Shown here: piece after piece, positions 1 through 64,000 of the stretch
Position numbering within the stretch: position 1 is the stretch's first letter
Layout: each line of letters begins with the position of its first letter
Virus record (IMG/VR): IMGVR_UViG_3300033146_004128
Location: 1 to 64,000 of that record
Length of the DNA stretch: 64,000 bases
DNA from: a virus
Reading direction: 5' to 3' (one strand)
Translations under genes and position numbers: made by a program
The notes under the pieces: model-generated
Seen by the model: the letters and a program-made list of their open reading frames with translations, nothing else
The model's database searches: none
Told to the model about the DNA's origin: nothing

Positions 1-1
1 A

Positions 2-283
2 CAGTTTGACAAGATCACAGCACAGAGGAAAGTAAGCGAGCCTGTAGTACCTATCCGCACAAGAGCCCTCAAGGAGTTCGGACTTGGTAAAGTATTCTTT
101 GCGTTTAAGGATACCAGCTCGGATACTAAAATACATGCCTGCCTATTTGGAGACTATGGGTCACTGTATGATTACAATAGGAACAAGTATATAGACAAGG
201 TTACTGCAGATAAGGTATGGAAGTACATCGAGAAAAACTTTGACGAAATAGTCGAGAACTTTAAAAGCGGGAAGGTTAAGTGA
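2..283 (+). CDS. Hypothetical protein, 3' part only
   Basis: The open frame enters from the left edge and stops at TGA 281-283; about 93 residues are visible. The visible part is mixed charge, with aromatic residues in the middle and a lysine-rich tail. I do not recognise it. The helicase gene begins inside its last codon, so the two are probably co-transcribed and translationally coupled. Confidence 0.7.
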   Translation, partial: QFDKITAQRKVSEPVVPIRTRALKEFGLGKVFFAFKDTSSDTKIHACLFGDYGSLYDYNRNKYIDKVTADKVWKYIEKNFDEIVENFKSGKVK

Positions 284-1620
284 TGGTAAGCATGAACACA
301 ATAAACGCAGAGAAGAGTATATGCTCCTCTCTTATGTTTAAGAACGCAGATGCAGAAGCATTGCTAGGCGTGCTTCTACCGGACCATTTCTTCGATGAAA
401 CGTGCCGGTCCATATACGAGCTTGCCTTAGAGGCATATTTGACTAGAGGCCCATTCTCAGACGCTTTTGTGTTGTCAAAGATAAAAAACAAAGAGCAAGA
501 GATATTAGACATATCTTTTATGAGTCCTGTCGGAAGGGACACACTTGTACTGCTGGCTGATAATATAATATCAGCGTACAACAATAGGAGCATGCTTGTA
601 AAGCTTGAGGAAGTTAAGAAAGCTGTAATGGAGGGTAGAGATTATTCTCTTGAAGATCTAAAGAAAAATACCGTACATGCTGAAGTCAACATAAGAGGCA
701 ATAAAGATATTATCAAAGTCATGCAGTCTAGGATTGACAATCCTGTAAATGATCACGGTACAGGACTTGAGGAAGTAGATAGGTATCTTAATCTTGAGCC
801 AGGAAACCTAATTGTGATAGCTGCGAGGCCAAGTATGGGTAAAACAGGTCTTGTTGCAACTATCATATGGCACCTGCTAAACAATACAGAGGGTAGCCTA
901 TTCTTCTCCCTAGAGATGCCGTCAGAAGCTATCATGATGAGAATGCTTGCAAACGAATCAGGAGAGAATCTTGGCGACATAAGACACAACAAAATAGTTG
1001 ATTATTCAGAATACTCAAAGACAATAGATAGATTATCCAAATCATCGGATTTTGTGCTCATAGATGATGCTATGGATCATGTAGGTATATACAACACTGC
1101 TATGTCCCTCATACGAAAAAGACCTAATATTAAAAATATATTTATAGATCACCTGACATACATAAAGGATCCAGGCGGATATGCAAATAACCACCTGAGA
1201 ATAGGTGATATAACCAAGACTCTTAAGAGACTCGCAAAAGAGCTAGGTGTAAAAGTATGGCTGTTGTCTCAGCTAAGCAGAGGAATAGAGTCAAGACCGA
1301 ACAAAAGACCTCAGTTGTCTGACATGAGGGAGTCAGGATCGATAGAGGAAGATGCTGACGTTATTCTTGGAATATATAGAGAGTCATACTATACATCAAG
1401 AGAGACAGCAGAAAGGGAATTGCCAATTAACGAAGTAGAGATACTTGTCCTTAAAAATAGGGACGGAGAAGTTGGTGGCGCAAAGACAATGTTTGTTGGC
1501 CCACAAGTCAAGTTTACAGACAGTGGTAATGGGCACCACGGAGCTGCAGAGGTTGTTGAGTATGAATATGTGGAGAGCGACATAGATACAGGTTCTATAT
1601 CTATGCCTGCGATTGACTAG
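283..1620 (+). CDS. dnaB: Replicative DNA helicase, DnaB family
   Basis: Hexameric 5'-3' helicase that unwinds the replication fork and recruits primase. The RecA-like motor domain is clear: Walker A RPSMGKT (Lys187), a Walker B strand ending FIDHLTYI, the ESGSIEEDADVI segment and a late KNRDGEVG arginine-finger loop, all in DnaB order. At 445 residues it matches the family length. The first ~100 residues are the diverged N-terminal domain. ATG 283 is preferred because GGGAAGG lies seven bases upstream; GTG 280 and ATG 292 are alternatives. No separate helicase loader is recognisable, though the next gene could be one. Confidence 0.95.
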   Translation: MVSMNTINAEKSICSSLMFKNADAEALLGVLLPDHFFDETCRSIYELALEAYLTRGPFSDAFVLSKIKNKEQEILDISFMSPVGRDTLVLLADNIISAYNNRSMLVKLEEVKKAVMEGRDYSLEDLKKNTVHAEVNIRGNKDIIKVMQSRIDNPVNDHGTGLEEVDRYLNLEPGNLIVIAARPSMGKTGLVATIIWHLLNNTEGSLFFSLEMPSEAIMMRMLANESGENLGDIRHNKIVDYSEYSKTIDRLSKSSDFVLIDDAMDHVGIYNTAMSLIRKRPNIKNIFIDHLTYIKDPGGYANNHLRIGDITKTLKRLAKELGVKVWLLSQLSRGIESRPNKRPQLSDMRESGSIEEDADVILGIYRESYYTSRETAERELPINEVEILVLKNRDGEVGGAKTMFVGPQVKFTDSGNGHHGAAEVVEYEYVESDIDTGSISMPAID

Positions 1621-1622
1621 GT

Positions 1623-2069
1623 ATGAATTTATCATATTATGTCCCAAGCCACAGAGTCGCTGAGTTCAAAGAATACTTGGCATCAAAGGGTTACTCTGGT
1701 GAGAGCATATCTGAAGATAACATAAGAGAGTGTGCTTCGTGTTTTATATATGGTGATGAGAAGAAAGAAGTCTCAGAAGTAAGCGAAGTCAAAAAAGAGA
1801 AAAGTGAACAGGAGGTTTTCGGTGAAGTAATTAAGTCAAAATTTAGTAATATAGTGTGGGATGATGTAGATGAAGTTGTCTGGATGCCAGCAGTAACGAA
1901 AGATACATCTGACAGCGTTTTCTCTATAGAGCTTTGGTCATTAGGAAGCGTGGTAAAGAGATTAGTTCTTAGGAACAAAGACAAATCATTGAGGTTTCTG
2001 GCATACCTTAGTGGAATTTTTATAAAGGAGATAGATGAAAACGGTCAACGGAATATCCATAGTAGGTAA
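1623..2069 (+). CDS. Hypothetical protein downstream of dnaB
   Basis: A 148-residue protein starting two bases after the helicase stop. It has a short aromatic N-terminal part, a Lys/Glu/Ser-rich linker around residues 38-62, and a hydrophobic, strand-rich C-terminal half. I do not recognise the family. Its place directly after dnaB makes a helicase-associated role (loader or modulator) possible, but nothing in the sequence proves this. Confidence 0.75.
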   Translation: MNLSYYVPSHRVAEFKEYLASKGYSGESISEDNIRECASCFIYGDEKKEVSEVSEVKKEKSEQEVFGEVIKSKFSNIVWDDVDEVVWMPAVTKDTSDSVFSIELWSLGSVVKRLVLRNKDKSLRFLAYLSGIFIKEIDENGQRNIHSR

Positions 2070-2247
2070 AACTTTTGGAGATATAGGTGCAGAGATGTCT
2101 GCTGTAACAGGAACAACTGGTGAAAAGCCAAAATATATAGTTGTAGATATTGATCAGCATGAAGAAATGTTAGGTATGGATAATGTTAAAATTAAACAGG
2201 GTAGAGTTCTAAAATACAAAGGAATGAGCGTCGTAGTGACGCTCTAG
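2035..2247 (+). CDS. Hypothetical small protein
   Basis: 70 residues, overlapping the previous gene by 35 bases in another frame, with AAGGAG at 2025-2030 correctly placed before ATG 2035. It is predicted to be largely beta strand, with no recognisable motif. It is the last gene before a convergent minus-strand gene, and its end carries a stem-loop. Confidence 0.75.
   Translation: MKTVNGISIVGKTFGDIGAEMSAVTGTTGEKPKYIVVDIDQHEEMLGMDNVKIKQGRVLKYKGMSVVVTL
2226..2244. terminator. Stem-loop between convergent genes
   Basis: A perfect 7-bp stem, GAGCGTC (2226-2232) with GACGCTC (2238-2244), closes a five-base loop. It sits at the very end of the plus gene and just before the end of the minus-strand HU-like gene, where a bidirectional terminator would be expected. 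There is no good T-tract on either side, so termination is inferred from position. Confidence 0.4.
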
Positions 2248-2250
2248 TCC

Positions 2251-2508
2251 TTAGTTTACTGCTTTGGAGAAACCTGCTCCAGCTTTGAATCGAATAATGT
2301 TTTTATCGATCTTGTATTCTTTCCCGTGTAGCTTACTTGTTCTTTTGAACGGCTTCACTGTGAATGATCCGAAGTTGATGATAGACAGGCTACCATTCTC
2401 TGAAGTAACTTTCTCTATTGAACCAGTTACAGATTTTACAATCTTTGATGCTTCTGTCTTGGTAACTCCAAGATCAGCAGCAACTACATCTACTAAACGT
2501 GTACTCAT
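2251..2508 (-). CDS. HU/IHF-family DNA-binding protein
   Basis: Small dimeric DNA-bending protein, 85 residues, close to the usual 90. The helical N-terminal half (VAADLGVTKTEASKIV) is followed by the NFGSFTVKPFKR turn and the beta arm, ending in IRFKAGAGFSKAVN, which matches the family's closing PGKALKDAVN-type segment. It probably compacts phage DNA or helps at the origin or in packaging. It is the only minus-strand gene in the first 57 kb and has its own extended -10 promoter, so it can be expressed independently of the replication operon. Confidence 0.93.
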   Translation of the reverse strand: MSTRLVDVVAADLGVTKTEASKIVKSVTGSIEKVTSENGSLSIINFGSFTVKPFKRTSKLHGKEYKIDKNIIRFKAGAGFSKAVN

Positions 2509-2543
2509 GTTATGTCCTTGCTTTGATTTTTTATAGCAAGGTA

Positions 2544-2552
2544 ATTATACCA
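2544..2552 (-). promoter_or_regulatory. Extended -10 promoter for the HU-like gene
   Basis: Read on the minus strand the bases are TGG-TATAAT, a perfect -10 hexamer with the TGN extension, about 36 bases upstream of the HU start. No -35 resembling TTGACA is present at 16-18 bases. The same TGN-TATAAT form recurs at other isolated genes in the window. Confidence 0.75.
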
Positions 2553-2575
2553 CAAAACCCCTAAAGGAGGGAATT

Positions 2576-3031
2576 ATGAGTTATTTATATAAGCTCGCAA
2601 CACAAAATACAAAAATATCAAAGGTTAATCCAGATGCAATCGTAAAAGATACATCCGGTTTTATGAAGGCAATAATCGATTCAATAAGTGAAGGTGATAT
2701 GATCACCTCTGCTATCAACTTCTATGGTCTAGCACACTACGCAAGAAGAGTGTATATTGGAAAAAACACATATCCAAATACCATAGAAGATGCAAGAGAT
2801 TTTGCAGACGCCACAGAGTATTACACAGAGACACTAAAAGAAGCGTCAACAATGATACATGCTATGCTCATGGAAAAATACGGCAGCCTTATTCCGGCAG
2901 ACATAATGCAGGCAGTCGCTACATATGCGTCGGAGGAGAAGAAATTGTCAGAGAAGAAGATTGTGAAACACATAGAATCACTTATTCCTTCTCCCAGAGT
3001 CAAAACAAATGACAAGAGAGGAAGAAAATGA
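2576..3031 (+). CDS. Hypothetical helical protein upstream of nrdA
   Basis: 151 residues after a strong AAAGGAGGG ribosome-binding site. The sequence looks almost entirely alpha-helical with a basic tail (DKRGRK). It overlaps the start of nrdA by four bases (ATGA), so translation is coupled to the reductase. I do not recognise the family; an accessory role to ribonucleotide reductase is only a guess from position. Confidence 0.8.
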   Translation: MSYLYKLATQNTKISKVNPDAIVKDTSGFMKAIIDSISEGDMITSAINFYGLAHYARRVYIGKNTYPNTIEDARDFADATEYYTETLKEASTMIHAMLMEKYGSLIPADIMQAVATYASEEKKLSEKKIVKHIESLIPSPRVKTNDKRGRK

Positions 3032-5628
3032 AGATAAAAGTAAAAAAGAAAAACGGATCCACTCAACCGTACAATAGAGAAAAGGTTATCGAGACTCTCG
3101 GATTCTCATCGGACAATACTCTCACAGATAATGAGATAGAGAGTTTTATTGAAGCAGTAGAGAGCAGAGTGTACGACGGTGTAACCACTGCTGACATACA
3201 AGTAATGCTTATAGATCATGCAAAAAAAGTGGGTTCAGAGAAGAACAACAAAGAGATACTTGAAGTGTCAAATCAGTTGATCATGAACGACTTGCACCAT
3301 ATAGCAAAGAGACCTTTTGAGAAGGTAGCTAGGATTACTCAAGTAACTAAGCGAAGTGGATATAAAGCACCAATGGATCTATCAAAGCTTGTCGACAAAG
3401 CAAAGGATGCAGTAAAAGGTCTTAGCGGAGTTAGCGCATCAGAACTTGTTATCGATAGTCATATATCATGGAAGGAAGGTATTACCACTGAAGAATTGCA
3501 GGAGGCAATGGTCAGAACAGCAGTAGATAAAATATCTGAACCTGCAGCAAACTGGACGTATGTTGCAGCAAGACTTGCGCTAGATGGAATCTACCATAGG
3601 GTAGGAAAAATATTCGGGAGCAAAAAAGGAGAACCGTATGTTCATATGAAAAAGTACATAGAGTTCGCATTGACAACCGGAAAGTATCATAGGGAATTTT
3701 ACAAGAAGTACGATCTTGACGATCTTGACAGCTATATAAAGCCAGAAAGAGATATGCAATTTACATATCTTGGTATCAAGACACTCATGGACAGATATGC
3801 CTTGAAGACAAGCGATGAGAAGGTTATTGAACTGCCACAACATATGTTTATGGCAATCGCAATGTTTCTTGCGCAGAATGAAACAAATAGACAATACTGG
3901 GCCAAAAAGTTCTATGACATCCTAAGCCTGTTTGAGGTTATGGCTGCAACACCAACACTATCCAATGCTAGACTTGCCCATCATCAATTATCTAGCTGCT
4001 TTGTTGGATCAAATGATGACTCGCTACTTGGTATCTTTGATGGATACAAAGAGAAAGCATCCTTGTCTAAGCTTGGTGGTGGAGTTGGATGGGACTGGAG
4101 TCAGGTGCGTGCATATGATAGCTCTATTGCATCATATGAAGGAGTTGCCAAGGGGCTTAGACCGTTCCTTAAGATTGATAATGATATTGCTCTAGCAGTA
4201 GATCAGCTTGGTACACGAAATGGTGCGTTCGCAGAGTATGTCCCTGACTGGCACATGGATGTACTTAACCTTATTAAGATGAGAGATAATGGTGGAGAAG
4301 AGAGACATAGAGCACAAGATATATTCCCTGCCGTGTGGTATAGTGACGAGTTTATGCGTCGTGAAGCTGCGGATGAAATGTGGACTCTGTTTGACCCGTA
4401 TGATGTGCCACATCTAAATGAGGTATACGGTGATGAGTTTACTCGTCTATATCTTGAAGCAGAGAAGAATCCGAATATACGCAAGGAAAAAATAAGAGCA
4501 AGAGAGCTGCAGATGGAAATCATGCAGTCAGCGTATAAGCACGGTGTACCGTTTGCTGGGTTCAAGGATACTGCGAACAGGGATAATAAAAATAAGCATG
4601 TCGGAATGATACGATCATCAAACCTCTGTACGGAGATCTTCCAGGTAACAGAGCCAGAAAGAGATATGTATGATATTCTAATGAGAGATCCGGATGGTGG
4701 AGAAGACCCTGTAATAATCACGATGTCAGCGTTCGAGACTATTGTTACAGAAAATGGCACAAAGAGAATCAAATACGTAGAAGAAGGTGATGTCATCGAT
4801 GGCATGGTTGTGTATGCTATTGTGCAGAGTAGATCAGAAGGGAAGACGGCTATATGTAACCTTGCATCTGCGAACCTATCTAGACTTACTCATCTAAGTA
4901 AAGAAGACTTCTTTGAAAAGGTTTATGTTGCTACAAGGATGCTAGACAACGTTATAGACGTTAACCTGTACCCGTCAGACAAGATACGCAACACAGCAAT
5001 CGCATCAAGAGCTATTGGACTTGGAGCAATGGGTGAAGCAGAAGATATTGCGAACAGAAGAATCCATTATGGATCAGAAGAGCACATTGAGTATATTGAG
5101 AAATATTACGGATGGCTACAAGAGGCAGCAATAATCGCATCAGAAAAGCTGGCAGAAGAGAAAGGTGCATATCCTGAGTGGGAAGGATCAGAGTGGGAAA
5201 ATCCTATGCGTAATGGATATCTTATGGCCATTGCTCCAACAAGCTCAATCTCTATACTTACAGGTACAACATCATGCTTTGAGGCTGTGTTTAAAAGATC
5301 ATGGTTTGAGGAGAATCTGTCAGGCATGACTCCGGTAACAGCTCCTAACCTAAACACAGAGAACTATGCGTTCTATGTATCTGCATATGACATTCCACAG
5401 GATGTATCAATAGAGACTCATGCCGTAAGAACTAAGTTCTTTGATCAAGGAGGATCATTTAACTTTTTCGTAAAACCGTCAGACGATGTAGATATCAAAT
5501 ATCTTGCAGAACTGTATAGGCTAGCATGGATGTCTGGTCTTAAGTCAGTATACTATGTGCGATCAAATGCACCAGAAGAAGAGGCACAAGCTATTGACCG
5601 TAGCTTTGAATGTGCCGGATGTCAATAG
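3028..5628 (+). CDS. nrdA: Class Ia ribonucleoside-diphosphate reductase, large (alpha) subunit
   Basis: Reduces NDPs to dNDPs together with NrdB. At 866 residues it is about 100 longer than the E. coli enzyme. It has two ATP-cone-like regions in tandem (about residues 1-88 and 103-185), where E. coli has one. Catalytic residues are present: Cys324 (SSCFVG), SNLCTEI with Cys534, Cys610 (AICNLASANL), the Tyr-Tyr pair in SVYYVRS, and the C-terminal ECAGCQ that takes electrons from thioredoxin or glutaredoxin. Between Cys534 and Cys610 lie 75 residues instead of about 22 in E. coli. I recall similar inserts in Campylobacter/Helicobacter-type enzymes. The start is coupled to the upstream gene. 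Confidence 0.95.
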   Translation: MKIKVKKKNGSTQPYNREKVIETLGFSSDNTLTDNEIESFIEAVESRVYDGVTTADIQVMLIDHAKKVGSEKNNKEILEVSNQLIMNDLHHIAKRPFEKVARITQVTKRSGYKAPMDLSKLVDKAKDAVKGLSGVSASELVIDSHISWKEGITTEELQEAMVRTAVDKISEPAANWTYVAARLALDGIYHRVGKIFGSKKGEPYVHMKKYIEFALTTGKYHREFYKKYDLDDLDSYIKPERDMQFTYLGIKTLMDRYALKTSDEKVIELPQHMFMAIAMFLAQNETNRQYWAKKFYDILSLFEVMAATPTLSNARLAHHQLSSCFVGSNDDSLLGIFDGYKEKASLSKLGGGVGWDWSQVRAYDSSIASYEGVAKGLRPFLKIDNDIALAVDQLGTRNGAFAEYVPDWHMDVLNLIKMRDNGGEERHRAQDIFPAVWYSDEFMRREAADEMWTLFDPYDVPHLNEVYGDEFTRLYLEAEKNPNIRKEKIRARELQMEIMQSAYKHGVPFAGFKDTANRDNKNKHVGMIRSSNLCTEIFQVTEPERDMYDILMRDPDGGEDPVIITMSAFETIVTENGTKRIKYVEEGDVIDGMVVYAIVQSRSEGKTAICNLASANLSRLTHLSKEDFFEKVYVATRMLDNVIDVNLYPSDKIRNTAIASRAIGLGAMGEAEDIANRRIHYGSEEHIEYIEKYYGWLQEAAIIASEKLAEEKGAYPEWEGSEWENPMRNGYLMAIAPTSSISILTGTTSCFEAVFKRSWFEENLSGMTPVTAPNLNTENYAFYVSAYDIPQDVSIETHAVRTKFFDQGGSFNFFVKPSDDVDIKYLAELYRLAWMSGLKSVYYVRSNAPEEEAQAIDRSFECAGCQ

Positions 5629-5639
5629 GAGGAAAATTG

Positions 5640-6728
5640 ATGAACAAAAAATATAACACTTGCGATGAAAAAAAGGTGACTCTAGACACTGTTGTCTATG
5701 AGGCTCCACTGTTTAATCCGAACCCACTGCAGCACTCATCTGAAGCTGCACCAATGGGTTCAAACGTTGATGGGATAATTGACCCAACAAACAGCAGACA
5801 CCAATGGGCTCAGAATTTATACTCTGTGATGAGAGGTAATGACTGGGGGCCAGAAGAGGTAGATATGTCAAGTGATGGCATTGAGTACCTGAAACTAGAC
5901 CTGGTAGAAAGAACTGCATACGACAAGGCGATAGCCGCACTAATCTTTAACGATAGTGCACAGACAAGAAACCTTGCAGGAAGCATGCTTCCATTTGTTA
6001 CAGATGGTAATATTGTAACGTGTATGTCTAGGCAGATTGCAGATGAGGCATTACACTCAGTATCATATGATGTGATGCTGAAAGATGTATCTCCAAACCG
6101 AGAAGAGATATATAAAATGTATCTAACAGATCCTGTTCTCCAGAAGAGAGACTTGTATCTTGAGGATATGTATGCTGATCTTGCATACTCCAATCATGAA
6201 GGAGTAACGATAAGACAGCTCATTAGGGCAATCATTGCGAACAACATACTTGAAGGCATAATGTTCTATGCAGGGTTTATTTACTTTTGGTTCCTTGGTG
6301 AAAGGATGAAGGGGTCAGCACAGATGATATCATTTATCGCTCGTGATGAACGTACTCATGTATTGCTGTTCCGTCAGATAATGACAAGCATGATGAAGTC
6401 GTACCCTGCAGTATCAAAGTTTGAAGTAGAGAAGATTGCTAGGGAAATGGTGATGGATAGCATTGAGCTTGAAATTGAGTGGCTACATTATATTACAGAA
6501 GGAAAAATTGCAGAGTTCAATGATGCAACCATCTCTAGATATATTCATGGAAAGGGTGATGAACTTATGGCAGGAATGGGGTTCAGTACAATATACAATG
6601 ACCCTGCGAGTCCGCTAATAGCATACGAGAAAAAGTATGACAACCCAAATAAGATCAAGTCGAACTTTTTCGAGTCTCGACCTAAAACATATACAGCTAC
6701 AAGACTATCGTCTGATGGCTACCTATAA
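5640..6728 (+). CDS. nrdB: Class Ia ribonucleotide reductase, small (beta) subunit
   Basis: Supplies the tyrosyl radical to NrdA. 362 residues from ATG 5640, which follows AGGAGG by seven bases; an in-frame GTG 30 bases upstream has no such site. Ligands for the di-iron centre are visible in order: Asp in FNDSAQTRN, Glu and His in DEALHSVSY, Glu in NNILEGIMF, Glu and His in ARDERTH. Tyr143 in HSVSY is the radical tyrosine, so this is a true radical-bearing Ia type and not a Tyr-less Ic form. It follows nrdA by 11 bases. Confidence 0.96.
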   Translation: MNKKYNTCDEKKVTLDTVVYEAPLFNPNPLQHSSEAAPMGSNVDGIIDPTNSRHQWAQNLYSVMRGNDWGPEEVDMSSDGIEYLKLDLVERTAYDKAIAALIFNDSAQTRNLAGSMLPFVTDGNIVTCMSRQIADEALHSVSYDVMLKDVSPNREEIYKMYLTDPVLQKRDLYLEDMYADLAYSNHEGVTIRQLIRAIIANNILEGIMFYAGFIYFWFLGERMKGSAQMISFIARDERTHVLLFRQIMTSMMKSYPAVSKFEVEKIAREMVMDSIELEIEWLHYITEGKIAEFNDATISRYIHGKGDELMAGMGFSTIYNDPASPLIAYEKKYDNPNKIKSNFFESRPKTYTATRLSSDGYL

Positions 6729-6738
6729 GGAGAATAAA

Positions 6739-7179
6739 ATGAGTGATTTTACAACAGTACCGGACAACAAAACAGAGGGTATCATTAGATACAAAGGCAG
6801 AAAATGTGGTGTATATACACTTGGAAAAGATGAAGTTGAGGTAGACATTTCAACTGCAACAGGACAGAATGCGTGGGAGAATGAATTTGGTGAAGATAAA
6901 GAAAAGATCAATGCCTTCTTTAATGTACAGGATACCACTGAAGATGTTCAGACTGCACCACCGGTTGACGAACCAACTGCTGAAGTAGATGATGTTGATG
7001 AAGAAAAACTGTGGAGGGATGATCTGCTGAGACGTGCCGGAGATGACAATATAGCAACTGTATTGAAAAATGGTAACGGAAGGATCTACGAGGGACCACC
7101 AACAGAAGAGAATATTAAGGAGGTTCTTGCCCTAGAAGATGTTGCAGAGGTGCTCAATGCCAACAGTCAAGGTAATTAG
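6739..7179 (+). CDS. Hypothetical acidic protein
   Basis: 146 residues from ATG 6739, preceded by AAGGAG. The middle (about residues 65-95) is a Pro/Asp/Glu-rich, probably disordered linker between two small folded parts. No family is recognised. It overlaps the next gene by 23 bases. Confidence 0.8.
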   Translation: MSDFTTVPDNKTEGIIRYKGRKCGVYTLGKDEVEVDISTATGQNAWENEFGEDKEKINAFFNVQDTTEDVQTAPPVDEPTAEVDDVDEEKLWRDDLLRRAGDDNIATVLKNGNGRIYEGPPTEENIKEVLALEDVAEVLNANSQGN

Positions 7180-7546
7180 TAGTAATGGTCTTGTAGGAAT
7201 AGAGTACAATGGGGAGAAGCTGTTTAACCTGTGTCCGCATGTGGTAAAAGTTATGCTGTCAGAGAAAGACAATGAGATAGCAATTATACCGCAAAGTGGA
7301 ATGGTGGCAAGAATAAATAAGCTACCCCCTGACATGGAAAAACATGCAGGACTAAGTATATCCAGAGAGGTATATGGAGAAGTGTATGGAATCCCGGATC
7401 CGATAGACAATGCTCTTTTTATCGTGTCTGGTCCGGTAATAAACATGTTAAACGACTCACGCAATGATGTTGTTGCCATAGGAAGGCAACTAAGAAATGA
7501 TAACGGAGACTCGGTCTCAGCAATGGGACTTAGGAGACAATTTTAA
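7157..7546 (+). CDS. Conserved phage protein of unknown function
   Basis: 129 residues from ATG 7157, which has GAGGT upstream; ATG 7139 in the same frame lacks a site. The C-terminal part has the pattern hydrophobic-S-x-P-V (FIVSGPVINML), then D-V-V-A-I-G, then R-N-D-N-G-D. This resembles a small protein common in tailed-phage early regions that carries no assigned function. Family resemblance is from memory. Confidence 0.8.
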   Translation: MPTVKVISSNGLVGIEYNGEKLFNLCPHVVKVMLSEKDNEIAIIPQSGMVARINKLPPDMEKHAGLSISREVYGEVYGIPDPIDNALFIVSGPVINMLNDSRNDVVAIGRQLRNDNGDSVSAMGLRRQF

Positions 7547-7558
7547 ATAGGAGGGAAT

Positions 7559-7729
7559 ATGATATATGTATCAAGCGCAATGTTTATATGGTACCTTACT
7601 GTAACTATCGCTACGATATATGGGATGGCAGTAGAACAGAAGGCAAATAAATTTGATGTTGATGTAGGTTTTATTATCGGACCCTTACTTACCTTTTGTG
7701 CAGCTTTTATTATGGTTAAGAGTTTCTAA
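7559..7729 (+). CDS. Small membrane protein, two predicted TM helices
   Basis: A 56-residue frame after AGGAGGG. It has two hydrophobic stretches (about residues 6-23 and 37-53) separated by a short polar loop (EQKANKFD), so both ends should face the same side of the inner membrane. The stop overlaps the next start (TAATG). No family is recognised. Confidence 0.7.
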   Translation: MIYVSSAMFIWYLTVTIATIYGMAVEQKANKFDVDVGFIIGPLLTFCAAFIMVKSF

Positions 7730-7923
7730 TGAAATACAGAGTAATGACAGCAAGAAACTCCATATCATTGACTATTGAGGAGGCTATTGTCGAGGCATCA
7801 TCGGAAGAAGATGCAAGGCAAAAAGTATTAAGCGGAGACTGCCTTGAAGTGGATATTATCGAGTGCTCTGATCTTTCAGAGTTATCTAATGAGATAGTAT
7901 CTGTCTTAAAAATAGAAGAGTAA
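7729..7923 (+). CDS. Small beta-alpha protein, DpnD/PcfM-like pattern
   Basis: 64 residues. It begins with a strand, has the segment IVEASSEEDARQKV (strand, then helix) and ends with acidic strands, the pattern of the DpnD/PcfM-type small domain that recurs in this window. Function unknown. Translation is coupled to the preceding membrane protein. Confidence 0.7.
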   Translation: MKYRVMTARNSISLTIEEAIVEASSEEDARQKVLSGDCLEVDIIECSDLSELSNEIVSVLKIEE

Positions 7924-7941
7924 GCATAAAAGGAGGCTGTG

Positions 7942-9552
7942 ATGATAAAGAGTTTAACACTTGAAACTCTAAAACAAACTGTAGATATAGTTGAAGTCGC
8001 AGAACTCTATGTGGAGCTTAAGAAGGCCGGAGGATTGTTTGTGGGGTTTTCTCCATTTCAGTCTGAAAAGACACCAAGCTTTAAGGTTACGCCATCGAAA
8101 GATATGTGGCATGATTTTAGCTCAGGGCAAGGTGGAGATGCAATAAAACTTGTACAGAGCGTAGAGGGACTAACATTCCCTGAGGCCGTAGAGAAACTGT
8201 GCGACATGTACAACATTGTCGTTGAGTATGATAGTAAAAACAAGCAAGAGAGAATAAGTTCAACACCACTTGAGATATATAAAGACTGGTGCGTAGATAG
8301 ACTTATGGACAATGATGTAGCTATGAAATATCTCATAGATAGAGGAGTTACACCAGAGTCAATAAAAGATTTTGAGATAGGATATTCTCCAGGATCAAGA
8401 GATGTTATAAATTTTGTAAGAAGTAGTGTTATAAATGAAAGCGATGCAGTAAGTCTAGGGATAATAGATATTGGAGACAATGGGCTGTACGCAAGATTTA
8501 TTGATCGGATAATGTTCCCAATCAGGGATCATACCGGTAAACTATGTGGGTATAGCGGAAGAACGATAGGCAATCACCCTGCCAAGTACGTTAATACAAA
8601 GGACACTCCATTATTCCATAAGTCATCTCTTATGTATGGATTCGACAAAGCAAAAGAAACTATAAGTAAAAAGAATTTCTTTGTTCTTAGTGAGGGCCAG
8701 ATGGATGTAGTGATGCAACATCAGGTTGGAATAAAATATTCATTCGCATCAATGGGAACCGCACTAACTGCAAATCACGTAAAGATATTATCCCGGTATG
8801 CAAAGAAGGGAATTATAGCTTATGACGGAGACAGCGCAGGAATAAAGGCTGCGTTCAAGGCAGCTGAGCTATTCATAAGGTCTATGATAGATGTCAAGGT
8901 CGTTATTTTTGATGATGGGGAGGATCCGGCAGACCTTATAGCGGAAAGTAGGACAGAAGAGATACTTGAGCGAATGAAGAATGGTGTGCCTGCTATACGA
9001 TTTTGTATAGATAGGCTCTTAATAGGGTACGATCTAAAAAACCCATTCGATAAGACAAATGCGTATAACGATATAGAAAAATTCTCAAGCTCAATGACTC
9101 CAATAGTCAAGAAGGCAATAATCGAAGAAGCGTCTAAGTTCATAGGAATAATGACCTCTGAGAAGAAGCACGACATTGTAAGAGAGAATAGAAATATCGG
9201 CATGATAGAGATGAGAGAGCGAGAGCTTATAAAGGCGGCGATACTCTCAGGAAAGAAAGAGGACATAGATGTAATACTTGAGGTAAAGAAGTGCTTCTCC
9301 CTTAAGGACGAGTTGGAAATGTTAAAGAATATGGAGTTTGATAACTCAGCTCTTACTGAGATATTTCTAGACGAAGATACTGTTCCGTCAGGAAACATAG
9401 ATGCAGATATTGTCCTGTTTAAAATATGGTGCATGAAGAGATTCGTGTCTAGAATGCAATCAAGTTTGTCTATGCCCATAGAGGCTAAGATAACAAAAAT
9501 TAGAGAGGCTCAGGCAAAGATACTTGAGCTGGAAGAAAAGGCAAGGAGGTAG
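7942..9552 (+). CDS. dnaG: DNA primase, DnaG type with degenerate zinc-binding domain
   Basis: Synthesises RNA primers for the replication fork. 536 residues from ATG 7942, five bases after AGGAGG. Residues ~25-90 align with the N-terminal CHC2 zinc domain (EKTPSFKVTP is intact), but all four ligands are replaced: Ser37, Gln40, Asp58, Ser61. The core is followed by a complete TOPRIM domain: Glu251 (LSEGQMD), Asp295 and Asp297 (DGDSAG), and the later DGEDPADLI metal loop. The C-terminal ~150 residues are helical, as in helicase-binding domains. DnaB, its expected partner, is encoded 6 kb upstream. Confidence 0.93.
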   Translation: MIKSLTLETLKQTVDIVEVAELYVELKKAGGLFVGFSPFQSEKTPSFKVTPSKDMWHDFSSGQGGDAIKLVQSVEGLTFPEAVEKLCDMYNIVVEYDSKNKQERISSTPLEIYKDWCVDRLMDNDVAMKYLIDRGVTPESIKDFEIGYSPGSRDVINFVRSSVINESDAVSLGIIDIGDNGLYARFIDRIMFPIRDHTGKLCGYSGRTIGNHPAKYVNTKDTPLFHKSSLMYGFDKAKETISKKNFFVLSEGQMDVVMQHQVGIKYSFASMGTALTANHVKILSRYAKKGIIAYDGDSAGIKAAFKAAELFIRSMIDVKVVIFDDGEDPADLIAESRTEEILERMKNGVPAIRFCIDRLLIGYDLKNPFDKTNAYNDIEKFSSSMTPIVKKAIIEEASKFIGIMTSEKKHDIVRENRNIGMIEMRERELIKAAILSGKKEDIDVILEVKKCFSLKDELEMLKNMEFDNSALTEIFLDEDTVPSGNIDADIVLFKIWCMKRFVSRMQSSLSMPIEAKITKIREAQAKILELEEKARR

Positions 9553-9556
9553 TCAT

Positions 9557-9799
9557 ATGGCTACAGGAAACGAGAAGATCAATGCAATAAACAGTTTAGT
9601 TGCAGGGGGTTATGACGTAAATATTAGAGGATCAGATGACAACACAATAACTGTCATATCTGTGAGCAAAAATGAGTCTGAGGTAGGATATTTTATCGAT
9701 AAGACAATACACGTAGGTAAAAGTCACCAGAAGAAAATAGTGTCTGCGTGGGATATCTTTACGGAAGAAGTACAACACGGGTGGCCAGAAAATGATTAG
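9557..9799 (+). CDS. Hypothetical small protein
   Basis: 80 residues from ATG 9557, preceded by AAGGAGG. Mixed alpha/beta with no recognisable motif. It overlaps the next gene by eight bases. Confidence 0.75.
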   Translation: MATGNEKINAINSLVAGGYDVNIRGSDDNTITVISVSKNESEVGYFIDKTIHVGKSHQKKIVSAWDIFTEEVQHGWPEND

Positions 9800-9992
9800 T
9801 CCATGGTACATGCTTATGTCAGCGTACATGGGTGGAAGTTTTGTTGTTATGTTCTTCTGGATGTCGAACGACACAGGTTCAAAAGAAGAGGTGTCATTAT
9901 ATAGAAAAATGATATTCCTATGGCCGGTAATAGCGATTGCTGTTATGGTTTATAGATTATATAATCAAATAATTGGAGAAACAGATGGGTAA
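9792..9992 (+). CDS. Small membrane protein, two predicted TM helices
   Basis: 66 residues with two hydrophobic segments (about 4-24 and 40-58) and a charged loop (DTGSKEEVSLYRK). It overlaps both neighbours and so lies between the primase and thyX genes in one translational unit. Function unknown. Confidence 0.75.
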   Translation: MISPWYMLMSAYMGGSFVVMFFWMSNDTGSKEEVSLYRKMIFLWPVIAIAVMVYRLYNQIIGETDG

Positions 9993-10953
9993 AGTAAGTT
10001 TATTGGCAGAGAGTAAGGGAATATTCGGGAGTGCCGGAGATGTGTCCATATGGGACTTTTCTCGTGCAAACACTGATAAGGAAGCCAGGGTTGATGCAGT
10101 GCAGAAAGTAGCATCAATATGTTTTAACTCAAGTGTAAAGGTTGGATCGTCAGCACTGTACGATAAGCTTATGGCAGAGTCGCTAGGATTACCATCGTCT
10201 TCGTTTGAGTTTGTCCCTGTTCTGCTTAATGTAGATGATATAGAGATGATAAATTCTGAATATATGAGGCATGTTCTTCATGTATCAGGTGATTTTGTGC
10301 AGATTCCGAATGTGGAGAAGTATGGACACACTATCATCAAGGGAAATGATGTATATAAGCTTACAAACCTTAGGGCGCTTCTGTACGATATTGCATCAAT
10401 AAACACCACGAGAACAGACGAGGATAAGATTGATGCATCATCAAGATTCTTCAACACAAAAGCAGAAGAGATTGAAATTATCAAAGATAACTTCTTTGTA
10501 TTTAACTCTAAAATCGATATCGTAACTGCCAGACAATTTATACGGCATCGTGTAAGCTGGCAAGAATTATCGAGACGCTATGTTTCTGGAAAGAAAGTTC
10601 CTTTCGAGGTTTATCTTACAGAGGATATGGCATCAGATGATATCAATATAGAGATTAGTGACGCCCTTGGATGGGAAAAGCCACTGGTAGATACCGGAGA
10701 TGATGATATAAACATTACGGCTGTGCAGTTAGTCATGTTGTGTCTTAAGATGTATGATGCAGCTATAGAGAATGGGGTAAAACCTCAAGAGGCAAGACGC
10801 ATAATCCCGCAAGGGGCAATGACGCAAATGTGGTCGGCATGGATGCCTGGAGCATTCAAGAGCATGATAGAGCTAAGAACAGAGGCAAAAGCGCAGTGGG
10901 AAATAAGAACGCTTGCCAAAGAAATGGAACGTCTTGTCGAGCGTACTCGATAG
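9985..10953 (+). CDS. thyX: FAD-dependent thymidylate synthase
   Basis: Methylates dUMP to dTMP using methylene-tetrahydrofolate, NADPH and FAD. 322 residues from ATG 9985, preceded by GGAG. The signature is recognisable as RHRVSWQELSRRY at residues 187-199, but with six residues between RHR and Ser196 instead of the usual seven. The C-terminal ARRIIPQG and ELRTEAKAQWEIRTLA segments match the substrate-binding part of the family. It is longer than many ThyX proteins (about 220-250), with extra N-terminal sequence. With the window's dUTPase and NrdAB it completes a dTTP supply route. Confidence 0.92.
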   Translation: MGKVSLLAESKGIFGSAGDVSIWDFSRANTDKEARVDAVQKVASICFNSSVKVGSSALYDKLMAESLGLPSSSFEFVPVLLNVDDIEMINSEYMRHVLHVSGDFVQIPNVEKYGHTIIKGNDVYKLTNLRALLYDIASINTTRTDEDKIDASSRFFNTKAEEIEIIKDNFFVFNSKIDIVTARQFIRHRVSWQELSRRYVSGKKVPFEVYLTEDMASDDINIEISDALGWEKPLVDTGDDDINITAVQLVMLCLKMYDAAIENGVKPQEARRIIPQGAMTQMWSAWMPGAFKSMIELRTEAKAQWEIRTLAKEMERLVERTR

Positions 10954-10969
10954 GATAGGAGACATTAAT

Positions 10970-11038
10970 ATGCTACAAGTATGCCTAATCCTGCTGGGCA
11001 GAATTGTTCTAACATATTTTGAGAATAAATACAGCTAG
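10970..11038 (+). CDS. Possible 22-residue hydrophobic peptide
   Basis: ATG 10970 follows TAGGAG and opens a 22-codon frame with a hydrophobic core. It could be a leader or a small membrane peptide, or chance. The frame ends inside a hairpin. Confidence 0.3.
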   Translation: MLQVCLILLGRIVLTYFENKYS

Positions 11039-11052
11039 AGCTTAGGCTCTGG
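11035..11052 (+). terminator. Possible hairpin after thyX
   Basis: CTAGAGC (11035-11041) pairs with GCTCTGG (11046-11052), one G-U pair, four-base loop. No T-tract follows, so it may be an RNA-processing or stability element rather than a terminator. About 75 bases without a convincing gene follow it. Confidence 0.35.
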
Positions 11053-11128
11053 CACAATAATTAAACAGTAATGGTACACGTATGGAAAACCCATATAGCA
11101 GGAGTGAAACATAAAAAAGGAGAATGAA

Positions 11129-11293
11129 ATGTATGACGTAATAGTTGAAGTTGGTACTCTTGGACAGACTCTTGAGGTTACGGTTAGCGTAGACAACGTT
11201 GACTCTGAAGAGGATGCAAAGAATGAGGCTGAAGAGTGGGCTAGGGACAATCTTCATGTAGTGGCAACTGACGCAGAAAAAATGGAAGAGTAG
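11129..11293 (+). CDS. Small acidic beta-alpha protein
   Basis: 54 residues from ATG 11129, preceded by AAAAAAGGAG. Two N-terminal strands lead into an acidic helix (DSEEDAKNEAEEWARD), then a short strand. It is the same strand-strand-helix layout seen in several other small proteins here. Function unknown. Confidence 0.7.
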   Translation: MYDVIVEVGTLGQTLEVTVSVDNVDSEEDAKNEAEEWARDNLHVVATDAEKMEE

Positions 11294-11295
11294 AT

Positions 11296-11835
11296 ATGAT
11301 TATTTCTGTTGATAAGAACAGGAAGTATAACGGAATGCTAAACGATATACGTGAGAGCATATCCCCAGGAGATACATCAAAAGAGTTTAGACAAACAATA
11401 AAGATGCTTGACCCTGACTTCCCTGTCGGAGATAATGGTGAGAAAATAAGTATGAGGGATATAACAGATGATGATTTTGAAGATCACCTATCCTTTGTAA
11501 AAACAATGTGCCTAAGAAGAGGTGTTAGGCTTGACTACTTTAATGACGGTGATGTGATGGTAGCAAGAGAAGCAGAGATAGGAATAAGAATAGGTCAAGA
11601 TATCGAAGAATCTGATGGAATGATCATTGTTGGAATCGTATGCTCAAACTGCGGTGCCGAAACAATACGTGGTCTATCAGATGCAAGATATGAAGAGGTA
11701 GCAGATATAGTGTCTGGCAAAAGAGAAGAGTCATTTGACCCGGTTACTGATTCATTTATATGTGCAGGATGTATAGTCCTTGACAAATTTAACGGAGGTG
11801 TTGATGCAGAAGATTACAGTAGAGAGTGTGTATAA
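11296..11835 (+). CDS. Hypothetical protein with zinc-binding CxxC pairs
   Basis: 179 residues. An N-terminal helical part is followed by CSNCG near residue 116 and CAGC near residue 156, a likely split zinc site. No family is recognised. The next gene starts inside its 3' end. Confidence 0.8.
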   Translation: MIISVDKNRKYNGMLNDIRESISPGDTSKEFRQTIKMLDPDFPVGDNGEKISMRDITDDDFEDHLSFVKTMCLRRGVRLDYFNDGDVMVAREAEIGIRIGQDIEESDGMIIVGIVCSNCGAETIRGLSDARYEEVADIVSGKREESFDPVTDSFICAGCIVLDKFNGGVDAEDYSRECV

Positions 11836-11983
11836 AGACCTACACAGTACAAGAAAGAAGCTATTAATCAAGAGAGGTGCCACAGAAGATCAGGCCAACA
11901 GAAAGTCAACTATATATGCCGTGCGGACAGCATGGGAAATGTTTAGTGCAATAACAAAAAAAGGATGTAGAGATGGAAGATAA
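11804..11983 (+). CDS. Hypothetical small basic protein
   Basis: 59 residues from ATG 11804 (GGAGGTGTTG upstream). It is helical and basic (RKKLLIKRGATEDQANRK). It overlaps the previous gene by 32 bases and the next by 11. A nucleic-acid-binding role is possible from charge alone. Confidence 0.7.
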   Translation: MQKITVESVYKDLHSTRKKLLIKRGATEDQANRKSTIYAVRTAWEMFSAITKKGCRDGR

Positions 11984-12332
11984 TATCAAAAACAAAGAGA
12001 AGCTGTACGGGAGATATGAGGATCAGAATGAGGCAGTAGCAGAGATTGTAAAAGTTCTCGATAAGTTAAGAGGAGTGATGGCTACAGGGCACACCGGCTT
12101 ATCTCCTGAAGAGACAGTTGACTATACGATTATTGCACTTAAGCTAACAAGATCTGTTACAGCCCAGGGTGAATCAGCCAAAGATTCATGGCTAGACCTA
12201 GCTAACTACTCAAGACTTGTATGTAGAAGAAGAACCGGTGTAGATATTGCAAGCGACTTTAAGGCTATTTCAGATTCAGTACTTGGAACAACAGACATGA
12301 GCAATATTGTGCTTGAAGAAGGCAGACGATGA
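11973..12332 (+). CDS. DUF6378-like phage protein
   Basis: 119 residues, helical. The segment GLSPEETVDYTIIALKLTRSV followed by KDSWLDLANYSRL matches the pattern of a small phage family (as I recall, DUF6378), in which a helix ending ALMMxxLKxAR is followed by DxWxDxAxYaxL. That family is related in fold to nucleotide pyrophosphohydrolases, but activity is unproven. Assignment is from memory of the pattern. Confidence 0.65.
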   Translation: MEDNIKNKEKLYGRYEDQNEAVAEIVKVLDKLRGVMATGHTGLSPEETVDYTIIALKLTRSVTAQGESAKDSWLDLANYSRLVCRRRTGVDIASDFKAISDSVLGTTDMSNIVLEEGRR

Positions 12333-12535
12333 GCCGGTATGAATGTACAGCATGCGGAAATAAGGAGGTTTTTACCTCGCTTGGAAGAGTGGATGCAGTT
12401 GCTAAAATAGATGGGGATGGAAGGTTTGTTGAGTGGATAGAGATGGATGTGAATCCTGTCATGGGTGAGTTTGAAGAGCCCTATGCCTGTGAGGTGTGCG
12501 GATGTGAAGATATAAAGGATTCAGAATATGATTGA
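12329..12535 (+). CDS. Small zinc-ribbon protein
   Basis: 68 residues with CTACG near the N terminus and CEVCGCE near the C terminus, a typical two-knuckle zinc ribbon. Strongly acidic. It starts in the overlap ATGA of the preceding gene. Partner and function unknown. Confidence 0.75.
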   Translation: MSRYECTACGNKEVFTSLGRVDAVAKIDGDGRFVEWIEMDVNPVMGEFEEPYACEVCGCEDIKDSEYD

Positions 12536-12803
12536 TGATTACTATATTATGAAGGTAAACGAACTTGTGGATGGGCTTAACTTTGTCACAATCGTTCCAT
12601 ACAGCATATGCAATATATGTACGGAGCCAACCATCCAGTGCGGGGCAAAAGAATATCTACTAAATTTCTATGGAGAAGGGAATGGTTCGGAGACACAAGA
12701 TAGGGGAGAATACACTGTTGAGTTCACGAACGGAAGCATAGGTTATATCACCTATGAACAAGTAACAAAGGAGGAATTTGATGTCGTATCAAGATTTGTT
12801 TAA
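12528..12803 (+). CDS. Hypothetical small protein
   Basis: 91 residues with a CNIC pair near residue 28 and a beta-rich C-terminal half. It overlaps the next gene by 23 bases. No family is recognised. Confidence 0.75.
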   Translation: MIDDYYIMKVNELVDGLNFVTIVPYSICNICTEPTIQCGAKEYLLNFYGEGNGSETQDRGEYTVEFTNGSIGYITYEQVTKEEFDVVSRFV

Positions 12804-13866
12804 AAAGGTAGGAAAGAGATCGTCTGACTATCGTCATGCGCCAGGGGCATATGACTATGATGGTCTTGCCCATTGGTGGGCATACAACTATGGGTACAAG
12901 ACCACTGGGAAAGGTAGAATGTCAGCTGACGGAAATACTATACTTAGCTATAATACTGTGATCGCAGTAATGATGGATCCTCCAAAAGGTAAGACTGAAC
13001 CGCTTGTACTTATTTCAAAATATAACTACAGCTCAACAACAGCAACTCATATTGGGTCAGTGCTTAACGCTGTAAGGCATATGAATGTTATATATGTTGA
13101 TGAGGTTGAACCTACAGTGCATAGAGATCACATACGTAATCTTGAGGGTTTCAGGAGTGGTATGGAGGCAATGGCAGAAGCATATCGCAAAGCAAGAGTT
13201 GATCATACGAGAGCAGCATACGCAGAGTCTTTCATAAAAAAGAAAGATAATGCAGAAGTGTATGCGAAGTACTTCAAGCTAAGAAGAGAATCTGTGTATA
13301 AATCAATCATGAGAATGCCTGATCCGTATGACAAAGATTTTGAGAAAATACTTGGTGCCGAGATCGATAAAAGGATCAAGAAGGAGAAGGCTGATAGAGC
13401 AAGAGAAAAAAGAGAACTTTTCGAGAAGGAAAAAGAAGAGAAAAAACTTGCAGATATCAAGCTTGAAAGATGGAAGAATGGTGAGGATGTATACGTAAAC
13501 AAGAGATTTATGGACAAGACATACATAAGGCTCAAAGATGGATTTATTGAGACTACAGAGAATGCATCGATCCCTGCTAGAGAAGCGTGTGTTGCATTCA
13601 AAAGATACTCAAATGGTAAGCTTAAGAAGGGTGCCCACATTGGAGTGTACACATTTGGCGGAGTAGATAGCTCAGGAGATGCTCATATTGGTTGTCACTC
13701 TATCCCATATGATGACATTAAGTCACTAATGGAAACAGTGAAGCCGGGCGACCTGGAGATGGGGAAGGGTGACAAGATAGAATCATTTGATGATATCGAG
13801 GCAGACATAAGAGCATCTTCCGTAGTTCCTGAAAGAATGCTTGGTAATCAAGATGTATCCGGCTAA
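12781..13866 (+). CDS. Conserved-looking phage protein with central coiled coil
   Basis: 361 residues from ATG 12781, seven bases after AGGAGG. The first ~110 residues form a mixed domain rich in Tyr, Trp and His. Residues ~125-235 are a Lys/Glu/Arg-rich helical segment likely to be a coiled coil. The C-terminal part ends in a small beta domain containing HIGCHSIPYDDI, a pattern I have seen in other phage proteins of unknown role. It precedes the DpdA-like gene and overlaps it by 14 bases. Confidence 0.8.
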   Translation: MSYQDLFKKVGKRSSDYRHAPGAYDYDGLAHWWAYNYGYKTTGKGRMSADGNTILSYNTVIAVMMDPPKGKTEPLVLISKYNYSSTTATHIGSVLNAVRHMNVIYVDEVEPTVHRDHIRNLEGFRSGMEAMAEAYRKARVDHTRAAYAESFIKKKDNAEVYAKYFKLRRESVYKSIMRMPDPYDKDFEKILGAEIDKRIKKEKADRAREKRELFEKEKEEKKLADIKLERWKNGEDVYVNKRFMDKTYIRLKDGFIETTENASIPAREACVAFKRYSNGKLKKGAHIGVYTFGGVDSSGDAHIGCHSIPYDDIKSLMETVKPGDLEMGKGDKIESFDDIEADIRASSVVPERMLGNQDVSG

Positions 13867-14584
13867 CTGCCTAAGTAGGGATGTACTTGAGAGAATAAGG
13901 CATGGTAAGAACTTTACCGTATATCATGGAACTCCCATAACTCCAAACAGGGTTTTTGAGGAGCATATGAGGTTTAGGAATGTCCTTGTTAGCTTTGCAA
14001 GACCAGATCAATTTGAGTTAGCAAAGATACATGCAAAAGAGATAATGATAGACAATGGTGCCTTCTCTATATGGACTCAGAATAAAAGGCGGGGTAAAAA
14101 AAAGACAATCTCGTGGGACCCCTACTATGCGTGGATAGATGAGATATATGCAGACATAACAGAGTTTATATTGCCGGATGTTATAGATGGAAGTGAGGAG
14201 GATAATGATGCCTTACTTACAGAATGCAATCTTATGAATGGCATACCAGTATGGCATGTTAATGAAAGTTTTGCAAGGCTTGAGAGGTTGGCATCAGACT
14301 ATCCGTATATTGCATTTGGTAGTGCAGGAGAGTTCTCGACACTAGGTACAACAGCATGGAACAGAAGAGTGTCTACAGCAATGAGAATATTGAGTGATGA
14401 TGATGGGGTGCCACTAACAAAAGTGCACATGCTCAGGTGTTTAAATCACAAGATATTTAGCAAGTATGCATTTTATAGCGGAGACAGTACGAACCTTGCC
14501 AGGAACCATTCACGGGACACACCTGAGAAGATACTGGAAAGACTATCAGGTAAAGATGGACTAAAAAGGAGAAAATTATGCTAG
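13853..14584 (+). CDS. DpdA-like transglycosylase (TGT fold)
   Basis: 243 residues. Conserved blocks match, in order, the queuine tRNA-guanine transglycosylase barrel: IDNGAFS (Asp67; compare VDSGGFQ), LPDVIDG (Asp109), FGSAGE (156-160; compare the GGLxxGE loop) and GDSTNLARN (Asp211; compare the nucleophile region). Short proteins of this kind occur in many phages and are related to DpdA, which exchanges guanine in DNA for a 7-deazaguanine. The likely role is base modification protecting phage DNA; the tRNA alternative is not excluded. No preQ0 synthesis genes are seen here, so substrate would come from the host. ATG 13853 has only a weak ribosome site. Confidence 0.72.
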   Translation: MYPANCLSRDVLERIRHGKNFTVYHGTPITPNRVFEEHMRFRNVLVSFARPDQFELAKIHAKEIMIDNGAFSIWTQNKRRGKKKTISWDPYYAWIDEIYADITEFILPDVIDGSEEDNDALLTECNLMNGIPVWHVNESFARLERLASDYPYIAFGSAGEFSTLGTTAWNRRVSTAMRILSDDDGVPLTKVHMLRCLNHKIFSKYAFYSGDSTNLARNHSRDTPEKILERLSGKDGLKRRKLC

Positions 14585-14964
14585 AGAATGAAATAGCAAA
14601 CATAAAAAAAGCGATTCAATATGTGATGGATGACAACATGGGTGGTCTTGCATATGACCAAGACTGTTGGGATCATGGCATCCATGAGCATATGGATGCG
14701 TCTACAATGCCTTTTGAATTATCTTTTGATGAAGAGATGGCAGAGAGAACGGAAGCAGAGATACAGGAGCTTAGACCATTCATGCTTACTTGGTTAGAAG
14801 AGACATTGAGTGCAGCAGTTAATTCAAGAGTATATGAATGTTTGTGGCATACATATGGTATAACAGGAGAAACAATCGTAGACTACAATACATGGCATGA
14901 TTGCGAAGAGCAAGAGGAGAAGAATTGGTTTAGGCTAATGTCTACAAAAAGACTAAGAAAATAG
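14578..14964 (+). CDS. Hypothetical acidic protein
   Basis: 128 residues, rich in Glu, Asp and Trp, predicted mainly helical. It begins inside the 3' end of the DpdA-like gene after AAAGGAG. No recognisable motif. Confidence 0.78.
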   Translation: MLENEIANIKKAIQYVMDDNMGGLAYDQDCWDHGIHEHMDASTMPFELSFDEEMAERTEAEIQELRPFMLTWLEETLSAAVNSRVYECLWHTYGITGETIVDYNTWHDCEEQEEKNWFRLMSTKRLRK

Positions 14965-14977
14965 CGAGGGTAAAAAT

Positions 14978-15232
14978 ATGAAATTAGAAGAGATAAAAGA
15001 AGCCGTAAACAGCGGCAAAAAAGTTTGCTGGAAACAGCCAAATTATGTTGTGGAGAAGACCACTGGAGAGTCGTTGGACCCAGAAACTCTACAGCACATA
15101 CCATATGAAGACTACGATATCGTATGCAGAAGCAATGATCACAGGATTGGTTTGACATGGACTGACGGGTTGACCCTTAACGGAAAAGAAGAAGACTTCT
15201 ATATTCTTGAGGAGTGCGAAGATGCAGTATGA
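14978..15232 (+). CDS. Hypothetical small protein
   Basis: 84 residues with an N-terminal helix (KLEEIKEAVNSGKKV) followed by strands, a layout common in small phage early proteins. It overlaps the next gene by 11 bases. Function unknown. Confidence 0.75.
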   Translation: MKLEEIKEAVNSGKKVCWKQPNYVVEKTTGESLDPETLQHIPYEDYDIVCRSNDHRIGLTWTDGLTLNGKEEDFYILEECEDAV

Positions 15233-15449
15233 TGATCTTGAAGTGTTCTACAAATTCTGTGTAAACAGAATTAACTACGATATATTCGAGGATATCATGA
15301 TGGACATATATCCGGGTAGCGAAAGATATATTGAAGATAAATGGCCTACATTCAGGAACTCCCCTGTGATGTTTATTGTGTCAAGAGGAGAAAAAAGGTT
15401 GTTCGATACCATCATGAAGATGATAGAAGACGCCGACTATAAAGGATAG
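15222..15449 (+). CDS. Hypothetical small protein
   Basis: 75 residues from ATG 15222, preceded by GGAG. Rich in Tyr, Phe and Ile and probably helical. It ends two bases before the methyltransferase gene, so it may be translationally coupled to it. Confidence 0.72.
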   Translation: MQYDDLEVFYKFCVNRINYDIFEDIMMDIYPGSERYIEDKWPTFRNSPVMFIVSRGEKRLFDTIMKMIEDADYKG

Positions 15450-15451
15450 AT

Positions 15452-16915
15452 ATGTATAACGGGAAGATGATAATCGACCTATTCGCAGGAGGTGGAGGCG
15501 CAAGCACAGGAATAGAGCTCGCACTTGGTGTGAGTCCTGACGTGGCAGTAAACCACGATCCACAGGCTATTGAACTTCATAAGGCAAACCATCCTGATAC
15601 GAAACACTATATTGAAGACGTATATGATGTTGACCCATCTATGGTTTGTGGAGACAATGAAGTTGCTCTACTATGGATGAGCCCAGACTGTAAGCACTTC
15701 AGCAAAGCAAAAGGTGGAAAGCCTGTAAGTTGCGATGTTAGAAGCCTTGCATGGGTTGGAATAAGGTGGGCGAAAGCTGTGTCTCCAGATATTATCATAC
15801 TTGAGAACGTAGAGGAGTTCCAAGACTGGGGACCTCTAGATGAAAACAATAAACCTATCAAGAAAGATAAGGGTTTAATATTCAAGATTTTCATAAATAC
15901 ACTTGAGGAGATGGGATATACGGTTGAGTGGAGAGAACTTAGGGCATCAGACTATGGTGCTCCCACCATAAGGAAGAGACTATTCGTTGTGGCGAGCAAG
16001 AGTGGACCTATAGTATGGCCAGAGCCTACGCATGGTGATCCGGAAAAGTATCCGGATAGAGAGCCTTGGAAAACAGCAGGAGATTGTATTGACTGGTCTT
16101 TGCCAGTATATTCAATATTCCTTACAAAAGAGGAAGGAAAGAAATATGGAGTCAGAAGACCGCTCGTCAAGAACACACTTGACAGAATCGGTAAGGGTGT
16201 CAAAAAGTTCATCATTGACAATAAGAAACCTTACATCGTCAAAAACGAAACCAGCTTTGTCTCAACCTATTATGGACCAACAAAAAATGGAGGTGCCCGT
16301 GGTTCCAAGATCGATAGTCCAGTTGGAACAATTACGGCAGGCGGCAGCAGGCACGCATTGTGTACCGCCTTCCTCGCCCAACATAATGCAGGAAATGTCG
16401 GAAGAAAAGCAGAAGAACCATTTTCCACTATCACAACAACGGGGTCCCAGCAACAGCTCGTTAAAGCAGATCTTGAAGAGGTTCGTGGATACATAATGAA
16501 AATGAGGAATGGGAACATTGGATTTAAGACAGACTCTCCAATGCATACCATAACAGCAGGTGGAGGTCACTTTGCTGATGTTAGAGCGTATATTATGAAG
16601 TATTACGGTAATGGAGAAGGATCGGTACTGGATGAACCGGCGCACACCATAACAACAAAAGAGAGATTCGCTCTTATTGAGGTTGAAGGTGCTGAGTATG
16701 AGATCGTTGACATTGCAATGAGGATGTTTACACCTCGTGAGCTATACAGAGCACAGGGATTCCCTGAGAGCTATAAAATAAATATTATGTATGAAGGTAA
16801 GCCCCTTCCAAAAACTGCGCAAGTAAGAATGTGTGGGAACAGTGTAGTTCCTATGCTTGCAAAGATTTTGGTTGAGAGTAATGTAAAAATTTGTGAAGGA
16901 GAAAAAGTTGCCTAA
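15452..16915 (+). CDS. DNA (cytosine-5) methyltransferase
   Basis: Transfers methyl from S-adenosylmethionine to cytosine C5. 487 residues with the family's motifs in order: motif I DLFAGGGGAS, motif IV as SPDCKHFS (Cys nucleophile; a phage-type variant of PPCQxFS), motif VI LENVEEF, motif VIII IRKRLFVVA and motif X GNSVVP. The target-recognition region between VIII and X contains repeats of about 35 residues built on P-xx-TIT (SPVGTITAGG, PFSTITTTG, SPMHTITAGG, PAHTITTK). No cognate restriction enzyme is visible, so it is probably an orphan enzyme protecting phage DNA. ATG 15452 follows AAAGGA. Confidence 0.95.
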   Translation: MYNGKMIIDLFAGGGGASTGIELALGVSPDVAVNHDPQAIELHKANHPDTKHYIEDVYDVDPSMVCGDNEVALLWMSPDCKHFSKAKGGKPVSCDVRSLAWVGIRWAKAVSPDIIILENVEEFQDWGPLDENNKPIKKDKGLIFKIFINTLEEMGYTVEWRELRASDYGAPTIRKRLFVVASKSGPIVWPEPTHGDPEKYPDREPWKTAGDCIDWSLPVYSIFLTKEEGKKYGVRRPLVKNTLDRIGKGVKKFIIDNKKPYIVKNETSFVSTYYGPTKNGGARGSKIDSPVGTITAGGSRHALCTAFLAQHNAGNVGRKAEEPFSTITTTGSQQQLVKADLEEVRGYIMKMRNGNIGFKTDSPMHTITAGGGHFADVRAYIMKYYGNGEGSVLDEPAHTITTKERFALIEVEGAEYEIVDIAMRMFTPRELYRAQGFPESYKINIMYEGKPLPKTAQVRMCGNSVVPMLAKILVESNVKICEGEKVA

Positions 16916-17162
16916 ATATGAGAAAATAGAAGCATATAAATATGATGGAAAGATCTACGAATCAAAAGAAGAAGTAGATAAGGCAGACGAGCGTAATGTT
17001 GCAAGGAGTATCGTTTTGATAGTTGGAGACATGATGCAATACAACGAGTACGACAAGGCTATGGCAGTTATAAATAAACTGTTAGGATCAGGGGTGACAA
17101 GCAGAAAAGCTCTTGAGAAAATGCTTGTAACACTAGAAAGACTTGAGCTGGAGGAAGGGTGA
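16908..17162 (+). CDS. Hypothetical helical protein, TTG start
   Basis: 84 residues. TTG 16908 lies six bases after a perfect AAGGAG and overlaps the methyltransferase stop; the in-frame GTG 16893 has no site. The sequence is helical, Lys/Glu-rich, with C-terminal ALEKMLVTLERLELEEG. Function unknown. Confidence 0.7.
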   Translation: MPKYEKIEAYKYDGKIYESKEEVDKADERNVARSIVLIVGDMMQYNEYDKAMAVINKLLGSGVTSRKALEKMLVTLERLELEEG

Positions 17163-17314
17163 TGAAAAAAGAGGATATGGTAGACCTACTGAGGTCTTTG
17201 TCGATTATCGAAGGTGCAATTTGTACATGTGAAAGCTCTGTGCAAGAGAGAGTAAATGACGAATTGGAATGGTGTGTAGAGATGCTACTTAATAAAATCA
17301 AGGAGAGCAAATGA
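17162..17314 (+). CDS. Hypothetical 50-residue protein
   Basis: It begins in a TGATG overlap with the upstream stop and ends in an ATGA overlap with the next gene. Predicted mostly helical with a CTC motif in the middle. Unrecognised. Confidence 0.65.
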   Translation: MKKEDMVDLLRSLSIIEGAICTCESSVQERVNDELEWCVEMLLNKIKESK

Positions 17315-17601
17315 CAAAAGAAGAAGCGATCATGGTTGAAAACTACTACGAGTCCGGGTATATGATAAAGATAGATGCTAACGGATATGTTGACTCTGAG
17401 GTGCATTGCATTATGCCAAACGAAAGTGGGGAGCTGTGCTATGACAGTGAAGTGTTTAGTGAGATGCCGCTGTCTCAAGTTCACATATCTTCAGTGTCTA
17501 TATTGAAGCCCATATTTGAGGTATCCACAAGTGATAGACCTACAACAGAGGGTGAGCCTGGGTACTATGAGATCAGAAAAGTTGATGGAGAGGATGTATA
17601 A
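17311..17601 (+). CDS. Hypothetical protein
   Basis: 96 residues, beta-rich, acidic, starting after AAGGAG. It ends with YYEIRKVDGEDV. No recognisable domain. Confidence 0.75.
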   Translation: MTKEEAIMVENYYESGYMIKIDANGYVDSEVHCIMPNESGELCYDSEVFSEMPLSQVHISSVSILKPIFEVSTSDRPTTEGEPGYYEIRKVDGEDV

Positions 17602-17602
17602 T

Positions 17603-17926
17603 ATGAGAGGATACGATATAGAAGAGGGTACAGAAAAGATAAGAGAAATTCTTGGCGAGGGGTTTTATCCGGAAGACTATCTTAACTTTACACGGAAGAT
17701 TGAGAATATCTTATCTGAGATAGAGGAAAGAAGTACAGAGCTTGAGCGCAAGGAGAGACAACTTGAGAGCGAGCATAAAAATGGATTTACTCTAAATTTA
17801 TACAACGAGGATTTCAACTCGGACAATATCTGGGAAGACATCTGTGATGTAGTTAAAGAGGATCACGAGTGCTCGGCAATGGAACTGAAAGTAATTTCAG
17901 TATCGTGTAATTACGACGATGAATGA
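17603..17926 (+). CDS. Hypothetical protein with short coiled coil
   Basis: 107 residues from ATG 17603 (GGAGAGG upstream; the in-frame ATG 17594 is too close to that site). The middle (KIENILSEIEERSTELERKE and following) is a heptad-like helix. Acidic C terminus. Unknown function. Confidence 0.75.
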   Translation: MRGYDIEEGTEKIREILGEGFYPEDYLNFTRKIENILSEIEERSTELERKERQLESEHKNGFTLNLYNEDFNSDNIWEDICDVVKEDHECSAMELKVISVSCNYDDE

Positions 17927-18137
17927 TCTTGAATACTACGCAGACAAGTTGTCTGGCATGCCGGTGTACTCGGAAGAAATGCATAAGTTTGGTCATATTG
18001 TAAGTGTGTATGAGAACGAAAGCTGTGCTTTGATTGCCCTATTTAATGAGGGGGCAGGATGCGAGGATATAGAGGTTCCCGCTGGAAGTGTGACACTTCT
18101 TGAGGATCTTCCATGTGAAGGAGAAATAGATGAGTAG
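17919..18137 (+). CDS. Hypothetical small protein
   Basis: 72 residues, strongly acidic, probably a small beta barrel-like fold (GHIVSVYENESCALIALF, then EVPAGSVTLLEDL). This resembles a compact SH3-like layout, but I cannot assign it. It overlaps both neighbours. Confidence 0.72.
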   Translation: MNDLEYYADKLSGMPVYSEEMHKFGHIVSVYENESCALIALFNEGAGCEDIEVPAGSVTLLEDLPCEGEIDE

Positions 18138-18525
18138 ATGTAAATGGACGGCGCAAGGCGCAAACGATTACTACGATGATAATACAGATAGATTCTACGA
18201 TGAAAGGCTTGAGTATTTTATTGACTATGTAATAGATCAAGTAGAAGGTCAAGGATTTCTCAATAAGGATGACAGAAAGGAGTGGGAAACCTTTGCAGAG
18301 AACTATATTGGAAATCTAGATTTAGAGACAAGTCTAGACCTGTTTGCCTTTCAGGAGAGTGTTCCGGTTGACAGGATGGCGAAGATTATTGACAACTTTC
18401 AAGAGGAGCCAGAATTCAGCGAGGTTGGAGAATGGCTTGTCTCTGAGTATGAAGGAGTGCTTGGCGACTGTGCAGACCAGGCGTATGAAGAATACAGAGA
18501 TAGACAGATGGAGGAAGCAGAATGA
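18130..18525 (+). CDS. Hypothetical acidic helical protein
   Basis: 131 residues, rich in Asp, Glu and aromatic residues; predicted all-helical. It starts and ends in overlaps. No family is recognised. Confidence 0.75.
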   Translation: MSRCKWTAQGANDYYDDNTDRFYDERLEYFIDYVIDQVEGQGFLNKDDRKEWETFAENYIGNLDLETSLDLFAFQESVPVDRMAKIIDNFQEEPEFSEVGEWLVSEYEGVLGDCADQAYEEYRDRQMEEAE

Positions 18526-18758
18526 ATGTTATGATGAACGAAGAGAAGGTGCGCATGCATCAGGATGAAATGGATGGATTTTGCATTGACTGTGGGGAGA
18601 TAACACATGGTGGAGTTGAGCCTGATGCTATAGGGCGTAAGTGTGAGTTTTGCGGAGAAGAAAAAGTTGTCGGTATGGAGACTGCAATTCTGTATGATTG
18701 GATAATTGTATCAGAAAGCAAGACACCAATGCTGGATCAATACAAGGATTCGAAGTGA
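18522..18758 (+). CDS. Small zinc-ribbon protein
   Basis: 78 residues with FCIDCGE and KCEFCGEE, a DksA/TraR-like or zinc-ribbon pair separated by about 16 residues. No DksA coiled coil precedes it, so a plain zinc ribbon is likelier. ATGA overlap with the upstream gene. Confidence 0.75.
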   Translation: MNVMMNEEKVRMHQDEMDGFCIDCGEITHGGVEPDAIGRKCEFCGEEKVVGMETAILYDWIIVSESKTPMLDQYKDSK

Positions 18759-18952
18759 AAGTTACAATAATTCAAGAGGTTAGATACGCAGTAGAATGTA
18801 CGCCTGAGGCACTTGACTATGTTAAAAAAACGTTGTTAAGAGAATGCCCACTTGGTCTTCATGGAGCAGGTCCAGATGGAGGATATAGAATAGATAGAGA
18901 GGGAATTGAAAATATAAAGGTACTAAATGGAAAGCAAAAAACTTCCAAGTGA
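18755..18952 (+). CDS. Hypothetical small protein, GTG start
   Basis: 65 residues from GTG 18755, seven bases after AAGGA and overlapping the previous stop. It starts with a strand (KVTIIQEVRYAVECT), followed by a helix and a glycine-rich loop. Function unknown. Confidence 0.65.
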   Translation: MKVTIIQEVRYAVECTPEALDYVKKTLLRECPLGLHGAGPDGGYRIDREGIENIKVLNGKQKTSK

Positions 18953-19085
18953 GGGCAGATGGATATCTGTCGGAGTAGGAGAGGTGTATATTGATTCTAA
19001 AAAGTGGGGGAAAATACCACTAGAGGAATTTAAAAAACGAGGCGGAGTGTTAAGATTCGCAGATAACAATGAAGGAAAAAAATGA
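18927..19085 (+). CDS. Hypothetical 52-residue protein
   Basis: ATG 18927 opens a frame that ends in an ATGA overlap with the ATPase gene. Lys/Gly-rich, beta-leaning. Its overlap suggests it couples translation of the ATPase. Confidence 0.65.
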   Translation: MESKKLPSEGRWISVGVGEVYIDSKKWGKIPLEEFKKRGGVLRFADNNEGKK

Positions 19086-20410
19086 TACTTACTGGAATGA
19101 AGATAGAGGGTTACAAAAATATTAGCTTTGTCGAGCTTGTACCTGATGCACATATGAATTTAGTGTCTGGTAAAAATGGCGCAGGAAAGTCGTCTCTTAT
19201 CGAGGCAATGATTGATGCTATAAAGGGCAAGACTGAAATGGGCAAGCGACCACAGCGCAAAATACAAAGAGGCAAAGAGAAGGCCGTAATTGAGGTTACG
19301 CTAGGTGAAGGGGATGAGGCACTAAAGATCAAGAGAACTATAACCCAAAAGGACGTCTACTTGAAAGCTGAGCGTGCAGACGGGAAACCTGTGTCTCAGA
19401 CAGACCTAGACAATCTACTTGATAGCTCTACGATAAACATAACAAAGCTATTGTTTATGAGCCCTAAAGATCAGGTTGATTTCATCAAGAGGATAGCCGG
19501 GATAGACACGTCTGAAGTAGAGAGCATATATAAGGAGCTATATGCAGAACGAACGGTTCTTAATAGAGCGCTCAAAGAGGCAGAAGGTGCACTGTCTTCT
19601 ATTGGCGAGGTAGAAGAGGTTGCCCGTGTATCGGTATCATCAATTATGGATGAGATAAAGAAGGCAGAGGAATCAAATAGAATAGGAGTTGATAGAGATA
19701 ATGAACTTGCGCATATTGAGATGGAGGCATCTGCTCTTGATGATAAGATGGGCACGGCTAGAGAGAGAATAGAGTATTATAACCAGGCGATACTTCAGCT
19801 AGAAGAAGAGATCAAGAGCAATGAAAAAGAGTATGAGAAGATGTCAGCAGAAGTAGCGAAACTCGCAGCAAAGAAGGTTCCGAAGAAAATAGATATAGAG
19901 CCGTTCAAAAAGAAGATTGATGACGCAGAGAGGATCAACGCAGATGCCCAGAAATATGATTCATATCTTTCCGCTAAGGACGCAGTTGCTAAGGCAAAGA
20001 AAAACACAGACAGCGTAAACAAAAAGATGTCGGATGCACTAGCAGAGAGGGAAAAGATAATCAAGGACAGCAGGCTTCCTTTTAAGAATGTTGAATTCGA
20101 CAAGGATCTCGGTCTGATTATCGGTGGTATTGCATTCAATGATATGTCAACTGCGCAACAGATAAGGGTAATGTCACGCATCTATATAGAGTCTAAGCCT
20201 GAGCTACAAGTAATCTATATCAAAGATGGAAGCCTACTAGATCCTGAGACACTATCGCAGATATCAGAGATGAGCGAGCTCAAGGATTATCAGTTCCTTG
20301 TAGAGGTTGTTGATGAGGTTGACGGGTCAATTATAATGAGAGAAGGATCAATTTATAATGAAGAAGAAAGTGGTGCTGAAAAGCAGGAAGAAAAACAAGA
20401 AAAACTGTAA
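19082..20410 (+). CDS. SMC/RecF-type AAA ATPase
   Basis: 442 residues. The N-terminal half-domain has the KNISFVEL strand and Walker A GKNGAGKSS (about residue 30-38). A helical Lys/Glu-rich segment around residues 180-315 should form a short coiled coil. The C-terminal half-domain has FNDMSTAQQIRV in place of the ABC signature and a Walker-B-like strand, QVIYIKDGSLLD. This is the Rad50/SbcC/RecF architecture in a short form common in phage early regions, with likely roles in recombination or replication-fork repair. No nuclease partner is adjacent. Confidence 0.85.
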   Translation: MILTGMKIEGYKNISFVELVPDAHMNLVSGKNGAGKSSLIEAMIDAIKGKTEMGKRPQRKIQRGKEKAVIEVTLGEGDEALKIKRTITQKDVYLKAERADGKPVSQTDLDNLLDSSTINITKLLFMSPKDQVDFIKRIAGIDTSEVESIYKELYAERTVLNRALKEAEGALSSIGEVEEVARVSVSSIMDEIKKAEESNRIGVDRDNELAHIEMEASALDDKMGTARERIEYYNQAILQLEEEIKSNEKEYEKMSAEVAKLAAKKVPKKIDIEPFKKKIDDAERINADAQKYDSYLSAKDAVAKAKKNTDSVNKKMSDALAEREKIIKDSRLPFKNVEFDKDLGLIIGGIAFNDMSTAQQIRVMSRIYIESKPELQVIYIKDGSLLDPETLSQISEMSELKDYQFLVEVVDEVDGSIIMREGSIYNEEESGAEKQEEKQEKL

Positions 20411-20419
20411 GGAGTACAG

Positions 20420-20758
20420 ATGAAATGCACAACAGTACCAAAACCAGAAGTGTTAAATGCATTGTATGGTATCGATGAGAGCAGGGAGATCCAGGTTAGC
20501 AGAGGAAAGGTGTGGTATTACATGTACGAGAATGACACTCTCAGGAGCTTTGTAGAGGCATGTACGCTGCTCGAAGACTTAAAGAATCACTACCTAGAGG
20601 CATTGTCCATCCCGTACCAGATTGGGGCAGAGCTACCCTTTGGAGGACAGAACATTAGAGCCACAGCGAATGGACAAGAGGGTGCCTTTGGAGGCAGTGA
20701 GTTTGATGCATTTATCAATATGGCAAATAAAGCAGCTGATAAAGGAGTTTTTAAATGA
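20420..20758 (+). CDS. Hypothetical protein following the ATPase
   Basis: 112 residues from ATG 20420 (AAGGAG). N-terminal strands, a central helix, then a Gly/Ala-rich stretch (GGQNIRATANGQEGAFGG). It may work with the ATPase, from position only. Confidence 0.75.
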   Translation: MKCTTVPKPEVLNALYGIDESREIQVSRGKVWYYMYENDTLRSFVEACTLLEDLKNHYLEALSIPYQIGAELPFGGQNIRATANGQEGAFGGSEFDAFINMANKAADKGVFK

Positions 20759-21060
20759 GCCAAAAAATCATACGTGAAGAAGTAAGAAAAGCAGAGGACT
20801 CGTTTGCAAAGCTTGAGGGGCACATGCAGGCAGCCATAGACGAGATGTTTCCATCTCATTCTGCATATGGACCAATAGAAGGAATGCTTGTGTATCAGCC
20901 ACCAGAAGGCAACGATGCTCACAGGGAAACGAGGCTAATCAGAAGCCTTTTGGATGACACAAGAGACCAGTTAAGAGAGATAATGTATTCTCTAAGAGAT
21001 GCAAGATCAGACTTTGTAGGTATATATCAGGAGGGAAATGATGTCAAAGATACTGACTGA
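20755..21060 (+). CDS. Hypothetical helical protein
   Basis: 101 residues, helical, ATGA overlap with the preceding gene. No motif recognised. Confidence 0.75.
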   Translation: MSQKIIREEVRKAEDSFAKLEGHMQAAIDEMFPSHSAYGPIEGMLVYQPPEGNDAHRETRLIRSLLDDTRDQLREIMYSLRDARSDFVGIYQEGNDVKDTD

Positions 21061-21319
21061 TCATGAGTTGCTAGATATTGTAAAGGCTGCTATAGTTGGG
21101 GAAGAGATTGACGATAGAGATACATATATTCAATTCCTTGAGGATATTGCTGACGTGGTTACGGACTACTTTGGCGGAGAGGCTGGATCTGCAGATTATG
21201 AAGATGAAGAATATTATGTAGCAATAAGAGTAAATGAGAGCGTCCCAGATGACGGTGGGATATATAGAGACTATGACACAGATGTGACATGGATGAATGG
21301 AAAGGAAGTTGAATGCTAA
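21041..21319 (+). CDS. Hypothetical acidic protein
   Basis: 92 residues. ATG 21041 is six bases after AGGAGGG and is preferred to the adjacent ATG 21038. N-terminal helices, then a very acidic region (ADYEDEEYYVAIRV). Unrecognised. Confidence 0.75.
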   Translation: MSKILTDHELLDIVKAAIVGEEIDDRDTYIQFLEDIADVVTDYFGGEAGSADYEDEEYYVAIRVNESVPDDGGIYRDYDTDVTWMNGKEVEC

Positions 21320-21642
21320 AAGAAAATAGCTATTACATTGTTGAAGAAGACGGAATCACCGTAGGGTTTGAATATACTCCGCTGTATACGAACTACGAAG
21401 CATCAAGCCCACGGAAAGTTCCGAAGGGGATACTTGTAAAAACATCAGAAGTGTCAGAAACTACAGATTTCTACGACGGTATGCCTGTAACAACAACAGA
21501 CTTCAAGTGTCTCCTGTCTGGATTCCCAAGAGAATCAAGCTATGGCAATAGCACACTTGGATGGGTTAGTTGCTCACAGATGGATGAATCCAAACTTAGA
21601 GAGCTAACAGAAGAAGAATATGACAAGCTGTATAGGGCATAG
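21313..21642 (+). CDS. Hypothetical beta-rich protein
   Basis: 109 residues, predicted mostly strands, ending in a helix with ELTEEEYDKLYRA. It overlaps the upstream gene by seven bases. No family recognised. Confidence 0.75.
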   Translation: MLKENSYYIVEEDGITVGFEYTPLYTNYEASSPRKVPKGILVKTSEVSETTDFYDGMPVTTTDFKCLLSGFPRESSYGNSTLGWVSCSQMDESKLRELTEEEYDKLYRA

Positions 21643-21644
21643 AT

Positions 21645-21845
21645 ATGACAAAAGAAGATCTAATTTCCTGGGCGCAGAGTATCCCAGACGGAAAGGATAT
21701 CGATTTCATCATATGCGATCACAGTGATAACTTTGATGCAGACCATGTGACAACCCTTGAGTATAATGGAAGTTATGAACTTATTCTTGGACTAGACGAA
21801 GAATTTACAATAATTAGAGAGGAGGTAGATGATGTCTGCCAGTGA
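21645..21845 (+). CDS. Hypothetical small acidic protein
   Basis: 66 residues with a helix-strand layout (MTKEDLISWAQSIPDGKDI, then FIICD). The pattern of a short helix followed by PDG and a hydrophobic strand recurs in many phage early proteins. Function unknown. Confidence 0.72.
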   Translation: MTKEDLISWAQSIPDGKDIDFIICDHSDNFDADHVTTLEYNGSYELILGLDEEFTIIREEVDDVCQ

Positions 21846-22050
21846 CATAGTTTTACTATTTAAGGCACTTGGCATTCTTGACCATATAATATCTGTAGCA
21901 AGTCACGACTTTGGCTTCTGGGATGAAGAGGAATTAGCGGACACACTCACCTATATGCCACAAGAGGACATATTGGTTAGACTGCTTGGTAAAAACGACA
22001 GGTACACTAAGATGTACAATAAAACTATAAATGAAAAGGTTAGAAAATGA
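21832..22050 (+). CDS. Hypothetical small protein
   Basis: 72 residues; ATG 21832 is seven bases after GAGGAGG. Helical with a basic C terminus. It is coupled to the dUTPase gene by an ATGA overlap. Confidence 0.72.
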   Translation: MSASDIVLLFKALGILDHIISVASHDFGFWDEEELADTLTYMPQEDILVRLLGKNDRYTKMYNKTINEKVRK

Positions 22051-22718
22051 ATTATATTGAGAAGATGAGCCAGAAGCAAGACTCCCTAAACGAGCACACA
22101 GTAAAAGGTTGGTTGAGTGTAGGAAACCCATTTAGGAGAGCTCTATGGTTAGAAGCCGCAGAGGCAATGGAGAGTACACCATGGAAGTGGTGGAAAGATG
22201 GAAAGCTAGATATTGGTAATCTTAAGGTGGAGTCTATCGACATGATGCATTTTGCACTCAGTGTAGTACTTCAGAGCGGATATTCAGGTTGGCAGTGGTT
22301 GGACAATGAAGTAACAGCTGCGTTTGACAGAGATTTGAAGATACCAGATGATAGGATCCCTGAAAATATCATGAATCTTATTGAGACAATCGTGATGCAA
22401 ACATTTGCAGACTCAATGGCAAGCCATGGGCCCCATGAAATAATTATAACGCTTGCAGAGCTTATGAATATGATTGGTATGGATCGTGACGAGATGTACA
22501 AATTGTATATGGGAAAAAATATCCTAAATGAGTTCAGGCAGAATCATGGTTACAAAGAAGGTACATATGACAAAGAATGGTTCGGGGAAGAAGATAATGT
22601 GTTCATGACAAATGCACTTTCAGAAATAGGAATATCTGATCACTTCGAAGATGACCTATACAAAGCCCTTGAAGGTGGATATAAAGAGGTTCAAGATGCT
22701 AAAGAAAGTAAGCATTAA
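22047..22718 (+). CDS. dut: Dimeric dUTPase (all-alpha NTP pyrophosphatase)
   Basis: Hydrolyses dUTP to dUMP and pyrophosphate, keeping uracil out of DNA and feeding ThyX. 223 residues. Metal-binding acids are visible in WLEAAEAMES and in the helix with KVESIDMMHF. The STPWKWWK segment and the late YMGKNILNEFRQNHGYKEGTY with EDN are typical of the dimeric, all-helical dUTPases known from Campylobacter and some phages, not the trimeric beta-fold type. It lies in a chain of overlapping genes. Confidence 0.9.
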   Translation: MNYIEKMSQKQDSLNEHTVKGWLSVGNPFRRALWLEAAEAMESTPWKWWKDGKLDIGNLKVESIDMMHFALSVVLQSGYSGWQWLDNEVTAAFDRDLKIPDDRIPENIMNLIETIVMQTFADSMASHGPHEIIITLAELMNMIGMDRDEMYKLYMGKNILNEFRQNHGYKEGTYDKEWFGEEDNVFMTNALSEIGISDHFEDDLYKALEGGYKEVQDAKESKH

Positions 22719-23031
22719 AAGTACACAAGAGCTATATGACGAGGGTCCAGAGGCATTTATGTTTATGCCGTACAGATCAGCTATAGCATACAAGAAAGCA
22801 AAGGCACGCAAGATACTTGGAGAGGAACTTTCGGTCCACTATCTCGACCAAGACTCAGCAAGAGTTACGACTGAATACAAAGCAGGGGAGTTTAACTCTT
22901 CTCTGCTTGACGAAATGGAGTCAGCTCTGCGCATAATGGGAATAGAAAACCACAACGAAATGTTCAAAGAGATGGAAAATGCGTGTGAGGATATACTTAA
23001 AAAATACATAAGCAAAAAGGAAGATGCATGA
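22696..23031 (+). CDS. Hypothetical protein
   Basis: 111 residues from ATG 22696 (AGAGG upstream), overlapping the end of dut. Two helical parts with a central strand. No recognisable motif. Confidence 0.72.
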   Translation: MLKKVSIKSTQELYDEGPEAFMFMPYRSAIAYKKAKARKILGEELSVHYLDQDSARVTTEYKAGEFNSSLLDEMESALRIMGIENHNEMFKEMENACEDILKKYISKKEDA

Positions 23032-23219
23032 AACTATTTGCATATTGTAGTGGGCACATGTGCGGAATAAAAGATGAATGTCTCAGGAACCATAAGCATC
23101 GAAAGCTATTAGAAAAAAAGATAGATACACGAGGTCTAAGGTATGTTGAGTCAACACTATGTGTAAAGCATAAGCACAACAACTTCATACCGGCAGACAC
23201 TTATGCAGAGAAGGAGTAG
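23028..23219 (+). CDS. Small Cys/His-rich protein
   Basis: 63 residues with CSGHMCGIKDECLRNHKHR near the N terminus and a later LCVKHKHN, enough ligands for one compact zinc site. Basic, so nucleic-acid contact is possible. ATGA overlap with the previous gene. Confidence 0.72.
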   Translation: MKLFAYCSGHMCGIKDECLRNHKHRKLLEKKIDTRGLRYVESTLCVKHKHNNFIPADTYAEKE

Positions 23220-23221
23220 AA

Positions 23222-24154
23222 ATGTATCCTATTCTAACAGAGTCTATAGTTATGGGTGAAATAGAGCAATACAGAGAAGAGTGGGAGCGTGACGGTGATT
23301 GGTGGTGGGGTATCACCAACAAGTACAGTAATGCTCCATATGGGTATGATGTAAATGTGTACCAAGAAGAAGAAGGTGGACCGCTAAAAGCTGTTGCGTA
23401 TAAACTTGGCCCAGCTGGCGCAGACGGAATTCCATCAGCAACATGGACATACGGAGATATAGTATTGATGTATATGGTCCCAACAAAAGAAGAATATAAG
23501 GAAAGATCAATGCTGGATATAAACAATTTTAAAATAGATAAAAAAACAATGGGTGAAATAAAGGCTAGCGCTATAGAAGAGGCACTGGATATTGATTATT
23601 CAACAGCACTGTCATGTCATGCAAGAAAAGCCACAAGAGCCAGCAAGGATTGCTCATATACGCTATCGTTTGCACGTGGAAGCATAAAAAATGAGTATGC
23701 AATTCAGGTATATGAAGGCACAAATACAAGATGTGAATATCTAATTTTGAACATGTTCATAAGAGATGGAAGCGTGACAAGAAGTGATGGGTTAAAAGTG
23801 TACAGTCTTGTCGAAGCCATGGCGAATATAGAGAAAAATCATCATGTTAAAATGATTGATTTGTCAAACAATCGTAGATCAATGAGTTATGACTACGATG
23901 AAGACAGAATAGTATTTGGAGATGGCGCAACAATGCGTAATGCAAAGGTATCGAAGAGAGTGTGGATAGAGGAACCAGACACAGCAAGAAGTGCAAGCCT
24001 TATGGCACTGCATAGAGCGTCATACTATAATGGTAAGCTTGTGTCTGTTGACGGAAAAAAAGACATGCTAGTAAGCATAGGAGATTGCAACATCAGCGGT
24101 AACAATGATGATGAATATCTTGTAGCAGTATACAAAGTAAATAAGGAGAAGTAA
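23222..24154 (+). CDS. Hypothetical protein
   Basis: 310 residues from ATG 23222, preceded by AAGGAG. An N-terminal segment rich in Trp and Tyr (residues ~15-55) is followed by beta-rich sequence. I do not recognise the family. It overlaps the next gene by one base. Confidence 0.78.
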   Translation: MYPILTESIVMGEIEQYREEWERDGDWWWGITNKYSNAPYGYDVNVYQEEEGGPLKAVAYKLGPAGADGIPSATWTYGDIVLMYMVPTKEEYKERSMLDINNFKIDKKTMGEIKASAIEEALDIDYSTALSCHARKATRASKDCSYTLSFARGSIKNEYAIQVYEGTNTRCEYLILNMFIRDGSVTRSDGLKVYSLVEAMANIEKNHHVKMIDLSNNRRSMSYDYDEDRIVFGDGATMRNAKVSKRVWIEEPDTARSASLMALHRASYYNGKLVSVDGKKDMLVSIGDCNISGNNDDEYLVAVYKVNKEK

Positions 24155-24555
24155 TGGGATCAAGAACATATGGGTGCTGGGACTTAATTGTCTCAGACAG
24201 TAAGATAAAAGAATATGCACCGGTATCATACAGCAGACTGTATTCATTTCTTGAAGATCATGATATGGACAGCATGGCATTATGGCAAGCAACAACAGAT
24301 GGGTTTGACTCAGGTGACATATATGAACTTGGCGACAAGACTGAAGACGAATTAGAGTCAGAGTTCTATCAGCTTATTGAAGACTTTGTCTCCGAAGTGT
24401 ATGCAATGACAGGGATAACCATATTCCCTACATATGTAGATAATGAGGCTGACAGCGAGTACGCAGGATACACAAAGTGGGCTGCCCCACTACTGCTTGA
24501 CCCAAGGGTAGAGAAGCTTGGTGCAAAAATGGTTGTGTGGACGGAGTTCGGATGA
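24154..24555 (+). CDS. Hypothetical acidic protein
   Basis: 133 residues, acidic, with Trp and Tyr spread throughout. TAATG junction upstream and ATGA junction downstream. No family recognised. Confidence 0.76.
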   Translation: MGSRTYGCWDLIVSDSKIKEYAPVSYSRLYSFLEDHDMDSMALWQATTDGFDSGDIYELGDKTEDELESEFYQLIEDFVSEVYAMTGITIFPTYVDNEADSEYAGYTKWAAPLLLDPRVEKLGAKMVVWTEFG

Positions 24556-24881
24556 TTGATATTAAAGATGTATTATTTCTAGACACTTTGTCTGAAGAGA
24601 AAGTTAAAACGCAATCTTACATAGATGAGTATGGATGTTCAATACTGTCTACGTTGGTTGATGGGCATCACGGAAGGTATGTCCCATATATGTTTCTTGA
24701 AATGATGGGGGAGCACTGGAATGAAGATGATGAGTTTATTCACGAGCGTACGCTTGAAGTGCTAGAACAGGCAACAGGTGCGCTTGGAAACGCAATGAAA
24801 GATGATGAGTACAGAATAGATTATCATCCTGATGATGGATCTATCTGTATATTTTATGGGCAATGCAAGGAGGATTTTTAA
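24552..24881 (+). CDS. Hypothetical acidic protein
   Basis: 109 residues from ATG 24552. Helical N-terminal half with a DGHHG turn, acidic C-terminal half. Unrecognised. Confidence 0.74.
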   Translation: MIDIKDVLFLDTLSEEKVKTQSYIDEYGCSILSTLVDGHHGRYVPYMFLEMMGEHWNEDDEFIHERTLEVLEQATGALGNAMKDDEYRIDYHPDDGSICIFYGQCKEDF

Positions 24882-25111
24882 TGCAGGCAAGACAACCAGA
24901 AGATGCACTATGTGCATACGAGAGGGTAACGTGCGAGGTAAATCTTGCTAACTTGGTAATATCATTATGTTTGCATACTGAACCTGAAGAATATTCTGAT
25001 GGAGAGGTGATGGATATTGTAATGGAAGTATGCAATTTTGCAAGAAACGAAGAATCATACAAGATAAGGGACTATCTTGCAGAGCAGGATCTCGTTAAGG
25101 AGATAAGATGA
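24881..25111 (+). CDS. Hypothetical small helical protein
   Basis: 76 residues from ATG 24881, preceded by AAGGAGG and overlapping the previous stop. All-helical prediction, acidic. Unknown. Confidence 0.74.
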   Translation: MQARQPEDALCAYERVTCEVNLANLVISLCLHTEPEEYSDGEVMDIVMEVCNFARNEESYKIRDYLAEQDLVKEIR

Positions 25112-25401
25112 TAGAAACGATGCTGGTGGTGTCAACAGCTCATGTAACGCTAAATGACAACACTTTGTTTACAGAGAGTAAATCTATGGACGGAATACCT
25201 ATCTTCACAAAGTATGACGGTGGATGGATGTTCTATGGAGGGCTGGAAAGAAAAGAGCTTCTAGACGGTCTAAAAGAGGCAGGAGTGAGTATGTATGCAA
25301 CAAGACTTATTGAGTATGCATTCATCACACTAAAAGTGAGGTATCTAATGATAGATATGGACGGGGATACGCTACCAGAGTTCCCTATATTTGATTGGTA
25401 G
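25108..25401 (+). CDS. DUF5983-like small protein
   Basis: 97 residues. The opening VVSTAHVTLNDNTLF and the later GGWMFYGG resemble DUF5983, a small family of mobile elements beginning LSTAHIT. Function of that family is unknown to me. Assignment rests on pattern memory. Confidence 0.6.
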   Translation: MIETMLVVSTAHVTLNDNTLFTESKSMDGIPIFTKYDGGWMFYGGLERKELLDGLKEAGVSMYATRLIEYAFITLKVRYLMIDMDGDTLPEFPIFDW

Positions 25402-25414
25402 AAAGGAGAAAATG

Positions 25415-25579
25415 ATGAAAGAGGAATACGTCTATGCTCATGAGTTCGAGCAGTATGTGAAGGATTGGGTACAGCAAACAATTGATATGCTGTCGCCACA
25501 ACAGCTGATGGTAGGCTGTGTTGTGCTTGACGCAGCAGCGAAACTTGGAGTTGAAAAACAATGGCCACCGGAAAATTAA
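25415..25579 (+). CDS. Hypothetical 54-residue protein
   Basis: ATG 25415 is six bases after AAGGAG and preferred to ATG 25412. Amphipathic helix (EFEQYVKDWVQQTIDML) followed by a hydrophobic helix. It overlaps the next gene by 19 bases. Confidence 0.65.
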   Translation: MKEEYVYAHEFEQYVKDWVQQTIDMLSPQQLMVGCVVLDAAAKLGVEKQWPPEN

Positions 25580-26505
25580 GGAGTCCTCTTACCGAGGACA
25601 ATGTTCTGGATATATTCCAAGACATGGATGGTTTTGCTGTAAATATGAGCAAGATAAAGAGCAGCGTGCTGGCAAAAACGTATGGATGGAGCGATGAGGA
25701 AAAGATGACAAAGGAAATTCCTTTTGATCTTGACATGTCAAATATAGATGTTCCATCATACGAGAGTAGAAATATCTCTGACCTATGGAATCTTATCAAG
25801 CAGTGTATGGAGTTTATGAGAATTGACATGTCACACATTGACAGTTTTATAAATGAATATGTTGACGAAGATAACGACCCGGACTATGAAATGTTCCTAA
25901 AGTACACCAGAGGCTCAACACTGCCAATCAATGAATATGTTGACGAGTTCGTGAGGCTTCTTAATGATGATGGTGTTGTGTGTGATTTTGCAGAGGAATA
26001 CGGGGAGAGAGGGTATTTCAAAGAGAAAGAAGGTAACGTTATAGTTACAGGTGACTGGAATTATCTTGCAGGATCCATATATGATATTATTGAGGAGAAC
26101 GGGTATGAGATGGAGTGGAGTGACCAGTGGATAATGGATTATGATACACAGGAGATATTCAAAAGCAATGGTGATGAGCAGGGTGAACTTAGCTACTTCT
26201 GGATAAGTGAATGCGAGATAGCATCCATAGAAGGAAATGAAGAAGCGTATATAGAATATGTTTCTATGGAGAGACAAGACTCTATAGACTCTGTAAAGCT
26301 TGGGGTAAGCTGGATAGACTATGAAGAGTATGGGTATGAAGATATTGAGAAGTCGTGTCATGAAACAGGCATGTATGGAATATGGGAAGACCCTAGAGAA
26401 GCATATGATAAATTTAAACATGAGTATGAAAGAATAGTGTACGTTCTGTGTAGTGCGAATCCGTTTGCAACAAGATGGAAGCTGTACGGAAAGGGAAAAG
26501 TATGA
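25561..26505 (+). CDS. Hypothetical acidic protein
   Basis: 314 residues, strongly acidic, rich in Tyr, Trp and Asp. NEYVDE occurs twice (about residues 98 and 123), hinting at an internal repeat. No recognised domain. Confidence 0.77.
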   Translation: MATGKLRSPLTEDNVLDIFQDMDGFAVNMSKIKSSVLAKTYGWSDEEKMTKEIPFDLDMSNIDVPSYESRNISDLWNLIKQCMEFMRIDMSHIDSFINEYVDEDNDPDYEMFLKYTRGSTLPINEYVDEFVRLLNDDGVVCDFAEEYGERGYFKEKEGNVIVTGDWNYLAGSIYDIIEENGYEMEWSDQWIMDYDTQEIFKSNGDEQGELSYFWISECEIASIEGNEEAYIEYVSMERQDSIDSVKLGVSWIDYEEYGYEDIEKSCHETGMYGIWEDPREAYDKFKHEYERIVYVLCSANPFATRWKLYGKGKV

Positions 26506-26606
26506 TTCAGTTTTTAGGGGCAATCCTTATGGGTGTATCTGTCGCAATACTGGTGTCGAAAGACTTAAGAAAAATGCTAGGAGAAAAAAATGACGAAGAA
26601 GAATAA
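26502..26606 (+). CDS. 34-residue single-TM protein
   Basis: ATG 26502 opens a frame with one hydrophobic helix (FLGAILMGVSVAILV) and a charged tail (KDLRKMLGEKNDEEE). It starts in an ATGA overlap and overlaps the next gene. Likely a small inner-membrane protein. Confidence 0.6.
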   Translation: MIQFLGAILMGVSVAILVSKDLRKMLGEKNDEEE

Positions 26607-27174
26607 ATTGAGAGCTGCAGGAAAGAATGTACTTGACGTCATAAGAATGGTGGAGAGTGGAACCGGTGATGGAAGAATACCGGCAAGCTATAGACCTATG
26701 ATAAAAGGACTGGCTACTGATGCTTTGAACGTGGAAGACTGCCCTGAGAGTGGTAGTGGAATTGTTAAGATATTCTTAGAAGATGATCTTGTAACCAATA
26801 GAGATCTTATGACTGCGTTGGTACAGGGATGTACTGTTTACGGAGAAGATGGTGAAACGCTGTGGCTGAATGAACGTGGACAATTATCCACTCATGGGAT
26901 AAACGCATCTCAGGTGCTGACATCTTGCACAAACTGGAAGGTTGGTGGGGAATACGACTGGTATCTTATTGGAAGGGATCTTGCTGATGGATGTAACTTC
27001 AGGGTTGAGTGTATGTGCTACAACAAAGGTACCGGATGGAGAGAAGATAGGATTGTAGGATACATACCTGCCCTTGACGCCCCTTATGTTGGAGAGAATA
27101 AGACGTTCTACACACAGGTAATCGTGTTGAAATCTCCTAGTAATTATGAACTACCAAAAATGGAGCTAACATAA
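26590..27174 (+). CDS. Hypothetical protein
   Basis: 194 residues, basic N terminus (TKKNKLRAAGK), then a mixed alpha/beta fold with several Cys (CTNW, CMCYN). AGGAG precedes the start. Unrecognised. Confidence 0.77.
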   Translation: MTKKNKLRAAGKNVLDVIRMVESGTGDGRIPASYRPMIKGLATDALNVEDCPESGSGIVKIFLEDDLVTNRDLMTALVQGCTVYGEDGETLWLNERGQLSTHGINASQVLTSCTNWKVGGEYDWYLIGRDLADGCNFRVECMCYNKGTGWREDRIVGYIPALDAPYVGENKTFYTQVIVLKSPSNYELPKMELT

Positions 27175-27392
27175 TGGAAAAATTAAGAACAAAAGGCGAT
27201 TATATGAAAGCTGTTCAGTCTATGGATGATAGAGTTAAGGAGATGGACTCTGCGATTCCAATGGGACTATCAAAGGCTCTGTTTGACATGGGTGTGGATC
27301 CATCAATGTATGTAATGGTATATTGGAAAACGGGAAACCACGAAGCTGTAAATGTTGCTGCGCACTGGGCAATACTAGAAAACAATAAGTAG
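27174..27392 (+). CDS. Hypothetical small protein
   Basis: 72 residues, helical, starting in a TAATG overlap. No motif recognised. Confidence 0.73.
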   Translation: MEKLRTKGDYMKAVQSMDDRVKEMDSAIPMGLSKALFDMGVDPSMYVMVYWKTGNHEAVNVAAHWAILENNK

Positions 27393-27400
27393 GAGAAAAA

Positions 27401-27874
27401 ATGAAAAAATTAGACGTTGAAGACTGGGCTGTAAAGGCAGTCAAGAGTGGTGAACACGACCACGGGTATTTCTTCTCAGGAAACCTGTATAGAGGTGCAA
27501 GAAAAGTAGCTGAGTTCACAGAGAGCGGATGGGGTGGGCCTATGGATATCCGATATCTAGATGATGATGCAGAAAGTGATTTTATGTCACTTGCGCATAT
27601 ACTGCAAGGAGATGAATATTCCGAGGCTGACGCTATTCTTATAATGGACATGGTCAATGAGTATGAGTTTAAAAAGAAAGTAAAAAGGGATAGAAAAAAG
27701 AAAACGTATTTCACTGTGTATATCGATGATGAAGATACCACATACGCATTAGACACACCATACTCTGAACGTGCAGTAAAGATGATACTTAACGAAAAAG
27801 GAGACATCGTAATTGCGAATGAAGAATTCGATATCTATCCCGATGGTGTAGAGAAGGTTTATAGAGATGAATAA
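27401..27874 (+). CDS. Hypothetical protein
   Basis: 157 residues with a Lys/Arg-rich patch (FKKKVKRDRKKK) near residue 85-100 between two acidic parts. It overlaps the next gene by eight bases. Unrecognised. Confidence 0.76.
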   Translation: MKKLDVEDWAVKAVKSGEHDHGYFFSGNLYRGARKVAEFTESGWGGPMDIRYLDDDAESDFMSLAHILQGDEYSEADAILIMDMVNEYEFKKKVKRDRKKKTYFTVYIDDEDTTYALDTPYSERAVKMILNEKGDIVIANEEFDIYPDGVEKVYRDE

Positions 27875-28331
27875 GTATCAAGCAATAATGGAAAACGCAT
27901 TGCGTGAGACAGTTGGCCAGATGATATATGATGGAAATCCATTTTCAATAATCATCGCTACGGCATCTCCCTGGGAGTTTCCCTTACCAAGAGAACTTGC
28001 AGAATCTAAATTTATGAAGCTTACTATTGCAGGATGGTCTCTTGAGCAAGCATATGTAGATCCGGATGATATAAATAGGATGTTTGTTCGGGTAGCATTC
28101 GGAGATGAAGAAAACTCAAAGTTTATAAACTTCTCAGAAATACATGCCGTTATGGATAGTGATGACTCTCCATTGTTCCAGAGGGTGTTTGATTCCAGAG
28201 AGATAGAGAAGCCACTTACGATGAGGGGTCTTATGCTAGACGCAGACAATATGCCCAAAGAGGGAATGGATAGAAGCATGAAATCAATGATTGATAAAAA
28301 TCCGCATCTAAAAAAAAGGAGGAAAGAATGA
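27867..28331 (+). CDS. SspB-like protein, candidate ClpXP adaptor
   Basis: 154 residues, close to the length of SspB. An N-terminal helix (NALRETVGQMI) is followed by the strand FSIIIATA, then FPLPRELAE, the strand FMKLTIAGW, and MFVRVAFG-x6-INFSEIHAVM with SPLF after it. This order and spacing match the SspB fold: helix, strand, the IPxxY/LA turn, strand, and the long hairpin ending in a helix. SspB delivers ssrA-tagged and other substrates to the ClpXP protease. The C-terminal tail is basic (NPHLKKRRKE), as in some XB tails that dock ClpX. Resemblance is by pattern only. Confidence 0.5.
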   Translation: MNKYQAIMENALRETVGQMIYDGNPFSIIIATASPWEFPLPRELAESKFMKLTIAGWSLEQAYVDPDDINRMFVRVAFGDEENSKFINFSEIHAVMDSDDSPLFQRVFDSREIEKPLTMRGLMLDADNMPKEGMDRSMKSMIDKNPHLKKRRKE

Positions 28332-28675
28332 TAGAGACAGTAAATCTTAGCATTGAAGAGTGGGAAGATAAGTACGATCCCATAATTGATCCAGATACAG
28401 AACAAGAGAGGCACTTTCATTGGGCTGGCAAAGATGAGAAGGATCTGTATGAGGAGCTAGACAAGCTTGATCCTGATAACAGATTCCTGCACGTATGGAC
28501 ACTTATGACTAACGACATAGGTGACATGTGTATATGCAATGGATGGCACATGGTAAACAGGATGGACTACATAGTCACAGCAGAGCCGTGGGGAACAGCA
28601 GACAACTACAAAGATGTTGACATCTACGTTGACTATATGGGTGATGCAAAGGATTTTAATAGTGATTTTGAATAA
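28328..28675 (+). CDS. Conserved-looking phage protein of unknown function
   Basis: 115 residues. The segment HVWTLMTNDIGDMCICNGWH, then VNRMDYIVTAEPW, follows a pattern (VWT..., G-x-H-x-VNR-x-Y-x-VT-x-x-P) that I have seen in small early proteins of many phages. No function is known to me. ATGA overlap with the SspB-like gene. Confidence 0.75.
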   Translation: MIETVNLSIEEWEDKYDPIIDPDTEQERHFHWAGKDEKDLYEELDKLDPDNRFLHVWTLMTNDIGDMCICNGWHMVNRMDYIVTAEPWGTADNYKDVDIYVDYMGDAKDFNSDFE

Positions 28676-28696
28676 AGAAAAATATAGGAGGAAAAT

Positions 28697-29272
28697 ATGA
28701 GCTTAAGACAGACATTTCTAGATATACTAGAGGATAACATTGAAGGCATGAGCAAGAAGGAGGCAGAGTATTACATTGAGAATGATGCCATCCCTGAATC
28801 AGGAAGCGTGTCAGGGCTTATTATGTATGCTGAGACTGAAGAGATAGGTGCAAAATATCACAGTGAGCTTATGCAGATCATTAAAGACAACTTTGGTGAG
28901 ATGGACGAGTGCCCTTCACTTAACGATTTGGTCTGGATAGCTTGGTCTGCAATGCTTGAAGAAATAAAAGAGGAAGCTTTGAAGTCAGTAAGAACAGAGA
29001 TTGAGGTTCCACGGTCTGTGATAGTGGCATTTTCTGAGGCGTCAAGTGGCATTTCTGTTGACTTGTCTATGTACGTTGACTATGTAAACGAGAGTCGTGT
29101 TGGTGTTGATACTGATGTAGCGATAGACATGGAAGAATTCGTTGCTGAACTTAAAGCATATGTTTTCTACAAGGTTGACGAGACTGAAGATATGAATGTC
29201 ATAGAGTCTGTGTGTGAAAAGATAGAGGAAGCATACGATAATGATGAAGACTATGTTGATTTGGTTGCGTAA
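28697..29272 (+). CDS. Hypothetical acidic protein
   Basis: 191 residues after AGGAGG, acidic, helical N-terminal half and a beta segment around residues 95-140. Unrecognised. Its stop overlaps the next small gene (TAATG). Confidence 0.77.
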   Translation: MSLRQTFLDILEDNIEGMSKKEAEYYIENDAIPESGSVSGLIMYAETEEIGAKYHSELMQIIKDNFGEMDECPSLNDLVWIAWSAMLEEIKEEALKSVRTEIEVPRSVIVAFSEASSGISVDLSMYVDYVNESRVGVDTDVAIDMEEFVAELKAYVFYKVDETEDMNVIESVCEKIEEAYDNDEDYVDLVA

Positions 29273-29379
29273 TGAGAAATAGTGAGAGTGTGCTTATTGT
29301 AGGGATAGTTGTATTGGTAATACTGTTTGCAGGAGATCCTGATCTCATGGATGCGATAATTGTATATCTAAAAAAGTGA
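29272..29379 (+). CDS. 35-residue single-TM protein
   Basis: A frame with one clear hydrophobic helix (VLIVGIVVLVILFAG) and a short amphipathic tail. Likely an inner-membrane peptide. It is the last gene before a promoter-like sequence. Confidence 0.6.
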   Translation: MRNSESVLIVGIVVLVILFAGDPDLMDAIIVYLKK

Positions 29380-29390
29380 GATATTCACTA

Positions 29391-29419
29391 TTAGATTTGC
29401 CGTAACTTTGCAGTATAAT
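29391..29419 (+). promoter_or_regulatory. Possible sigma70 promoter
   Basis: A perfect TATAAT at 29414-29419 lies in a 65-base gap, with TTAGAT at 29391-29396 (17-base spacer, 3 of 6 matches to TTGACA). There is no TGN extension. It would drive the acetyltransferase gene and the genes after it. Confidence 0.5.
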
Positions 29420-29444
29420 GTTGTAAAAAAGATAGGAATAAGTT

Positions 29445-29948
29445 TTGCAACATAATGAAAATTTTGAGTTCGAGCGAATAGATTATGCTCCAGATATATA
29501 TGTGTCAGTATTCGCTGACGAAGAGAGTAGAGAGTTTGAGTTCCATACGGAAGAAGCAACATTTTTTAAAAGGGTTGGGTCAGGATTTGAAAAAGTAGGT
29601 CTTATTAGATACAGGACTGAAGAAGACTTCATGACAAAAGATGACCTGCTTGAGATGGCATGCGCATATTGCGAGAGTGCAGTAGAGGCTATCGATAATT
29701 GTAGCGTGCACAGCTTTGACAATGGAGACATCTATATAGAAGAACTTAAGGTATGCGAAGACAAGAGAGGTGTCGGGTATGGGAAGATGATACTTGACTG
29801 GATATCAACAAGATCAGAAAATACAAATATAATTTTTCTGACTGTTGAGTATAGCGATGACAGCCTTTTTGAATATTATGAGAAAAATATATCCGGGTTT
29901 ATAATTGACGGAGTGAAAGATAGGACCATGACATTCGCAAAAATATAA
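29445..29948 (+). CDS. GNAT-family N-acetyltransferase, TTG start
   Basis: 167 residues. The acetyl-CoA-binding motif A is clear: YIEELKVCEDKRGVGYGKMIL (R-G-x-G-x-G loop), followed by the strand FLTVEYSDDSLFEYYEKN typical of motif B. The likely reaction is acetyl transfer from acetyl-CoA to an amine on a host or phage protein; the substrate is unknown. TTG 29445 is the best start, seven bases after AGGA. It is the first gene after a promoter. Confidence 0.8.
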   Translation: MQHNENFEFERIDYAPDIYVSVFADEESREFEFHTEEATFFKRVGSGFEKVGLIRYRTEEDFMTKDDLLEMACAYCESAVEAIDNCSVHSFDNGDIYIEELKVCEDKRGVGYGKMILDWISTRSENTNIIFLTVEYSDDSLFEYYEKNISGFIIDGVKDRTMTFAKI

Positions 29949-29957
29949 GGAGATGCG

Positions 29958-30194
29958 ATGGCGTATGAGGTTTTCGCAGTAAGCGAAGAGGGTACAGAAA
30001 CGGTTTTTGTATCAGAGGACAAAAGTGAAGCACTGGAGAAAAGGCTTGAGCTTCAAAGGGAGCTTGATCACGGTGTCTGGAGCAACACCACTAGCCTGCA
30101 TAATGTTGTTGGGTTTAATGTTGATGAAGGTCCAGATAGTGATGCCATAGAGGTGTTTAATGGTGGAGTGTATAAAGAGGGGGGAGCAGAGTGA
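29958..30194 (+). CDS. Small beta-alpha protein
   Basis: 78 residues. Opening strands, then SEDKSEALEKRLELQREL as a helix, then acidic loops. It resembles the recurring strand-strand-helix mini-domain of this window. Function unknown. Confidence 0.72.
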   Translation: MAYEVFAVSEEGTETVFVSEDKSEALEKRLELQRELDHGVWSNTTSLHNVVGFNVDEGPDSDAIEVFNGGVYKEGGAE

Positions 30195-30475
30195 AGCAAG
30201 AGCAAAGATACTTTAGAACTTCAGATCTTGCTGAGTACAAGGTTGTAGGATACAAGATAATAGTTCCTGCCGGTATGGCATACGAGCAAATGTACCATGT
30301 CCTGCACTCTGTTAGCGGAAAGCATCAGGAGGTTGATGTGTTTAGCGGCTTAAATATGTCAACAACAAGAGACTGGGCGACATCGTTAGATATGGCTATA
30401 GCAAACAAAATCAAACTGCTTGAAAATGAGATTGTTTCTCTTGAGCTAAGAAGGGAAAACGAAAGAAGAGGTTAA
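30191..30475 (+). CDS. Hypothetical protein, GTG start
   Basis: 94 residues from GTG 30191, with a purine-rich GAGGGGGGAG site upstream and an overlap with the previous stop. It ends in a charged helix (LLENEIVSLELRRENERR). Unrecognised. Confidence 0.7.
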   Translation: MKQEQRYFRTSDLAEYKVVGYKIIVPAGMAYEQMYHVLHSVSGKHQEVDVFSGLNMSTTRDWATSLDMAIANKIKLLENEIVSLELRRENERRG

Positions 30476-30477
30476 AT

Positions 30478-31452
30478 ATGGACTATAATGAGTATGACAA
30501 AATCATACTCTTCTTCTCAGGTGGCAAAGACTCAGTCTACTGCTATCTACAACTACTTGAAGCCGGAGTACTTCCGGAAAAAATCGAACTACACCATCAC
30601 CTTATTGACGGCAACGAGGGAAGCTCTCTCATGGACTGGCCTATTACTGAAAGCTATTGTCGTGCATTCGGCAAAGCATTTGGGTCTAAGGTGTACATGT
30701 CTTGGCGTGTTGGTGGGTTTGAAAGAGAGATGCTTAGAGAAGAAGACCCAACAGAGGCTATTATGTTTGAGGATGAGAATCATAATATAGTATATGCACC
30801 AGGAGGGCTAAAGAATCCGCCACTAGGGACAAGGAGAAAATTTCCACAAGTGACGGCAAATCTTAGTCAGAGATGGTGTTCAAGTGCACTAAAGATTGAT
30901 GTCGGAGACAGGCTAATAAAAAGACAGTTTAGATTTAGCGGTGATCGTAAATATCTTGTCATTACAGGAGAGCGAGCTGAGGAGTCAGCAGCACGAGCAA
31001 AGTATAAGTCATTTGAGACACACAGGAGCTTCATAGACGGCAAAAGAACCAAGAGGTTGATATACCATGCCAGAATTGCAAAAGAAGCTACTGAGGTTCA
31101 AGTATGGGACTTGCTGAAACAATACGGAGTGAACCCGCACCCGGCCTATCAAGCAGGGTGGGGTAGAACATCTTGCCTTACGTGTATATTCGGGAGCCCT
31201 AACCAGTGGGCAACCGTAGCGAAATATATGCCTGACCACTTCAATAAGGTGGCTGCATATGAGGAAGAGTTTGGTGTAACCATTCATCGCACTATGAGTA
31301 TTGTAGAGCAAGCAGATAGGGGTGAAGCATATAATGTTGAGCCTAATGTGTATAGGATAGCTATGTCGAAAGACTATAAGGAAGATATCATTCTTACTGG
31401 AGGATGGGATCTGCCAAAAGGTGCGTTTGGAGATGCAAGCGGACCAACATAA
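30478..31452 (+). CDS. PP-loop protein, PAPS-reductase/DndC-like family
   Basis: 324 residues. SGGKDS at residues 14-19 is the PP-loop of the ATP pyrophosphatase superfamily. RWCSSALK, GERAEES and the C-terminal GWGRTSCLTCIFGS place it with the phosphoadenosine-phosphosulfate-reductase-like proteins common in phages. Members reduce PAPS, adenylate substrates, or act in sulfur insertion (DndC-like). The cysteine set (RWC and SCLTC) could hold an iron-sulfur cluster. A part in DNA or tRNA modification is as likely as sulfate assimilation. No other dnd or cys gene is nearby. Confidence 0.8.
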   Translation: MDYNEYDKIILFFSGGKDSVYCYLQLLEAGVLPEKIELHHHLIDGNEGSSLMDWPITESYCRAFGKAFGSKVYMSWRVGGFEREMLREEDPTEAIMFEDENHNIVYAPGGLKNPPLGTRRKFPQVTANLSQRWCSSALKIDVGDRLIKRQFRFSGDRKYLVITGERAEESAARAKYKSFETHRSFIDGKRTKRLIYHARIAKEATEVQVWDLLKQYGVNPHPAYQAGWGRTSCLTCIFGSPNQWATVAKYMPDHFNKVAAYEEEFGVTIHRTMSIVEQADRGEAYNVEPNVYRIAMSKDYKEDIILTGGWDLPKGAFGDASGPT

Positions 31453-31467
31453 TAAATGGAGAATAGT

Positions 31468-31968
31468 ATGGAAAAAGTAACAAAAAGAACAGTGATTGTA
31501 AAAAAGATAGACGGATCAGCGGTTAGCCACGAAGAGATATCAGTAGCGTTCAATGATGTTGTTGAGAAAGTGCTGTATGGAAAAACTGTAGATGATAAAG
31601 ATGAAGTGTGCTCAATGATAAGCTATGCGTTCCCTGATCTTGAAAACAGTATGGAGGAATTGTACTGCGAGCCAAAATACCTAAAGGATCCAGCGGATGA
31701 GTATAGTACAGAGCTAAACGAGTTAGGTGAAGAAAAGTACAAGGAAATTTCATCAGAAATGAAGAAAAGAATCGATGCCAAATTTAAGGATCTCACTGAT
31801 GCGATGAGGGAGCTACATGGGATAGTTGTTCCTGAGATCACCCATAAAGATTTTGGATATATTGAGGATACTGAGAATGCTGACTTTGCTGACGTATTGA
31901 TTTCAACATGCATAAAAAAAGAGGAGATAGACAGATGTGATGTCCCTGAGGGAGAGGTGATACTCTAG
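31468..31968 (+). CDS. Hypothetical protein
   Basis: 166 residues from ATG 31468, six bases after GGAG (ATG 31456 lacks a site). Acidic, mixed fold, with the helix SSEMKKRIDAKFKDLTDAM. Unrecognised. Confidence 0.76.
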   Translation: MEKVTKRTVIVKKIDGSAVSHEEISVAFNDVVEKVLYGKTVDDKDEVCSMISYAFPDLENSMEELYCEPKYLKDPADEYSTELNELGEEKYKEISSEMKKRIDAKFKDLTDAMRELHGIVVPEITHKDFGYIEDTENADFADVLISTCIKKEEIDRCDVPEGEVIL

Positions 31969-31981
31969 GTATATGAGACTT

Positions 31982-32004
31982 GCCACACGAATAACACGTG
32001 TGGC
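31982..32004 (+). other. Stem-loop in the leader of the next gene
   Basis: GCCACACG (31982-31989) pairs perfectly with CGTGTGGC (31997-32004) around a seven-base loop. It lies between the stop at 31968 and ATG 32036. No T-tract follows, so an mRNA stability or translation-control role is likelier than termination. Confidence 0.5.
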
Positions 32005-32035
32005 CAAATATGTATTAAAACAAGAAGGAAAAAAA

Positions 32036-32590
32036 ATGATTAAAATAGATATGAAAGAGGCAGGTAAAAAGCTTGTCGAGAAACAACCATTCAGAATCAT
32101 AATGGATGACCATGATAAAAAAGGTACGCCGGCTACAGAGTATACCAATTTTGTAGACGTACTTACGTTCAGCGTGTATGGTGTAGGACAGAATTTCCAA
32201 AACATTCCGTTCGCCACCACCACGAGCACAAAATACATGGGTATCGAGACAAAAACGGTTGGGCTTATAAACCAGAATGGGGATATAGTATGCCAAGTTC
32301 CATCCTCTGAGTACAATAAGTTCAAAAACCCAGATGAGTTCAGAAGGGAAAAGGAAAGATTCAAGTTTAATTGTAATGATGATGAGATTATAATTGCTCT
32401 TAAGCTTACAGAAAATCCTGCAAGAGGCGGATCGTACAGCTACTTGCTTCTACTAAAAGAACCTTTGACCGTAGAAGAAATGCAGAAGAGAAGAGATTCA
32501 TCTGTGTTCTCTGCTAAGAAAAAAGTAGAGAATGAGTCTCTGTCTAAGATTGAAATGTTATGGGGAAACAAGGAAGAGGAGGTAGCATAA
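32036..32590 (+). CDS. Hypothetical protein
   Basis: 184 residues from ATG 32036, preceded by AAGGA and the stem-loop; an in-frame ATG 31973 would put the hairpin inside the gene and has no site. Basic N-terminal part, central beta segment, helical C terminus. Unrecognised. Confidence 0.75.
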   Translation: MIKIDMKEAGKKLVEKQPFRIIMDDHDKKGTPATEYTNFVDVLTFSVYGVGQNFQNIPFATTTSTKYMGIETKTVGLINQNGDIVCQVPSSEYNKFKNPDEFRREKERFKFNCNDDEIIIALKLTENPARGGSYSYLLLLKEPLTVEEMQKRRDSSVFSAKKKVENESLSKIEMLWGNKEEEVA

Positions 32591-33147
32591 TGGCAGATAT
32601 GTGGTTTTACCAGGCTATATCAAATGGTATAGGTGGAACTATGTGTGGAGGAACAGAGGACAGGTATCAGAAAGAAAATACTGAGACCATAAAGATACGT
32701 CTTAGGATCGCAAAGTTCCTACAGCAGGAAAAGTATCTTGAGATGTCTATAAAAGATGGGTACCTGAAGCGTAATTATTTAGGTAGGGGGGAGGACGCAG
32801 AGTCTGCTATTGAATTTAACATGAACTTAGTAGACGCAAAGAAGACCCTGGATAGAAAAATAAAATCACAGATTAGGGAATGTATGAACATTAGATTTCC
32901 AGATCTTAAAAAGACATCCAAAAATTACGCAATGGTTAAGAAGGTTATGTTAACCGAGCTTTCCGGGTATAAGCCTGCTGATCTGATGAATAAGTATATT
33001 CGTGAAAGAAAAAATCTTCCTAAAAAGAAAAAGATAAACAAAGGCTCAGTAGGTCTTACTGAGCTAGGGTTTGAAACATATCGCACAATGTTTGATATAG
33101 GATTCAACATAAGATACCTACCGAGACAGGAAGAGGAAAAGTCATGA
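32590..33147 (+). CDS. Hypothetical basic protein
   Basis: 185 residues from ATG 32590 (GAGGAGG upstream, TAATG overlap). Lys/Arg-rich, helical, with a strongly basic patch (NLPKKKKINKG). Basic charge is unusual among its acidic neighbours and suggests nucleic-acid binding. Confidence 0.76.
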   Translation: MADMWFYQAISNGIGGTMCGGTEDRYQKENTETIKIRLRIAKFLQQEKYLEMSIKDGYLKRNYLGRGEDAESAIEFNMNLVDAKKTLDRKIKSQIRECMNIRFPDLKKTSKNYAMVKKVMLTELSGYKPADLMNKYIRERKNLPKKKKINKGSVGLTELGFETYRTMFDIGFNIRYLPRQEEEKS

Positions 33148-33431
33148 GTACTGTTAAATCTATAGCCAATGACAACACATCAAGCAATGGTGGTGTAAAG
33201 GCTAGAAAGTGCCCTTTTTGTGGAAGCAGTGATATCATTATGAATACAGATAAGTATGCGTCATCACACAGGGTGCTCGCAGAAGCATATTGCTCATGTG
33301 GATATTGTAAGTCAAAAGGACCTACGGTTATATCTGTGTGTGATGGCGATACACACTTGAAGGAAATGGAGAAATTAAAAGATGATGCACGCAGTTTATG
33401 GTGCGGACTAGATACGAAAAAAGGAGGGTAG
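33144..33431 (+). CDS. Lar-like zinc protein (restriction alleviation type)
   Basis: 95 residues. KCPFCGSSDI near residue 22 and a second CSCGYC with KGP near residue 50, then a C-terminal helix (AxxLWCGL), follow the Lar family layout: CPFCG, then C-x-x-C, GP and A-x-x-xW. Lar eases type I restriction in E. coli prophages. Many Lar-like phage proteins have no tested function, so the activity is inferred. Confidence 0.65.
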   Translation: MSTVKSIANDNTSSNGGVKARKCPFCGSSDIIMNTDKYASSHRVLAEAYCSCGYCKSKGPTVISVCDGDTHLKEMEKLKDDARSLWCGLDTKKGG

Positions 33432-33433
33432 AT

Positions 33434-33859
33434 ATGAATAGTAGGCAGGTCGTGCTGGGGTCAATACTATATACAGTTCTGGCTTCGATAGACAAGAGAG
33501 AAGACCATGGAAAACGTGGAAGAAAGGCTATCATGAAGAAGATTAAGAAGTCTCTAATGGTATACGGAAATAGTGATAGTGAGAATTATCTAAAGCTTGT
33601 CGGAGAGTCAGGAGGTGTACTTGAGTCTGCTAAGGAAGAGCTTAATAAAAATTCTTTTCTTCTTAATCCTGGAGTGTTGATTAGGACGATAAAAGGTAAG
33701 TATCCTGAATATCTAGATGTGTATGATATAAGTGATGATCACATACAGAACATAGCAGAGGCTTATGAGTCAAGCAACGCAGGCTATACATCTGTGCAGT
33801 TGGCTAACAGGATAGTTTTACAGGTAGATAAGTTTGTAGAAAGTTTGGAGGAGAAATGA
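33434..33859 (+). CDS. Hypothetical basic protein
   Basis: 141 residues from ATG 33434 (AGGAGGG). Helical, Lys-rich N-terminal half (RGRKAIMKKIKKSL). Unrecognised. Confidence 0.75.
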   Translation: MNSRQVVLGSILYTVLASIDKREDHGKRGRKAIMKKIKKSLMVYGNSDSENYLKLVGESGGVLESAKEELNKNSFLLNPGVLIRTIKGKYPEYLDVYDISDDHIQNIAEAYESSNAGYTSVQLANRIVLQVDKFVESLEEK

Positions 33860-34107
33860 AAGATTTTAATGATGCAGTATCAAAGGTTGCCAAGACATTT
33901 GGGTATACAAAAAAGAGGGTATTGGCTGATGGAATAGTAGTGGAAATAGAAGCAGAAGATGGAGAAGATTTTCAAAACTACTCCTATGAAAATGGAGATA
34001 TAGTAGAAGCAGGAACACCCATTGGGGTAGAGGTTTTCGATCCAGAAACAGATAACACAGAAGATGATGCCGTATTTTATATGTACGATCATATTCTAAT
34101 AGGATAA
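33856..34107 (+). CDS. Hypothetical small acidic protein
   Basis: 83 residues, ATGA overlap with the upstream gene, N-terminal helix then acidic strands. Unrecognised. Confidence 0.74.
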   Translation: MKDFNDAVSKVAKTFGYTKKRVLADGIVVEIEAEDGEDFQNYSYENGDIVEAGTPIGVEVFDPETDNTEDDAVFYMYDHILIG

Positions 34108-34119
34108 AGGTAAAAAGAC

Positions 34120-34419
34120 ATGGAATATATACACGTCGTAACAGTGATGATTGAATATGAGTTGTATCAGCAATTTGCATTTGTGGATGAAGCTGATGCA
34201 AAAGAGAAAGAGACTGAGTTGAGCAAGATGTATTTTGAAGATAGATTTGAAGAGGCGTTTAATGATGTAGAGGGTGACGAGCCTGCGTACCCAGAGTTTG
34301 AAAAGGACGCTACGTTTATGGATTACCAGGGAAGCTCTGCATGGTGGGATGATGATAGCAGAGTAACTGTGTTCAATACGATGATTGCCGTATCAGGCTC
34401 TAGCAAAGAAAACAAATAA
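34120..34419 (+). CDS. Hypothetical small acidic protein
   Basis: 99 residues. The start resembles the recurring mini-domain (strand, FAFVDEADAKEKETELSKM helix). The rest is acidic with a WW pair. Function unknown. Confidence 0.74.
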   Translation: MEYIHVVTVMIEYELYQQFAFVDEADAKEKETELSKMYFEDRFEEAFNDVEGDEPAYPEFEKDATFMDYQGSSAWWDDDSRVTVFNTMIAVSGSSKENK

Positions 34420-34431
34420 AGGGATAACAAT

Positions 34432-35472
34432 ATGGAAAATTTAATGGAAATGGGTGTTTATTACCCATCTGTAGGAACAGCAGCTCACAAAAGAGGAGCG
34501 GAAAGAAACTTCGACTCATTGATTGTCAATGGTATTTTAATTAAAAAAGTTGAGGATGAAAGAGAGTCATCGAAAGTAGTTGTGAATTATTCCAAAAAAG
34601 CAGGAGAAGAGATAGTTATACATGCTAAAGATCAAAAGCTAATGGATGAAATGCTCAACGATAGGTTGTTTAAAGGACTTACTGAAACTGACATACTTGA
34701 GAGGTTTGCAGTCATGGCAAACAACAGAGCAACAACAGTAAGAACTCTAGGCGTAGCCACACTATACTCGCTTCCTGGTGACGGTCTGCATGCTTCATTA
34801 AGGGTGATAAATAGACCGTATATGCCTAATAAAATTACAGGCGAGAAGGTGAAAGAAACGATACTTAAGGCATTAAACACTAGAGGCAGTGGTCTCGGAT
34901 TGACTGTAGATGATATCGCCATAGCAAACGAAGTGTTTGGCCTTACTGCAGACAAGAACTATAATACCTTAAGAAGAAATGCTCTTGACTATATGCTTAA
35001 GGAAAAGTATAGAGATGATTCAGAGTGCACTACAGAGGAAGATGAGGATAATACGGGTATCGTGGTTGTGCTTAGTGACACTGAGGAATGTGAGCAAGAA
35101 GAAGATCGCCCGAAACCTCATCAGGCAGATCTACCATTCGAGTTCGAAGAGGAAAAGCCAGCATCGCTAAGAACAAATGCCTGGAGAACAGACATGCCAC
35201 TTGGTGATATAAAGAATGACATAGTTACGGCTGAAGAAGCAAAGCGAGGAAGAACTCTATACTTTGCCTATGACAATAGACTATACAAGGGATCAGCTGG
35301 AGGATATGAGTATGGTGAATTTGGAGAGCCAGATGTGATTATTGTCAAAAATATCAAGCCTATATTCGGGGCGGAAGTTACAGGCTCTGGTCCAAAGCAG
35401 AATAAAGTGAGCGCTCTAAAATGTAGTGCTACTTTAGAGGGTGCCATATATAAATTTGTGAGAGGTGTATAA
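34432..35472 (+). CDS. Hypothetical three-part protein
   Basis: 346 residues. Residues 1-~190 form a helical/beta domain with FAVMANNRATTVRTLG. A Glu/Asp-rich linker (~200-245) follows, and a C-terminal beta domain (GRTLYFAYDNRLYKGSAGG) ends it. No family recognised. Confidence 0.77.
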   Translation: MENLMEMGVYYPSVGTAAHKRGAERNFDSLIVNGILIKKVEDERESSKVVVNYSKKAGEEIVIHAKDQKLMDEMLNDRLFKGLTETDILERFAVMANNRATTVRTLGVATLYSLPGDGLHASLRVINRPYMPNKITGEKVKETILKALNTRGSGLGLTVDDIAIANEVFGLTADKNYNTLRRNALDYMLKEKYRDDSECTTEEDEDNTGIVVVLSDTEECEQEEDRPKPHQADLPFEFEEEKPASLRTNAWRTDMPLGDIKNDIVTAEEAKRGRTLYFAYDNRLYKGSAGGYEYGEFGEPDVIIVKNIKPIFGAEVTGSGPKQNKVSALKCSATLEGAIYKFVRGV

Positions 35473-35927
35473 TGGTTGTACATGTAGTAATTAAAATAGA
35501 GAATGGGGTAGTGGTTAATACAAATGTCTTTAATCATAGAGCAGATGCTGAACTGTATGCCATGGGACTCGGAAGAGAATCTGGAGTAAACGTATTTATG
35601 TTTGATGAGCTAGAAGAAGCGCTTGCCGAGCATGGAGATGGAACAACCATATCTATAAGTGATGAGCCTGTGCATAGTGATGGCTGTGGTGAAGACATAG
35701 TTATGAATAAGTGGGATATACACACTGCAACACTCGTTGGTGAAGAAGGAAATGGTGATCCAATAGAAGTAGAAGTAGTTCTTGGCGCGTATGGAATACG
35801 TATAGAGTTTGCAGAAGAAGGAAACGATAAGTGTGTAATGCTGGATTATTTTAACAATAAGTTGTCAGTTAAAGTGTGGGCTGATAATGATAATGAAGAC
35901 TTTACGCATGAGATCCCTCTATCATGA
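35472..35927 (+). CDS. Hypothetical two-domain acidic protein
   Basis: 151 residues. The first ~60 show the strand-strand-helix layout (FNHRADAELYAMGL). The second half is a beta domain (IEVEVVLGAYGIRIEF, then LSVKVWADND) of a kind seen in phage early proteins. Function unknown. TAATG start overlap. Confidence 0.76.
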   Translation: MVVHVVIKIENGVVVNTNVFNHRADAELYAMGLGRESGVNVFMFDELEEALAEHGDGTTISISDEPVHSDGCGEDIVMNKWDIHTATLVGEEGNGDPIEVEVVLGAYGIRIEFAEEGNDKCVMLDYFNNKLSVKVWADNDNEDFTHEIPLS

Positions 35928-36118
35928 TAGCAAAAGGGTTCGAAGAGTTTTACGAAAAAAACAAGAATTATTTTTTCGTAAAGCATGGCGGTGATGAAAA
36001 AAAAATGAGGAGTGACGCTATGTCCGCACATGGAGAGATACTTAGATTTAAGAATGCTCCAAAGAATGTGTCTGGAAAAGTATCTAAGAAGAAGCCAAAT
36101 CCGTATGGATTTAACTAA
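35924..36118 (+). CDS. Hypothetical small basic protein
   Basis: 64 residues, Lys-rich (SGKVSKKKPNPYGFN at the end). ATGA overlap. Unrecognised. Confidence 0.72.
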   Translation: MIAKGFEEFYEKNKNYFFVKHGGDEKKMRSDAMSAHGEILRFKNAPKNVSGKVSKKKPNPYGFN

Positions 36119-36127
36119 GGAGAATGA

Positions 36128-36760
36128 ATGAGTTATGTTATACATTTTGACAAGTGGTCAAATATTGAAGAAGAATACAGAAATGTCACATGGGAGGAAG
36201 TATCCAGTAGTGATAGAGCAATGGCGTCAACCGAAGGGTTTGAGTGGTGGCTTGATGAAAACTACTCAGACTACGATCTTGACATAGAAGAGATCAAGGA
36301 GGGGTGGTCCAGCAACGAGGATGTCGATGCCACGGATCTTATAGAAGAGTTTAGAGGCAGCGAGGATTTTTATTCTATCCAGGATGCCTATACTCCAATA
36401 TACAATTACGTACATGTTCTTCAGCATGAGCCAACATGGAAAGAGGTGCTACTTGTAGATAGGTATGTTGGGAATGTTGTGGTGATAGAAATTGAAGCAT
36501 GTGATATGTTTGCACTTGCATTGACTGGGTGCGGAATGGATCTTAGTGACAACATAGAGTTAGCATACTACCTAACAGACGGACAAAGCCCGGTAAAGGC
36601 ATCGCAAATAATGTCCCTAAGTAAAAAGGCTGAGAGTATGCTTCTTCACTTCAGGAAGTATGCGAAAGAATACGGGAGAGTATCTCCTAATGAGGTTGCC
36701 AATTTTATCAAGGAGTATGATGATGGAGAAAAAAAGTCAGTGGAAAAAGAAGAAAGCTGA
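36128..36760 (+). CDS. Hypothetical acidic protein
   Basis: 210 residues after AAGGAG, acidic and rich in Trp and Tyr. Residues ~165-200 form a longer helix. Its 3' end overlaps the HNH-like gene by 38 bases. Confidence 0.76.
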   Translation: MSYVIHFDKWSNIEEEYRNVTWEEVSSSDRAMASTEGFEWWLDENYSDYDLDIEEIKEGWSSNEDVDATDLIEEFRGSEDFYSIQDAYTPIYNYVHVLQHEPTWKEVLLVDRYVGNVVVIEIEACDMFALALTGCGMDLSDNIELAYYLTDGQSPVKASQIMSLSKKAESMLLHFRKYAKEYGRVSPNEVANFIKEYDDGEKKSVEKEES

Positions 36761-37373
36761 ACCATACAAGCCGGTAGACCCCGATGAGCCAAACGACAAT
36801 GTTGTTGTGTATAAAAATACCGGGGTAAAAAAAAGACAATCGGAAAATGTAGCAGAGCACAAGCAGCCAACAGTCAACAAATTCAACAGTCGGGACTGGG
36901 AGCAAAAGAAGAAAGTTGCAGACAGGCTTGCCAAGATAAAGCAGAAAAGAAAGACAACAAAAGAGGACAAGCGTGGAGTCCTCATTATCCGTGACTATAT
37001 GTCTTATCTGCACATGAAATATGGTGGAGGTACGGGGACACAGATGGAAGTTCACCACTGGATGCCAAAAAGCAGGATAAAGCATAACGACTTCTTTGTG
37101 TGCTGCATTCCACCAGATGAGCATTATGAAATACATCATGGAGGGGGAAGCGTTAATGCCTTTATAGAGAAGAAAGGGATAGGAACACTGCTCGTTGACT
37201 CTGCAATAATGTTTGCGGAGTGGCTTGCTACAGAGGATGGTCACAGGCACAGACACAGCGATGTGTTCACTGCCATGATCCAAGATATAGGGTTAGACCC
37301 TGAGAATTATGATCATGTACTTGAGACAACTCGCAGGTACGCAGAAGAGATAAGATTGCAAAGGAGAAAGTAG
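36723..37373 (+). CDS. HNH-like nuclease candidate
   Basis: 216 residues from ATG 36723, seven bases after AAGGAG (two ATGs just upstream are too close). A basic, probably disordered N-terminal third is followed by MEVHHWMPKSR and FVCCIPPDEHYEIHHGGG. Two His at the first strand, then a Pro-Pro turn and a His-x3-His-His helix resemble the treble-clef HNH layout of phage recombination-associated nucleases (Ref or DUF968 type). The missing CxxC pairs and the short spacing leave room for doubt. Confidence 0.55.
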   Translation: MEKKSQWKKKKAEPYKPVDPDEPNDNVVVYKNTGVKKRQSENVAEHKQPTVNKFNSRDWEQKKKVADRLAKIKQKRKTTKEDKRGVLIIRDYMSYLHMKYGGGTGTQMEVHHWMPKSRIKHNDFFVCCIPPDEHYEIHHGGGSVNAFIEKKGIGTLLVDSAIMFAEWLATEDGHRHRHSDVFTAMIQDIGLDPENYDHVLETTRRYAEEIRLQRRK

Positions 37374-37556
37374 GTGAAATATGAGGTGTTAATAACAGAG
37401 GTTAGAACTAGAATGGTTGAGGTTGATGCAGATACTCCCGAAGAAGCAAAAGACAAAGTACAAGACGAATACGAGAGAGGTATGCATGATCTTAGTCTTA
37501 GCGAGCATATACAGGAAACAAAAATTAAAGAACTTAACGAAATTTGGAGGAAGTAA
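37374..37556 (+). CDS. DpnD/PcfM-like small protein, GTG start
   Basis: 60 residues from GTG 37374, seven bases after AAGGAG. KYEVLITEVRTRMVEVDADT followed by PEEAKDKVQDEYERG and a final acidic part is a good match to the DpnD/PcfM-type domain (K-Y-x-V-x-I-x-E, R-x-V-x-V-x-A, x-E-E-A). Function of that family is unknown to me. Confidence 0.68.
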   Translation: MKYEVLITEVRTRMVEVDADTPEEAKDKVQDEYERGMHDLSLSEHIQETKIKELNEIWRK

Positions 37557-37557
37557 T

Positions 37558-38592
37558 ATGAAAAAGTTAGTAATAACGTGTAAGTATGATGGCAAGAAAG
37601 AGTTTGTAAGTTACAAGACAACACCTGGTGCTCCGGCAGTAGTGGAGACAGTTCCGTTTCACAAGGCAACACTATTCGATAAGCCAGAAGTGGTAGAGGG
37701 GATCATTAGAGATTTCGATCTACCAGAGCCAGGAATATCTGTAGTTGATGTAAACTACAACAGGCAAATAGATGGAGAGACTGACAAGTATTCTGTTTTT
37801 CTTTCCATGGCACAAGAGAGAGCTATAGCAGACAGAGAAAGGCCAGCAGTAAAACCATGTAGTGAAGATGGGATTTTATATCAGTTGTATCTGTTCTCTA
37901 TGCTGTGGCACGGAAGAAACCCTGAGCTTGAAATGCTTGAGTATGATCATGCATTCGAAAGTATAAAAAAAGACTATGCAGAGTTTATGTCCAGCGAGTT
38001 TAACAATCCATCTGTGTCACTATATGAAGCCATAGAAGCCTACTTCGATGATAAACTTGCCACAGAGACAAGGGTGTTTTTCAGGAAGGTGATAGAAAAT
38101 CCTATGGCAGGTGCAGTGATCGCAGTGTTCCCGGACATACCTGCTGACGAAAAAGGAAACCCAACATCATATATGTTTATTGGTCAGCACTCTGCAGCAA
38201 CATACAAGTTCTTCGTGGAAGATACTGTATCAACAAAGTCTGGATGTGATGTATATGGATGCATGGAAGAGCACCTGAGAGACATCGTAGGGTATGATGA
38301 TCTTGTCGTGTGCGAAGATCCACAAGAGATAGGGTTTATGCCAAAGTGCTTGTACTGCGACTGCGGGAACAGTCCTACGCATTTTATCTGTGAATCGTGT
38401 GGCGACGGAATGTGTGACGAGTGCTATGATGCAGACAAAGAGCATGATGCTCACTACCAAGACCCTGCACAGAGTGCGGATGGTGAGGAACAGTATCTGT
38501 TGATGGATGATGTTTTTGGCGGTGGGTACGGATGTGACTCGTGTGTGGGAAAAGCTTTGAAGATGGAGAAAAATATGGAGATAGAACTATGA
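37558..38592 (+). CDS. Hypothetical protein with C-terminal ZZ-like zinc finger
   Basis: 344 residues from ATG 37558 (GGAGG upstream). The first ~250 residues are a mixed domain of unknown type. Residues ~260-305 hold CLYCDCG, CESCGDGMCDECY and EHDAHY, the ligand order of a ZZ/RING-type treble clef, more usual in eukaryotic proteins but also present in some phage proteins. A late CDSC may close a second site. Protein-protein contact is the likeliest role. Confidence 0.75.
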   Translation: MKKLVITCKYDGKKEFVSYKTTPGAPAVVETVPFHKATLFDKPEVVEGIIRDFDLPEPGISVVDVNYNRQIDGETDKYSVFLSMAQERAIADRERPAVKPCSEDGILYQLYLFSMLWHGRNPELEMLEYDHAFESIKKDYAEFMSSEFNNPSVSLYEAIEAYFDDKLATETRVFFRKVIENPMAGAVIAVFPDIPADEKGNPTSYMFIGQHSAATYKFFVEDTVSTKSGCDVYGCMEEHLRDIVGYDDLVVCEDPQEIGFMPKCLYCDCGNSPTHFICESCGDGMCDECYDADKEHDAHYQDPAQSADGEEQYLLMDDVFGGGYGCDSCVGKALKMEKNMEIEL

Positions 38593-38759
38593 GTGAAGAA
38601 GTAAAACTGTTTCTTAGCATAATGCTTAAGAAGAAAGTCGATAGCTACACTATCGTAAACAATACAGGTGACATCTACCCAAATGGAGGAGACATATTTG
38701 TGTCTCTGACTTTTGAGGATGGGAAGTCTAAAGCAGTTAAGTTTAAGGAGGTTACATGA
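38589..38759 (+). CDS. Hypothetical 56-residue protein
   Basis: ATG 38589 (GGAG upstream) overlaps the previous stop. Helix then strands. Unrecognised. Confidence 0.68.
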   Translation: MSEEVKLFLSIMLKKKVDSYTIVNNTGDIYPNGGDIFVSLTFEDGKSKAVKFKEVT

Positions 38760-39124
38760 GTATTGAATTAAAAGATACACTTATCTACCGGCTGTCAGAG
38801 CAAATACTAAATGATCTGTATGCACTTGAGGATGAACTTGACTACGATGATGATAATATCGGAAGAGCTATTGCCATCATGCAAAATTTTGATGCAGAAG
38901 ATGCGTGCAAGAAACATATGGCTCAAGTAAAGGAAGAAATTATGATTCTTCAGGGGCCTGTGGATGTAGATGTGCTTACGGAGATAATGAATAGAAAAGT
39001 ATATTGGTCAGAAATTGTTGTCCCCGGATATATCCGTGTGCACTATGATCAAGAGAGATATCTTCCTGTATACGAAGATGTTCCTGTCGAGAGGATACTA
39101 AAATACACAAAGGAAAATTCATGA
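38756..39124 (+). CDS. Hypothetical acidic protein
   Basis: 122 residues, N-terminal helices and C-terminal strands ending in a helix with VPVERILKYT. ATGA overlaps on both sides. Unrecognised. Confidence 0.75.
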   Translation: MSIELKDTLIYRLSEQILNDLYALEDELDYDDDNIGRAIAIMQNFDAEDACKKHMAQVKEEIMILQGPVDVDVLTEIMNRKVYWSEIVVPGYIRVHYDQERYLPVYEDVPVERILKYTKENS

Positions 39125-39327
39125 GAAGAAAATCGCTAAAAGAAATACTATCAGAAGATATTCTTGAGAGATACAACAATATTGAATATTGGGACCCTGC
39201 AGTCATAAGAGAGTACCTAGATGAACAGACGGAAGTAACTCAAGAGGATATGGATATAGCCACGATGATGCTTGACAAGATAGAGATTGATGTAGCAGAG
39301 ATAAAAAGAAAATTGAAGGAGAAGTAA
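39121..39327 (+). CDS. Hypothetical small helical protein
   Basis: 68 residues, charged, all-helical prediction with Lys-rich ends. One-base overlap with the next gene. Unrecognised. Confidence 0.73.
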   Translation: MRRKSLKEILSEDILERYNNIEYWDPAVIREYLDEQTEVTQEDMDIATMMLDKIEIDVAEIKRKLKEK

Positions 39328-39944
39328 TGTATGTAGAATGTACGAAATGTGGTCACGGGTTTGCATCAGACATATTGGGCGAAGTATTTTGCCCAAAATG
39401 TGGATTTAAAAATCGCAATGATCAGCTCACACGAAGCCAGTATGAAAAGGTAAGCAAGAGAGTTGAAGAAGCACTCGTAGGATATGTTAGATGCACAACT
39501 GCAATGCTTAGAAGGAACGACAAGAACCATTTTGAAAGAACGCTTACACACATAGAGAACCCAAAGGTGACAATATATGCAGACAGTTATTCAAAGCTAC
39601 CTGTACGTTTTGATGAGAAGAGAATTATATTCTCTGACTATACCGGGGCTCAGGATAAGTACCACACGTATGATGTCAGGACGGTGAGAAGCAAGAGTGA
39701 TAGTGGAGTAAGTACTGTTGGAGAGAATATGATTGAGATAAAGGCATTCGATGTTATGGATATGTCAAATGCAGAGATTGTAGAATACGTAGATAAGCTG
39801 TTTAAGAATGAAAATTGGGCAGGTGTATCATCTGACATGAAAGTCGTATCGTTTATAACGCTATGGGACACTCTTGATGAAAGACTTGAGGCAGTGTCTG
39901 CGATAACAAAAAAGCTGTGCATAGAAGGAGAGATAAGTGGTTAA
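39327..39944 (+). CDS. Hypothetical protein with N-terminal zinc ribbon
   Basis: 205 residues. YVECTKCGHGF and VFCPKCGFKN form a complete N-terminal zinc ribbon (residues 3-30). A helical then beta-rich body follows. Binding of nucleic acid or RNA polymerase would suit the ribbon, but is not shown. Confidence 0.77.
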   Translation: MYVECTKCGHGFASDILGEVFCPKCGFKNRNDQLTRSQYEKVSKRVEEALVGYVRCTTAMLRRNDKNHFERTLTHIENPKVTIYADSYSKLPVRFDEKRIIFSDYTGAQDKYHTYDVRTVRSKSDSGVSTVGENMIEIKAFDVMDMSNAEIVEYVDKLFKNENWAGVSSDMKVVSFITLWDTLDERLEAVSAITKKLCIEGEISG

Positions 39945-40257
39945 AAATGACTCAATATCACTGGTGAAGAGCAAGTTGAGAAACATTAGAGTAGTACAGT
40001 ATCAATCACTTAGAGACTATCCCTCTGACGACATATGGTGGGCTCTTCAAACATGTAGTATAGACAGTGTTGATATACATGGGGATATAGACAGGGTGGT
40101 TATCTCTACGAATATATTTGACGATAAGGACAGTACCTTGGATATCATATCGTTCTTCGCAGAAGAGTACGACTCGCAAGCAGGTGTTCTGAGTGATTTT
40201 ATTAATCATGTTGAACGGTGTCTACTTCTAGGAGTAGACTTTATAGAAATAAGCTAA
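39937..40257 (+). CDS. Hypothetical protein, GTG start
   Basis: 106 residues from GTG 39937, six bases after AAGGAG. Alpha/beta, no motif recognised. Confidence 0.72.
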   Translation: MVKNDSISLVKSKLRNIRVVQYQSLRDYPSDDIWWALQTCSIDSVDIHGDIDRVVISTNIFDDKDSTLDIISFFAEEYDSQAGVLSDFINHVERCLLLGVDFIEIS

Positions 40258-40266
40258 GGAAAAAAT

Positions 40267-40689
40267 ATGAGCTCAGCAGTAGAAAGAATTTTAGAGGAAA
40301 AACTAGATTTGATACAGAGAACAATGGAGGAGGTCAGAGGAATGAAGATGGCTACTCCTTCTCTTAGGTGTGCAGTGCAAAAAAATTATGGATCAATCCT
40401 GAATGGGTATAGGGAAGGTGACTTGACTTTTCAGGAGGCAGTAAATGCACTTGAAGCAAGAGCCCCTACCAACAAAAAAGATGCAGATGAGAAGTATACA
40501 GTAATGGAATACATCATAAAGAAGGTAGCAGCTGTAAGGACTAGAGCAAACGTGTGGGATCTTATGTATGAGACAGAGTTCCATGGAGATGGGGTTGAAC
40601 TAAATGAGGTTATGGCATGCATGACTGATGAGCAAGTATTCAATTGGTATCCAGGAATTATAGCAAGCTATATTGGAGGAAGACAATGA
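40267..40689 (+). CDS. Hypothetical helical protein
   Basis: 140 residues, long N-terminal helices (RILEEKLDLIQRTMEEV). Unrecognised. ATGA overlap downstream. Confidence 0.75.
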   Translation: MSSAVERILEEKLDLIQRTMEEVRGMKMATPSLRCAVQKNYGSILNGYREGDLTFQEAVNALEARAPTNKKDADEKYTVMEYIIKKVAAVRTRANVWDLMYETEFHGDGVELNEVMACMTDEQVFNWYPGIIASYIGGRQ

Positions 40690-41102
40690 TATTAGTAAAT
40701 AAAGATACGCTAGAGGTAATATACAGCATGACAAGCAATGTTCTTGTTGGGTACTACAATGAAGCAAGCAACAATACGTCTATAATGCTTAGCGGTAGGA
40801 TCATAGAAACACATGATGGAAATATGAACGAGGAGGCATGCCAGGCTATCATAGAAGAGTCTTGGAATATTACAGTTACTGAAGATTCCAAATATCCATA
40901 TATCATAAATGACAAGCTGCTCAAGCAAGATGTGGTCGATACTGTATTGGGATACTTGGACATTGAGGAGGAATCACTTCTTAATGGGTTGCTGACTGAC
41001 GACGACATGTCTTACATAGTTGATAGAATGTACGATATGGAATCCGATACAGCAATAGATATAGCGATGAGAATAGAGAGAGAACTAGAAAAGGAAGACT
41101 AA
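40686..41102 (+). CDS. Hypothetical acidic protein
   Basis: 138 residues from ATG 40686 (GGAGG upstream), acidic with helical C terminus. Unrecognised. Confidence 0.75.
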   Translation: MILVNKDTLEVIYSMTSNVLVGYYNEASNNTSIMLSGRIIETHDGNMNEEACQAIIEESWNITVTEDSKYPYIINDKLLKQDVVDTVLGYLDIEEESLLNGLLTDDDMSYIVDRMYDMESDTAIDIAMRIERELEKED

Positions 41103-42809
41103 ATGACAGCGATTGAAATTACAGAGTCAAATATAAATGGGTACGGGTATGATATTGGTGGTCACACAGAAAAAGGAACAGAGATTCTGTCTAGGCCAAA
41201 GTATATATGGTCTTCTTGGTATAGCGATGATGAGGACAGGATAAAGAAAGCAGGGTTTATACAGGAGCTCATTGACAAGTACGGTGAAGACAGATTGTTT
41301 GTGAAAGAAATAAGAATGATGTACGAAGATGGTTCAAAATCATTCAACTTTGAAGGAATGCATGAAGCAGCTCAAGCAAAGTTCCCGGTAAGCAAGATAG
41401 TTGAGAGTAACCTAGATCTTATAGATTCTATAAGCATATATACAATACCTAGGGTTGTAACTCATATGGATATCGACAAATACTCTTCTTCAAAAGATGA
41501 TCAGTTGGAACTTATGACTGCACTACTGTGGGAAACAGAGCAGATAGATGTCGGTGAAGGATTTGTTGATAGCTATTATGATATCAGTGATGATATTATG
41601 AGCTTCAGTTCCCTGAGCAATAGGCATGATAATTGGGAGTACAATGGAGACTACACACTATTTCACGGTGGGTCATCATGCTACTCAGATTCAGTTGTGT
41701 CATCTATAGACGGAAGAATGTCTCCATACAATGATGCTGCAGTGAATGATTTTTGGGACTTCACAATGTCTGATGAGGATCCGTTTGAGCATATTGACCC
41801 AGAAGGAAAAGTTTCTGTGTATGCAAGAAAAGGAAAAGAGTGGTATGTATCCTCATCTGTAAGTGAGAGTCAGATATACCTAACCTACTATCATGACTAT
41901 GATGGACTGCAAGAAGAAGAAGAGTTTATATTTTATTACGATGAGGCAACAGAAGAACTTGTAAATAAGGTTGAATCATACGTGCATGCACTCGTTCTTG
42001 ACTGCCAAATAAAATGTATCATAAATGATGAGTTGCATATTGGTGGGTATGATAATGCATACGACTATACAAACAACATATTTAATCTGAAGATTTTGGA
42101 CAGAGAATATGATGATGACCTATGGTCTGCAGCATACTCGATAATGGACTTTGTGGACTGGGAAAACAAGACAAAAGAAGAGACTATGGTCATGGACGCA
42201 TACGAAGATTTTCTTATCCATAATACAGATGAAAACGGTAAGCTGTTCGGAAAGTATGATCACCTAAATATGTTCAGAGATATTGTATCCAAGGAAGGTA
42301 AAAAGCTTGTAAGAACAAAAGTGCCAAATGAAAACAGAGAGAGATGGGCAATAAAGTATAAGAACCATGAGTACCATTTTGAGCTTGCCGAATTATACGA
42401 GACAAGCCCTAAGGCATTCTATGAACAGTGCTCTCTAAACCTTACAAAGAGAACCCTTGAGAATATTGACAAGAATGCACTTATGGTAGAGGCAAAGAAT
42501 GTCTTTGTAGGCTTCGAGGATAGCCTTGAGGCAGGAAACTGCAAGACAGGTACTCAGAGCTTCTGTAATAGGTTCGGGATCGATACTAGTGTGATTGGTG
42601 GCGTTAGAGGCGATGCTCTACTCGCTATGGATTATAGTAACTTCACGAGAAGAGCAGTAGCTCAAGCAATAAGCAAAAGGGGGAAACCACATGAAGAAGT
42701 AAATAGAGACGATACAAAAAGTAGTCCAGGCATGATGAGTAGAGTGATTGAGTTTGTACAAAATTTAATCGATCTATTGTTTAACAATAATAAAGGAGTA
42801 ATAGCATGA
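41103..42809 (+). CDS. Large hypothetical protein
   Basis: 568 residues, the largest unrecognised protein here. Most of it is acidic and rich in Tyr and Ser. The last ~120 residues differ: a basic region with EAGNCKTGTQSFC (two Cys) and the helix RAVAQAISKRGK. The tail is hydrophobic and amphipathic (VIEFVQNLIDLLF). No enzyme motif is visible. ATGA overlap with the next gene. Confidence 0.77.
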   Translation: MTAIEITESNINGYGYDIGGHTEKGTEILSRPKYIWSSWYSDDEDRIKKAGFIQELIDKYGEDRLFVKEIRMMYEDGSKSFNFEGMHEAAQAKFPVSKIVESNLDLIDSISIYTIPRVVTHMDIDKYSSSKDDQLELMTALLWETEQIDVGEGFVDSYYDISDDIMSFSSLSNRHDNWEYNGDYTLFHGGSSCYSDSVVSSIDGRMSPYNDAAVNDFWDFTMSDEDPFEHIDPEGKVSVYARKGKEWYVSSSVSESQIYLTYYHDYDGLQEEEEFIFYYDEATEELVNKVESYVHALVLDCQIKCIINDELHIGGYDNAYDYTNNIFNLKILDREYDDDLWSAAYSIMDFVDWENKTKEETMVMDAYEDFLIHNTDENGKLFGKYDHLNMFRDIVSKEGKKLVRTKVPNENRERWAIKYKNHEYHFELAELYETSPKAFYEQCSLNLTKRTLENIDKNALMVEAKNVFVGFEDSLEAGNCKTGTQSFCNRFGIDTSVIGGVRGDALLAMDYSNFTRRAVAQAISKRGKPHEEVNRDDTKSSPGMMSRVIEFVQNLIDLLFNNNKGVIA

Positions 42810-43432
42810 GCAAGATAAGCATAAGAGGAATCGAACTTAAAGAGGGAGAGGAGTATGGAGCGAAGCTTAAGAATGGAAGAGCTAATTTAGTAACTGTAAA
42901 AGATGGAAATATAGTAACTGTTGCTGATGGAGAGGAAATAAAAGCAGATGAAATTCTTCGTGTTTCAGACAGAAGAAGAGGATTTTATCCGGATGGCATA
43001 GAGTACAGCGATGAGGTTGGAAAGTATGTAGCGGTAAGTATCTGTGAAGATGATCTAGATGAACTTATGATTCACAGAATGGAAGAAAATGCACATGTGT
43101 TTGGGCATATTGATGGGCTATCTGTAAATACAAGTTCCGGTGAAGATACTGTGGACAGAGAAGTATTTATTTACTCAAGCGATAATGTTCCTGAGCTCGT
43201 GTATGGTATGCAGGAATTGCTTTGGTCATGCAAGGACAACCCTGAGGAATGCAATTATGATGAGGATGCTATATACAAACTGGATGCAATAACTGAGATG
43301 CTTAAACACTTCATAGGGTACGAACTTGTACTGATCGTTGCTGTTCTCAAGTTCAACGAGATAGTGTTGGAAAATCAACCAGAAGAAGTATTGAAGCAGG
43401 CAGGAAAGCTAATGGATACGGATCCTGAATAG
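42806..43432 (+). CDS. Hypothetical acidic protein
   Basis: 208 residues. The first ~50 form a small beta barrel-like part (KISIRGIELKEGEEY). The C-terminal half is helical. Unrecognised. Confidence 0.76.
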   Translation: MSKISIRGIELKEGEEYGAKLKNGRANLVTVKDGNIVTVADGEEIKADEILRVSDRRRGFYPDGIEYSDEVGKYVAVSICEDDLDELMIHRMEENAHVFGHIDGLSVNTSSGEDTVDREVFIYSSDNVPELVYGMQELLWSCKDNPEECNYDEDAIYKLDAITEMLKHFIGYELVLIVAVLKFNEIVLENQPEEVLKQAGKLMDTDPE

Positions 43433-43433
43433 T

Positions 43434-43613
43434 ATGGCAACATATGTATACCGGTGCACCAATAAGGAGTGCACCAATAATAATGTTGAGGTTGACGTAG
43501 TGAAACCCATGAGTGAGTCATCAAGCAAGGAAGTATGCAAAGAATGCAGTAAAGAGATGACGAAAGTATTTATACCGTTCAGTGCAAGAACACTGGACGG
43601 ATTCAAAAGATAA
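43434..43613 (+). CDS. Small FmdB-like zinc ribbon protein
   Basis: 59 residues. YVYRCTNKECTN and VCKECSKEM give two Cys pairs with the strand pattern of FmdB-like zinc ribbons (Y-x-Y-x-C at the start, F-x-P-F-S-A near the end). Regulatory or RNA/DNA-binding role possible. Confidence 0.65.
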   Translation: MATYVYRCTNKECTNNNVEVDVVKPMSESSSKEVCKECSKEMTKVFIPFSARTLDGFKR

Positions 43614-43625
43614 AAGGATAATAAA

Positions 43626-43814
43626 GTGGACAATAAAGAATATGAAGTTACGGTACACGTAAGTTTTAACGGGCATAAAATAACAGGCACATACACAGTT
43701 ACCGCACCAAATGAAGAGATAGCTAAAGAAGATGCTGAAGCATTTGCAGATGTTGATATCATGATCAGTTCAGGAGCCGCAAGGGAAAAGAAAAATGAAG
43801 ATCTACAAAGTTAG
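43626..43814 (+). CDS. Small beta-alpha protein, GTG start
   Basis: 62 residues from GTG 43626 (AAGGA upstream). Two long strands, then PNEEIAKEDAEAFA as helix and a final strand, the recurring mini-domain of this window. Confidence 0.68.
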   Translation: MDNKEYEVTVHVSFNGHKITGTYTVTAPNEEIAKEDAEAFADVDIMISSGAAREKKNEDLQS

Positions 43815-44037
43815 GTTTCTAGATGAGCTCGGCAAAGAAATTGCTGAGTTTGGATTTTATGAAGACCTAGGTGACGCAGAGAGGAGAAGAGCTGAAGTCG
43901 CTTCAAGAATTTCACAAAGAGGAAGTCTTGAGATAAGAACGATAGTGCCGACTCCACCATCCGAATTTGTGGATAGGAGAATTAGGCTCGACACAGAGAT
44001 AGTATATGAACTTAAAGAAGGTAGCAAGTATGATTGA
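43795..44037 (+). CDS. Small beta-alpha protein
   Basis: 80 residues, starting inside the previous gene. Strands, then a helix with GDAERRRAEVASR, then strands. It may be another member of the mini-domain group. Function unknown. Confidence 0.7.
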   Translation: MKIYKVRFLDELGKEIAEFGFYEDLGDAERRRAEVASRISQRGSLEIRTIVPTPPSEFVDRRIRLDTEIVYELKEGSKYD

Positions 44038-44269
44038 GATGGAATTGATGACGGCAGTGAGTAAGCCGTCTGACCTAAAAGTATGCCATAAGTGCGGATT
44101 GTTGAATTGGTATGAAAACGAAGTGTGTCGCAATACAGTTTGTACATGTACAGAGTTTCACGAAGATCAACAAAATGTAAACTTGGCAATACAAGAGGAG
44201 TACAATTTCTACATGGTAGAAGAAGGTATGAGTGAAGAAGAAGTAGATCACATCTACATAGAAGTATAA
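44030..44269 (+). CDS. Small zinc-binding protein
   Basis: 79 residues from ATG 44030 (AAGAAGG upstream). CHKCGLLNWYENEVC, CTC and FHE could form a zinc site. Acidic C terminus. Unrecognised. Confidence 0.68.
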   Translation: MIEMELMTAVSKPSDLKVCHKCGLLNWYENEVCRNTVCTCTEFHEDQQNVNLAIQEEYNFYMVEEGMSEEEVDHIYIEV

Positions 44270-44280
44270 AAGGAAAAATA

Positions 44281-44841
44281 ATGCTAGGAACAATAAAGAG
44301 TGGTACAAGAGCACATGCAATGGAGATTATGGTAGCAGGATATGGACAGGCAGTCCATGAGAGTTTTGGCCCTGGAGGGTTCTTTGAGTTTGATGCACAT
44401 CAACAGATTTTTGTAGATGCAGACGGAATAGATGTCACAGATGAACTGTTTGGGCTTGAGAGCCTACTTGACGGGTGGCACACATGGAACGATGATGACG
44501 AGGCAAGAAAGAATGAATATATTGCCAAGATTGAAGCGGAGCGTGCCGAAGAAGAGGCGGAAGCGCAAAGAAGAGTTGATGCCAACATTGGAGGATATTC
44601 AATGAAGGATTTTGCGGCGTCAGTGTTTAGTGATGGGTCTCACATATACTACAGGAAGAACAAGACAGGCAGTGCCGGAAGAGCAAAAGTAAATGGGTTT
44701 AGACTCACAGTTTTGAACGGAGAACCATCTGTCGAGTATAACGTTAAGTACGACAGGACAGGGTGTGATGAGTGGCTATCTGGTGGAGAAGTGTTCGCTT
44801 CAAAACTTGACCTTGCTGCAAGTGTAATGGCGAGTGTCTAG
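44281..44841 (+). CDS. Hypothetical protein
   Basis: 186 residues with an alanine/glutamate helix (AKIEAERAEEEAEAQRR) in the middle and a beta-rich C terminus. It ends immediately before the next start. Unrecognised. Confidence 0.76.
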   Translation: MLGTIKSGTRAHAMEIMVAGYGQAVHESFGPGGFFEFDAHQQIFVDADGIDVTDELFGLESLLDGWHTWNDDDEARKNEYIAKIEAERAEEEAEAQRRVDANIGGYSMKDFAASVFSDGSHIYYRKNKTGSAGRAKVNGFRLTVLNGEPSVEYNVKYDRTGCDEWLSGGEVFASKLDLAASVMASV

Positions 44842-45051
44842 ATGGCAAGGTATAGAGTTATTTTTGATGGTCAATATTACATTGCGCAAAGATCAAAACT
44901 GATTTTCTTTTGGACAGAGTATTTCAAGTCAGATACTCCTGGTGTAAAGAGTGAGTCTTTCAAGAGTACTTCTTGTAGAGACACAGAGGCGTTTATTAGG
45001 AGAAAAAAGGAGTCCGCCAATGGACAAAAAGATGAAGAAGGCAATGGATAA
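44842..45051 (+). CDS. Hypothetical small basic protein
   Basis: 69 residues with no gap from the preceding stop, aromatic N-terminal half and a charged tail. It overlaps the next gene by 32 bases. Unrecognised. Confidence 0.7.
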   Translation: MARYRVIFDGQYYIAQRSKLIFFWTEYFKSDTPGVKSESFKSTSCRDTEAFIRRKKESANGQKDEEGNG

Positions 45052-45691
45052 AGAGGATAAAAAATATGAAGTTTTAAGCGTTGACCCTGATGCTAGAGAG
45101 ATACTTGCACCGTATGCAGGTCATAAAGTAATAGTGGCAGGAAGGATAGAGAGGTTGTCTATCTCAAGGGGTGCAAATCCTGTACCTACTGCGCTACTTA
45201 AAGACATAACAGTATTCATTGATGATAAGGAGCTGTCTCTTTCATATGCTTGGCTGATCACAACAAAGTTTGATGCAGAAACAGACTATCTATTTTCTGC
45301 AACAATAAGCGAGTATCCAAAGTTTGATGATAATAAAAATGCCTTTACTAAGTATGGGTTTTTTAAGATAAAAAGGACAATAAAGCACAAGGGAGATGTG
45401 TCTGCGGCACTAAAAATGCTTAGGCTGGCAGAAGAGGGAGATAAGAAGGCACTTGAAGGCGGGAATCATTATAGCGTTGGCGTGATACAAGAGATGCTTG
45501 AAATGTATGGCTTCGCAATTACTCCAATGATAACCCCTGAAGGAAAATGGACATGCTCTATTGTTAAGCCTGAGTGTGGCGAATCAATAGAGATATCAAA
45601 AGAGAAAACATTTGCAAAGGCAGTGATGCATGCAAGAGATATAATTTCTTTTTTGTGTGATATAAAAATTAAAACAACAAAGGAAGAATAA
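45020..45691 (+). CDS. Hypothetical protein
   Basis: 223 residues from ATG 45020 (AAGGAG upstream). The middle (residues ~40-125) has the look of an OB-like beta domain: HKVIVAGRIERLS, ITVFIDDKELSLSYAW, YLFSATISEYPKF. A helical C-terminal part follows. OB identity is a guess from strand pattern. Confidence 0.75.
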   Translation: MDKKMKKAMDKEDKKYEVLSVDPDAREILAPYAGHKVIVAGRIERLSISRGANPVPTALLKDITVFIDDKELSLSYAWLITTKFDAETDYLFSATISEYPKFDDNKNAFTKYGFFKIKRTIKHKGDVSAALKMLRLAEEGDKKALEGGNHYSVGVIQEMLEMYGFAITPMITPEGKWTCSIVKPECGESIEISKEKTFAKAVMHARDIISFLCDIKIKTTKEE

Positions 45692-46323
45692 TGGCTAACT
45701 ATAGTGATTTTGAATGTACTCTTCGTGGGACAGAGGAGAGTATAAAAGCAGTACATAAAAGACTGCTAGAGTCAACAAAAGATGACTGGTTCTATATGGA
45801 ACCTCCAGAAGGAGAAGTAAATAGCTGGGGGTACTCAGGTGTGGAGAGTCCATATTATAACGTTACGGAGAATGAGATATATTTTGCAGGATCCGGAAGA
45901 TGGCATGGTCCATATGGTGTCATAGAAGATCTAGCAGAAGAGTTCTCCCTGTCTGGTGACTATAATGACTTCGAGTCCGGATGTAACTTTTACCACAAGA
46001 TGATATTTGCAGACGGAATAAAAACTCTTGATAAGGAATACTCATATATGTCACCTGAGTCCGTAGCCCACAGAGGTATTGAATTTATGCTGGAAGAGTA
46101 CCAGTGGATAGCGGAAGAAGATGGATGGGAAGAAGAGTATAGCGAACTGATTGAATCCTTGGTGTCATCCGGAGTTCCAAGAGATGTACTCATGAAAGAA
46201 TACAGAGCTGTAAATTCACAATGTGAACCGAACGCTGACAAGCAATGGCTTCCAAAAGTATCTTCATCTAAAGAGATAGCAGATGCAATCGGAATACCTG
46301 AGGAGGAGAGCCAAAATGAGTAG
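45691..46323 (+). CDS. Hypothetical protein, ferredoxin-like fold suspected
   Basis: 210 residues. The opening (FECTLRGTEESIKAVHKRL) and GRWHGPYGVIEDLAEEF followed by YHKMIFADG resemble small phage and plasmid proteins with a ferredoxin-like fold (DUF1281-type), where the text reads strand, helix, then an aromatic substrate-like pocket. Function unknown. One-base overlap upstream. Confidence 0.72.
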   Translation: MANYSDFECTLRGTEESIKAVHKRLLESTKDDWFYMEPPEGEVNSWGYSGVESPYYNVTENEIYFAGSGRWHGPYGVIEDLAEEFSLSGDYNDFESGCNFYHKMIFADGIKTLDKEYSYMSPESVAHRGIEFMLEEYQWIAEEDGWEEEYSELIESLVSSGVPRDVLMKEYRAVNSQCEPNADKQWLPKVSSSKEIADAIGIPEEESQNE

Positions 46324-46471
46324 AAGCATAGAAGACCTAAGGAAGGATTTGATACACTACACTGAAGTGTTTAAGCGTGCTAAAGATAGGGGGGGCAGAC
46401 GCATGATAGACGGTGCACAATGGAATATAGACAGGGTAAACGATAGGATCAGAGAGGAAGGTAAAAAATGA
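46316..46471 (+). CDS. Hypothetical 51-residue basic protein
   Basis: ATG 46316 follows GAGGAG and overlaps the previous stop. Helical and basic (RAKDRGGRRMIDG). Unrecognised. Confidence 0.66.
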   Translation: MSRSIEDLRKDLIHYTEVFKRAKDRGGRRMIDGAQWNIDRVNDRIREEGKK

Positions 46472-47379
46472 GTAAGATAATAGACGCCATAACAAGAAAA
46501 TGCTCTCCAGAAGGGAACCAAGAAGTATATAAAGAGTACGTTATAGAGTCACTAATAGGCGGGTGGCTTGTGATGCTGCCCCAAAACTATTATTCTGATG
46601 CTATAAAAATGGTTACTGATGAAGATGGGGACAGTTTTGTGTTCTATGCTACAGGAGAAAAGATAGATGATGAAACTATTGATATCTTAACATCAGAAGA
46701 TGGAGTAGCATGGTTTATTGTAGAGTCAGCGTTTAAGGAAAAGACGTTAGAAGCGTTCTTGATGTACTTTGACGATGATGAAGATGTTTATGCCGGTCCG
46801 TTAAAGACAGACTGTACCTGTAAGAGGTGTGGTAATAATACAGTTGTAGTAGAGGAGTCTCTCGACTATCCGTACTACTGCTACACTTGCGATGAGAATA
46901 TGTACTCATTTGAGGTTGAAGGCGGCGAGCCATCGAACAAGTGTGCTGAATATATAGAAGATGAATCTTCTGTAGACACACGATTCTATAATATATTGTG
47001 TCCAGATGGAAGTGGTGTCGTTATTGAGCTTGAGGTTGCGTTGTTGACAAACGAAACAAATCTGTGTTGGATGGATGTCGTTGCCACCATTGGAACCGAT
47101 AGAGTATTCAGCTCATCTCAATGCATTGGAGAGTGGGAGCCTGAGCTTGGGCTTAGCCACACCATAGATGAAGAGTACCTTACAATATCTGTAGACAACT
47201 CAGACAAGAGGGCTACACTTCAAATCAAGGTGCAGAAGGATGAGCCGGGAATCATATTTGACCTGTTCAAATACGAGAGGACTCCAACTACCGATACATA
47301 CACTGAAAGAGAGGAGGAAATAGTAGAAGCCCTTGGGTATCTGACAATGGAAGACTGCCATGGAGAAGACGAAGAATAG
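46468..47379 (+). CDS. Hypothetical protein with central zinc ribbon
   Basis: 303 residues. Central CTCKRCGN and YYCYTCDEN form a zinc ribbon (about residues 113-143) between an N-terminal mixed domain and an acidic beta C-terminal domain. It is the last gene before the hairpin-containing SSB leader. Confidence 0.76.
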   Translation: MSKIIDAITRKCSPEGNQEVYKEYVIESLIGGWLVMLPQNYYSDAIKMVTDEDGDSFVFYATGEKIDDETIDILTSEDGVAWFIVESAFKEKTLEAFLMYFDDDEDVYAGPLKTDCTCKRCGNNTVVVEESLDYPYYCYTCDENMYSFEVEGGEPSNKCAEYIEDESSVDTRFYNILCPDGSGVVIELEVALLTNETNLCWMDVVATIGTDRVFSSSQCIGEWEPELGLSHTIDEEYLTISVDNSDKRATLQIKVQKDEPGIIFDLFKYERTPTTDTYTEREEEIVEALGYLTMEDCHGEDEE

Positions 47380-47381
47380 GT

Positions 47382-47417
47382 TTGGCATACGCCAACAACA
47401 ACTGGGTAATATTCCCA
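47382..47417 (+). promoter_or_regulatory. Paired hairpins in the SSB leader
   Basis: TTGGC/GCCAA (47382-47386 with 47391-47395, four-base loop) is followed at once by TGGG/CCCA (47403-47406 with 47414-47417) around TAATATT. Both lie in the 60-base gap before ssb. They could end the upstream transcript, protect the ssb message or act as an operator. Confidence 0.45.
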
Positions 47418-47439
47418 ACACAAATAACAGGAGATAAAA

Positions 47440-48048
47440 ATGTACAACAAAGTAGTATTGTTAGGAAACTTAACAAAAGATATTGAACTAAGATATACGC
47501 AGAGCGGATCGGCAATAGGAAACACGGGGATTGCGACAAATAGAAAATGGAAGTCACAAACAGGAGAGCAAAAGGAAGAGGTTATGTTCGTTGACATCAC
47601 ATTCTTTGGACGATCTGCAGAGATTGCGAACCAGTACCTTAGAAAAGGCAGCAAGATCCTTGTTGATGGTAGGCTGAAGCTTGACCAGTGGAAGGCACAA
47701 GACGGATCTAACCGGTCCAAGCACAGCATTGTTGTTGAGACCATGAAGATGCTGGATCCGAACCCAAACAACGGAGGAAATGGACAGGGAGGATACCACA
47801 ACAACCAGAATAACCAGAACCAAGGTAATGGTGGATACGGTAATGGAAACGGCAACGGTAATGGGTACGGAAACAATGGTCAGGGCAATGGTCAGGGCAA
47901 TGGTCAGGGTGGATATCAGAACAACGGCAATAATGGCCAAGGAGGATACCAGAATAATGGCAACAATGGGAATGGGAACAATGGTGGAGGAGCGCAACCT
48001 GATCAAATCCCGGAGATTGACATCAACGAAGACGAGATCCCGTTTTAG
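47440..48048 (+). CDS. ssb: Single-stranded DNA-binding protein
   Basis: Coats single-stranded DNA at forks and recruits partners through its C-terminal tip. 202 residues. OB fold in residues 1-108: NKVVLLGNLTKDIELRYTQS, EEVMFVDITFFGRSAEIANQYL, KILVDGRLKLDQW. Then a Gly/Asn/Gln-rich disordered linker, then the acidic tip INEDEIPF, close to the bacterial consensus DDDIPF. It resembles Campylobacterota SSBs in wording as I recall them, suggesting acquisition from the host lineage. ATG follows AGGAG. Confidence 0.96.
   Translation: MYNKVVLLGNLTKDIELRYTQSGSAIGNTGIATNRKWKSQTGEQKEEVMFVDITFFGRSAEIANQYLRKGSKILVDGRLKLDQWKAQDGSNRSKHSIVVETMKMLDPNPNNGGNGQGGYHNNQNNQNQGNGGYGNGNGNGNGYGNNGQGNGQGNGQGGYQNNGNNGQGGYQNNGNNGNGNNGGGAQPDQIPEIDINEDEIPF
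47878..47910 (+). repeat. Tandem 12-bp repeats in the SSB linker
   Basis: GGTCAGGGCAAT is repeated in tandem at 47878-47901, with a third partial copy to 47910, coding Gly-Gln-Gly-Asn. A longer imperfect unit (GYQNNGNNGQG) follows. The array can change copy number by slippage without breaking the frame. Confidence 0.8.
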
Positions 48049-48061
48049 CAGGTGATATATT

Positions 48062-48097
48062 CATGCAAGCATAGCTTGCGTGGATCGCAAATATCCA
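48062..48097 (+). terminator. Hairpins after ssb
   Basis: CATGCAAGC (48062-48070) pairs with GCTTGCGTG (48074-48082) over a three-base loop, with one G-U pair; TGGAT/ATCCA (48081-48085 with 48093-48097) forms an alternative or second stem. An A-rich stretch, not a T-tract, follows. It isolates ssb from the next gene. Confidence 0.45.
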
Positions 48098-48132
48098 TGG
48101 CAAAATAAAGACAAACAAAAAGGACATTAGGT

Positions 48133-48681
48133 ATGAACTATGAAAGTAAAAGCAAGTATGTAGAATTTGTAATTGAAGACAGTGATTATATAAACGACAT
48201 AATGGAAGAGTGGGGGATTATTACAGGTAGAGGAACTGTGTCATATTATGATAATGACAACATGGCCGTGCCTGAGTATGATCACTCATTTGTTTTAGAA
48301 TGGGAAAATAGCGTTGGGGAAAAGAGAATCCTTGTTGGAGATGAGCATGATGCTATATTCGATGAGATATTTGACTGTGTAAATATATATGACTTCCTTC
48401 TTGCAGATGACGGTGAGCAGATAGACATTAGTGACTATGCTAGCCTGTCAATAGAGGAGATGCTAGGAGTAAGAGATAGAACTGAACCGGTTGGACTATC
48501 CTCGGAACAGTTCAATGAGCTTATGTCTAGGCTCATAGAACTGAAAGAGGACTCCTTGTACAGAAGGGAGATCAATGGAGACACTGAAGTGTATCCTAGG
48601 GTCAATGGAATGATACCTTATCTAGAGGCGAAAGAGATCATTCTCAAATATGTAATAGACAAAGGAAATGTAAAAAAATGA
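48133..48681 (+). CDS. Hypothetical acidic protein
   Basis: 182 residues (AAAAAGGA upstream), acidic, strands then helices. ATGA overlap with the next gene. Unrecognised. Confidence 0.76.
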   Translation: MNYESKSKYVEFVIEDSDYINDIMEEWGIITGRGTVSYYDNDNMAVPEYDHSFVLEWENSVGEKRILVGDEHDAIFDEIFDCVNIYDFLLADDGEQIDISDYASLSIEEMLGVRDRTEPVGLSSEQFNELMSRLIELKEDSLYRREINGDTEVYPRVNGMIPYLEAKEIILKYVIDKGNVKK

Positions 48682-49511
48682 AGACAAGAAAAGGAAAAGG
48701 TTATAATACCTGGGGCTTGACAATGGCATCAAAGGGAGAGGACAACAATCCATACATTCTACTTTGGCTAGGTAAGACAGCATACGAGTATGGATTCAAT
48801 GATTTTTTCATGAAGCCGTATAGGTATGTTTGGCACTACGGAGATACATCACATCTCATGATAGCAAAGAAAGAGATAAGCTTTACAATACACACCGGGA
48901 AGGAAGACGGATTTGTTAGCTGTAGGTATGGTGCAGACAAAGATTTTCTTATGGGAAAAAATGCGAATCACCTGCCTGCATGGCACAAGATGTGCAGTCT
49001 TCCATGGATGCATAATGAGTTTGACGGGCAATGGCTTCTAAATATAGATGGTACAGAGTTCTTAAAGATAAAAGATGGGACTATAGATCTAGATGCTTCA
49101 CCATGGGACTATCCAGGGCACGAAAGGGTTGACTTTGAGTTTGTTGATTCTCATGATAGTGAGATAATCATAGGTACAGCAAGAATGGAAAGACGTGTAT
49201 GGACAAGAGGAACGAGTTGGTGTAGCTGGATGAAGTACTTTTTTGATCCTATAGTACACACAGATATGGCCATTGACTTCAATAAGGAGGTCGGTCCAGA
49301 AAAAGGATCATGGAAGGGAGGAATAGTTGGTATGAGCATCAACCTTAATGATGGTGAGAATGGGCTCGATGCGTGTAAAAGGTTCTGCTTTGAGAAAGGG
49401 TACACCTTCCATGGATTCCTACATCACGGAAAGAATAACGAAATTGTATACAAGAATAAGATAACAAAAGTAGATGACTTTGAAGCAGAAGGGCAGGGAG
49501 CAGTCATATGA
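48678..49511 (+). CDS. Hypothetical Trp-rich protein
   Basis: 277 residues, unusually rich in Trp, Tyr, Phe and His, beta-leaning, near-neutral charge. No motif recognised. ATGA overlap with the AcrVA2-like gene. Confidence 0.76.
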   Translation: MKTRKGKGYNTWGLTMASKGEDNNPYILLWLGKTAYEYGFNDFFMKPYRYVWHYGDTSHLMIAKKEISFTIHTGKEDGFVSCRYGADKDFLMGKNANHLPAWHKMCSLPWMHNEFDGQWLLNIDGTEFLKIKDGTIDLDASPWDYPGHERVDFEFVDSHDSEIIIGTARMERRVWTRGTSWCSWMKYFFDPIVHTDMAIDFNKEVGPEKGSWKGGIVGMSINLNDGENGLDACKRFCFEKGYTFHGFLHHGKNNEIVYKNKITKVDDFEAEGQGAVI

Positions 49512-50425
49512 GGCACCCAATATATGACGAGGAACTTCCTGAGGTTATGAGAAAAGCAGCCGTGCTTACTTTTGAAGGAAAGCATGACCAGGCACAAAGA
49601 ATGTTGAAGCATGTGATTGACAAATTCGGAGAGGATAGGGGTGAAGAACATGAAATTATTAAACAAAATTCAGAATACTCTCTCACGATGATGATGATGC
49701 AGGCTAGGCTATCAGCTCTAGTTATGATCACAGGATTTGTGTGGATTGATGCTACACGTGATGAGTGGTTCTCACCATTATCTATGAAGGTTATAAGCTC
49801 AATAACACTTGACAATTTTAAGATGCCTTTCAATACAGGAGTAATATCTATTTCAAAGAGGGATTATCTATTTCATAAGGATGAAGAGGGTCTGCTGATA
49901 GTCCTGCTCCAAGACAAGTATCTATCCGGCCTAGCCAAAGAGAATGCACACTTCGATGAGATAATTGATCTTCTTGCAGAAGACCAGTCATTTCCACATG
50001 CTATCTTTAACGATGGAAGTAAAACCATAGGTGAGTTGGTAGACGATGGTGGGCTGTACACTAGCGAGAATTCAGAGGGGCAGAAGCAAGAGTTTTATGC
50101 TGTTATGTCTGCACTAATGTATGTAGCTATGTCAAACTCATCAGTAGAAGAGTTCAAGGATACCGTAAAAAGGAAGAAGGTTCTAGCCAAGAAGAGAAAG
50201 AGCTATCCTAGACACGTTACAAATGTAATAAATGTGAGACAGAGAGTTAGAGTTAGAGATGGTAAAAGCGTAAGCAATGGATCTAAGTCTGAAAAGATGT
50301 GGATAGTTCGTGGGCACTGGAGAAATCAGTATTACTCGAAGACTGACGAGCATAAGCATAAATGGATAGACCCATACTTTAAGGGAGAAGGCAAGGTTGC
50401 AGCAGAAAAAGTATATAGAATATAA
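49508..50425 (+). CDS. AcrVA2-like protein
   Basis: 305 residues (AcrVA2 is about 320). The C-terminal block is diagnostic: a basic stretch, then W-I-V-R-G-H-W-R at 265-272, then Q-Y-Y, then KWIDPYFKGEG. AcrVA2 and its phage relatives end with a similar RRGHWH or VRGHWR block. Before it, AIFNDGSKTIGELVDDGGLY and a hydrophobic helix (YAVMSALMYVAMS) match the order of AcrVA2's FxLxxGQxVxEVLD segment and Leu-rich helix. AcrVA2 lowers Cas12a production during translation. Relatives are widespread, often in hosts without Cas12a, so the target here is unknown. Resemblance is from memory. Confidence 0.5.
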   Translation: MRHPIYDEELPEVMRKAAVLTFEGKHDQAQRMLKHVIDKFGEDRGEEHEIIKQNSEYSLTMMMMQARLSALVMITGFVWIDATRDEWFSPLSMKVISSITLDNFKMPFNTGVISISKRDYLFHKDEEGLLIVLLQDKYLSGLAKENAHFDEIIDLLAEDQSFPHAIFNDGSKTIGELVDDGGLYTSENSEGQKQEFYAVMSALMYVAMSNSSVEEFKDTVKRKKVLAKKRKSYPRHVTNVINVRQRVRVRDGKSVSNGSKSEKMWIVRGHWRNQYYSKTDEHKHKWIDPYFKGEGKVAAEKVYRI

Positions 50426-50436
50426 GGAGGAAACAT

Positions 50437-50988
50437 ATGGATCATAAATTAAAAATGCACAATTTGGAAAGGTTAAAAAGATCAAAGCTTGAGGAGATGA
50501 GGGTTATCCAGGCAGACATATCCAAGATAGAACAGAGTATAAGTTACCATAAAAGGCAATACAAACTTGAGTATGAAAATGCAGACAGGGCACGTGAGTT
50601 ACTCTCTGGGTATAGTAGGGATAATATAAGGGGCATAGTTAAGTTTCTGCTTATATCTTTCAAGGACTCTCCTATGTACTTCAACCTATATAAGGATATA
50701 GAAATTGATGACATGATGGATGACGATGACTTTTTTGATTTTGTAGTAATCAACCTAGGACCTGCTGTGCTTAAAGACCTAAAGAGGAGATTTGTTAAAG
50801 TGGTAATAAAGGATGGTGAGGAACAGATAGAGGCACGCACCGGTGCACCTATGAACGAAAATGGAAAAGTAAGATTGTGGAAAAAACTTACAAAGAAAAA
50901 TGTAGTGGCAGAAGCGAAGAGAAGATATGAAGAGGCTCGAAATGCAAAGAGTATGAGTGGACTAGACGATGAGAATAGATCTGTATGA
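50437..50988 (+). CDS. Hypothetical protein with N-terminal coiled coil
   Basis: 183 residues after AAGGAGG. Residues ~5-50 form a charged coiled coil. A central acidic segment (DDMMDDDDFFDF) and a basic C-terminal helix (KKLTKKNVVAEAKRRYEEA) follow. Unrecognised. Confidence 0.76.
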   Translation: MDHKLKMHNLERLKRSKLEEMRVIQADISKIEQSISYHKRQYKLEYENADRARELLSGYSRDNIRGIVKFLLISFKDSPMYFNLYKDIEIDDMMDDDDFFDFVVINLGPAVLKDLKRRFVKVVIKDGEEQIEARTGAPMNENGKVRLWKKLTKKNVVAEAKRRYEEARNAKSMSGLDDENRSV

Positions 50989-51196
50989 CACTTTTGGTAT
51001 GCACTTTGAGGAGTTTAAGATAAGACTGTTCTTTGTGAATGTAAATGCGTATGATGCAAGTGCCGTTCTTAAGGCTAGAAAGAAGTCTAAGGACGTGTCT
51101 CAACTGCATGTACTGGAAGAGAGAATGGGTGAACTTAGTCGGGAAGAAAGATTGATTGTAAGATCCGCAATAGATAGAACACCACTGAAGGGGTAG
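50969..51196 (+). CDS. Hypothetical small protein
   Basis: 75 residues, overlapping the previous gene by 20 bases; ribosome site weak. N-terminal strands, then basic helices. Unrecognised. Confidence 0.65.
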   Translation: MRIDLYDTFGMHFEEFKIRLFFVNVNAYDASAVLKARKKSKDVSQLHVLEERMGELSREERLIVRSAIDRTPLKG

Positions 51197-51198
51197 TA

Positions 51199-51375
51199 AT
51201 GGCAACAGCAAAAGATATAGAAGAGGTGATTGGGGTTTCAAAAAGAACCATCGAGCTATGGGCAACTAAAGACAACGGTCAGCAAAACAAGGAGTCTAGG
51301 AAAAAGCTGGCACTATTTTTAAAAGGCTTTTCAAGAGAAGAACTGGAAAGGCATATGAAAAAATGTGGTGCATAG
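51199..51375 (+). CDS. Small HTH DNA-binding protein
   Basis: 58 residues. TAKDIEEVIGVSKRTIELWA is a clear helix-turn-helix: first helix, the G-V-S turn, recognition helix with R-T-I-E-L-W. Little follows it except a charged helix. It resembles small excisionase-like or Cro-like regulators. It is preceded by GGGTAGTA and overlaps the next frame. Confidence 0.65.
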   Translation: MATAKDIEEVIGVSKRTIELWATKDNGQQNKESRKKLALFLKGFSREELERHMKKCGA

Positions 51376-51491
51376 TAGATGTGAATGGAAACGTAATAGA
51401 CATGTACAACAGAAAGCAGGATGCAGAAGATTTTGCTAGCTGCTGTGTTGATGAGCCATGCTCTATACAATGGGTGGAACAAGGGGATTAG
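51363..51491 (+). CDS. Hypothetical 42-residue protein
   Basis: ATG 51363 overlaps the HTH gene end by 13 bases. Strand, then the helix KQDAEDFASCC and a final strand: the smallest example of the recurring mini-domain. The stop abuts the next start. Confidence 0.58.
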   Translation: MWCIVDVNGNVIDMYNRKQDAEDFASCCVDEPCSIQWVEQGD

Positions 51492-51659
51492 ATGAGCAAG
51501 AAAGAAGTATTAGGATATGAAATGGTAATGGCTACACTTGAAGCCTTAGGGCATGATGATTTTGAGAAAGCATATGTAACATACAAGGGAAAAAGGCTTC
51601 ACTTAGCAGGACTCAAGCTGGTAATCGAAGATGACAATAAAGAAGAGAAAGGTGACTAA
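51492..51659 (+). CDS. Hypothetical 55-residue protein
   Basis: Helix, then a short strand and a charged C terminus. It begins directly after the previous stop and ends in a TAATG overlap. The last bases are part of a 26-bp repeat shared with 52413-52438. Unrecognised. Confidence 0.65.
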   Translation: MSKKEVLGYEMVMATLEALGHDDFEKAYVTYKGKRLHLAGLKLVIEDDNKEEKGD

Positions 51660-51675
51660 TGACAAGAGAAGAGAT
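51650..51675 (+). repeat. 26-bp direct repeat, copy 1
   Basis: Begins AGGTGACTAATGACAAGAGA and is identical to 52413-52438. Each copy spans the stop of one gene and the first codons (MTREEI) of the next. It probably marks a duplication or recombination junction. Confidence 0.85.
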
Positions 51676-52123
51676 AGACAAAAACTTATCAAAAGAAGAT
51701 ATGGAGTACATAGATATGAAAAGTAGTGAAGCAATAGACGCATGTGCGTGGTTTAAGAGCTGTGGAATCTATTCCTACTTTGACGGAAAAGAAGACGTGT
51801 ACGTAGCAATCAACGGTGAAGACATTCAGGTGTCAAGCTCAGAAATCAGCTATAGAGCAGACCTGTATAGAGGGACATCTGTATCTAAACATGACAAAGG
51901 TAGAGAACTTCAGATTGTTGAAGAGATAAAATACTACGATGGGCAAATGACAGGTATTATGAATGCTTTGTATGAAGAATCATATCTTGCAAACATAGAA
52001 AGGGCAGAGCCTTCAGCTATTGATTTGAGAAGAATGAAAATCACAAGAATGCTATCTGTGTATGGTGGTCTATACTGTAAGAGGAATAGCCTACTAAATG
52101 AGCTCAAAGGAGAATTGCAATGA
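51659..52123 (+). CDS. Hypothetical protein with paralogue at 53481
   Basis: 154 residues. The last ~65 (EEIKYYDGQMTGIMNALYEE through LSVYGGLYCKR) clearly match the protein at 53481-53735 (VEYYDEQMSNISDALYKES, LAVYGDMYCRR). The first part (MTREEI, then an acidic mixed segment) is not in that paralogue. The shared part is helical, perhaps a coiled-coil dimer. Function unknown. Confidence 0.76.
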   Translation: MTREEIDKNLSKEDMEYIDMKSSEAIDACAWFKSCGIYSYFDGKEDVYVAINGEDIQVSSSEISYRADLYRGTSVSKHDKGRELQIVEEIKYYDGQMTGIMNALYEESYLANIERAEPSAIDLRRMKITRMLSVYGGLYCKRNSLLNELKGELQ

Positions 52124-52377
52124 AACATTTACTGTTCACATCTGCTGACTGGTCAATGTCTGGGGTCTCCCAGATATTGCTAGACACACCAAGAAAAGAT
52201 GCAAAAGTTACAAGGGTTGAATATAAAGATATGGGGAAAGAGGATCCGACAATACGTGAGCCAACCAGTAGTCATAACTACATAAGGCTTACAAAAAAAG
52301 ATGTGGAGGTTCTGCTTAGCAACATGGAAGAAAAAGATATACTTGTTATCTACACAGGTGTAAAAAAATACGACTAA
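52120..52377 (+). CDS. Hypothetical small protein
   Basis: 85 residues, alpha/beta, ATGA overlap with the upstream gene. Unrecognised. Confidence 0.73.
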   Translation: MKHLLFTSADWSMSGVSQILLDTPRKDAKVTRVEYKDMGKEDPTIREPTSSHNYIRLTKKDVEVLLSNMEEKDILVIYTGVKKYD

Positions 52378-52412
52378 CAAAAGGGAAGATAATATGGAAA
52401 ATGAAAAATTAG

Positions 52413-52438
52413 AGGTGACTAATGACAAGAGAAGAGAT
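52413..52438 (+). repeat. 26-bp direct repeat, copy 2
   Basis: Identical to 51650-51675. Here only an A-rich gap precedes it, so the ribosome-site part (AGAGGTGACTA) appears to have been copied together with the start codon. Confidence 0.85.
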
Positions 52439-52997
52439 TAAGGCTGCACTTCCAGCTATGGTTCATTTTGCTGAGGGTGGAAACCTATGGTGCTATGATG
52501 GATCAAGCTGGCTGAGGCAAACGCATATAGGATTCTCGTCTCTTGACTATGAGATAAAGAATGTGATAGAGGATAGGTTTTTCGAATCAAGAAAAGCTTT
52601 GGCACTTGGTAAAAAAGTTGAAGTTAAGAAGTGTGGTGAGTGGAGGGTATGGAATAGTTATGGCGAGTGCTGGTCAGAAGATGACGAGTATAGACCACAA
52701 GCAGATAAGCCTACATTTTGTGTGGGGGATTGGTGTATTGACCCATTAACCAGAGATCCTAAACAGGTTACTGATATCTTTTTCAATGATGGTATAAACC
52801 TATGGATGTTCTCAACAAACAATAATAGAGATGTGTATGTAATAGATGATTTTAGAGGTAGAAAAAAGCCAGTATACGAGTGGCAATGGTACAAACATCT
52901 ATCTGATAACAAGTATGATTTTACGACAGAACACTTTACTGAATATGACAATTATGGATGGCAGAGATTTGAGCCATCAAGGAGAGAGAAGCTATGA
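52422..52997 (+). CDS. Hypothetical protein, HFAxGG family, copy 1
   Basis: 191 residues. Residues ~10-95 (VHFAEGGNLWCYDGSSWLRQT, VIEDRFFESRKALALGKKVE, DDEYRP) match the N-terminal part of the next gene. Aromatic-rich, probably a small beta/alpha domain. The C-terminal half is a second Trp-rich part absent from the paralogue. Unknown function. Confidence 0.76.
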   Translation: MTREEIKAALPAMVHFAEGGNLWCYDGSSWLRQTHIGFSSLDYEIKNVIEDRFFESRKALALGKKVEVKKCGEWRVWNSYGECWSEDDEYRPQADKPTFCVGDWCIDPLTRDPKQVTDIFFNDGINLWMFSTNNNRDVYVIDDFRGRKKPVYEWQWYKHLSDNKYDFTTEHFTEYDNYGWQRFEPSRREKL

Positions 52998-53491
52998 ATA
53001 GAAGAGAGGCGAGAAAAATACAAGAGGCGTTAAACCATTTTGCACATGGTGGAGATCTATGGTGGTGGTGCTACGGAGACAATCGATGGTATATGCAGAC
53101 AGCCATATTGTTTGGCAACTATCCATGCAACATTATAGAGGATGAACATTTTGAGTTCCGGAAGGCACAGGCGCTTGGGGCTGAGATTGAACAGATAAAG
53201 TGGAACACGTGTAACTGGGGAGAGTTTGAGAGTTTCTACGAGGGTGGAAAGTACAGAATTAAAAAGGATAGTAAGATGAGTGAGAAACAAGAGAGAACAT
53301 ACGAGGTTGTATTTGGGTACACGGAATACGGGAAGGCATACGTTAAGGCAACTTCAGAAGAAGAAGCTATCAAAAAGATAGATGACCATTTGGCTGATGA
53401 AGGACTCGATAACCTAGACTACAAGTGTCAAGATAGAGACTATTCTGCAGAGGGGGCAATAGAGATTGAAGGTGCTGAGAATGGCAAGTGA
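52994..53491 (+). CDS. Fusion: HFAxGG domain plus DpnD/PcfM-like domain
   Basis: 165 residues. Residues 1-92 are a paralogue of the upstream protein (NHFAHGGDLWWW, IIEDEHFEFRKAQALGAEIE, GGKYRIKK). From about Met95 the sequence changes to a DpnD/PcfM-like mini-domain (TYEVVFGYTEYGKAYVKATS, EEEAIKKIDDHL). AGGA at 53265-53268 lies seven bases before ATG 53276 (Met95), so the second domain may also be made separately. ATGA overlap upstream. Confidence 0.74.
   Translation: MNRREARKIQEALNHFAHGGDLWWWCYGDNRWYMQTAILFGNYPCNIIEDEHFEFRKAQALGAEIEQIKWNTCNWGEFESFYEGGKYRIKKDSKMSEKQERTYEVVFGYTEYGKAYVKATSEEEAIKKIDDHLADEGLDNLDYKCQDRDYSAEGAIEIEGAENGK
53276..53491 (+). promoter_or_regulatory. Possible internal translation start
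   Basis: AGGA (53265-53268) and ATG 53276 in the frame of the fusion gene would yield a 71-residue protein consisting of the DpnD/PcfM-like domain alone. This either fixes a recent gene fusion or gives two products from one message. Confidence 0.45.
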
Positions 53492-53735
53492 CGGCATGAG
53501 CAGGACCACAGAGGCTGAAGACTATTTCGCAAGAGAGGTTGAGTATTACGACGAGCAAATGTCAAATATTTCAGATGCCCTATATAAGGAGTCTTATAAT
53601 GATTGCATACTAAAAGCTGAGTCTGCTGCACTGGATGCAAGAAAGATAGAGATCAATAGAATGCTAGCTGTGTATGGAGACATGTATTGCCGGAGAGCTA
53701 TGGCACTAGATAGATTGAGGGGAGAAAGACAGTGA
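53481..53735 (+). CDS. Hypothetical protein, paralogue of 51659-52123
   Basis: 84 residues from ATG 53481 (GAAGG upstream). It consists almost only of the helical domain shared with the C-terminal part of the earlier protein, so it is a trimmed copy. Overlaps both neighbours. Confidence 0.74.
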   Translation: MASDGMSRTTEAEDYFAREVEYYDEQMSNISDALYKESYNDCILKAESAALDARKIEINRMLAVYGDMYCRRAMALDRLRGERQ

Positions 53736-54076
53736 GTGAAATAAAAACAAACGGTGGAAGGGTTGCTAAGTGCGGATGCGGAAGCACCAAGATGAGAGTT
53801 GAGACTATAAACTCATGTGGTCACTGCATGTTCAATGGATATTATCTTGACTCTGAGTATTCAGACAAGCTATGCGTTGCTGATGAGATGTGGAATTACG
53901 ATGAGGATCTCAGAAACAAAGCGAACGACACACTTGGTCTTGACTTGTCACGGCACCAGTCACAAGATGAAGGTGAATGTCAAATGGGAAGCAACTGGGA
54001 TGCAGGGTGTTCTCTGTATATCTGTTCTGACTGTGGAGACATTGTTGACTTTGTAGCATTCGTGGACGGTTGCTAG
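53732..54076 (+). CDS. Cys-rich protein, GTG start
   Basis: 114 residues from GTG 53732 (GGGGAG upstream). KCGCGSTKM, SCGHC and the late YICSDCGD give enough ligands for one or two zinc sites. Acidic otherwise. Unrecognised. Confidence 0.74.
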   Translation: MSEIKTNGGRVAKCGCGSTKMRVETINSCGHCMFNGYYLDSEYSDKLCVADEMWNYDEDLRNKANDTLGLDLSRHQSQDEGECQMGSNWDAGCSLYICSDCGDIVDFVAFVDGC

Positions 54077-54077
54077 C

Positions 54078-54317
54078 ATGGATACCATCTATAATATAGA
54101 ACATGACATACTCATGAGGGTTGCTGGGTTTAAGCATGTGAATGGAAGGTCTCCACAGTTTTTGGTGCTTAGCAACGATATGCTTCACAAGTTACTTTCG
54201 GATGAGTCTATAAGCGGGGTTGGATCACGTGATATAAATGGAACATTGAAATATATGGGAATGCTTGTTTCACGTTTAGAGTCCCACAATAGTACGAATC
54301 AGATACTAATAGGATAG
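54078..54317 (+). CDS. Hypothetical small protein
   Basis: 79 residues, starting one base after the previous stop. Mixed fold, no motif. Confidence 0.7.
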   Translation: MDTIYNIEHDILMRVAGFKHVNGRSPQFLVLSNDMLHKLLSDESISGVGSRDINGTLKYMGMLVSRLESHNSTNQILIG

Positions 54318-54342
54318 TAAATAAAAAATTAAGGAGATAGTG

Positions 54343-54540
54343 ATGGCAAAAATTAAGATAGTGGGTGATATCCATTACTCGAAAACGACACAGATATATT
54401 ACACTAGGGTTAATGGTGTACTATGGAAGTACCCAGTATATCCTGGAGCACAAAGAGGATGGGCGGAGTCAGCATATGGTGGTGACGAAAAGAAATTTAC
54501 AAAGGTATCGATAGATGCGTTCAATAGGGATGTGGCATAA
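54343..54540 (+). CDS. Hypothetical small basic protein
   Basis: 65 residues from ATG 54343, six bases after AAGGAG. Beta-rich with several Tyr. TAATG overlap downstream. Unrecognised. Confidence 0.73.
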   Translation: MAKIKIVGDIHYSKTTQIYYTRVNGVLWKYPVYPGAQRGWAESAYGGDEKKFTKVSIDAFNRDVA

Positions 54541-54941
54541 TGGAAGGAAGTAATAAAGATGAGAGAATAGATAGCCTCAAGGCAGGAGATCGCATAAAAT
54601 ATGGAATTCCAGATATAGCTCTTGCAGAATATGAAGTTATTGGACACACGTCTTCTGGGCATGTGCTATGTTGGCTCCCAGATAGAAGGGACTCATATAA
54701 GTGTGCTCGTGAGTTTATATATCTCATGGACGAAGAGGAGAGCTTTAGAGGAGAATACTGTATAAACGATAGGGTTTTATGTTCAGAAATGAAAGCGGAT
54801 CTTATTGAATCATATGGGTATAGCGATATTGATGCGGAGCTATGGATAGATGAGAATAAAACAGAGGTGTTAGACGCTATGTGGGCAGCATACTCGACCT
54901 ATACGAGAGAGAATTGTACAGACAAAGGTAGTGACGTATGA
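54540..54941 (+). CDS. Hypothetical acidic protein
   Basis: 133 residues. The N-terminal part (SLKAGDRIKYGIPDIALAEYEVIGHTSSG) looks like a small SH3-like beta barrel, the rest helical. Unrecognised. ATGA overlap downstream. Confidence 0.74.
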   Translation: MEGSNKDERIDSLKAGDRIKYGIPDIALAEYEVIGHTSSGHVLCWLPDRRDSYKCAREFIYLMDEEESFRGEYCINDRVLCSEMKADLIESYGYSDIDAELWIDENKTEVLDAMWAAYSTYTRENCTDKGSDV

Positions 54942-55147
54942 ACAGAAATGAAGCTTTTATGGTCGAATTTGATGAGGCCATGATGACAGATGATGAGCCT
55001 GGGCACAAGAAGGCAAGAAGGATAATCTCAATGTATGATAATTCTTCTGCTGAGATACAGGATATTATTGATGATGTTTTTATAACACTGTGCGGATACT
55101 CAGTAAAAACACTCAAGGATATGGCAGACAAGGGAGGTAATCTATGA
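54938..55147 (+). CDS. Hypothetical small helical protein
   Basis: 69 residues, acidic N-terminal half, all-helical prediction. ATGA overlaps on both sides. Unrecognised. Confidence 0.73.
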   Translation: MNRNEAFMVEFDEAMMTDDEPGHKKARRIISMYDNSSAEIQDIIDDVFITLCGYSVKTLKDMADKGGNL

Positions 55148-55458
55148 AAGTTGGGGAAGCTATAAAGAAGTTGTCCGCAATGGATGAAGACGCAGAACTA
55201 AGGGTTGCTGACTTCTCTCCTGTTGAGTTCGTATCAATGATTAATGGGAGCGTATGTCTCGGTAGCTTTGGTGACGATGAGATATCAGGAACAGAGTATT
55301 GTGTCACAATAAACGAGAGGTTGTCTACCAGGATAGTATTGGTAGCAGAGAGTGAAGAAGAAGCCTTGGATAGGGTAAAAGGAGCATATGAGACAAGAGA
55401 GATATCTTTAACTCTTGACGATTGGGCAGATACAAAATTTGAAGTAGAGGAGAATTAG
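55144..55458 (+). CDS. Two-part protein with DpnD/PcfM-like domain
   Basis: 104 residues. The first ~45 form a small alpha/beta part with KVGEAIKKLSAMDEDAELRV, typical of short phage proteins. The second half (YCVTINERLSTRIVLVAESE, EEALDRVKGAYE, then a final acidic strand) is a DpnD/PcfM-like domain. Function unknown. Confidence 0.72.
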   Translation: MKVGEAIKKLSAMDEDAELRVADFSPVEFVSMINGSVCLGSFGDDEISGTEYCVTINERLSTRIVLVAESEEEALDRVKGAYETREISLTLDDWADTKFEVEEN

Positions 55459-55459
55459 T

Positions 55460-56242
55460 ATGGGGTATAGAATAGAGTTCAGAGGTGACATAACATACTC
55501 TGGTAGCGATGAAGACATGAAGATTGTTGCAGACATTATGGATGGCCTTTCAGCTACAAGAAGAGTCAAGAGAGACATGAGTAAGCATACCGGAGAGCTA
55601 AGCCTACCTATGGAAGACTACGGGATAGAAGGAGAGTTCTATTTTGGTAGAGACGACAGCAGTGTAGTAGATAGCAACAGCCCTCCAAGTTCACAACCGT
55701 CTCTGTATTGTGGATGGGAGTATGATACGCCAGGAGTTCTTGTATGGAATTATGATGAGCAAGCAAGCTCTCCGGACGGATGGATCAGATATATTGTGGA
55801 GAAGATCATATCTGCTAACAACTGTGTATGTAATTGCGAGATAGAGTATAGAGGTGATGACTGGGACGACTATGGTACAATCGTAGTCAAGAACAATGTT
55901 GTAGATCTGTATGAGATGAATTGTATTGCACCAGTGTCTGATGCAAATATTGTCGATGCAAAAATACGATACTATAATCCATCACAATTTGACAATGTTA
56001 ATACTGTCAGCGATTGGTCTGATATGAGTTCAGATGACATGGCGAATAATTATTGGCTATTGTTCTACGATACGCTAAATGATATTGTTGCCGATGGTGT
56101 AACAGAAGTAGTTAATCAGCATGATTTAGATATAATCACAGACCTTGTGTCCGAGGTTATAGGCAATGAGAATGATAAGGATGGTACTCCAGTGTACCCG
56201 GATATGTTCATATTTAGTTTTAATGTGGCAGTAGATAAATAA
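55460..56242 (+). CDS. Hypothetical protein, DUF6205-like start
   Basis: 260 residues. MGYRIEFRGDITY and CEIEYRGDDWDDYGTIVVKNN follow a pattern of phage proteins that I associate with DUF6205, but I am not sure. Beta-rich first two thirds, helical end. No function known. Confidence 0.7.
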   Translation: MGYRIEFRGDITYSGSDEDMKIVADIMDGLSATRRVKRDMSKHTGELSLPMEDYGIEGEFYFGRDDSSVVDSNSPPSSQPSLYCGWEYDTPGVLVWNYDEQASSPDGWIRYIVEKIISANNCVCNCEIEYRGDDWDDYGTIVVKNNVVDLYEMNCIAPVSDANIVDAKIRYYNPSQFDNVNTVSDWSDMSSDDMANNYWLLFYDTLNDIVADGVTEVVNQHDLDIITDLVSEVIGNENDKDGTPVYPDMFIFSFNVAVDK

Positions 56243-56263
56243 AAATAAAAAAAGGTGGTCAAA

Positions 56264-57343
56264 ATGAATAAAATGTCAGCGGTAGGAATGCTAGTTAGTG
56301 GTGAGTGTGATTCTATTTTACATGGAAGCTCAGAGTTTATTCTTCAGGGTGAAGATGTCGTCAATAAAAGAAGTAAGAAAGCACTTGATATGAAGAAGAT
56401 GCTTGAAGAGGGATGGGACACAAAGATGCTCCCAAGATGGGACGATGCAATGCAAGATGGTGCTGAACGGCCTACACTTTGTGTACTTGAGAATGATGGA
56501 TCGCTCATCATTATACTTAGCAAGACAGAAGATGGAGAATATATCACTTCGTACGGAGAGATCTATGATAGAGATACTTATGGTCAACTTAGACCTGCGA
56601 CAAGAGATGAAGCGTTAGCACTTCTTGCTGATGTGAAAGATGCTGCTCCATCAAAGCCTAAGCCTAAAACAAAGCCGAAGAGTGAGCCGAAGATAAAAGA
56701 GGAAGTACCAAGAGAAGAAGAGCCGGCAGTTATCACTGGGGAGACAGACATTAGCGAAACAGGCGAGACTTTTGCAGAGATGCCACAAGAGGAACTTATT
56801 GATCTTTGTGGTGTTCCAGAGGAAGAGAATCCTTTTGTTGAAGATCAAGAATATGATGATAGTTGCATTACAGGAGCCACAGAGGGTAGTGATGTCCCAA
56901 AGCCTCAAGAGGAATGTCAGCCTCAGAGATCGACGAATACTACAAAGCCAAAGGACGGGGGTGAGCCAACGCTCAAGGATCAGTATGTATCTCTGGGTCT
57001 AGATAAAGATCTATGGCCTGACTTCTGTAGCTATTGTTTCACGAACGATGTTGACAATGTGGCACTGATGGAGCGAGGAATGAAATATGCATCGTCATGT
57101 GTTATCGATTTTATGGCAGATAGATCAAAGGGTTCTAGACGTGACAGCACAAAACATGAGTCCGATGACACTATCATTGATAAGCTTGAGGTGCTAGTTG
57201 ACTTTGGTCTTGAGAGCAATGACGCTATTGACTTCTATGAGTATCACAAGCTAGATAAGTTCAGGTTGGCTACACTTATCAGTGATGCTACGGATGGAAG
57301 ACTTACAGAGCTGGTTACGCAATTTTATGATGAAAGGAAATAA
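56264..57343 (+). CDS. Hypothetical protein with Pro/Lys/Glu linker
   Basis: 359 residues from ATG 56264, six bases after AAAGGTG. An N-terminal domain (~1-125) is joined to a helical C-terminal domain (~235-359) by a repetitive, disordered linker (PKPKTKPKSEPKIKEE and acidic stretches). Two small domains on a tether suit a scaffold or binding protein; no known family. Confidence 0.77.
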   Translation: MNKMSAVGMLVSGECDSILHGSSEFILQGEDVVNKRSKKALDMKKMLEEGWDTKMLPRWDDAMQDGAERPTLCVLENDGSLIIILSKTEDGEYITSYGEIYDRDTYGQLRPATRDEALALLADVKDAAPSKPKPKTKPKSEPKIKEEVPREEEPAVITGETDISETGETFAEMPQEELIDLCGVPEEENPFVEDQEYDDSCITGATEGSDVPKPQEECQPQRSTNTTKPKDGGEPTLKDQYVSLGLDKDLWPDFCSYCFTNDVDNVALMERGMKYASSCVIDFMADRSKGSRRDSTKHESDDTIIDKLEVLVDFGLESNDAIDFYEYHKLDKFRLATLISDATDGRLTELVTQFYDERK

Positions 57344-57344
57344 G

Positions 57345-57653
57345 ATGGAAGATACAGATAGATTAGTAATATGGTGGGGTCCGGACTTGGACAAGGAAGA
57401 TGTTTTTGTTATGCCTGTTGCAACAGTAGAAGAGGGGGTTAAGACCCTTGGACTTCTTACTGCATACGATGAGTTCCTTACGAACCAAAAGTTCAAGGAA
57501 GAGGCTGTTAGTAATGGAGCCCTTGCATTTCTAACAGAGAAGGGTGAACTTAATCAGTGGTCATACACAAGTATAGCTGATGGAGGAGTAAAATATGATG
57601 ATCCAATGGAGTATCTAAAAGCTAAATATACGAAGACAGAGATTATAACATGA
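57345..57653 (+). CDS. Conserved-looking small phage protein
   Basis: 102 residues from ATG 57345 (AAGGA upstream). VEEGVKTLGLLTAYDEFLTN, then SNGALAFLTEKGELNQW, matches a pattern of small tailed-phage proteins (a helix ending LxxYdxF, then NaggLxxfxxxGExxxW). No function known to me. Confidence 0.74.
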   Translation: MEDTDRLVIWWGPDLDKEDVFVMPVATVEEGVKTLGLLTAYDEFLTNQKFKEEAVSNGALAFLTEKGELNQWSYTSIADGGVKYDDPMEYLKAKYTKTEIIT

Positions 57654-57862
57654 CCAAAGTAACAATGAGCGTATATGCAATGGCTGTAGAGTTTGATGAT
57701 GGTGAGATGATGAACCCACGACCAGTGTTCCTTAGACCTGAGCATGCTGAAGAGTTTGCTAAACTTATGGAAAAATCTCCAAATGTTAAGTCATGCGACT
57801 CATGGCTAGCTACAATATCGGTAGATGAAGAGGATGTTCCCAAGTACACAAGAGCTACGTAA
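57650..57862 (+). CDS. Hypothetical small protein, last of the plus array
   Basis: 70 residues, ATGA overlap with the upstream gene. Strand, loop, helix (RPEHAEEFAKLMEK), then strand. It ends just before the terminator hairpin. Confidence 0.73.
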   Translation: MTKVTMSVYAMAVEFDDGEMMNPRPVFLRPEHAEEFAKLMEKSPNVKSCDSWLATISVDEEDVPKYTRAT

Positions 57863-57868
57863 TAATTC

Positions 57869-57907
57869 CCCACTCGAAAGAGTGGGCGCAGTAGTCTGAT
57901 TTTTTTT
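57869..57907. terminator. Terminator region between convergent clusters
   Basis: CCCACTC (57869-57875) and GAGTGGG (57880-57886) form a perfect 7-bp stem with a GAAA tetraloop. A run of eight T follows at 57900-57907. A second weaker stem brackets the T-run. The site lies exactly between the end of the long plus array and the end of the minus cluster. Confidence 0.7.
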
Positions 57908-57916
57908 AGATTACGT

Positions 57917-58903
57917 TTATATCTGGATTGAAGTTTTTTGAACGCCGGTAACTTTTCTATATATGTGCTCAGCGAGCATCTCTGCCTGCTCTTGCGTTAT
58001 GAACGCATCTTCTCCGTTGTAGTATGATGAAGCCCCAGAAGATTCATAGAACGTATCTACTTTTTCAATTAGTTCGGCGTCAGTAAATAGTGAAGCCAGA
58101 TGTATCTCTACCTCATCACCATTCTTCTTTATGTCAAGCTCACTAAATTTATTCATAGTAAATATATTCGTATCTTTCTCTACTTCTTCTGGCACAACAG
58201 CATTGTCAGAGATGAGCCCATCTTCACGAACAGAGTTTGATAGTATAGACTCTCTACTTTCAAGAGCTGATGCAAAAGATATAACAGGTGACGATATTCC
58301 ACCGTTCATCCTGACATTGTCAAGCCTTAAAGAAGAAGAGTCTCTCTCCTTGCTTATGGATCCTGACTGCAGAGAGATAGATACATCCCAATCTGCAGAG
58401 TCTATACCTATTGTCTCTCCATTCTTGTAGAACTCCTGATCATATATTCTTATTGGGAATACAGTATTATCGTCATCATTGCTGTAGTCAAATGAAAGAC
58501 CAGGGTCGTAAGAAAGTGTTGGCGATTCAATGCTTCCATCTTTCATGATAGATATCTCAGAGAGAATCTCTTTTGTCATTATGGACGTGTCTTTTATCTG
58601 GTCTATAGGCATCATGATTACTGACCCAGGTATCCCATCGGAAGCCTTATAGAAGAATGTTGTCATGTCTGATTCATTATATGCGAAGAAGTCACTAGCA
58701 TTATACCCTTTGAGAACTATAGTAGGTGCCTCTATGCTTGTAGTTGCTGCAACAGCCATTCTTACTGATCCATAATAGTCATAAGATCTAAGGAAGTCAA
58801 ATGCCAAGTCAGCTCCAGTGTTAGCTGTGTTCACAAGTGTCTGTGAATACTTAAGTGCAGATATGAAACTATTCATATCCTCTATCGTTAATTGTGTGCT
58901 CAT
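57917..58903 (-). CDS. Hypothetical protein, possibly virion-associated
   Basis: 328 residues. Ser/Thr/Asp-rich, beta-leaning in the middle, helical C terminus. Unlike the plus-strand array proteins in composition and length. TAGGAG precedes the start. It is last in a minus-strand cluster; a structural or assembly role is a guess. Confidence 0.75.
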   Translation of the reverse strand: MSTQLTIEDMNSFISALKYSQTLVNTANTGADLAFDFLRSYDYYGSVRMAVAATTSIEAPTIVLKGYNASDFFAYNESDMTTFFYKASDGIPGSVIMMPIDQIKDTSIMTKEILSEISIMKDGSIESPTLSYDPGLSFDYSNDDDNTVFPIRIYDQEFYKNGETIGIDSADWDVSISLQSGSISKERDSSSLRLDNVRMNGGISSPVISFASALESRESILSNSVREDGLISDNAVVPEEVEKDTNIFTMNKFSELDIKKNGDEVEIHLASLFTDAELIEKVDTFYESSGASSYYNGEDAFITQEQAEMLAEHIYRKVTGVQKTSIQI

Positions 58904-58915
58904 GTTAAACTCCTA

Positions 58916-59788
58916 TTATACATATAGACCAGGCTCACCGAATGTCTTATGTACATCATTCTTGAATTCTGATACTCTCTTTTTTCTCTTATCTATAAAT
59001 CTATCTATACCATAGTATGTACCTGCAGCAGTAATTCCAAGTCCAACTATTCTATTCTTCGCCTTCGAGCTTTCTCTAGCTTCAGATATCTTCTTGCCCG
59101 TCTTCTTGACACTCTTTACTATTTTAGCAACTGATGCTTTTTTCTCTAGCATGTCTTTCTTCTTTCGTGTCTGCATTATATATTGAGCAGGCTCTATGGC
59201 ACTAAGTCCAAGCATGCCTGCAGCGAGAAGACCTGATCCAAATCTCTTTGTCTTGAATAGATTTCCGATATTGCTAAACTCTCTACCTGTAGCAGTAAGA
59301 ACCTTCTTGGGTGATAGTATGTTCTTAACCATCTGCTTTGTTCCTATCTTCCCAGACTGTTTCATTTGATGCATTGTATTAAGAAATGCACCGGTTCCTA
59401 TTGTTCCAGACGCCACAGCAGGAGCAGCTATTGATGCGAAGTGACCAGCATTAAACTTCTTGTCGTTTCCATACTTATCACTTGCCTTTCCAACAAGATG
59501 CTCAGCCGGTAAAGTTACTGCTGTCCCTGCAGCGGCACCAAGAGCAGTATTTCTGAGCATCCTGCCACCTGACGCTAGCATACCTATTCCTTTTGCTCTG
59601 CCTTTCCATACTGGTATTGCATTGAATAAGGCTGTAGCACCTGCTGACCATCCAGCTGCTTCAAGTAAGCTTGGGGATTCTTGTTTCTTCTTTTGCTTCT
59701 GTAGGACGTCAGGAACTCTTCTAACTGCTTCTTCTGGTAGACTCTCAAGGACTTGTTGTCCTCCGGGCTTATTCGATATATTTGCCAT
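58916..59788 (-). CDS. Basic Ala/Gly-rich protein with hydrophobic segments
   Basis: 290 residues, strongly basic with several hydrophobic Ala/Gly stretches (GAAAGTAVTLP, GLLAAGMLGLSAI, GLGITAAGTYYGI). Composition suits an internal virion or membrane-contacting phage protein. AGAGG precedes the start. It has its own extended -10 promoter inside the end of the upstream gene. Confidence 0.75.
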   Translation of the reverse strand: MANISNKPGGQQVLESLPEEAVRRVPDVLQKQKKKQESPSLLEAAGWSAGATALFNAIPVWKGRAKGIGMLASGGRMLRNTALGAAAGTAVTLPAEHLVGKASDKYGNDKKFNAGHFASIAAPAVASGTIGTGAFLNTMHQMKQSGKIGTKQMVKNILSPKKVLTATGREFSNIGNLFKTKRFGSGLLAAGMLGLSAIEPAQYIMQTRKKKDMLEKKASVAKIVKSVKKTGKKISEARESSKAKNRIVGLGITAAGTYYGIDRFIDKRKKRVSEFKNDVHKTFGEPGLYV

Positions 59789-59796
59789 GAATACCT

Positions 59797-60405
59797 CTAG
59801 TAATTTATTTTATCTATGATTATACCATATCTTTTAAGACAAGACGAGGGGTCTTGTCTGCACTCTGGGTCAGTGCTTATCTTCCAGTGTAGGAATTCTG
59901 ATATAAATATGAACCCTCTATCACTTGCATCCTTGTCAATACTTGACCATTCTCTATGGAACTTTGATCCCTCAACTATGGGATTTTTTATGTGATGCCA
60001 TAGTGTTAATGCACCTGCAATGTTTGATGACTTCACAAAGCCAAGTCCTTCCATACCTACGATTCTCTTAAGCTCATTGGCACACCATTGCTTCTGTGCT
60101 AATCCTAGGAACATCTGCTTTCCAACAAGTCTTCTGTCCATACTCAGAACAAAGTCTCTATCATCCTTTCGGATAGACCCTATTCTCAATATGCGCTCAA
60201 GCCTATCAATGTCACCCATGTCAAACCCATTATCTCTAAGCCATATCTTAGACATAATGTCTGACGTACTCCATCCTGCAGGTCCAAAAATTACATCAGC
60301 TCCACCCTTCTTCTCTATCCTGAATGAGAATGGATGTGGATCTGACTTCCTAATGCATGTCAATGCTGCCATCGATGTTGTATATACATTTTGTATGGAG
60401 AACAA
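59797..60405 (-). CDS. Hypothetical protein, TTG start
   Basis: 202 residues. TTG at the right end follows AGGGA by six bases; the first in-frame ATG is 11 codons in and has no site. Mixed fold with Trp-rich segments (FGPAGWSTSD, QKQWCANELKR, LTLWHHI). No motif recognised. It lies 25 bases downstream of the GroES-like gene. Confidence 0.72.
   Translation of the reverse strand: MFSIQNVYTTSMAALTCIRKSDPHPFSFRIEKKGGADVIFGPAGWSTSDIMSKIWLRDNGFDMGDIDRLERILRIGSIRKDDRDFVLSMDRRLVGKQMFLGLAQKQWCANELKRIVGMEGLGFVKSSNIAGALTLWHHIKNPIVEGSKFHREWSSIDKDASDRGFIFISEFLHWKISTDPECRQDPSSCLKRYGIIIDKINY
59819..59827 (-). promoter_or_regulatory. Extended -10 promoter
   Basis: TGG-TATAAT on the minus strand, about 30 bases upstream of the basic protein start and inside the 3' end of the preceding gene. 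No -35 match. Confidence 0.7.
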
Positions 60406-60430
60406 TTTTCGTCCCTGTTGAATTAAATAG

Positions 60431-60715
60431 TTATTTTTGGCACGGGAATGTGCCTAGTATGTTTTGACCAAGAACGACATCGAATGTACAACCATTGTCT
60501 TTGACGTCTTCTTCTATTGCCATATTGTATAGTACGATATCTCCTACTGATACAGGTATGCTTGGGCTATCGCCTACTGCGATTACCTCTCCTCTTGCTG
60601 GATATTTCTCTGTTCTTACTGTCTCTACTATGATTCCAGTTGAACTCATTTGTGGCTCAGGGATATGCTGTACAGCGACGATGTCCGGTCCGGGTATGAA
60701 GTTTATAGTACTCAT
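60431..60715 (-). CDS. groES: GroES-like co-chaperonin
   Basis: 94 residues, the usual length. PGPDIVAVQHIPEP, then SSTGIIVETV, ARGEVIAVGDS, VSVGDIVLYNMA and a final VVLGQNILGTF follow the Cpn10 order: core strand, mobile loop, G-x-V-x-A-V-G turn, V-G-D-x-V-x-Y strand, D-I-L-A end. It would cap host GroEL during folding of phage proteins, as T4 gp31 does for the capsid. No GroEL is encoded here. Confidence 0.88.
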   Translation of the reverse strand: MSTINFIPGPDIVAVQHIPEPQMSSTGIIVETVRTEKYPARGEVIAVGDSPSIPVSVGDIVLYNMAIEEDVKDNGCTFDVVLGQNILGTFPCQK

Positions 60716-60744
60716 TTGGTATTCCTCTCTTTAGTGTGATGTGT

Positions 60745-60753
60745 AGTATACCA
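60745..60753 (-). promoter_or_regulatory. Extended -10 promoter of the groES-like gene
   Basis: TGG-TATACT on the minus strand (5 of 6 in the hexamer), about 30 bases upstream of the start; an A/G-rich ribosome site (AGAGAGGAAT) lies between. Confidence 0.7.
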
Positions 60754-60774
60754 TATTGTAACATTAGATAAAGC

Positions 60775-60963
60775 TTATTGACTATCTATAGGACTTACAA
60801 TGTCAAGAATAATTAAGACTACCGCACTCACAAGAACGATTGGCCATGCAATAGCGAGAGCCATAGCATTGACAGTAGGCATCTTTCTTCCGGACAGTAC
60901 AAGAATTACTAGAGTGACAAGCGATAAGCTTATAGAAAATCCCCAGAACTCACACCATGCCAT
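60775..60963 (-). CDS. Small membrane protein, two predicted TM helices
   Basis: 62 residues with hydrophobic stretches at about 8-24 and 35-55 and a short basic loop (SGRKMPTVN). Preceded by TTAGGAG. Could be a holin-like or other membrane peptide; no motif supports a specific role. Confidence 0.74.
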   Translation of the reverse strand: MAWCEFWGFSISLSLVTLVILVLSGRKMPTVNAMALAIAWPIVLVSAVVLIILDIVSPIDSQ

Positions 60964-60983
60964 AATATCTCCTAATTTTTAGA

Positions 60984-60992
60984 ATTATACCA
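60984..60992 (-). promoter_or_regulatory. Extended -10 promoter, minus strand
   Basis: TGG-TATAAT on the minus strand, 21 bases from the start of the small membrane protein. It lies back to back with the plus-strand promoter at 61022, their boxes about 30 bases apart. Confidence 0.72.
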
Positions 60993-61021
60993 TATTAAAT
61001 ATGATAAGGAAATATTTAATT

Positions 61022-61030
61022 TGGTATAAT
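61022..61030 (+). promoter_or_regulatory. Extended -10 promoter, plus strand
   Basis: TGG-TATAAT in AT-rich DNA, 25 bases before ATG 61055. No -35 match. Divergent with the promoter at 60984-60992, so a single bound factor could affect both. Confidence 0.72.
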
Positions 61031-61054
61031 ATTATCAATCAATCAAGGAATCAT

Positions 61055-61324
61055 ATGTATAAATTCATCGCATGCTTCGTAGCAATAGATAAAGATAGTA
61101 AGATAAAATATGTGTCTCATGAACTTACAGGAGCGAGATACCCTAAGAATAATACAGAAGACATAGTTGGCATGTGTAGAGCTATACAGTCATTCTCTAA
61201 CCTTGACTTAGAGTATGTTGATGTCTTCCATCTTATAGATCCTGCAGGAAGAACAATATGGGAAGAGGGCACCCTTGAAGGAGAGAGAGATGATCTAAGT
61301 ATAGTGCCAGTAGACTACTCTTGA
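61055..61324 (+). CDS. Hypothetical protein
   Basis: 89 residues from ATG 61055 (AAGGA upstream and the extended -10 box properly placed; the longer in-frame ATG would start upstream of the promoter). Alpha/beta with a helix EDIVGMCRAIQSF. Unrecognised. Confidence 0.76.
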   Translation: MYKFIACFVAIDKDSKIKYVSHELTGARYPKNNTEDIVGMCRAIQSFSNLDLEYVDVFHLIDPAGRTIWEEGTLEGERDDLSIVPVDYS

Positions 61325-61519
61325 CTATTGTGTGCTAAATGAGGTATTATTACAGTGCGTGAAAACACGCCACCTTCACAGGTGTGAGCACTAGCTCAAC
61401 ATGCACGGCAATCTTTCCCCTCAAAGTTTTGTCTTAGCATTTCTATCCTTTCATAGCTACACGTTGTATGCCTAGCCGGTGAGGTGGTCCGGACCTTGCC
61501 TGCCAGGTTACGTGTAGCT
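61321..61519 (+). ncRNA. Possible structured RNA with own promoter
   Basis: TTGACT (61321-61326) and TATTAT (61345-61350) are spaced by 18 bases. The 183 bases without a gene that follow hold GCGTG/CACGC around AAAA, and at the end a strong 10-bp stem, AGCTACACGT (61455-61464) with ACGTGTAGCT (61510-61519), enclosing an inner hairpin. It runs antisense into the last codons of the HsdS-like gene. Could be a regulatory RNA; the evidence is structure and a promoter-like sequence only. Confidence 0.35.
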
Positions 61520-62146
61520 CCTAGACAATGACTCAAGTTCACTCACAAGATCATCTAACTTTACAAGATTCTCTTCTATCTCCCTATCAATATCAACAGC
61601 CCTCTTAACTATGTCTATGTCAAGTATAGAGTCAGGCACTTTGATCTCACCAAGAAACTTCTTATCAATGGCATGCAGCCTCTTTCTCTTTCCCAGCTCT
61701 TTCGCTACCTCTCGTACAACTGTATCACTCTGCAACCACAGAGATAGACTCACAGCTATATTGAACGTAGGACATCGCAGGTATAACATATGTCTTCCGG
61801 CAATAGTAGGTATGTCATCAAAGGGTATAAACCTATAAGCTCCAATATACTTATCAAGTCTTGGTATCACAATACAGTTCTCATCAAGAGCATGTATGTT
61901 CATAATAGCAGTAGAGTATTTCTCGTTAGGTATTTCAAGAGTACTTCTGAAGCTCTCATTGGGTCTACGATTGTCTTCAAGCACACGCACTTTTCCTATC
62001 TTAAACTCACCTCTTCTTTGTGCGAATTTCCTCTGTACATTGTGTACTGTTATACCATGCTCTGCCATGAACAATTCGAGGTCAATAAGCTCTATGCCTC
62101 TCTGGTAAAACTCTCTTCTTATATCACTGTACGGTATGTTACTCAT
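61508..62146 (-). CDS. HsdS-half-like protein, probable DNA-binding regulator
   Basis: 212 residues; the start at the sixth in-frame codon is chosen because AAAGGA lies six bases before it. Residues ~85-212 read like one half of a type I restriction specificity subunit: ENCIVIPRLDKYIGAYRFIPF, TIAGRHMLYLRCPT, a W-L-Q-S-D segment, KRLHAIDKKFLGEIKVPDSI, then a coiled-coil helix with DIDREIEENLVKLDDLVSEL. A full HsdS has two such halves. No HsdM or HsdR is near. The N-terminal ~85 residues are a separate basic region. Two palindromic sites flank its promoter, so autoregulation is likely. Family assignment is by pattern. Confidence 0.6.
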   Translation of the reverse strand: MSNIPYSDIRREFYQRGIELIDLELFMAEHGITVHNVQRKFAQRRGEFKIGKVRVLEDNRRPNESFRSTLEIPNEKYSTAIMNIHALDENCIVIPRLDKYIGAYRFIPFDDIPTIAGRHMLYLRCPTFNIAVSLSLWLQSDTVVREVAKELGKRKRLHAIDKKFLGEIKVPDSILDIDIVKRAVDIDREIEENLVKLDDLVSELESLSRSYT

Positions 62147-62163
62147 ATCATGTCCTTTCATAA

Positions 62164-62221
62164 AATACCAGCCTAGGTATTTACAAAAGTATTATATCAT
62201 AAAAATACCAGGCTAGGTATC
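62164..62221 (-). promoter_or_regulatory. Promoter flanked by two bipartite palindromes
   Basis: On the minus strand TGA-TATAAT (62191-62199) is the extended -10 box. Site 1 at 62164-62181 is AATACC-N6-GGTATT, over the early transcript. Site 2 at 62204-62221 is AATACC-N6-GGTATC, where a -35 box would lie. Both spacers read AGSCTA and the centres are 40 bases apart. This is a classic operator layout for a symmetric dimer. Confidence 0.7.
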
Positions 62222-62401
62222 ACGTCGTAGGTATATAAAAAAGTGCTCGTACACCCCTAGTCACAACACAATACTTAACCACAGTCCCATATAAGAGAAG
62301 AGACCCAAGTAATAACATAGAGAACATAGAAGAGAGATAAGAGATATTAGTAACGGAGTAGATTCGTTCTTCGGACTGATGCTGAATGAAACGTTTGCTT
62401 A

Positions 62402-62460
62402 GTCTGTGTGCTTTGGGATGAGGTGGGGAGGAAGTCTGCCTCATCCAAAAACACATAGAC
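62402..62460. ncRNA. Long hairpin, 22-bp imperfect stem
   Basis: The 22 bases 62402-62423 pair with 62439-62460 (one G-U, two mismatches), with a 15-base purine-rich loop. The inner eight pairs, GGATGAGG with CCTCATCC, are perfect. No T-tract follows on either strand. Likely a structured RNA or processing signal. Confidence 0.5.
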
Positions 62461-62663
62461 GACTGCCCTCACGTGAGTGGGCGTTCACGTGCCACCAGGA
62501 TGGTAGCATAGGCTTGCCGATGGATCAAATGAAACCTTTGTGGGCTCTCACCGTCCGTAGTGGTATTATAGCGTGATAGTTCTTAGTCTGCAATAGTTCT
62601 ATTTTGGAATGTACGAGAGGAGGGGCTCAGCGTTAACCGAGCCCATATGAAGTAAAAATGTCA

Positions 62664-62694
62664 ATCAGGTCATAGGGTACTAGTCGGACCTGAT
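62664..62694 (+). repeat. Stem-loop with ACTAGTCGGA, copy 1
   Basis: ATCAGGTC (62664-62671) pairs perfectly with GACCTGAT (62687-62694). The loop holds CATAGGG and ACTAGTCGGA. A purine-rich AAAAAAGGA follows. Copy 2 is at 62835-62876. Confidence 0.55.
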
Positions 62695-62714
62695 GTCTTA
62701 AAAAAGGATGAAAA

Positions 62715-62766
62715 GTGATTAACATCACGTTTGCGAAGAGCTTTTTACTCTTGCATCAGCATTATA
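62715..62766 (-). ncRNA. Possible short minus-strand RNA
   Basis: A minus-strand TATAAT (62761-62766) is followed by AAGAG/CTCTT around an A-rich loop, and then GTGAT/ATCAC (62724-62728 with 62715-62719) directly followed by four T on that strand, the form of a minimal intrinsic terminator. The product would be about 45 bases. The promoter lacks the TGN extension. Confidence 0.3.
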
Positions 62767-62805
62767 TACGAGTAAACCTTAAAGTATTATGAGCGGTGTG
62801 ATTTT

Positions 62806-62823
62806 TGAGTATGCCTATCGTAG
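62806..62823 (+). repeat. 18-bp direct repeat, copy 1
   Basis: TGAGTATGCCTATCGTAG, identical to 62937-62954, 131 bases apart. One copy lies on each side of the second ACTAGTCGGA stem-loop. Confidence 0.8.
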
Positions 62824-62834
62824 GGATAAAAATG

Positions 62835-62876
62835 GCATGTTGCCCCATAGTGGAATACACTAGTCGGAGCACATGC
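62835..62876 (+). repeat. Stem-loop with ACTAGTCGGA, copy 2
   Basis: GCATGT (62835-62840) pairs with ACATGC (62871-62876) around a loop with CATAGTGG and ACTAGTCGGA, in the same order as copy 1, although the stems differ in sequence. That compensation suggests a conserved RNA or DNA structure. AAAAGGAGG follows at 62881-62889 without a good start codon. Confidence 0.5.
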
Positions 62877-62936
62877 TTGTAAAAGGAGGTAGGATCTTTC
62901 TTGCGATAGCAGTACAGCATATCTTTCTGGCTATCA

Positions 62937-62954
62937 TGAGTATGCCTATCGTAG
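62937..62954 (+). repeat. 18-bp direct repeat, copy 2
   Basis: Identical to 62806-62823. Confidence 0.8.
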
Positions 62955-63029
62955 TGAATGATACTATCAGTACGAAAGAGAATATAGCAATACTAGAGGA
63001 TAGTATCACTGTGTACATAGAGTCTTTTA

Positions 63030-63257
63030 TCATATCTTCTTCTTCCTTACGCCTTTGGTTCCCATTCTTGGAGCACGGTACGGTCTCTTAACAGACTTCA
63101 TGTAGCGAACGCTCTTTGCTTGAGGTTTTCTCTGGTACTCGGAGTAGCTCATCGCCTCCTTGTCCGCATCTATGTTGTTTTCTGGGGATACCTCTTCAGG
63201 TGTCCTTCCTGATAGTTTCTTGCCAGCAACATTTTTCTTCTTGCTACACTTTTTCAT
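63030..63257 (-). CDS. Small very basic protein
   Basis: 75 residues with Lys/Arg-rich ends (MKKCSKKKNVAGKKLSGR; KGVRKKKI) and a polar middle. It is probably disordered and nucleic-acid-binding, perhaps packaged with DNA. AAAGGA and a TGT-TATAAT promoter precede it. Confidence 0.75.
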   Translation of the reverse strand: MKKCSKKKNVAGKKLSGRTPEEVSPENNIDADKEAMSYSEYQRKPQAKSVRYMKSVKRPYRAPRMGTKGVRKKKI

Positions 63258-63284
63258 CTCTATCCTTTTGTATAATATTTACGT

Positions 63285-63293
63285 ATTATAACA
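63285..63293 (-). promoter_or_regulatory. Extended -10 promoter, minus strand
   Basis: TGT-TATAAT on the minus strand, 28 bases before the basic protein. It is divergent with the promoter at 63324-63332. Confidence 0.7.
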
Positions 63294-63323
63294 AAGAAGA
63301 ATCTAAAAAGCTACAGTTTCATA

Positions 63324-63332
63324 TGGTATACT
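63324..63332 (+). promoter_or_regulatory. Extended -10 promoter, plus strand
   Basis: TGG-TATACT followed by AGAGGAGTGGAA and ATG 63363. No -35 match. Confidence 0.7.
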
Positions 63333-63362
63333 TCTTGGAAGCGTATATATAGAGGAGTGGAA

Positions 63363-64000
63363 ATGAATAAAGATCCAAGAACGTTGAAAGATCTAGTAGA
63401 CAATGCAAATGAGGGCTACTCAATGTCTGTGTTTGGTGAGACAAAGTTCTCTGAAGATGACATCTATAGAGTAAAAGCTGGTGGGTTCAAAAAGACGAAA
63501 GAGAATGTGTATAAGTGGTGGGCGAACGGAAGTTGGATTCTTGCCAGCAAGGCAATGAAAAGAATATCTGAACTGTTCATTATAGATGGCGCTGGGTTTA
63601 AAGCTGTAACAGGCGAGACTCTCACGGCTGAGATAGCGAGACGGAGTAGGATACCGCAACCTTCTGCAGTAGCATCGGCTAGATACAATAGTACAAAGTG
63701 GACCAAGGGTGTAGCAGCAGAGTTTCGTAACGAAGTCAAAGTGTACAAGCAAGTGAGCAAGAAGAATCATGCACAGGTATTGTACGAGAAGTTATCTAAT
63801 ATGATAGAGGATACATACCAAGCACCTATGATAGTGCCTGAGTTCACAACTGGTACAATCTCATCAATATGTGATCTCATAGCAGTCAATGATAAAGACA
63901 TAGAAGCATTTGAGATAAAGAGTAAGGCAGACACACTTAAGAGACTAAGGAAGCAAGTGTCTGACTATAAGATATATGCAGATAAAGTGTGGGTTGTAAT
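63363..64000 (+). CDS. PD-(D/E)XK nuclease-like protein (sce7726 type), 5' part
   Basis: The gene runs off the right edge; 212 residues are visible. The last ~60 show the sce7726 pattern: a core Asp in ICDLIAVN, then the E-x-K strand FEIKSKADTL, then KRLRKQVSDYKIYADKVWVV. This is the nuclease-fold core of a family of unknown function in phages and bacteria. The first ~150 residues are basic and Trp-rich and may bind DNA. Confidence 0.72.
   Translation, partial: MNKDPRTLKDLVDNANEGYSMSVFGETKFSEDDIYRVKAGGFKKTKENVYKWWANGSWILASKAMKRISELFIIDGAGFKAVTGETLTAEIARRSRIPQPSAVASARYNSTKWTKGVAAEFRNEVKVYKQVSKKNHAQVLYEKLSNMIEDTYQAPMIVPEFTTGTISSICDLIAVNDKDIEAFEIKSKADTLKRLRKQVSDYKIYADKVWVV

Follow-up and report, generated by a model that had tools for sequence, protein, structure and literature searches.

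A divergent phage protein with the predicted AcrVA2 fold, encoded beside an Acb3-like gene: a candidate silencer of a host gene

AcrVA2 reportedly recognises Cas12a by its nascent N-terminus and causes decay of the Cas12a mRNA through unknown machinery, and it has been described as the first prokaryotic gene silencing through a nascent peptide (both in the review PMC13131331). The window analysed here comprises the first 64,000 nucleotides of an uncultured virus record (IMGVR_UViG_3300033146_004128; 187,664 bases, GC about 0.40). It carries an ORF that the initial annotation had likened to AcrVA2, with Cas12a or another nascent host protein as the proposed target. Two questions are therefore raised by this locus: whether the encoded protein is related to AcrVA2, and, if so, what it acts on.

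The ORF was real and lay as annotated (49508..50425, + strand), encoding a protein of 305 aa with an ATG start, designated P0001. In the predicted structure, an N-terminal helical part (residues 1-78, 49508..49741, + strand) contained helices at residues 12-22, 26-43, 45-53 and 55-75. The central alpha/beta part (residues 79-211, 49742..50140, + strand), delimited by profile alignment and predicted structure, included NFKMPF (103-108), G170-SKTIGELVD179 and a helix at 189-211, and was assigned as the counterpart of the AcrVA2 MID domain by alignment and the domain borders given in PMC10846135. The late W-x-VRGHWR block was present as written, W265-I-V-R-G-H-W-R272 (50300..50323, + strand). It belonged to a conserved C-terminal hairpin (residues 263-295, 50294..50392, + strand; KMWIVRGHWRNQYY...HKWIDPYFKG) that was recognised from the model and the alignments and was common to AcrVA2 and all relatives of P0001. 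The TI-ELVD segment was also found (G-S-K-T-I-G-E-L-V-D, residues 170-179, 50015..50044, + strand), with a spacing of G-x-x-T-I-x-E-L-V-D, one residue longer than the G-x-T-I-x-E-L-V-D first noted. The length and block order matched AcrVA2 (305 aa compared with the 323-aa chain in 7ci1). The codon-level pattern GHWR-x13-WI.P occurred once in the window, compared with 0.00 expected from shuffled windows. This expectation, together with a full-length relative in a syntenic contig (47.6% identity), confirmed at the level of sequence that the blocks of P0001 were above chance.

Direct searches with P0001 returned little. There was no match to Pfam over the cut-off (the best, NTase_sub_bind, was far below at 0.086), none to NCBIfam, and nothing at 0.01 by tblastn against 50,697 phage records. 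In addition, phmmer against PDB sequences gave chance matches alone and did not reach AcrVA2, and a scan of viral contigs from P0001 alone gave 8 pattern stretches and 0 relatives. A search of BFVD with the P0001 model gave 3 matches at E <= 0.001, each to an uncharacterised protein from a phage. Against the PHROGs, P0001 matched phrog_15934 (E 1.2e-12, residues 193-293) and phrog_10678 (E 4.8e-7), both of unknown function and found on phages and actinobacterial plasmids. The C-terminal RGHWR...WI.P block of phrog_15934 was present in P0001. By these profile matches, the family of P0001 is phrog_15934, which occurs on phages and plasmids, mainly actinobacterial ones.

The DNA pattern GHWR-x13-WI.P was found in 89 stretches of IMG/VR viral contigs, 88 of them with an open frame, giving 83 distinct ORFs. 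The nearest relative, at 47.6% identity over the full length, was L067, on the same contig as the L104 stretch, which was syntenic with the window (SSB 90%, Acb3-like gene 47%, a downstream 75-aa gene 68%). A thioredoxin gene in that stretch (L104:6483-6806; PF00085, 6e-26) had no counterpart in the window comparison. Other viral relatives, on contigs of 32-206 kb, were 29-33% identical to P0001. Relatives were also found at 29 loci in cellular genomes, 27 of them in actinobacteria as judged from the organism name; the other two were in Sulfurimonas indica and in an Acidobacteria MAG. The Sulfurimonas indica locus, adjoined by a recombinase-like ORF, was the best cellular relative. The actinobacterial-type member L022 matched 10 phage and 85 plasmid records, and genes of this type were annotated as hypothetical proteins in all 6 records whose surroundings were inspected. 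P0001 and four viral relatives stood apart as a group: they had NFKMPF-like and KPKWIDPYxKG blocks and lacked the GPxxxPL tail. Separately, seven proteins (L040, L050, L025, L075, L092, L078 and L083) had the C-terminal block in common with AcrVA2 as well as with phrog_15934. They ended in H-V-R-R-G-H-W-R...K-W-I-N-P or similar, and their front was different and longer (369-438 aa in 5/7).

Five alignments were used for the comparison with AcrVA2. A2 represented the AcrVA2 family and held 12 phage proteins, namely ORF43 of Shewanella phage vB_SbaS_Y11 and 11 homologues, taken from 13 records of 49 matching (L005 was left out). Y11 ORF43 matched PDB 7ci1 at E 1.5e-72, and 7ci1 was the sole PDB match of the A2 profile. 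A3 held P0001 and 4 viral relatives (5 rows). A4 held P0001 and 35 hand-picked members of the 88 motif-bearing ORFs (36 members, all 36 matching phrog_15934); truncated, duplicate and over-long ORFs and the HVRRGHWR group were for the most part left out. A5 comprised 41 ORFs of the actinobacterial type, without any of the five rows of the P0001 group, and A6 comprised 7 ORFs of the HVRRGHWR bridging group. Because the rows of A3 to A6 were found by the pattern GHWR-x13-WI.P, the invariance at those letters in them is by construction, and A2 was the sole alignment of the five free of motif selection.

The profile of the P0001 group was similar to that of AcrVA2. In hhalign, A3 aligned with A2 over 186 columns (Prob 94.4, score 60.3, E 9.1e-8 for this single comparison), and the alignment was collinear over residues 103-295 of P0001. 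The reversed profile and 60 column-shuffled profiles used as controls reached a maximum score of 22.7, compared with 60.3. When the C-terminal block was cut from both profiles, the score was 36.3, and 80 shuffles gave at most 20.9. Since the score survived this truncation, the likeness of A3 to A2 was not due to the RGHW motif alone, and common descent with AcrVA2 was detectable beyond the C-terminal motif. The similarity of A4 to A2 was moderate (Prob 48). That of A5 to A2 was weak and not significant by sequence (Prob 2.9, score 24.6), and A5 aligned with A3 over 105 columns of the C-terminal third (Prob 99.3). A6 scored 55.0 to A2 and 66.5 to A4 via its C-terminal part. In hmmsearch against PDB sequences, A3 and A4 did not reach AcrVA2, and A6 had AcrVA2 as its top chain at E 0.98. 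BLASTP of P0001 against Y11 ORF43 gave E 0.055.

The predicted structures were in agreement with this result. The AlphaFold2 model of P0001 built on A4 was of fair quality (pLDDT 71.7, pTM 0.66). Foldseek of this model against the PDB gave nothing at E <= 0.001, and AcrVA2 was not among the best 50 rows. With VIA-align, the best PDB match was 7ci2_A, AcrVA2 with a Cas12a peptide (Z 9.0, rmsd 5.3, 232 aligned), covering model residues 1-294 on chain residues 2-316, nearly the whole length, at about 5% identity and with a very divergent pocket-bearing part. The next rows were unrelated helical proteins with Z <= 6.8, mostly over 50-70 residues of the N-terminal helices. Because models that have no clear match commonly reach a best Z of 7 to 8 in VIA-align, a second, independent model was built, that of the actinobacterial-type relative L070 on A5. 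This model was good (pLDDT 87.7, pTM 0.86), and AcrVA2 was its sole PDB match: Foldseek gave 7ci2_A at E 2.3e-4 and 7ci1_A at 7.2e-4 (prob 1.00; next unrelated target E 0.79), and VIA-align gave Z 10.5 and 10.2 (next 2.5). Given the A5-A3 match over the C-terminal third, the fold of L070 plausibly carries over to P0001. Both models showed the overall AcrVA2 fold, a helical NTD, an alpha/beta MID and a CTD hairpin. The structural comparison called for in the initial annotation thus found a fold that was not unrelated to AcrVA2, and the proposed relatedness was borne out by the profile-profile alignments, which were controlled by shuffling and by truncation, and by two models with AcrVA2 as best PDB match. 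Accordingly, P0001 very probably has the AcrVA2 fold and shares common descent with AcrVA2.

This relationship is a distant one. PHROG 6160, the AcrVA2 family proper, had no match in the whole phage record at E <= 1, the Y11 control giving 1.4e-60, and it was absent from the PHROG matches of P0001 at E <= 1. The possibility that the phage carries two AcrVA2-like genes was considered and rejected, as the record gave one match, and none to PHROG 6160. The AcrVA2 invariants H325, R327, W335 and G337 (Y11 numbering) corresponded to W, V, Y and S in P0001, with R-G-H-W kept, and the near-invariant PH-x-RR-(G/A)-H-W-H-x-x-W-x-G of the family proper was not found. Judged by the missing PHROG 6160 match and the loss of several invariants, P0001 is outside the AcrVA2 family in the narrow sense.

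The hairpin was the most conserved region in the three alignments measured. The mean pairwise identity in A2, whose rows were not chosen by motif, was 0.47 in the hairpin compared with 0.16-0.21 elsewhere. The corresponding values were 0.72 compared with 0.23-0.27 in A3, and 0.66 compared with 0.16-0.31 in A5; in these two alignments the values are biased, since the motif had been used to choose most rows. Aromatic and basic residues dominated the hairpin. A constant hairpin with a variable front is the pattern that would be expected if the hairpin were a common effector and the rest a target selector.

The gene order at the locus was an SSB gene (PF00436, 47440-48048), a gene for an unknown protein of 182 aa, an Acb3-like gene (48678..49511, + strand) and the gene of P0001. 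In the SSB gene, tandem repeats at 47833-47984 encoded a long tail of Gly/Asn/Gln repeats. The Acb3-like protein matched the Pfam profile of the CBASS inhibitor (PF25187) at E 1.4e-25, with 91 bits compared with a curated cut-off of 27, its residues 81-242 covering positions 95-244 of the 245 in the profile. The stop of this gene and the start of the P0001 gene overlapped by 4 nt (ATGA). The same pair, with the same 4-base overlap, was found in a second uncultured phage (L104:2677-4427), where the two proteins were 47% and 48% identical to those in the window. The overlap with the Acb3-like gene hints at counter-defence, but the pairing was seen in only 2/6 related virus records, and other relatives had unrelated neighbours. 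By tblastn, the Acb3-like protein had distant matches in 12 phage records (Sulfitobacter, Synechococcus, Thalassomonas, Vibrio and Pseudomonas). The literature search found no paper joining Acb3 and CBASS, and the portion consulted of the Acb4 preprint PMC11722364 gave no description of Acb3.

Other arrangements were considered and rejected. There was no conserved partner gene, since among 102 distinct genes (window copy included) clustering of the ORFs directly upstream gave at most 4 loci per cluster. An acr-aca arrangement via a 58-aa ORF (51199-51375) was also rejected, as its matches to terminase-small-subunit-like HTH proteins were below threshold (E 0.0028). Further downstream, the GC skew, previously about 0.30, dropped to 0.02 in the final 8 kb block (56000-64000), and the large ORFs turned to the minus strand from 57917. 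The skew drop and the strand switch likely mark a transcription or replication boundary.

A mode of action can be proposed by analogy with AcrVA2. In this model, the front of P0001 (its N-terminal and central part), which is variable, would read a short peptide of one host protein at the ribosome exit. The near-constant hairpin (W-I-V-R-G-H-W-R ... W-I-D-P) would link this reading to the ribosome or to an RNase, and the mRNA under translation would then be destroyed. The target would probably be a host protein other than Cas12a, plausibly one of a defence system because the gene overlaps the Acb3-like anti-CBASS gene. The shared fold by itself shows no function. On balance, a role in counter-defence or host takeover is somewhat favoured. 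That P0001 is a nascent-peptide-guided silencer of some host gene, with both mechanism and target inferred, has a little less than an even chance, and nascent-peptide-guided mRNA decay as its mode of action is slightly more tentative still. If P0001 does act by mRNA decay, its target is highly likely to be something other than Cas12a.

The main alternative is that P0001 is an RNA- or ribosome-binding regulator of phage or plasmid genes or of replication, with no host defence target, and that AcrVA2 arose from this fold by later recruitment. The surroundings of the relatives, on phages as well as on plasmids (85 plasmid records), are mixed: a DNA primase adjoins the relative in phage Yara, SSB is nearby in the window, L104 and L105, and HTH regulators are near other relatives. 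The lack of a conserved partner among the 102 genes is also in line with such a role. However, AcrVA2, the sole member with known activity, is an anti-defence protein according to PMC13131331, and the overlap with the Acb3-like gene also speaks against a regulator, which we consider possible yet rather unlikely. It is less probable again, and on the whole improbable, that P0001 inhibits a host protein in its mature form by binding to it, sterically or as a dimer, without mRNA decay and with a merely structural hairpin. In the crystal structure 7ci2, AcrVA2 is indeed bound to a second Cas12a peptide, which is internal and lies at a distance from the N-terminus (reviewed in PMC13131331). However, the hairpin was the most conserved part in the three alignments measured, beyond what a mere scaffold would lead one to expect, and its aromatic and basic composition argues in the same direction.

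The possibility that P0001 is a genuine inhibitor of Cas12a in the host of the phage, part of the initial proposal, was also evaluated. None of the 26 genomes bearing relatives had a Cas12a match, in a search in which no control rang. In a second set of 397 genomes, Cas12a was over the family cut-off in 4, and none of the 6 relative-bearing genomes in the set was positive (genome G001 was counted among both the 26 and the 6). Since the hosts of the relatives mostly show no Cas12a, other proteins are probably the targets. The AcrVA2 fold and the occurrence of Cas12a in the class of one relative's genome (the 4 of 397) favour a Cas12a inhibitor, whereas the 0/26 and 0/6 counts, the divergence of the pocket-bearing part and the unmatched PHROG 6160 make it very improbable. 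Action on Cas12a was thus unsupported, and another nascent host protein, the second target initially suggested, is the better bet. As to the host, the best of the listed matches of the phage DnaG primase were mainly Helicobacter prophages (<= 37.5%), which, with the Sulfurimonas indica relative, hints at Campylobacterota. Finally, a chance resemblance to AcrVA2, for which the failed single-sequence searches and the negative Foldseek result with the P0001 model could be cited, is hardly credible in view of the shuffle and truncation controls and the L070 model with AcrVA2 as its sole PDB match.

Silencing through a nascent peptide, the reading preferred here, would have implications beyond this phage. 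A previous structure search with AcrVA2 gave 342 matches, of which the 273 with descriptions were all uncharacterised (PMC12230656). AcrVA2-like proteins have been noted in huge phages (PMC7162821) and homologues in two phyla (PMC6739104). No paper linking phrog_15934-type proteins to AcrVA2 was found in the literature search. What is new here is a named sequence family, a motif, a distribution and a phage context for AcrVA2-like structures. P0001 is a divergent branch that widens a known and mechanistically striking fold, not a new kind. If the broad family on phages and actinobacterial plasmids shares the AcrVA2 fold and C-terminal block, bacteria in general may be subject to this mechanism. 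A bolder and more doubtful suggestion places AcrVA2, as one specialised branch, within a large unnamed superfamily of programmable nascent-peptide readers on phages and plasmids. A constant hairpin would destroy the mRNA and a fast-changing front would pick the victim, in actinobacteria, Campylobacterota and other hosts, silencing many host genes, chiefly of defence, at translation. If the fold and block are shared, comparison of the branches would point to killing residues (the R-G-H-W hairpin) as opposed to target-choosing residues. An isolated AcrVA2 oddity thereby becomes testable with dozens of natural variants, which are candidates for programmable gene silencing; portability of AcrVA2 by tagging has been described in a conference report (PMC12908700).

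Compared with AcrVA2 from Moraxella (7ci1, 7ci2; PHROG 6160), P0001 was of the same length class (305 and 323 aa) and had the same predicted fold over its whole length. The order of blocks was also the same, with a P-x-W/F strand, a TIxE segment, an LxYV/LLWLC helix and an RGHW hairpin ending in W. It differed in having WIVRGHWR..YYS in place of HxRRGHWH..W.G, and W-I-D-P and K-G after the hairpin motif. Y11 ORF43 and its relatives in jumbo Erwinia and Dickeya phages are likewise phage-borne proteins of the AcrVA2 family, but they mostly retain PHIRR(G/A)HWH..W.G, which P0001 does not. TTC5, which acts in tubulin autoregulation, belongs to a eukaryotic, host-encoded system for which no homology to P0001 is claimed, and such autoregulation has been likened to anti-CRISPR proteins in PMC10403363. 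It is a functional analogue of the action proposed here, in that a nascent N-terminal peptide is read on the ribosome and decay of that same mRNA follows.

Follow-up and report, generated by a model that had tools for sequence, protein, structure and literature searches.

A stand-alone half-HsdS-like phage protein with predicted operators at its own promoter suggests that a restriction-enzyme part has become a switch for its own gene

The Locus and Its Neighbourhood

The DNA analysed here (the window) comprises bases 1–64,000 of a virus record of 187,664 b, whose phage is called G000 below, while two distantly related sister phages, G002 and G006, serve for comparison. The portal gene of the window phage, at 70–72 kb of the record, shares 28% identity with those of the Vibrio phages D181, D148 and D69 and 24.5% with the portal of Salmonella phage Arash. 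Since genes for helicase, primase, ribonucleotide reductase and thymidylate synthase are present as well, the virus is a large tailed phage.

The gene under study lies on the minus strand at 61508–62146 and encodes a protein of 212 aa, with one region resembling a target-recognition domain (TRD) of a type I restriction specificity subunit (HsdS) and a C-terminal helix. The open reading frame extends from 61508 to 62161 (minus strand), but the ATG at 62146 is the likely start codon, because the Shine-Dalgarno-like sequence GAAAGGA (62153–62159, minus strand; 6 nt 5′ of ATG 62146) is located upstream of this ATG and downstream of the one at 62161. The same ORFs, of about 203 and 244–290 aa, follow the gene in G000, G002 and G006. 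A phage-encoded Cpn10/GroES-like protein, at 60431–60715 in the window, is also found near the gene in all three phages.

Both flanks of the gene are non-coding or nearly so. On its 3′ side, the stretch 61330–61505 holds no gene and its minus strand shows a long-range pairing, AGCTACACGT...ACGTGTAGCT. On the other side, about 640 b (62222–62860) without a convincing gene separate it from a 57-aa membrane ORF (62860–63033, minus strand); this region contains a hairpin with 22-nt arms (62402–62460) and blocks that are conserved in the sister phage L023, for example AAACC.TTGTGGGCT and CCCCATAGTGGAATACA. Rfam gave no match for 61330–61505 and none for 62222–62860. An RNA element in these flanks was considered and rejected, Rfam being silent and the strong fold seen at 62222–62860 having no counterpart in L023. 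The DNA methylase of the phage is a C5 cytosine enzyme (PF00145) encoded at 15452–16915, whose 487 aa are spread across the 324 positions of the profile, so that the enzyme seems to contain about 150 aa of inserted sequence.

Relation to HsdS

The first-pass annotation had judged by eye that the protein looks like half an HsdS, and had proposed a structural comparison. For the sequence side of this comparison a home-made profile was built from 24 HsdS halves, taken from EcoKI of E. coli K-12 and from twelve plasmid-borne HsdS proteins. When the alignment of the three phage proteins was compared with this profile by hhalign, a probability of 91.7% and a score of 46.7 were obtained over 116 columns, covering residues 80–205 (61532–61909, minus strand); by comparison, 200 column shuffles scored 13.1 ± 2.6 (maximum 24.3), and the alignment in reverse scored 19.7. 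Each of the three phage proteins also aligns singly to the profile, in the same register (hmmsearch). PADLOC Specificity_I gives a weak match, for the window protein only (E = 0.009).

On the structural side, AlphaFold2 (AF2) run with the three family sequences produced a weak model (pLDDT 46.7, pTM 0.44), and the single-sequence model of the window protein was useless (pLDDT 36.7). The former model, with low confidence, shows a long C-terminal helix at residues 177–210 (61517–61618, minus strand), the predicted equivalent of the conserved-region helix by which HsdS pairs its two TRDs. In a Foldseek search of the PDB, its top match was Esub1 (probabilities 0.99 and 0.98), and the other entries at a probability of at least 0.08 were a third Esub1 chain, 3okg, 5ybb, 8w0p (BsaXI S), 1yf2 and 7vru (PacII S), so that every entry at this level is an HsdS-type protein; since the query model is poor, this ranking is supportive only. 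The half-HsdS look is thus borne out by hhalign and Foldseek.

General domain libraries do not recognise the protein. Neither Pfam, PF01420 included, nor NCBIfam gave a match up to E 10 for the window protein, nor did PHROG, and PF01420 was silent as well in both sister phages carrying homologues, where the controls worked. PDB sequence searches with the three-member family returned nothing meaningful, and the viral structure library held no convincing match to the predicted model. In the window phage, profile comparison singled out no other ORF as HsdS-like.

The methylase partner is missing too, in agreement with the first-pass annotation: PF02384 (HsdM) found nothing in G000, G002 and G006, with positive controls in 14 of 14. 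At the junction between TRD and helix, a PPLxEQ-type motif (P..EQ) is present in 17 of the 24 HsdS halves and in none of the three phage proteins. Altogether, alignment and model support homology of the phage protein to one TRD plus one conserved helix, i.e., to half an HsdS. Judged from its sequence, it is a relative of HsdS but, having neither HsdM nor the PPLxEQ motif, does not fit the usual definition of a working type I specificity subunit.

Paired Dyads at the Promoter

Two dyads that resemble operators lie upstream of the gene, as found by inspection of the sequence and supported by shuffles. Dyad 1, AATACC-AGCCTA-GGTATT (AATACCAGCCTAGGTATT; 62164–62181), coincides with the expected transcription start or follows it immediately, and dyad 2, AATACC-AGGCTA-GGTATC (AATACCAGGCTAGGTATC; 62204–62221), lies over the –35 region. 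They are alike at 16 of 18 bases, are spaced by 40 bp start-to-start and have between them an extended –10 box, TGATATAAT (62191–62199, minus strand), which is identified by consensus match only. The operator-like sites predicted for the window gene overlap its own promoter. This arrangement, two dyads flanking an extended –10 box, had already been described from the first reading and is confirmed, with the addition that the exact motif (AATACC-N6-GGTAT, or the shorter ATACC-N6-GGTAT) occurs at these two sites only in the 187,664-b record.

With one mismatch allowed, 6 matches are found on both strands of the window where 0.73 are expected, a number reached by none of 100 dinucleotide shuffles of the window. 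A match at 143869, with N7 spacing and inside an ORF of 1819 aa, was set aside. A motif-free paired-dyad score, computed on the 170 b upstream of the gene, is reached by 0/200 shuffles; across the genome of the phage, 6 of 1558 windows attain it, the gene's own region included.

The distribution of the sites also bears on an earlier suggestion, that the protein might mask host type I sites or act as a decoy for them. Such a role is unlikely and is rejected here, because the phage has just two sites in 187 kb and both stand at the gene's own promoter.

Homologues With Different Dyads in Sister Phages

The sister phages were first found through their terminase and portal genes, and their whole records were then searched for homologues of the half-HsdS-like protein. 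These are present at the syntenic place in G002 (32% identity, E = 2.9e-35) and in G006 (29%, E = 4e-16), the range of identities being given as 25–32%. A profile scan of viral contigs returned only these two, and no homologue was found by tblastn with the three proteins against phages and with the window protein against plasmids, or by pattern scans of viral contigs and genome contigs. Vibrio phage D181 and a further four sister contigs gave no homologue either, and the contig of another phage, G005, stops before the expected locus.

Directly upstream of its homologue, G006 carries TGTYCGT-N7-ACGRACA twice (for example, TGTTCGT-N7-ACGGACA), 38 bp apart, and G002 carries three dyads with the half-site TGTACGATA, spaced 42 and 26 bp from start to start. 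In all three phages the start codon is no more than about 110 b away from the dyads, while the sequences in G002 and G006 are unrelated or only partly related to those of the window phage. None of 200 shuffles reaches the paired-dyad score in G002, and likewise in G006; among windows of the same genome, it is reached by 3 of 1371 in G006 and 2 of 514 in G002, own regions included. When the genomes were scanned with PWMs, own sites scored 24.6–25.1 in the window phage (best elsewhere 13.8), 25.6–26.4 in G006 (12.4) and 20.7–23.8 in G002 (16.9). As each matrix was built from the phage's own sites, what counts in these figures is only the distance between own sites and runner-up.

The position relative to the promoter is not the same in every phage. 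The second dyad of G006 is followed, after about 20 b, by the nearest TATAAT, so that the sites are upstream of or over the –35 region and do not flank the –10 box, a placement that would fit either occlusion of the –35 region or activation. No clear promoter was identified upstream of the homologue in G002.

The proteins were also compared segment by segment. In the variable part, residues 56–80, G002 and G006 share 9 of 26 residues (35%) as against 4/25 and 3/25 (16 and 12%) for the pairs with G000, whereas over residues 81–212 the closest pair is G000 and G002. Since the operators of G002 and G006 both read TGTnCG, this is a hint, from three sequences only, that residues 56–80 may follow operator similarity.

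Autoregulation and Its Alternatives

These observations point to negative autoregulation as the probable function: a stand-alone protein derived from half an HsdS, without a methylase partner, would bind as a dimer to paired palindromes and repress its own gene. The reason is that the putative operators diverge in sequence together with the protein and yet keep their place in three phages, as autoregulation predicts. The repressor idea of the first-pass annotation, in which binding is a prediction, gains support from the same fact, since two homologues have dyads of another sequence in the corresponding position.

In the proposed mechanism, two copies of the protein would pair through the C-terminal helix, as in truncated type I specificity subunits, and the symmetric dimer would bind the bipartite palindrome ATACC-N6-GGTAT, with contacts made by the TRD rather than by the N-terminal helix. 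The –10 box of the gene's predicted promoter sits between the two palindromes, whose spacing amounts to just under four helical turns. Since dyad 2 overlies the –35 region and dyad 1 the start of the transcript, a pair of dimers bound there would shut out RNA polymerase, and the resulting repression would keep the level of the protein low. Against this reading count the small size of the family, with three members, and the half-sites of 5–9 bp, which exceed those of many TRDs in length. As there is no other strong site in the phage, the protein may either only set its own level or have a further target, which would be in the host or would itself be a protein.

The most serious rival is an ordinary HTH homodimeric autorepressor, in which N-terminal helices (about residues 5–45) read the operator and the HsdS-like rest only dimerises or senses something. 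The AF2 model has, with low confidence, helices at residues 6–15 and 23–29, and the N-terminal 45 residues or so look helical; the sequence ..LELFMAEHGITVHNVQRKF.. is HTH-like by eye; and it is at the N terminus that the protein departs furthest from HsdS, the hhalign alignment beginning at residue 80 of the protein and 68 of the template, so that residues 1–79 are about 12 longer than their HsdS counterpart. The geometry of the operator is of no help in the choice, because it suits any two-fold dimer. For this reason a symmetric bipartite target, which the first reading had taken as a sign of a half-HsdS, is indeed present but was overstated as a diagnostic feature, an ordinary HTH homodimer or any other homodimeric repressor being expected to use one. 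However, none of the three proteins matches a Pfam HTH family up to E 10, the putative HTH is broken by a deletion in G006, and the residues that track operator similarity (56–80) lie outside it, all of which make this explanation rather unlikely, though it deserves more weight than those that follow.

It is quite improbable that the protein is a phage specificity subunit that joins the HsdM (and HsdR) of the host and redirects or poisons the type I enzyme of the host, with the promoter sites secondary or coincidental. Half-S subunits do work with HsdM dimers (PMC3874165, PMC6158711) and the architecture of the protein is that of an S subunit, but the absence of PPLxEQ from all three phage proteins, against its frequency in HsdS halves, and of HsdM from the three phages speaks against this reading, which also leaves unexplained why three phages have dyads that change in sequence and stay fixed at the promoter. 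Marginally lower still is the chance that the dyads act in the mRNA, or bind another regulator of host or phage, and are unrelated to the half-HsdS-like protein. A 6-bp hairpin could form from dyad 1, which is part of the predicted 5′ leader, but dyad 2 and both G006 dyads are upstream of the predicted transcription start, and the sites differ between phages despite conserved neighbours and occur only here, unlike the site of a host factor.

Comparison With Known Systems

Half-HsdS proteins as such are already known. Their homodimers recognise split palindromes, as in EcoR124I HsdS-delta-50, which reads GAA-N7-TTC, and natural half-S cases are NgoAV and M.AhdI (type 1 1/2 S subunit) (PMC3874165); an engineered half-S of Sau CC398 reads ACC-N5-GGT (PMC6158711). 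GAC-N5-GTC is a further target of such truncated or natural proteins, which also include EcoDXXI truncations (PMC3874165, PMC6158711). The phage protein shares with them the architecture of one TRD and one conserved helix, but they work inside a methyltransferase with HsdM, whereas the phage protein lacks both a neighbouring HsdM gene and the PPLxEQ motif, its predicted half-sites are longer, and its sites are found only at its own promoter. A 187-aa half-S gene is also present beside a hypothetical gene on the Enterococcus faecium plasmid pK195-6b-A (L057, 629–1192), with no HsdM gene annotated within the 1.9 kb examined. Esub1, the best structural match, which was crystallised with Prx (PDB 8vsq, 8vsr), also stands alone, as a chain of some 200 aa, and is itself HsdS-like by sequence. 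The plasmid proteins closest to it carry annotations as S subunits or N-6 methylases, and Esub1 was not found in the phage collection.

Among regulators, RptR, a repressor adjoining type I R-M operons, binds as a homodimer to repeated sites and represses the promoter of its own operon (PMC12255303), which resembles the arrangement predicted for the phage dimer. Unlike the phage protein, RptR controls an R-M operon and recognises direct repeats of the 6-bp palindrome TAGCTA, and the abstract of that report makes no claim of a relation to HsdS (PMC12255303). Homodimeric regulators that read split palindromes, with BmrR as the example, have been suggested to be akin to half-HsdS dimers (PMC6158711); that analogy is speculation, whereas the phage protein is a sequence relative of HsdS at operator-like sites of its own. 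HTH repressors such as LacI, Cro and the C proteins of R-M systems have a recognised HTH domain, which Pfam does not find in the phage proteins. In the open-access literature searched, there is no described case of an HsdS relative as a transcription factor, and none of a phage HsdS relative at private operators of its own.

Implications

The comparison of the three phages suggests that phages have turned a part of a restriction enzyme into a switch for their own gene. Whether this extends to a class of phage transcription factors, in which a type I restriction TRD rather than an HTH reads the DNA, and whose operator specificity, drifting fast like the specificities of R-M systems, would give each phage a private autoregulatory circuit, is an evenly balanced question. 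If binding is confirmed, a module of a defence enzyme would have been domesticated as a regulator, and these phages would provide natural TRDs with their target sequences printed beside the gene, a set that would help in reading TRD specificity from sequence, which is an open problem for restriction enzymes.
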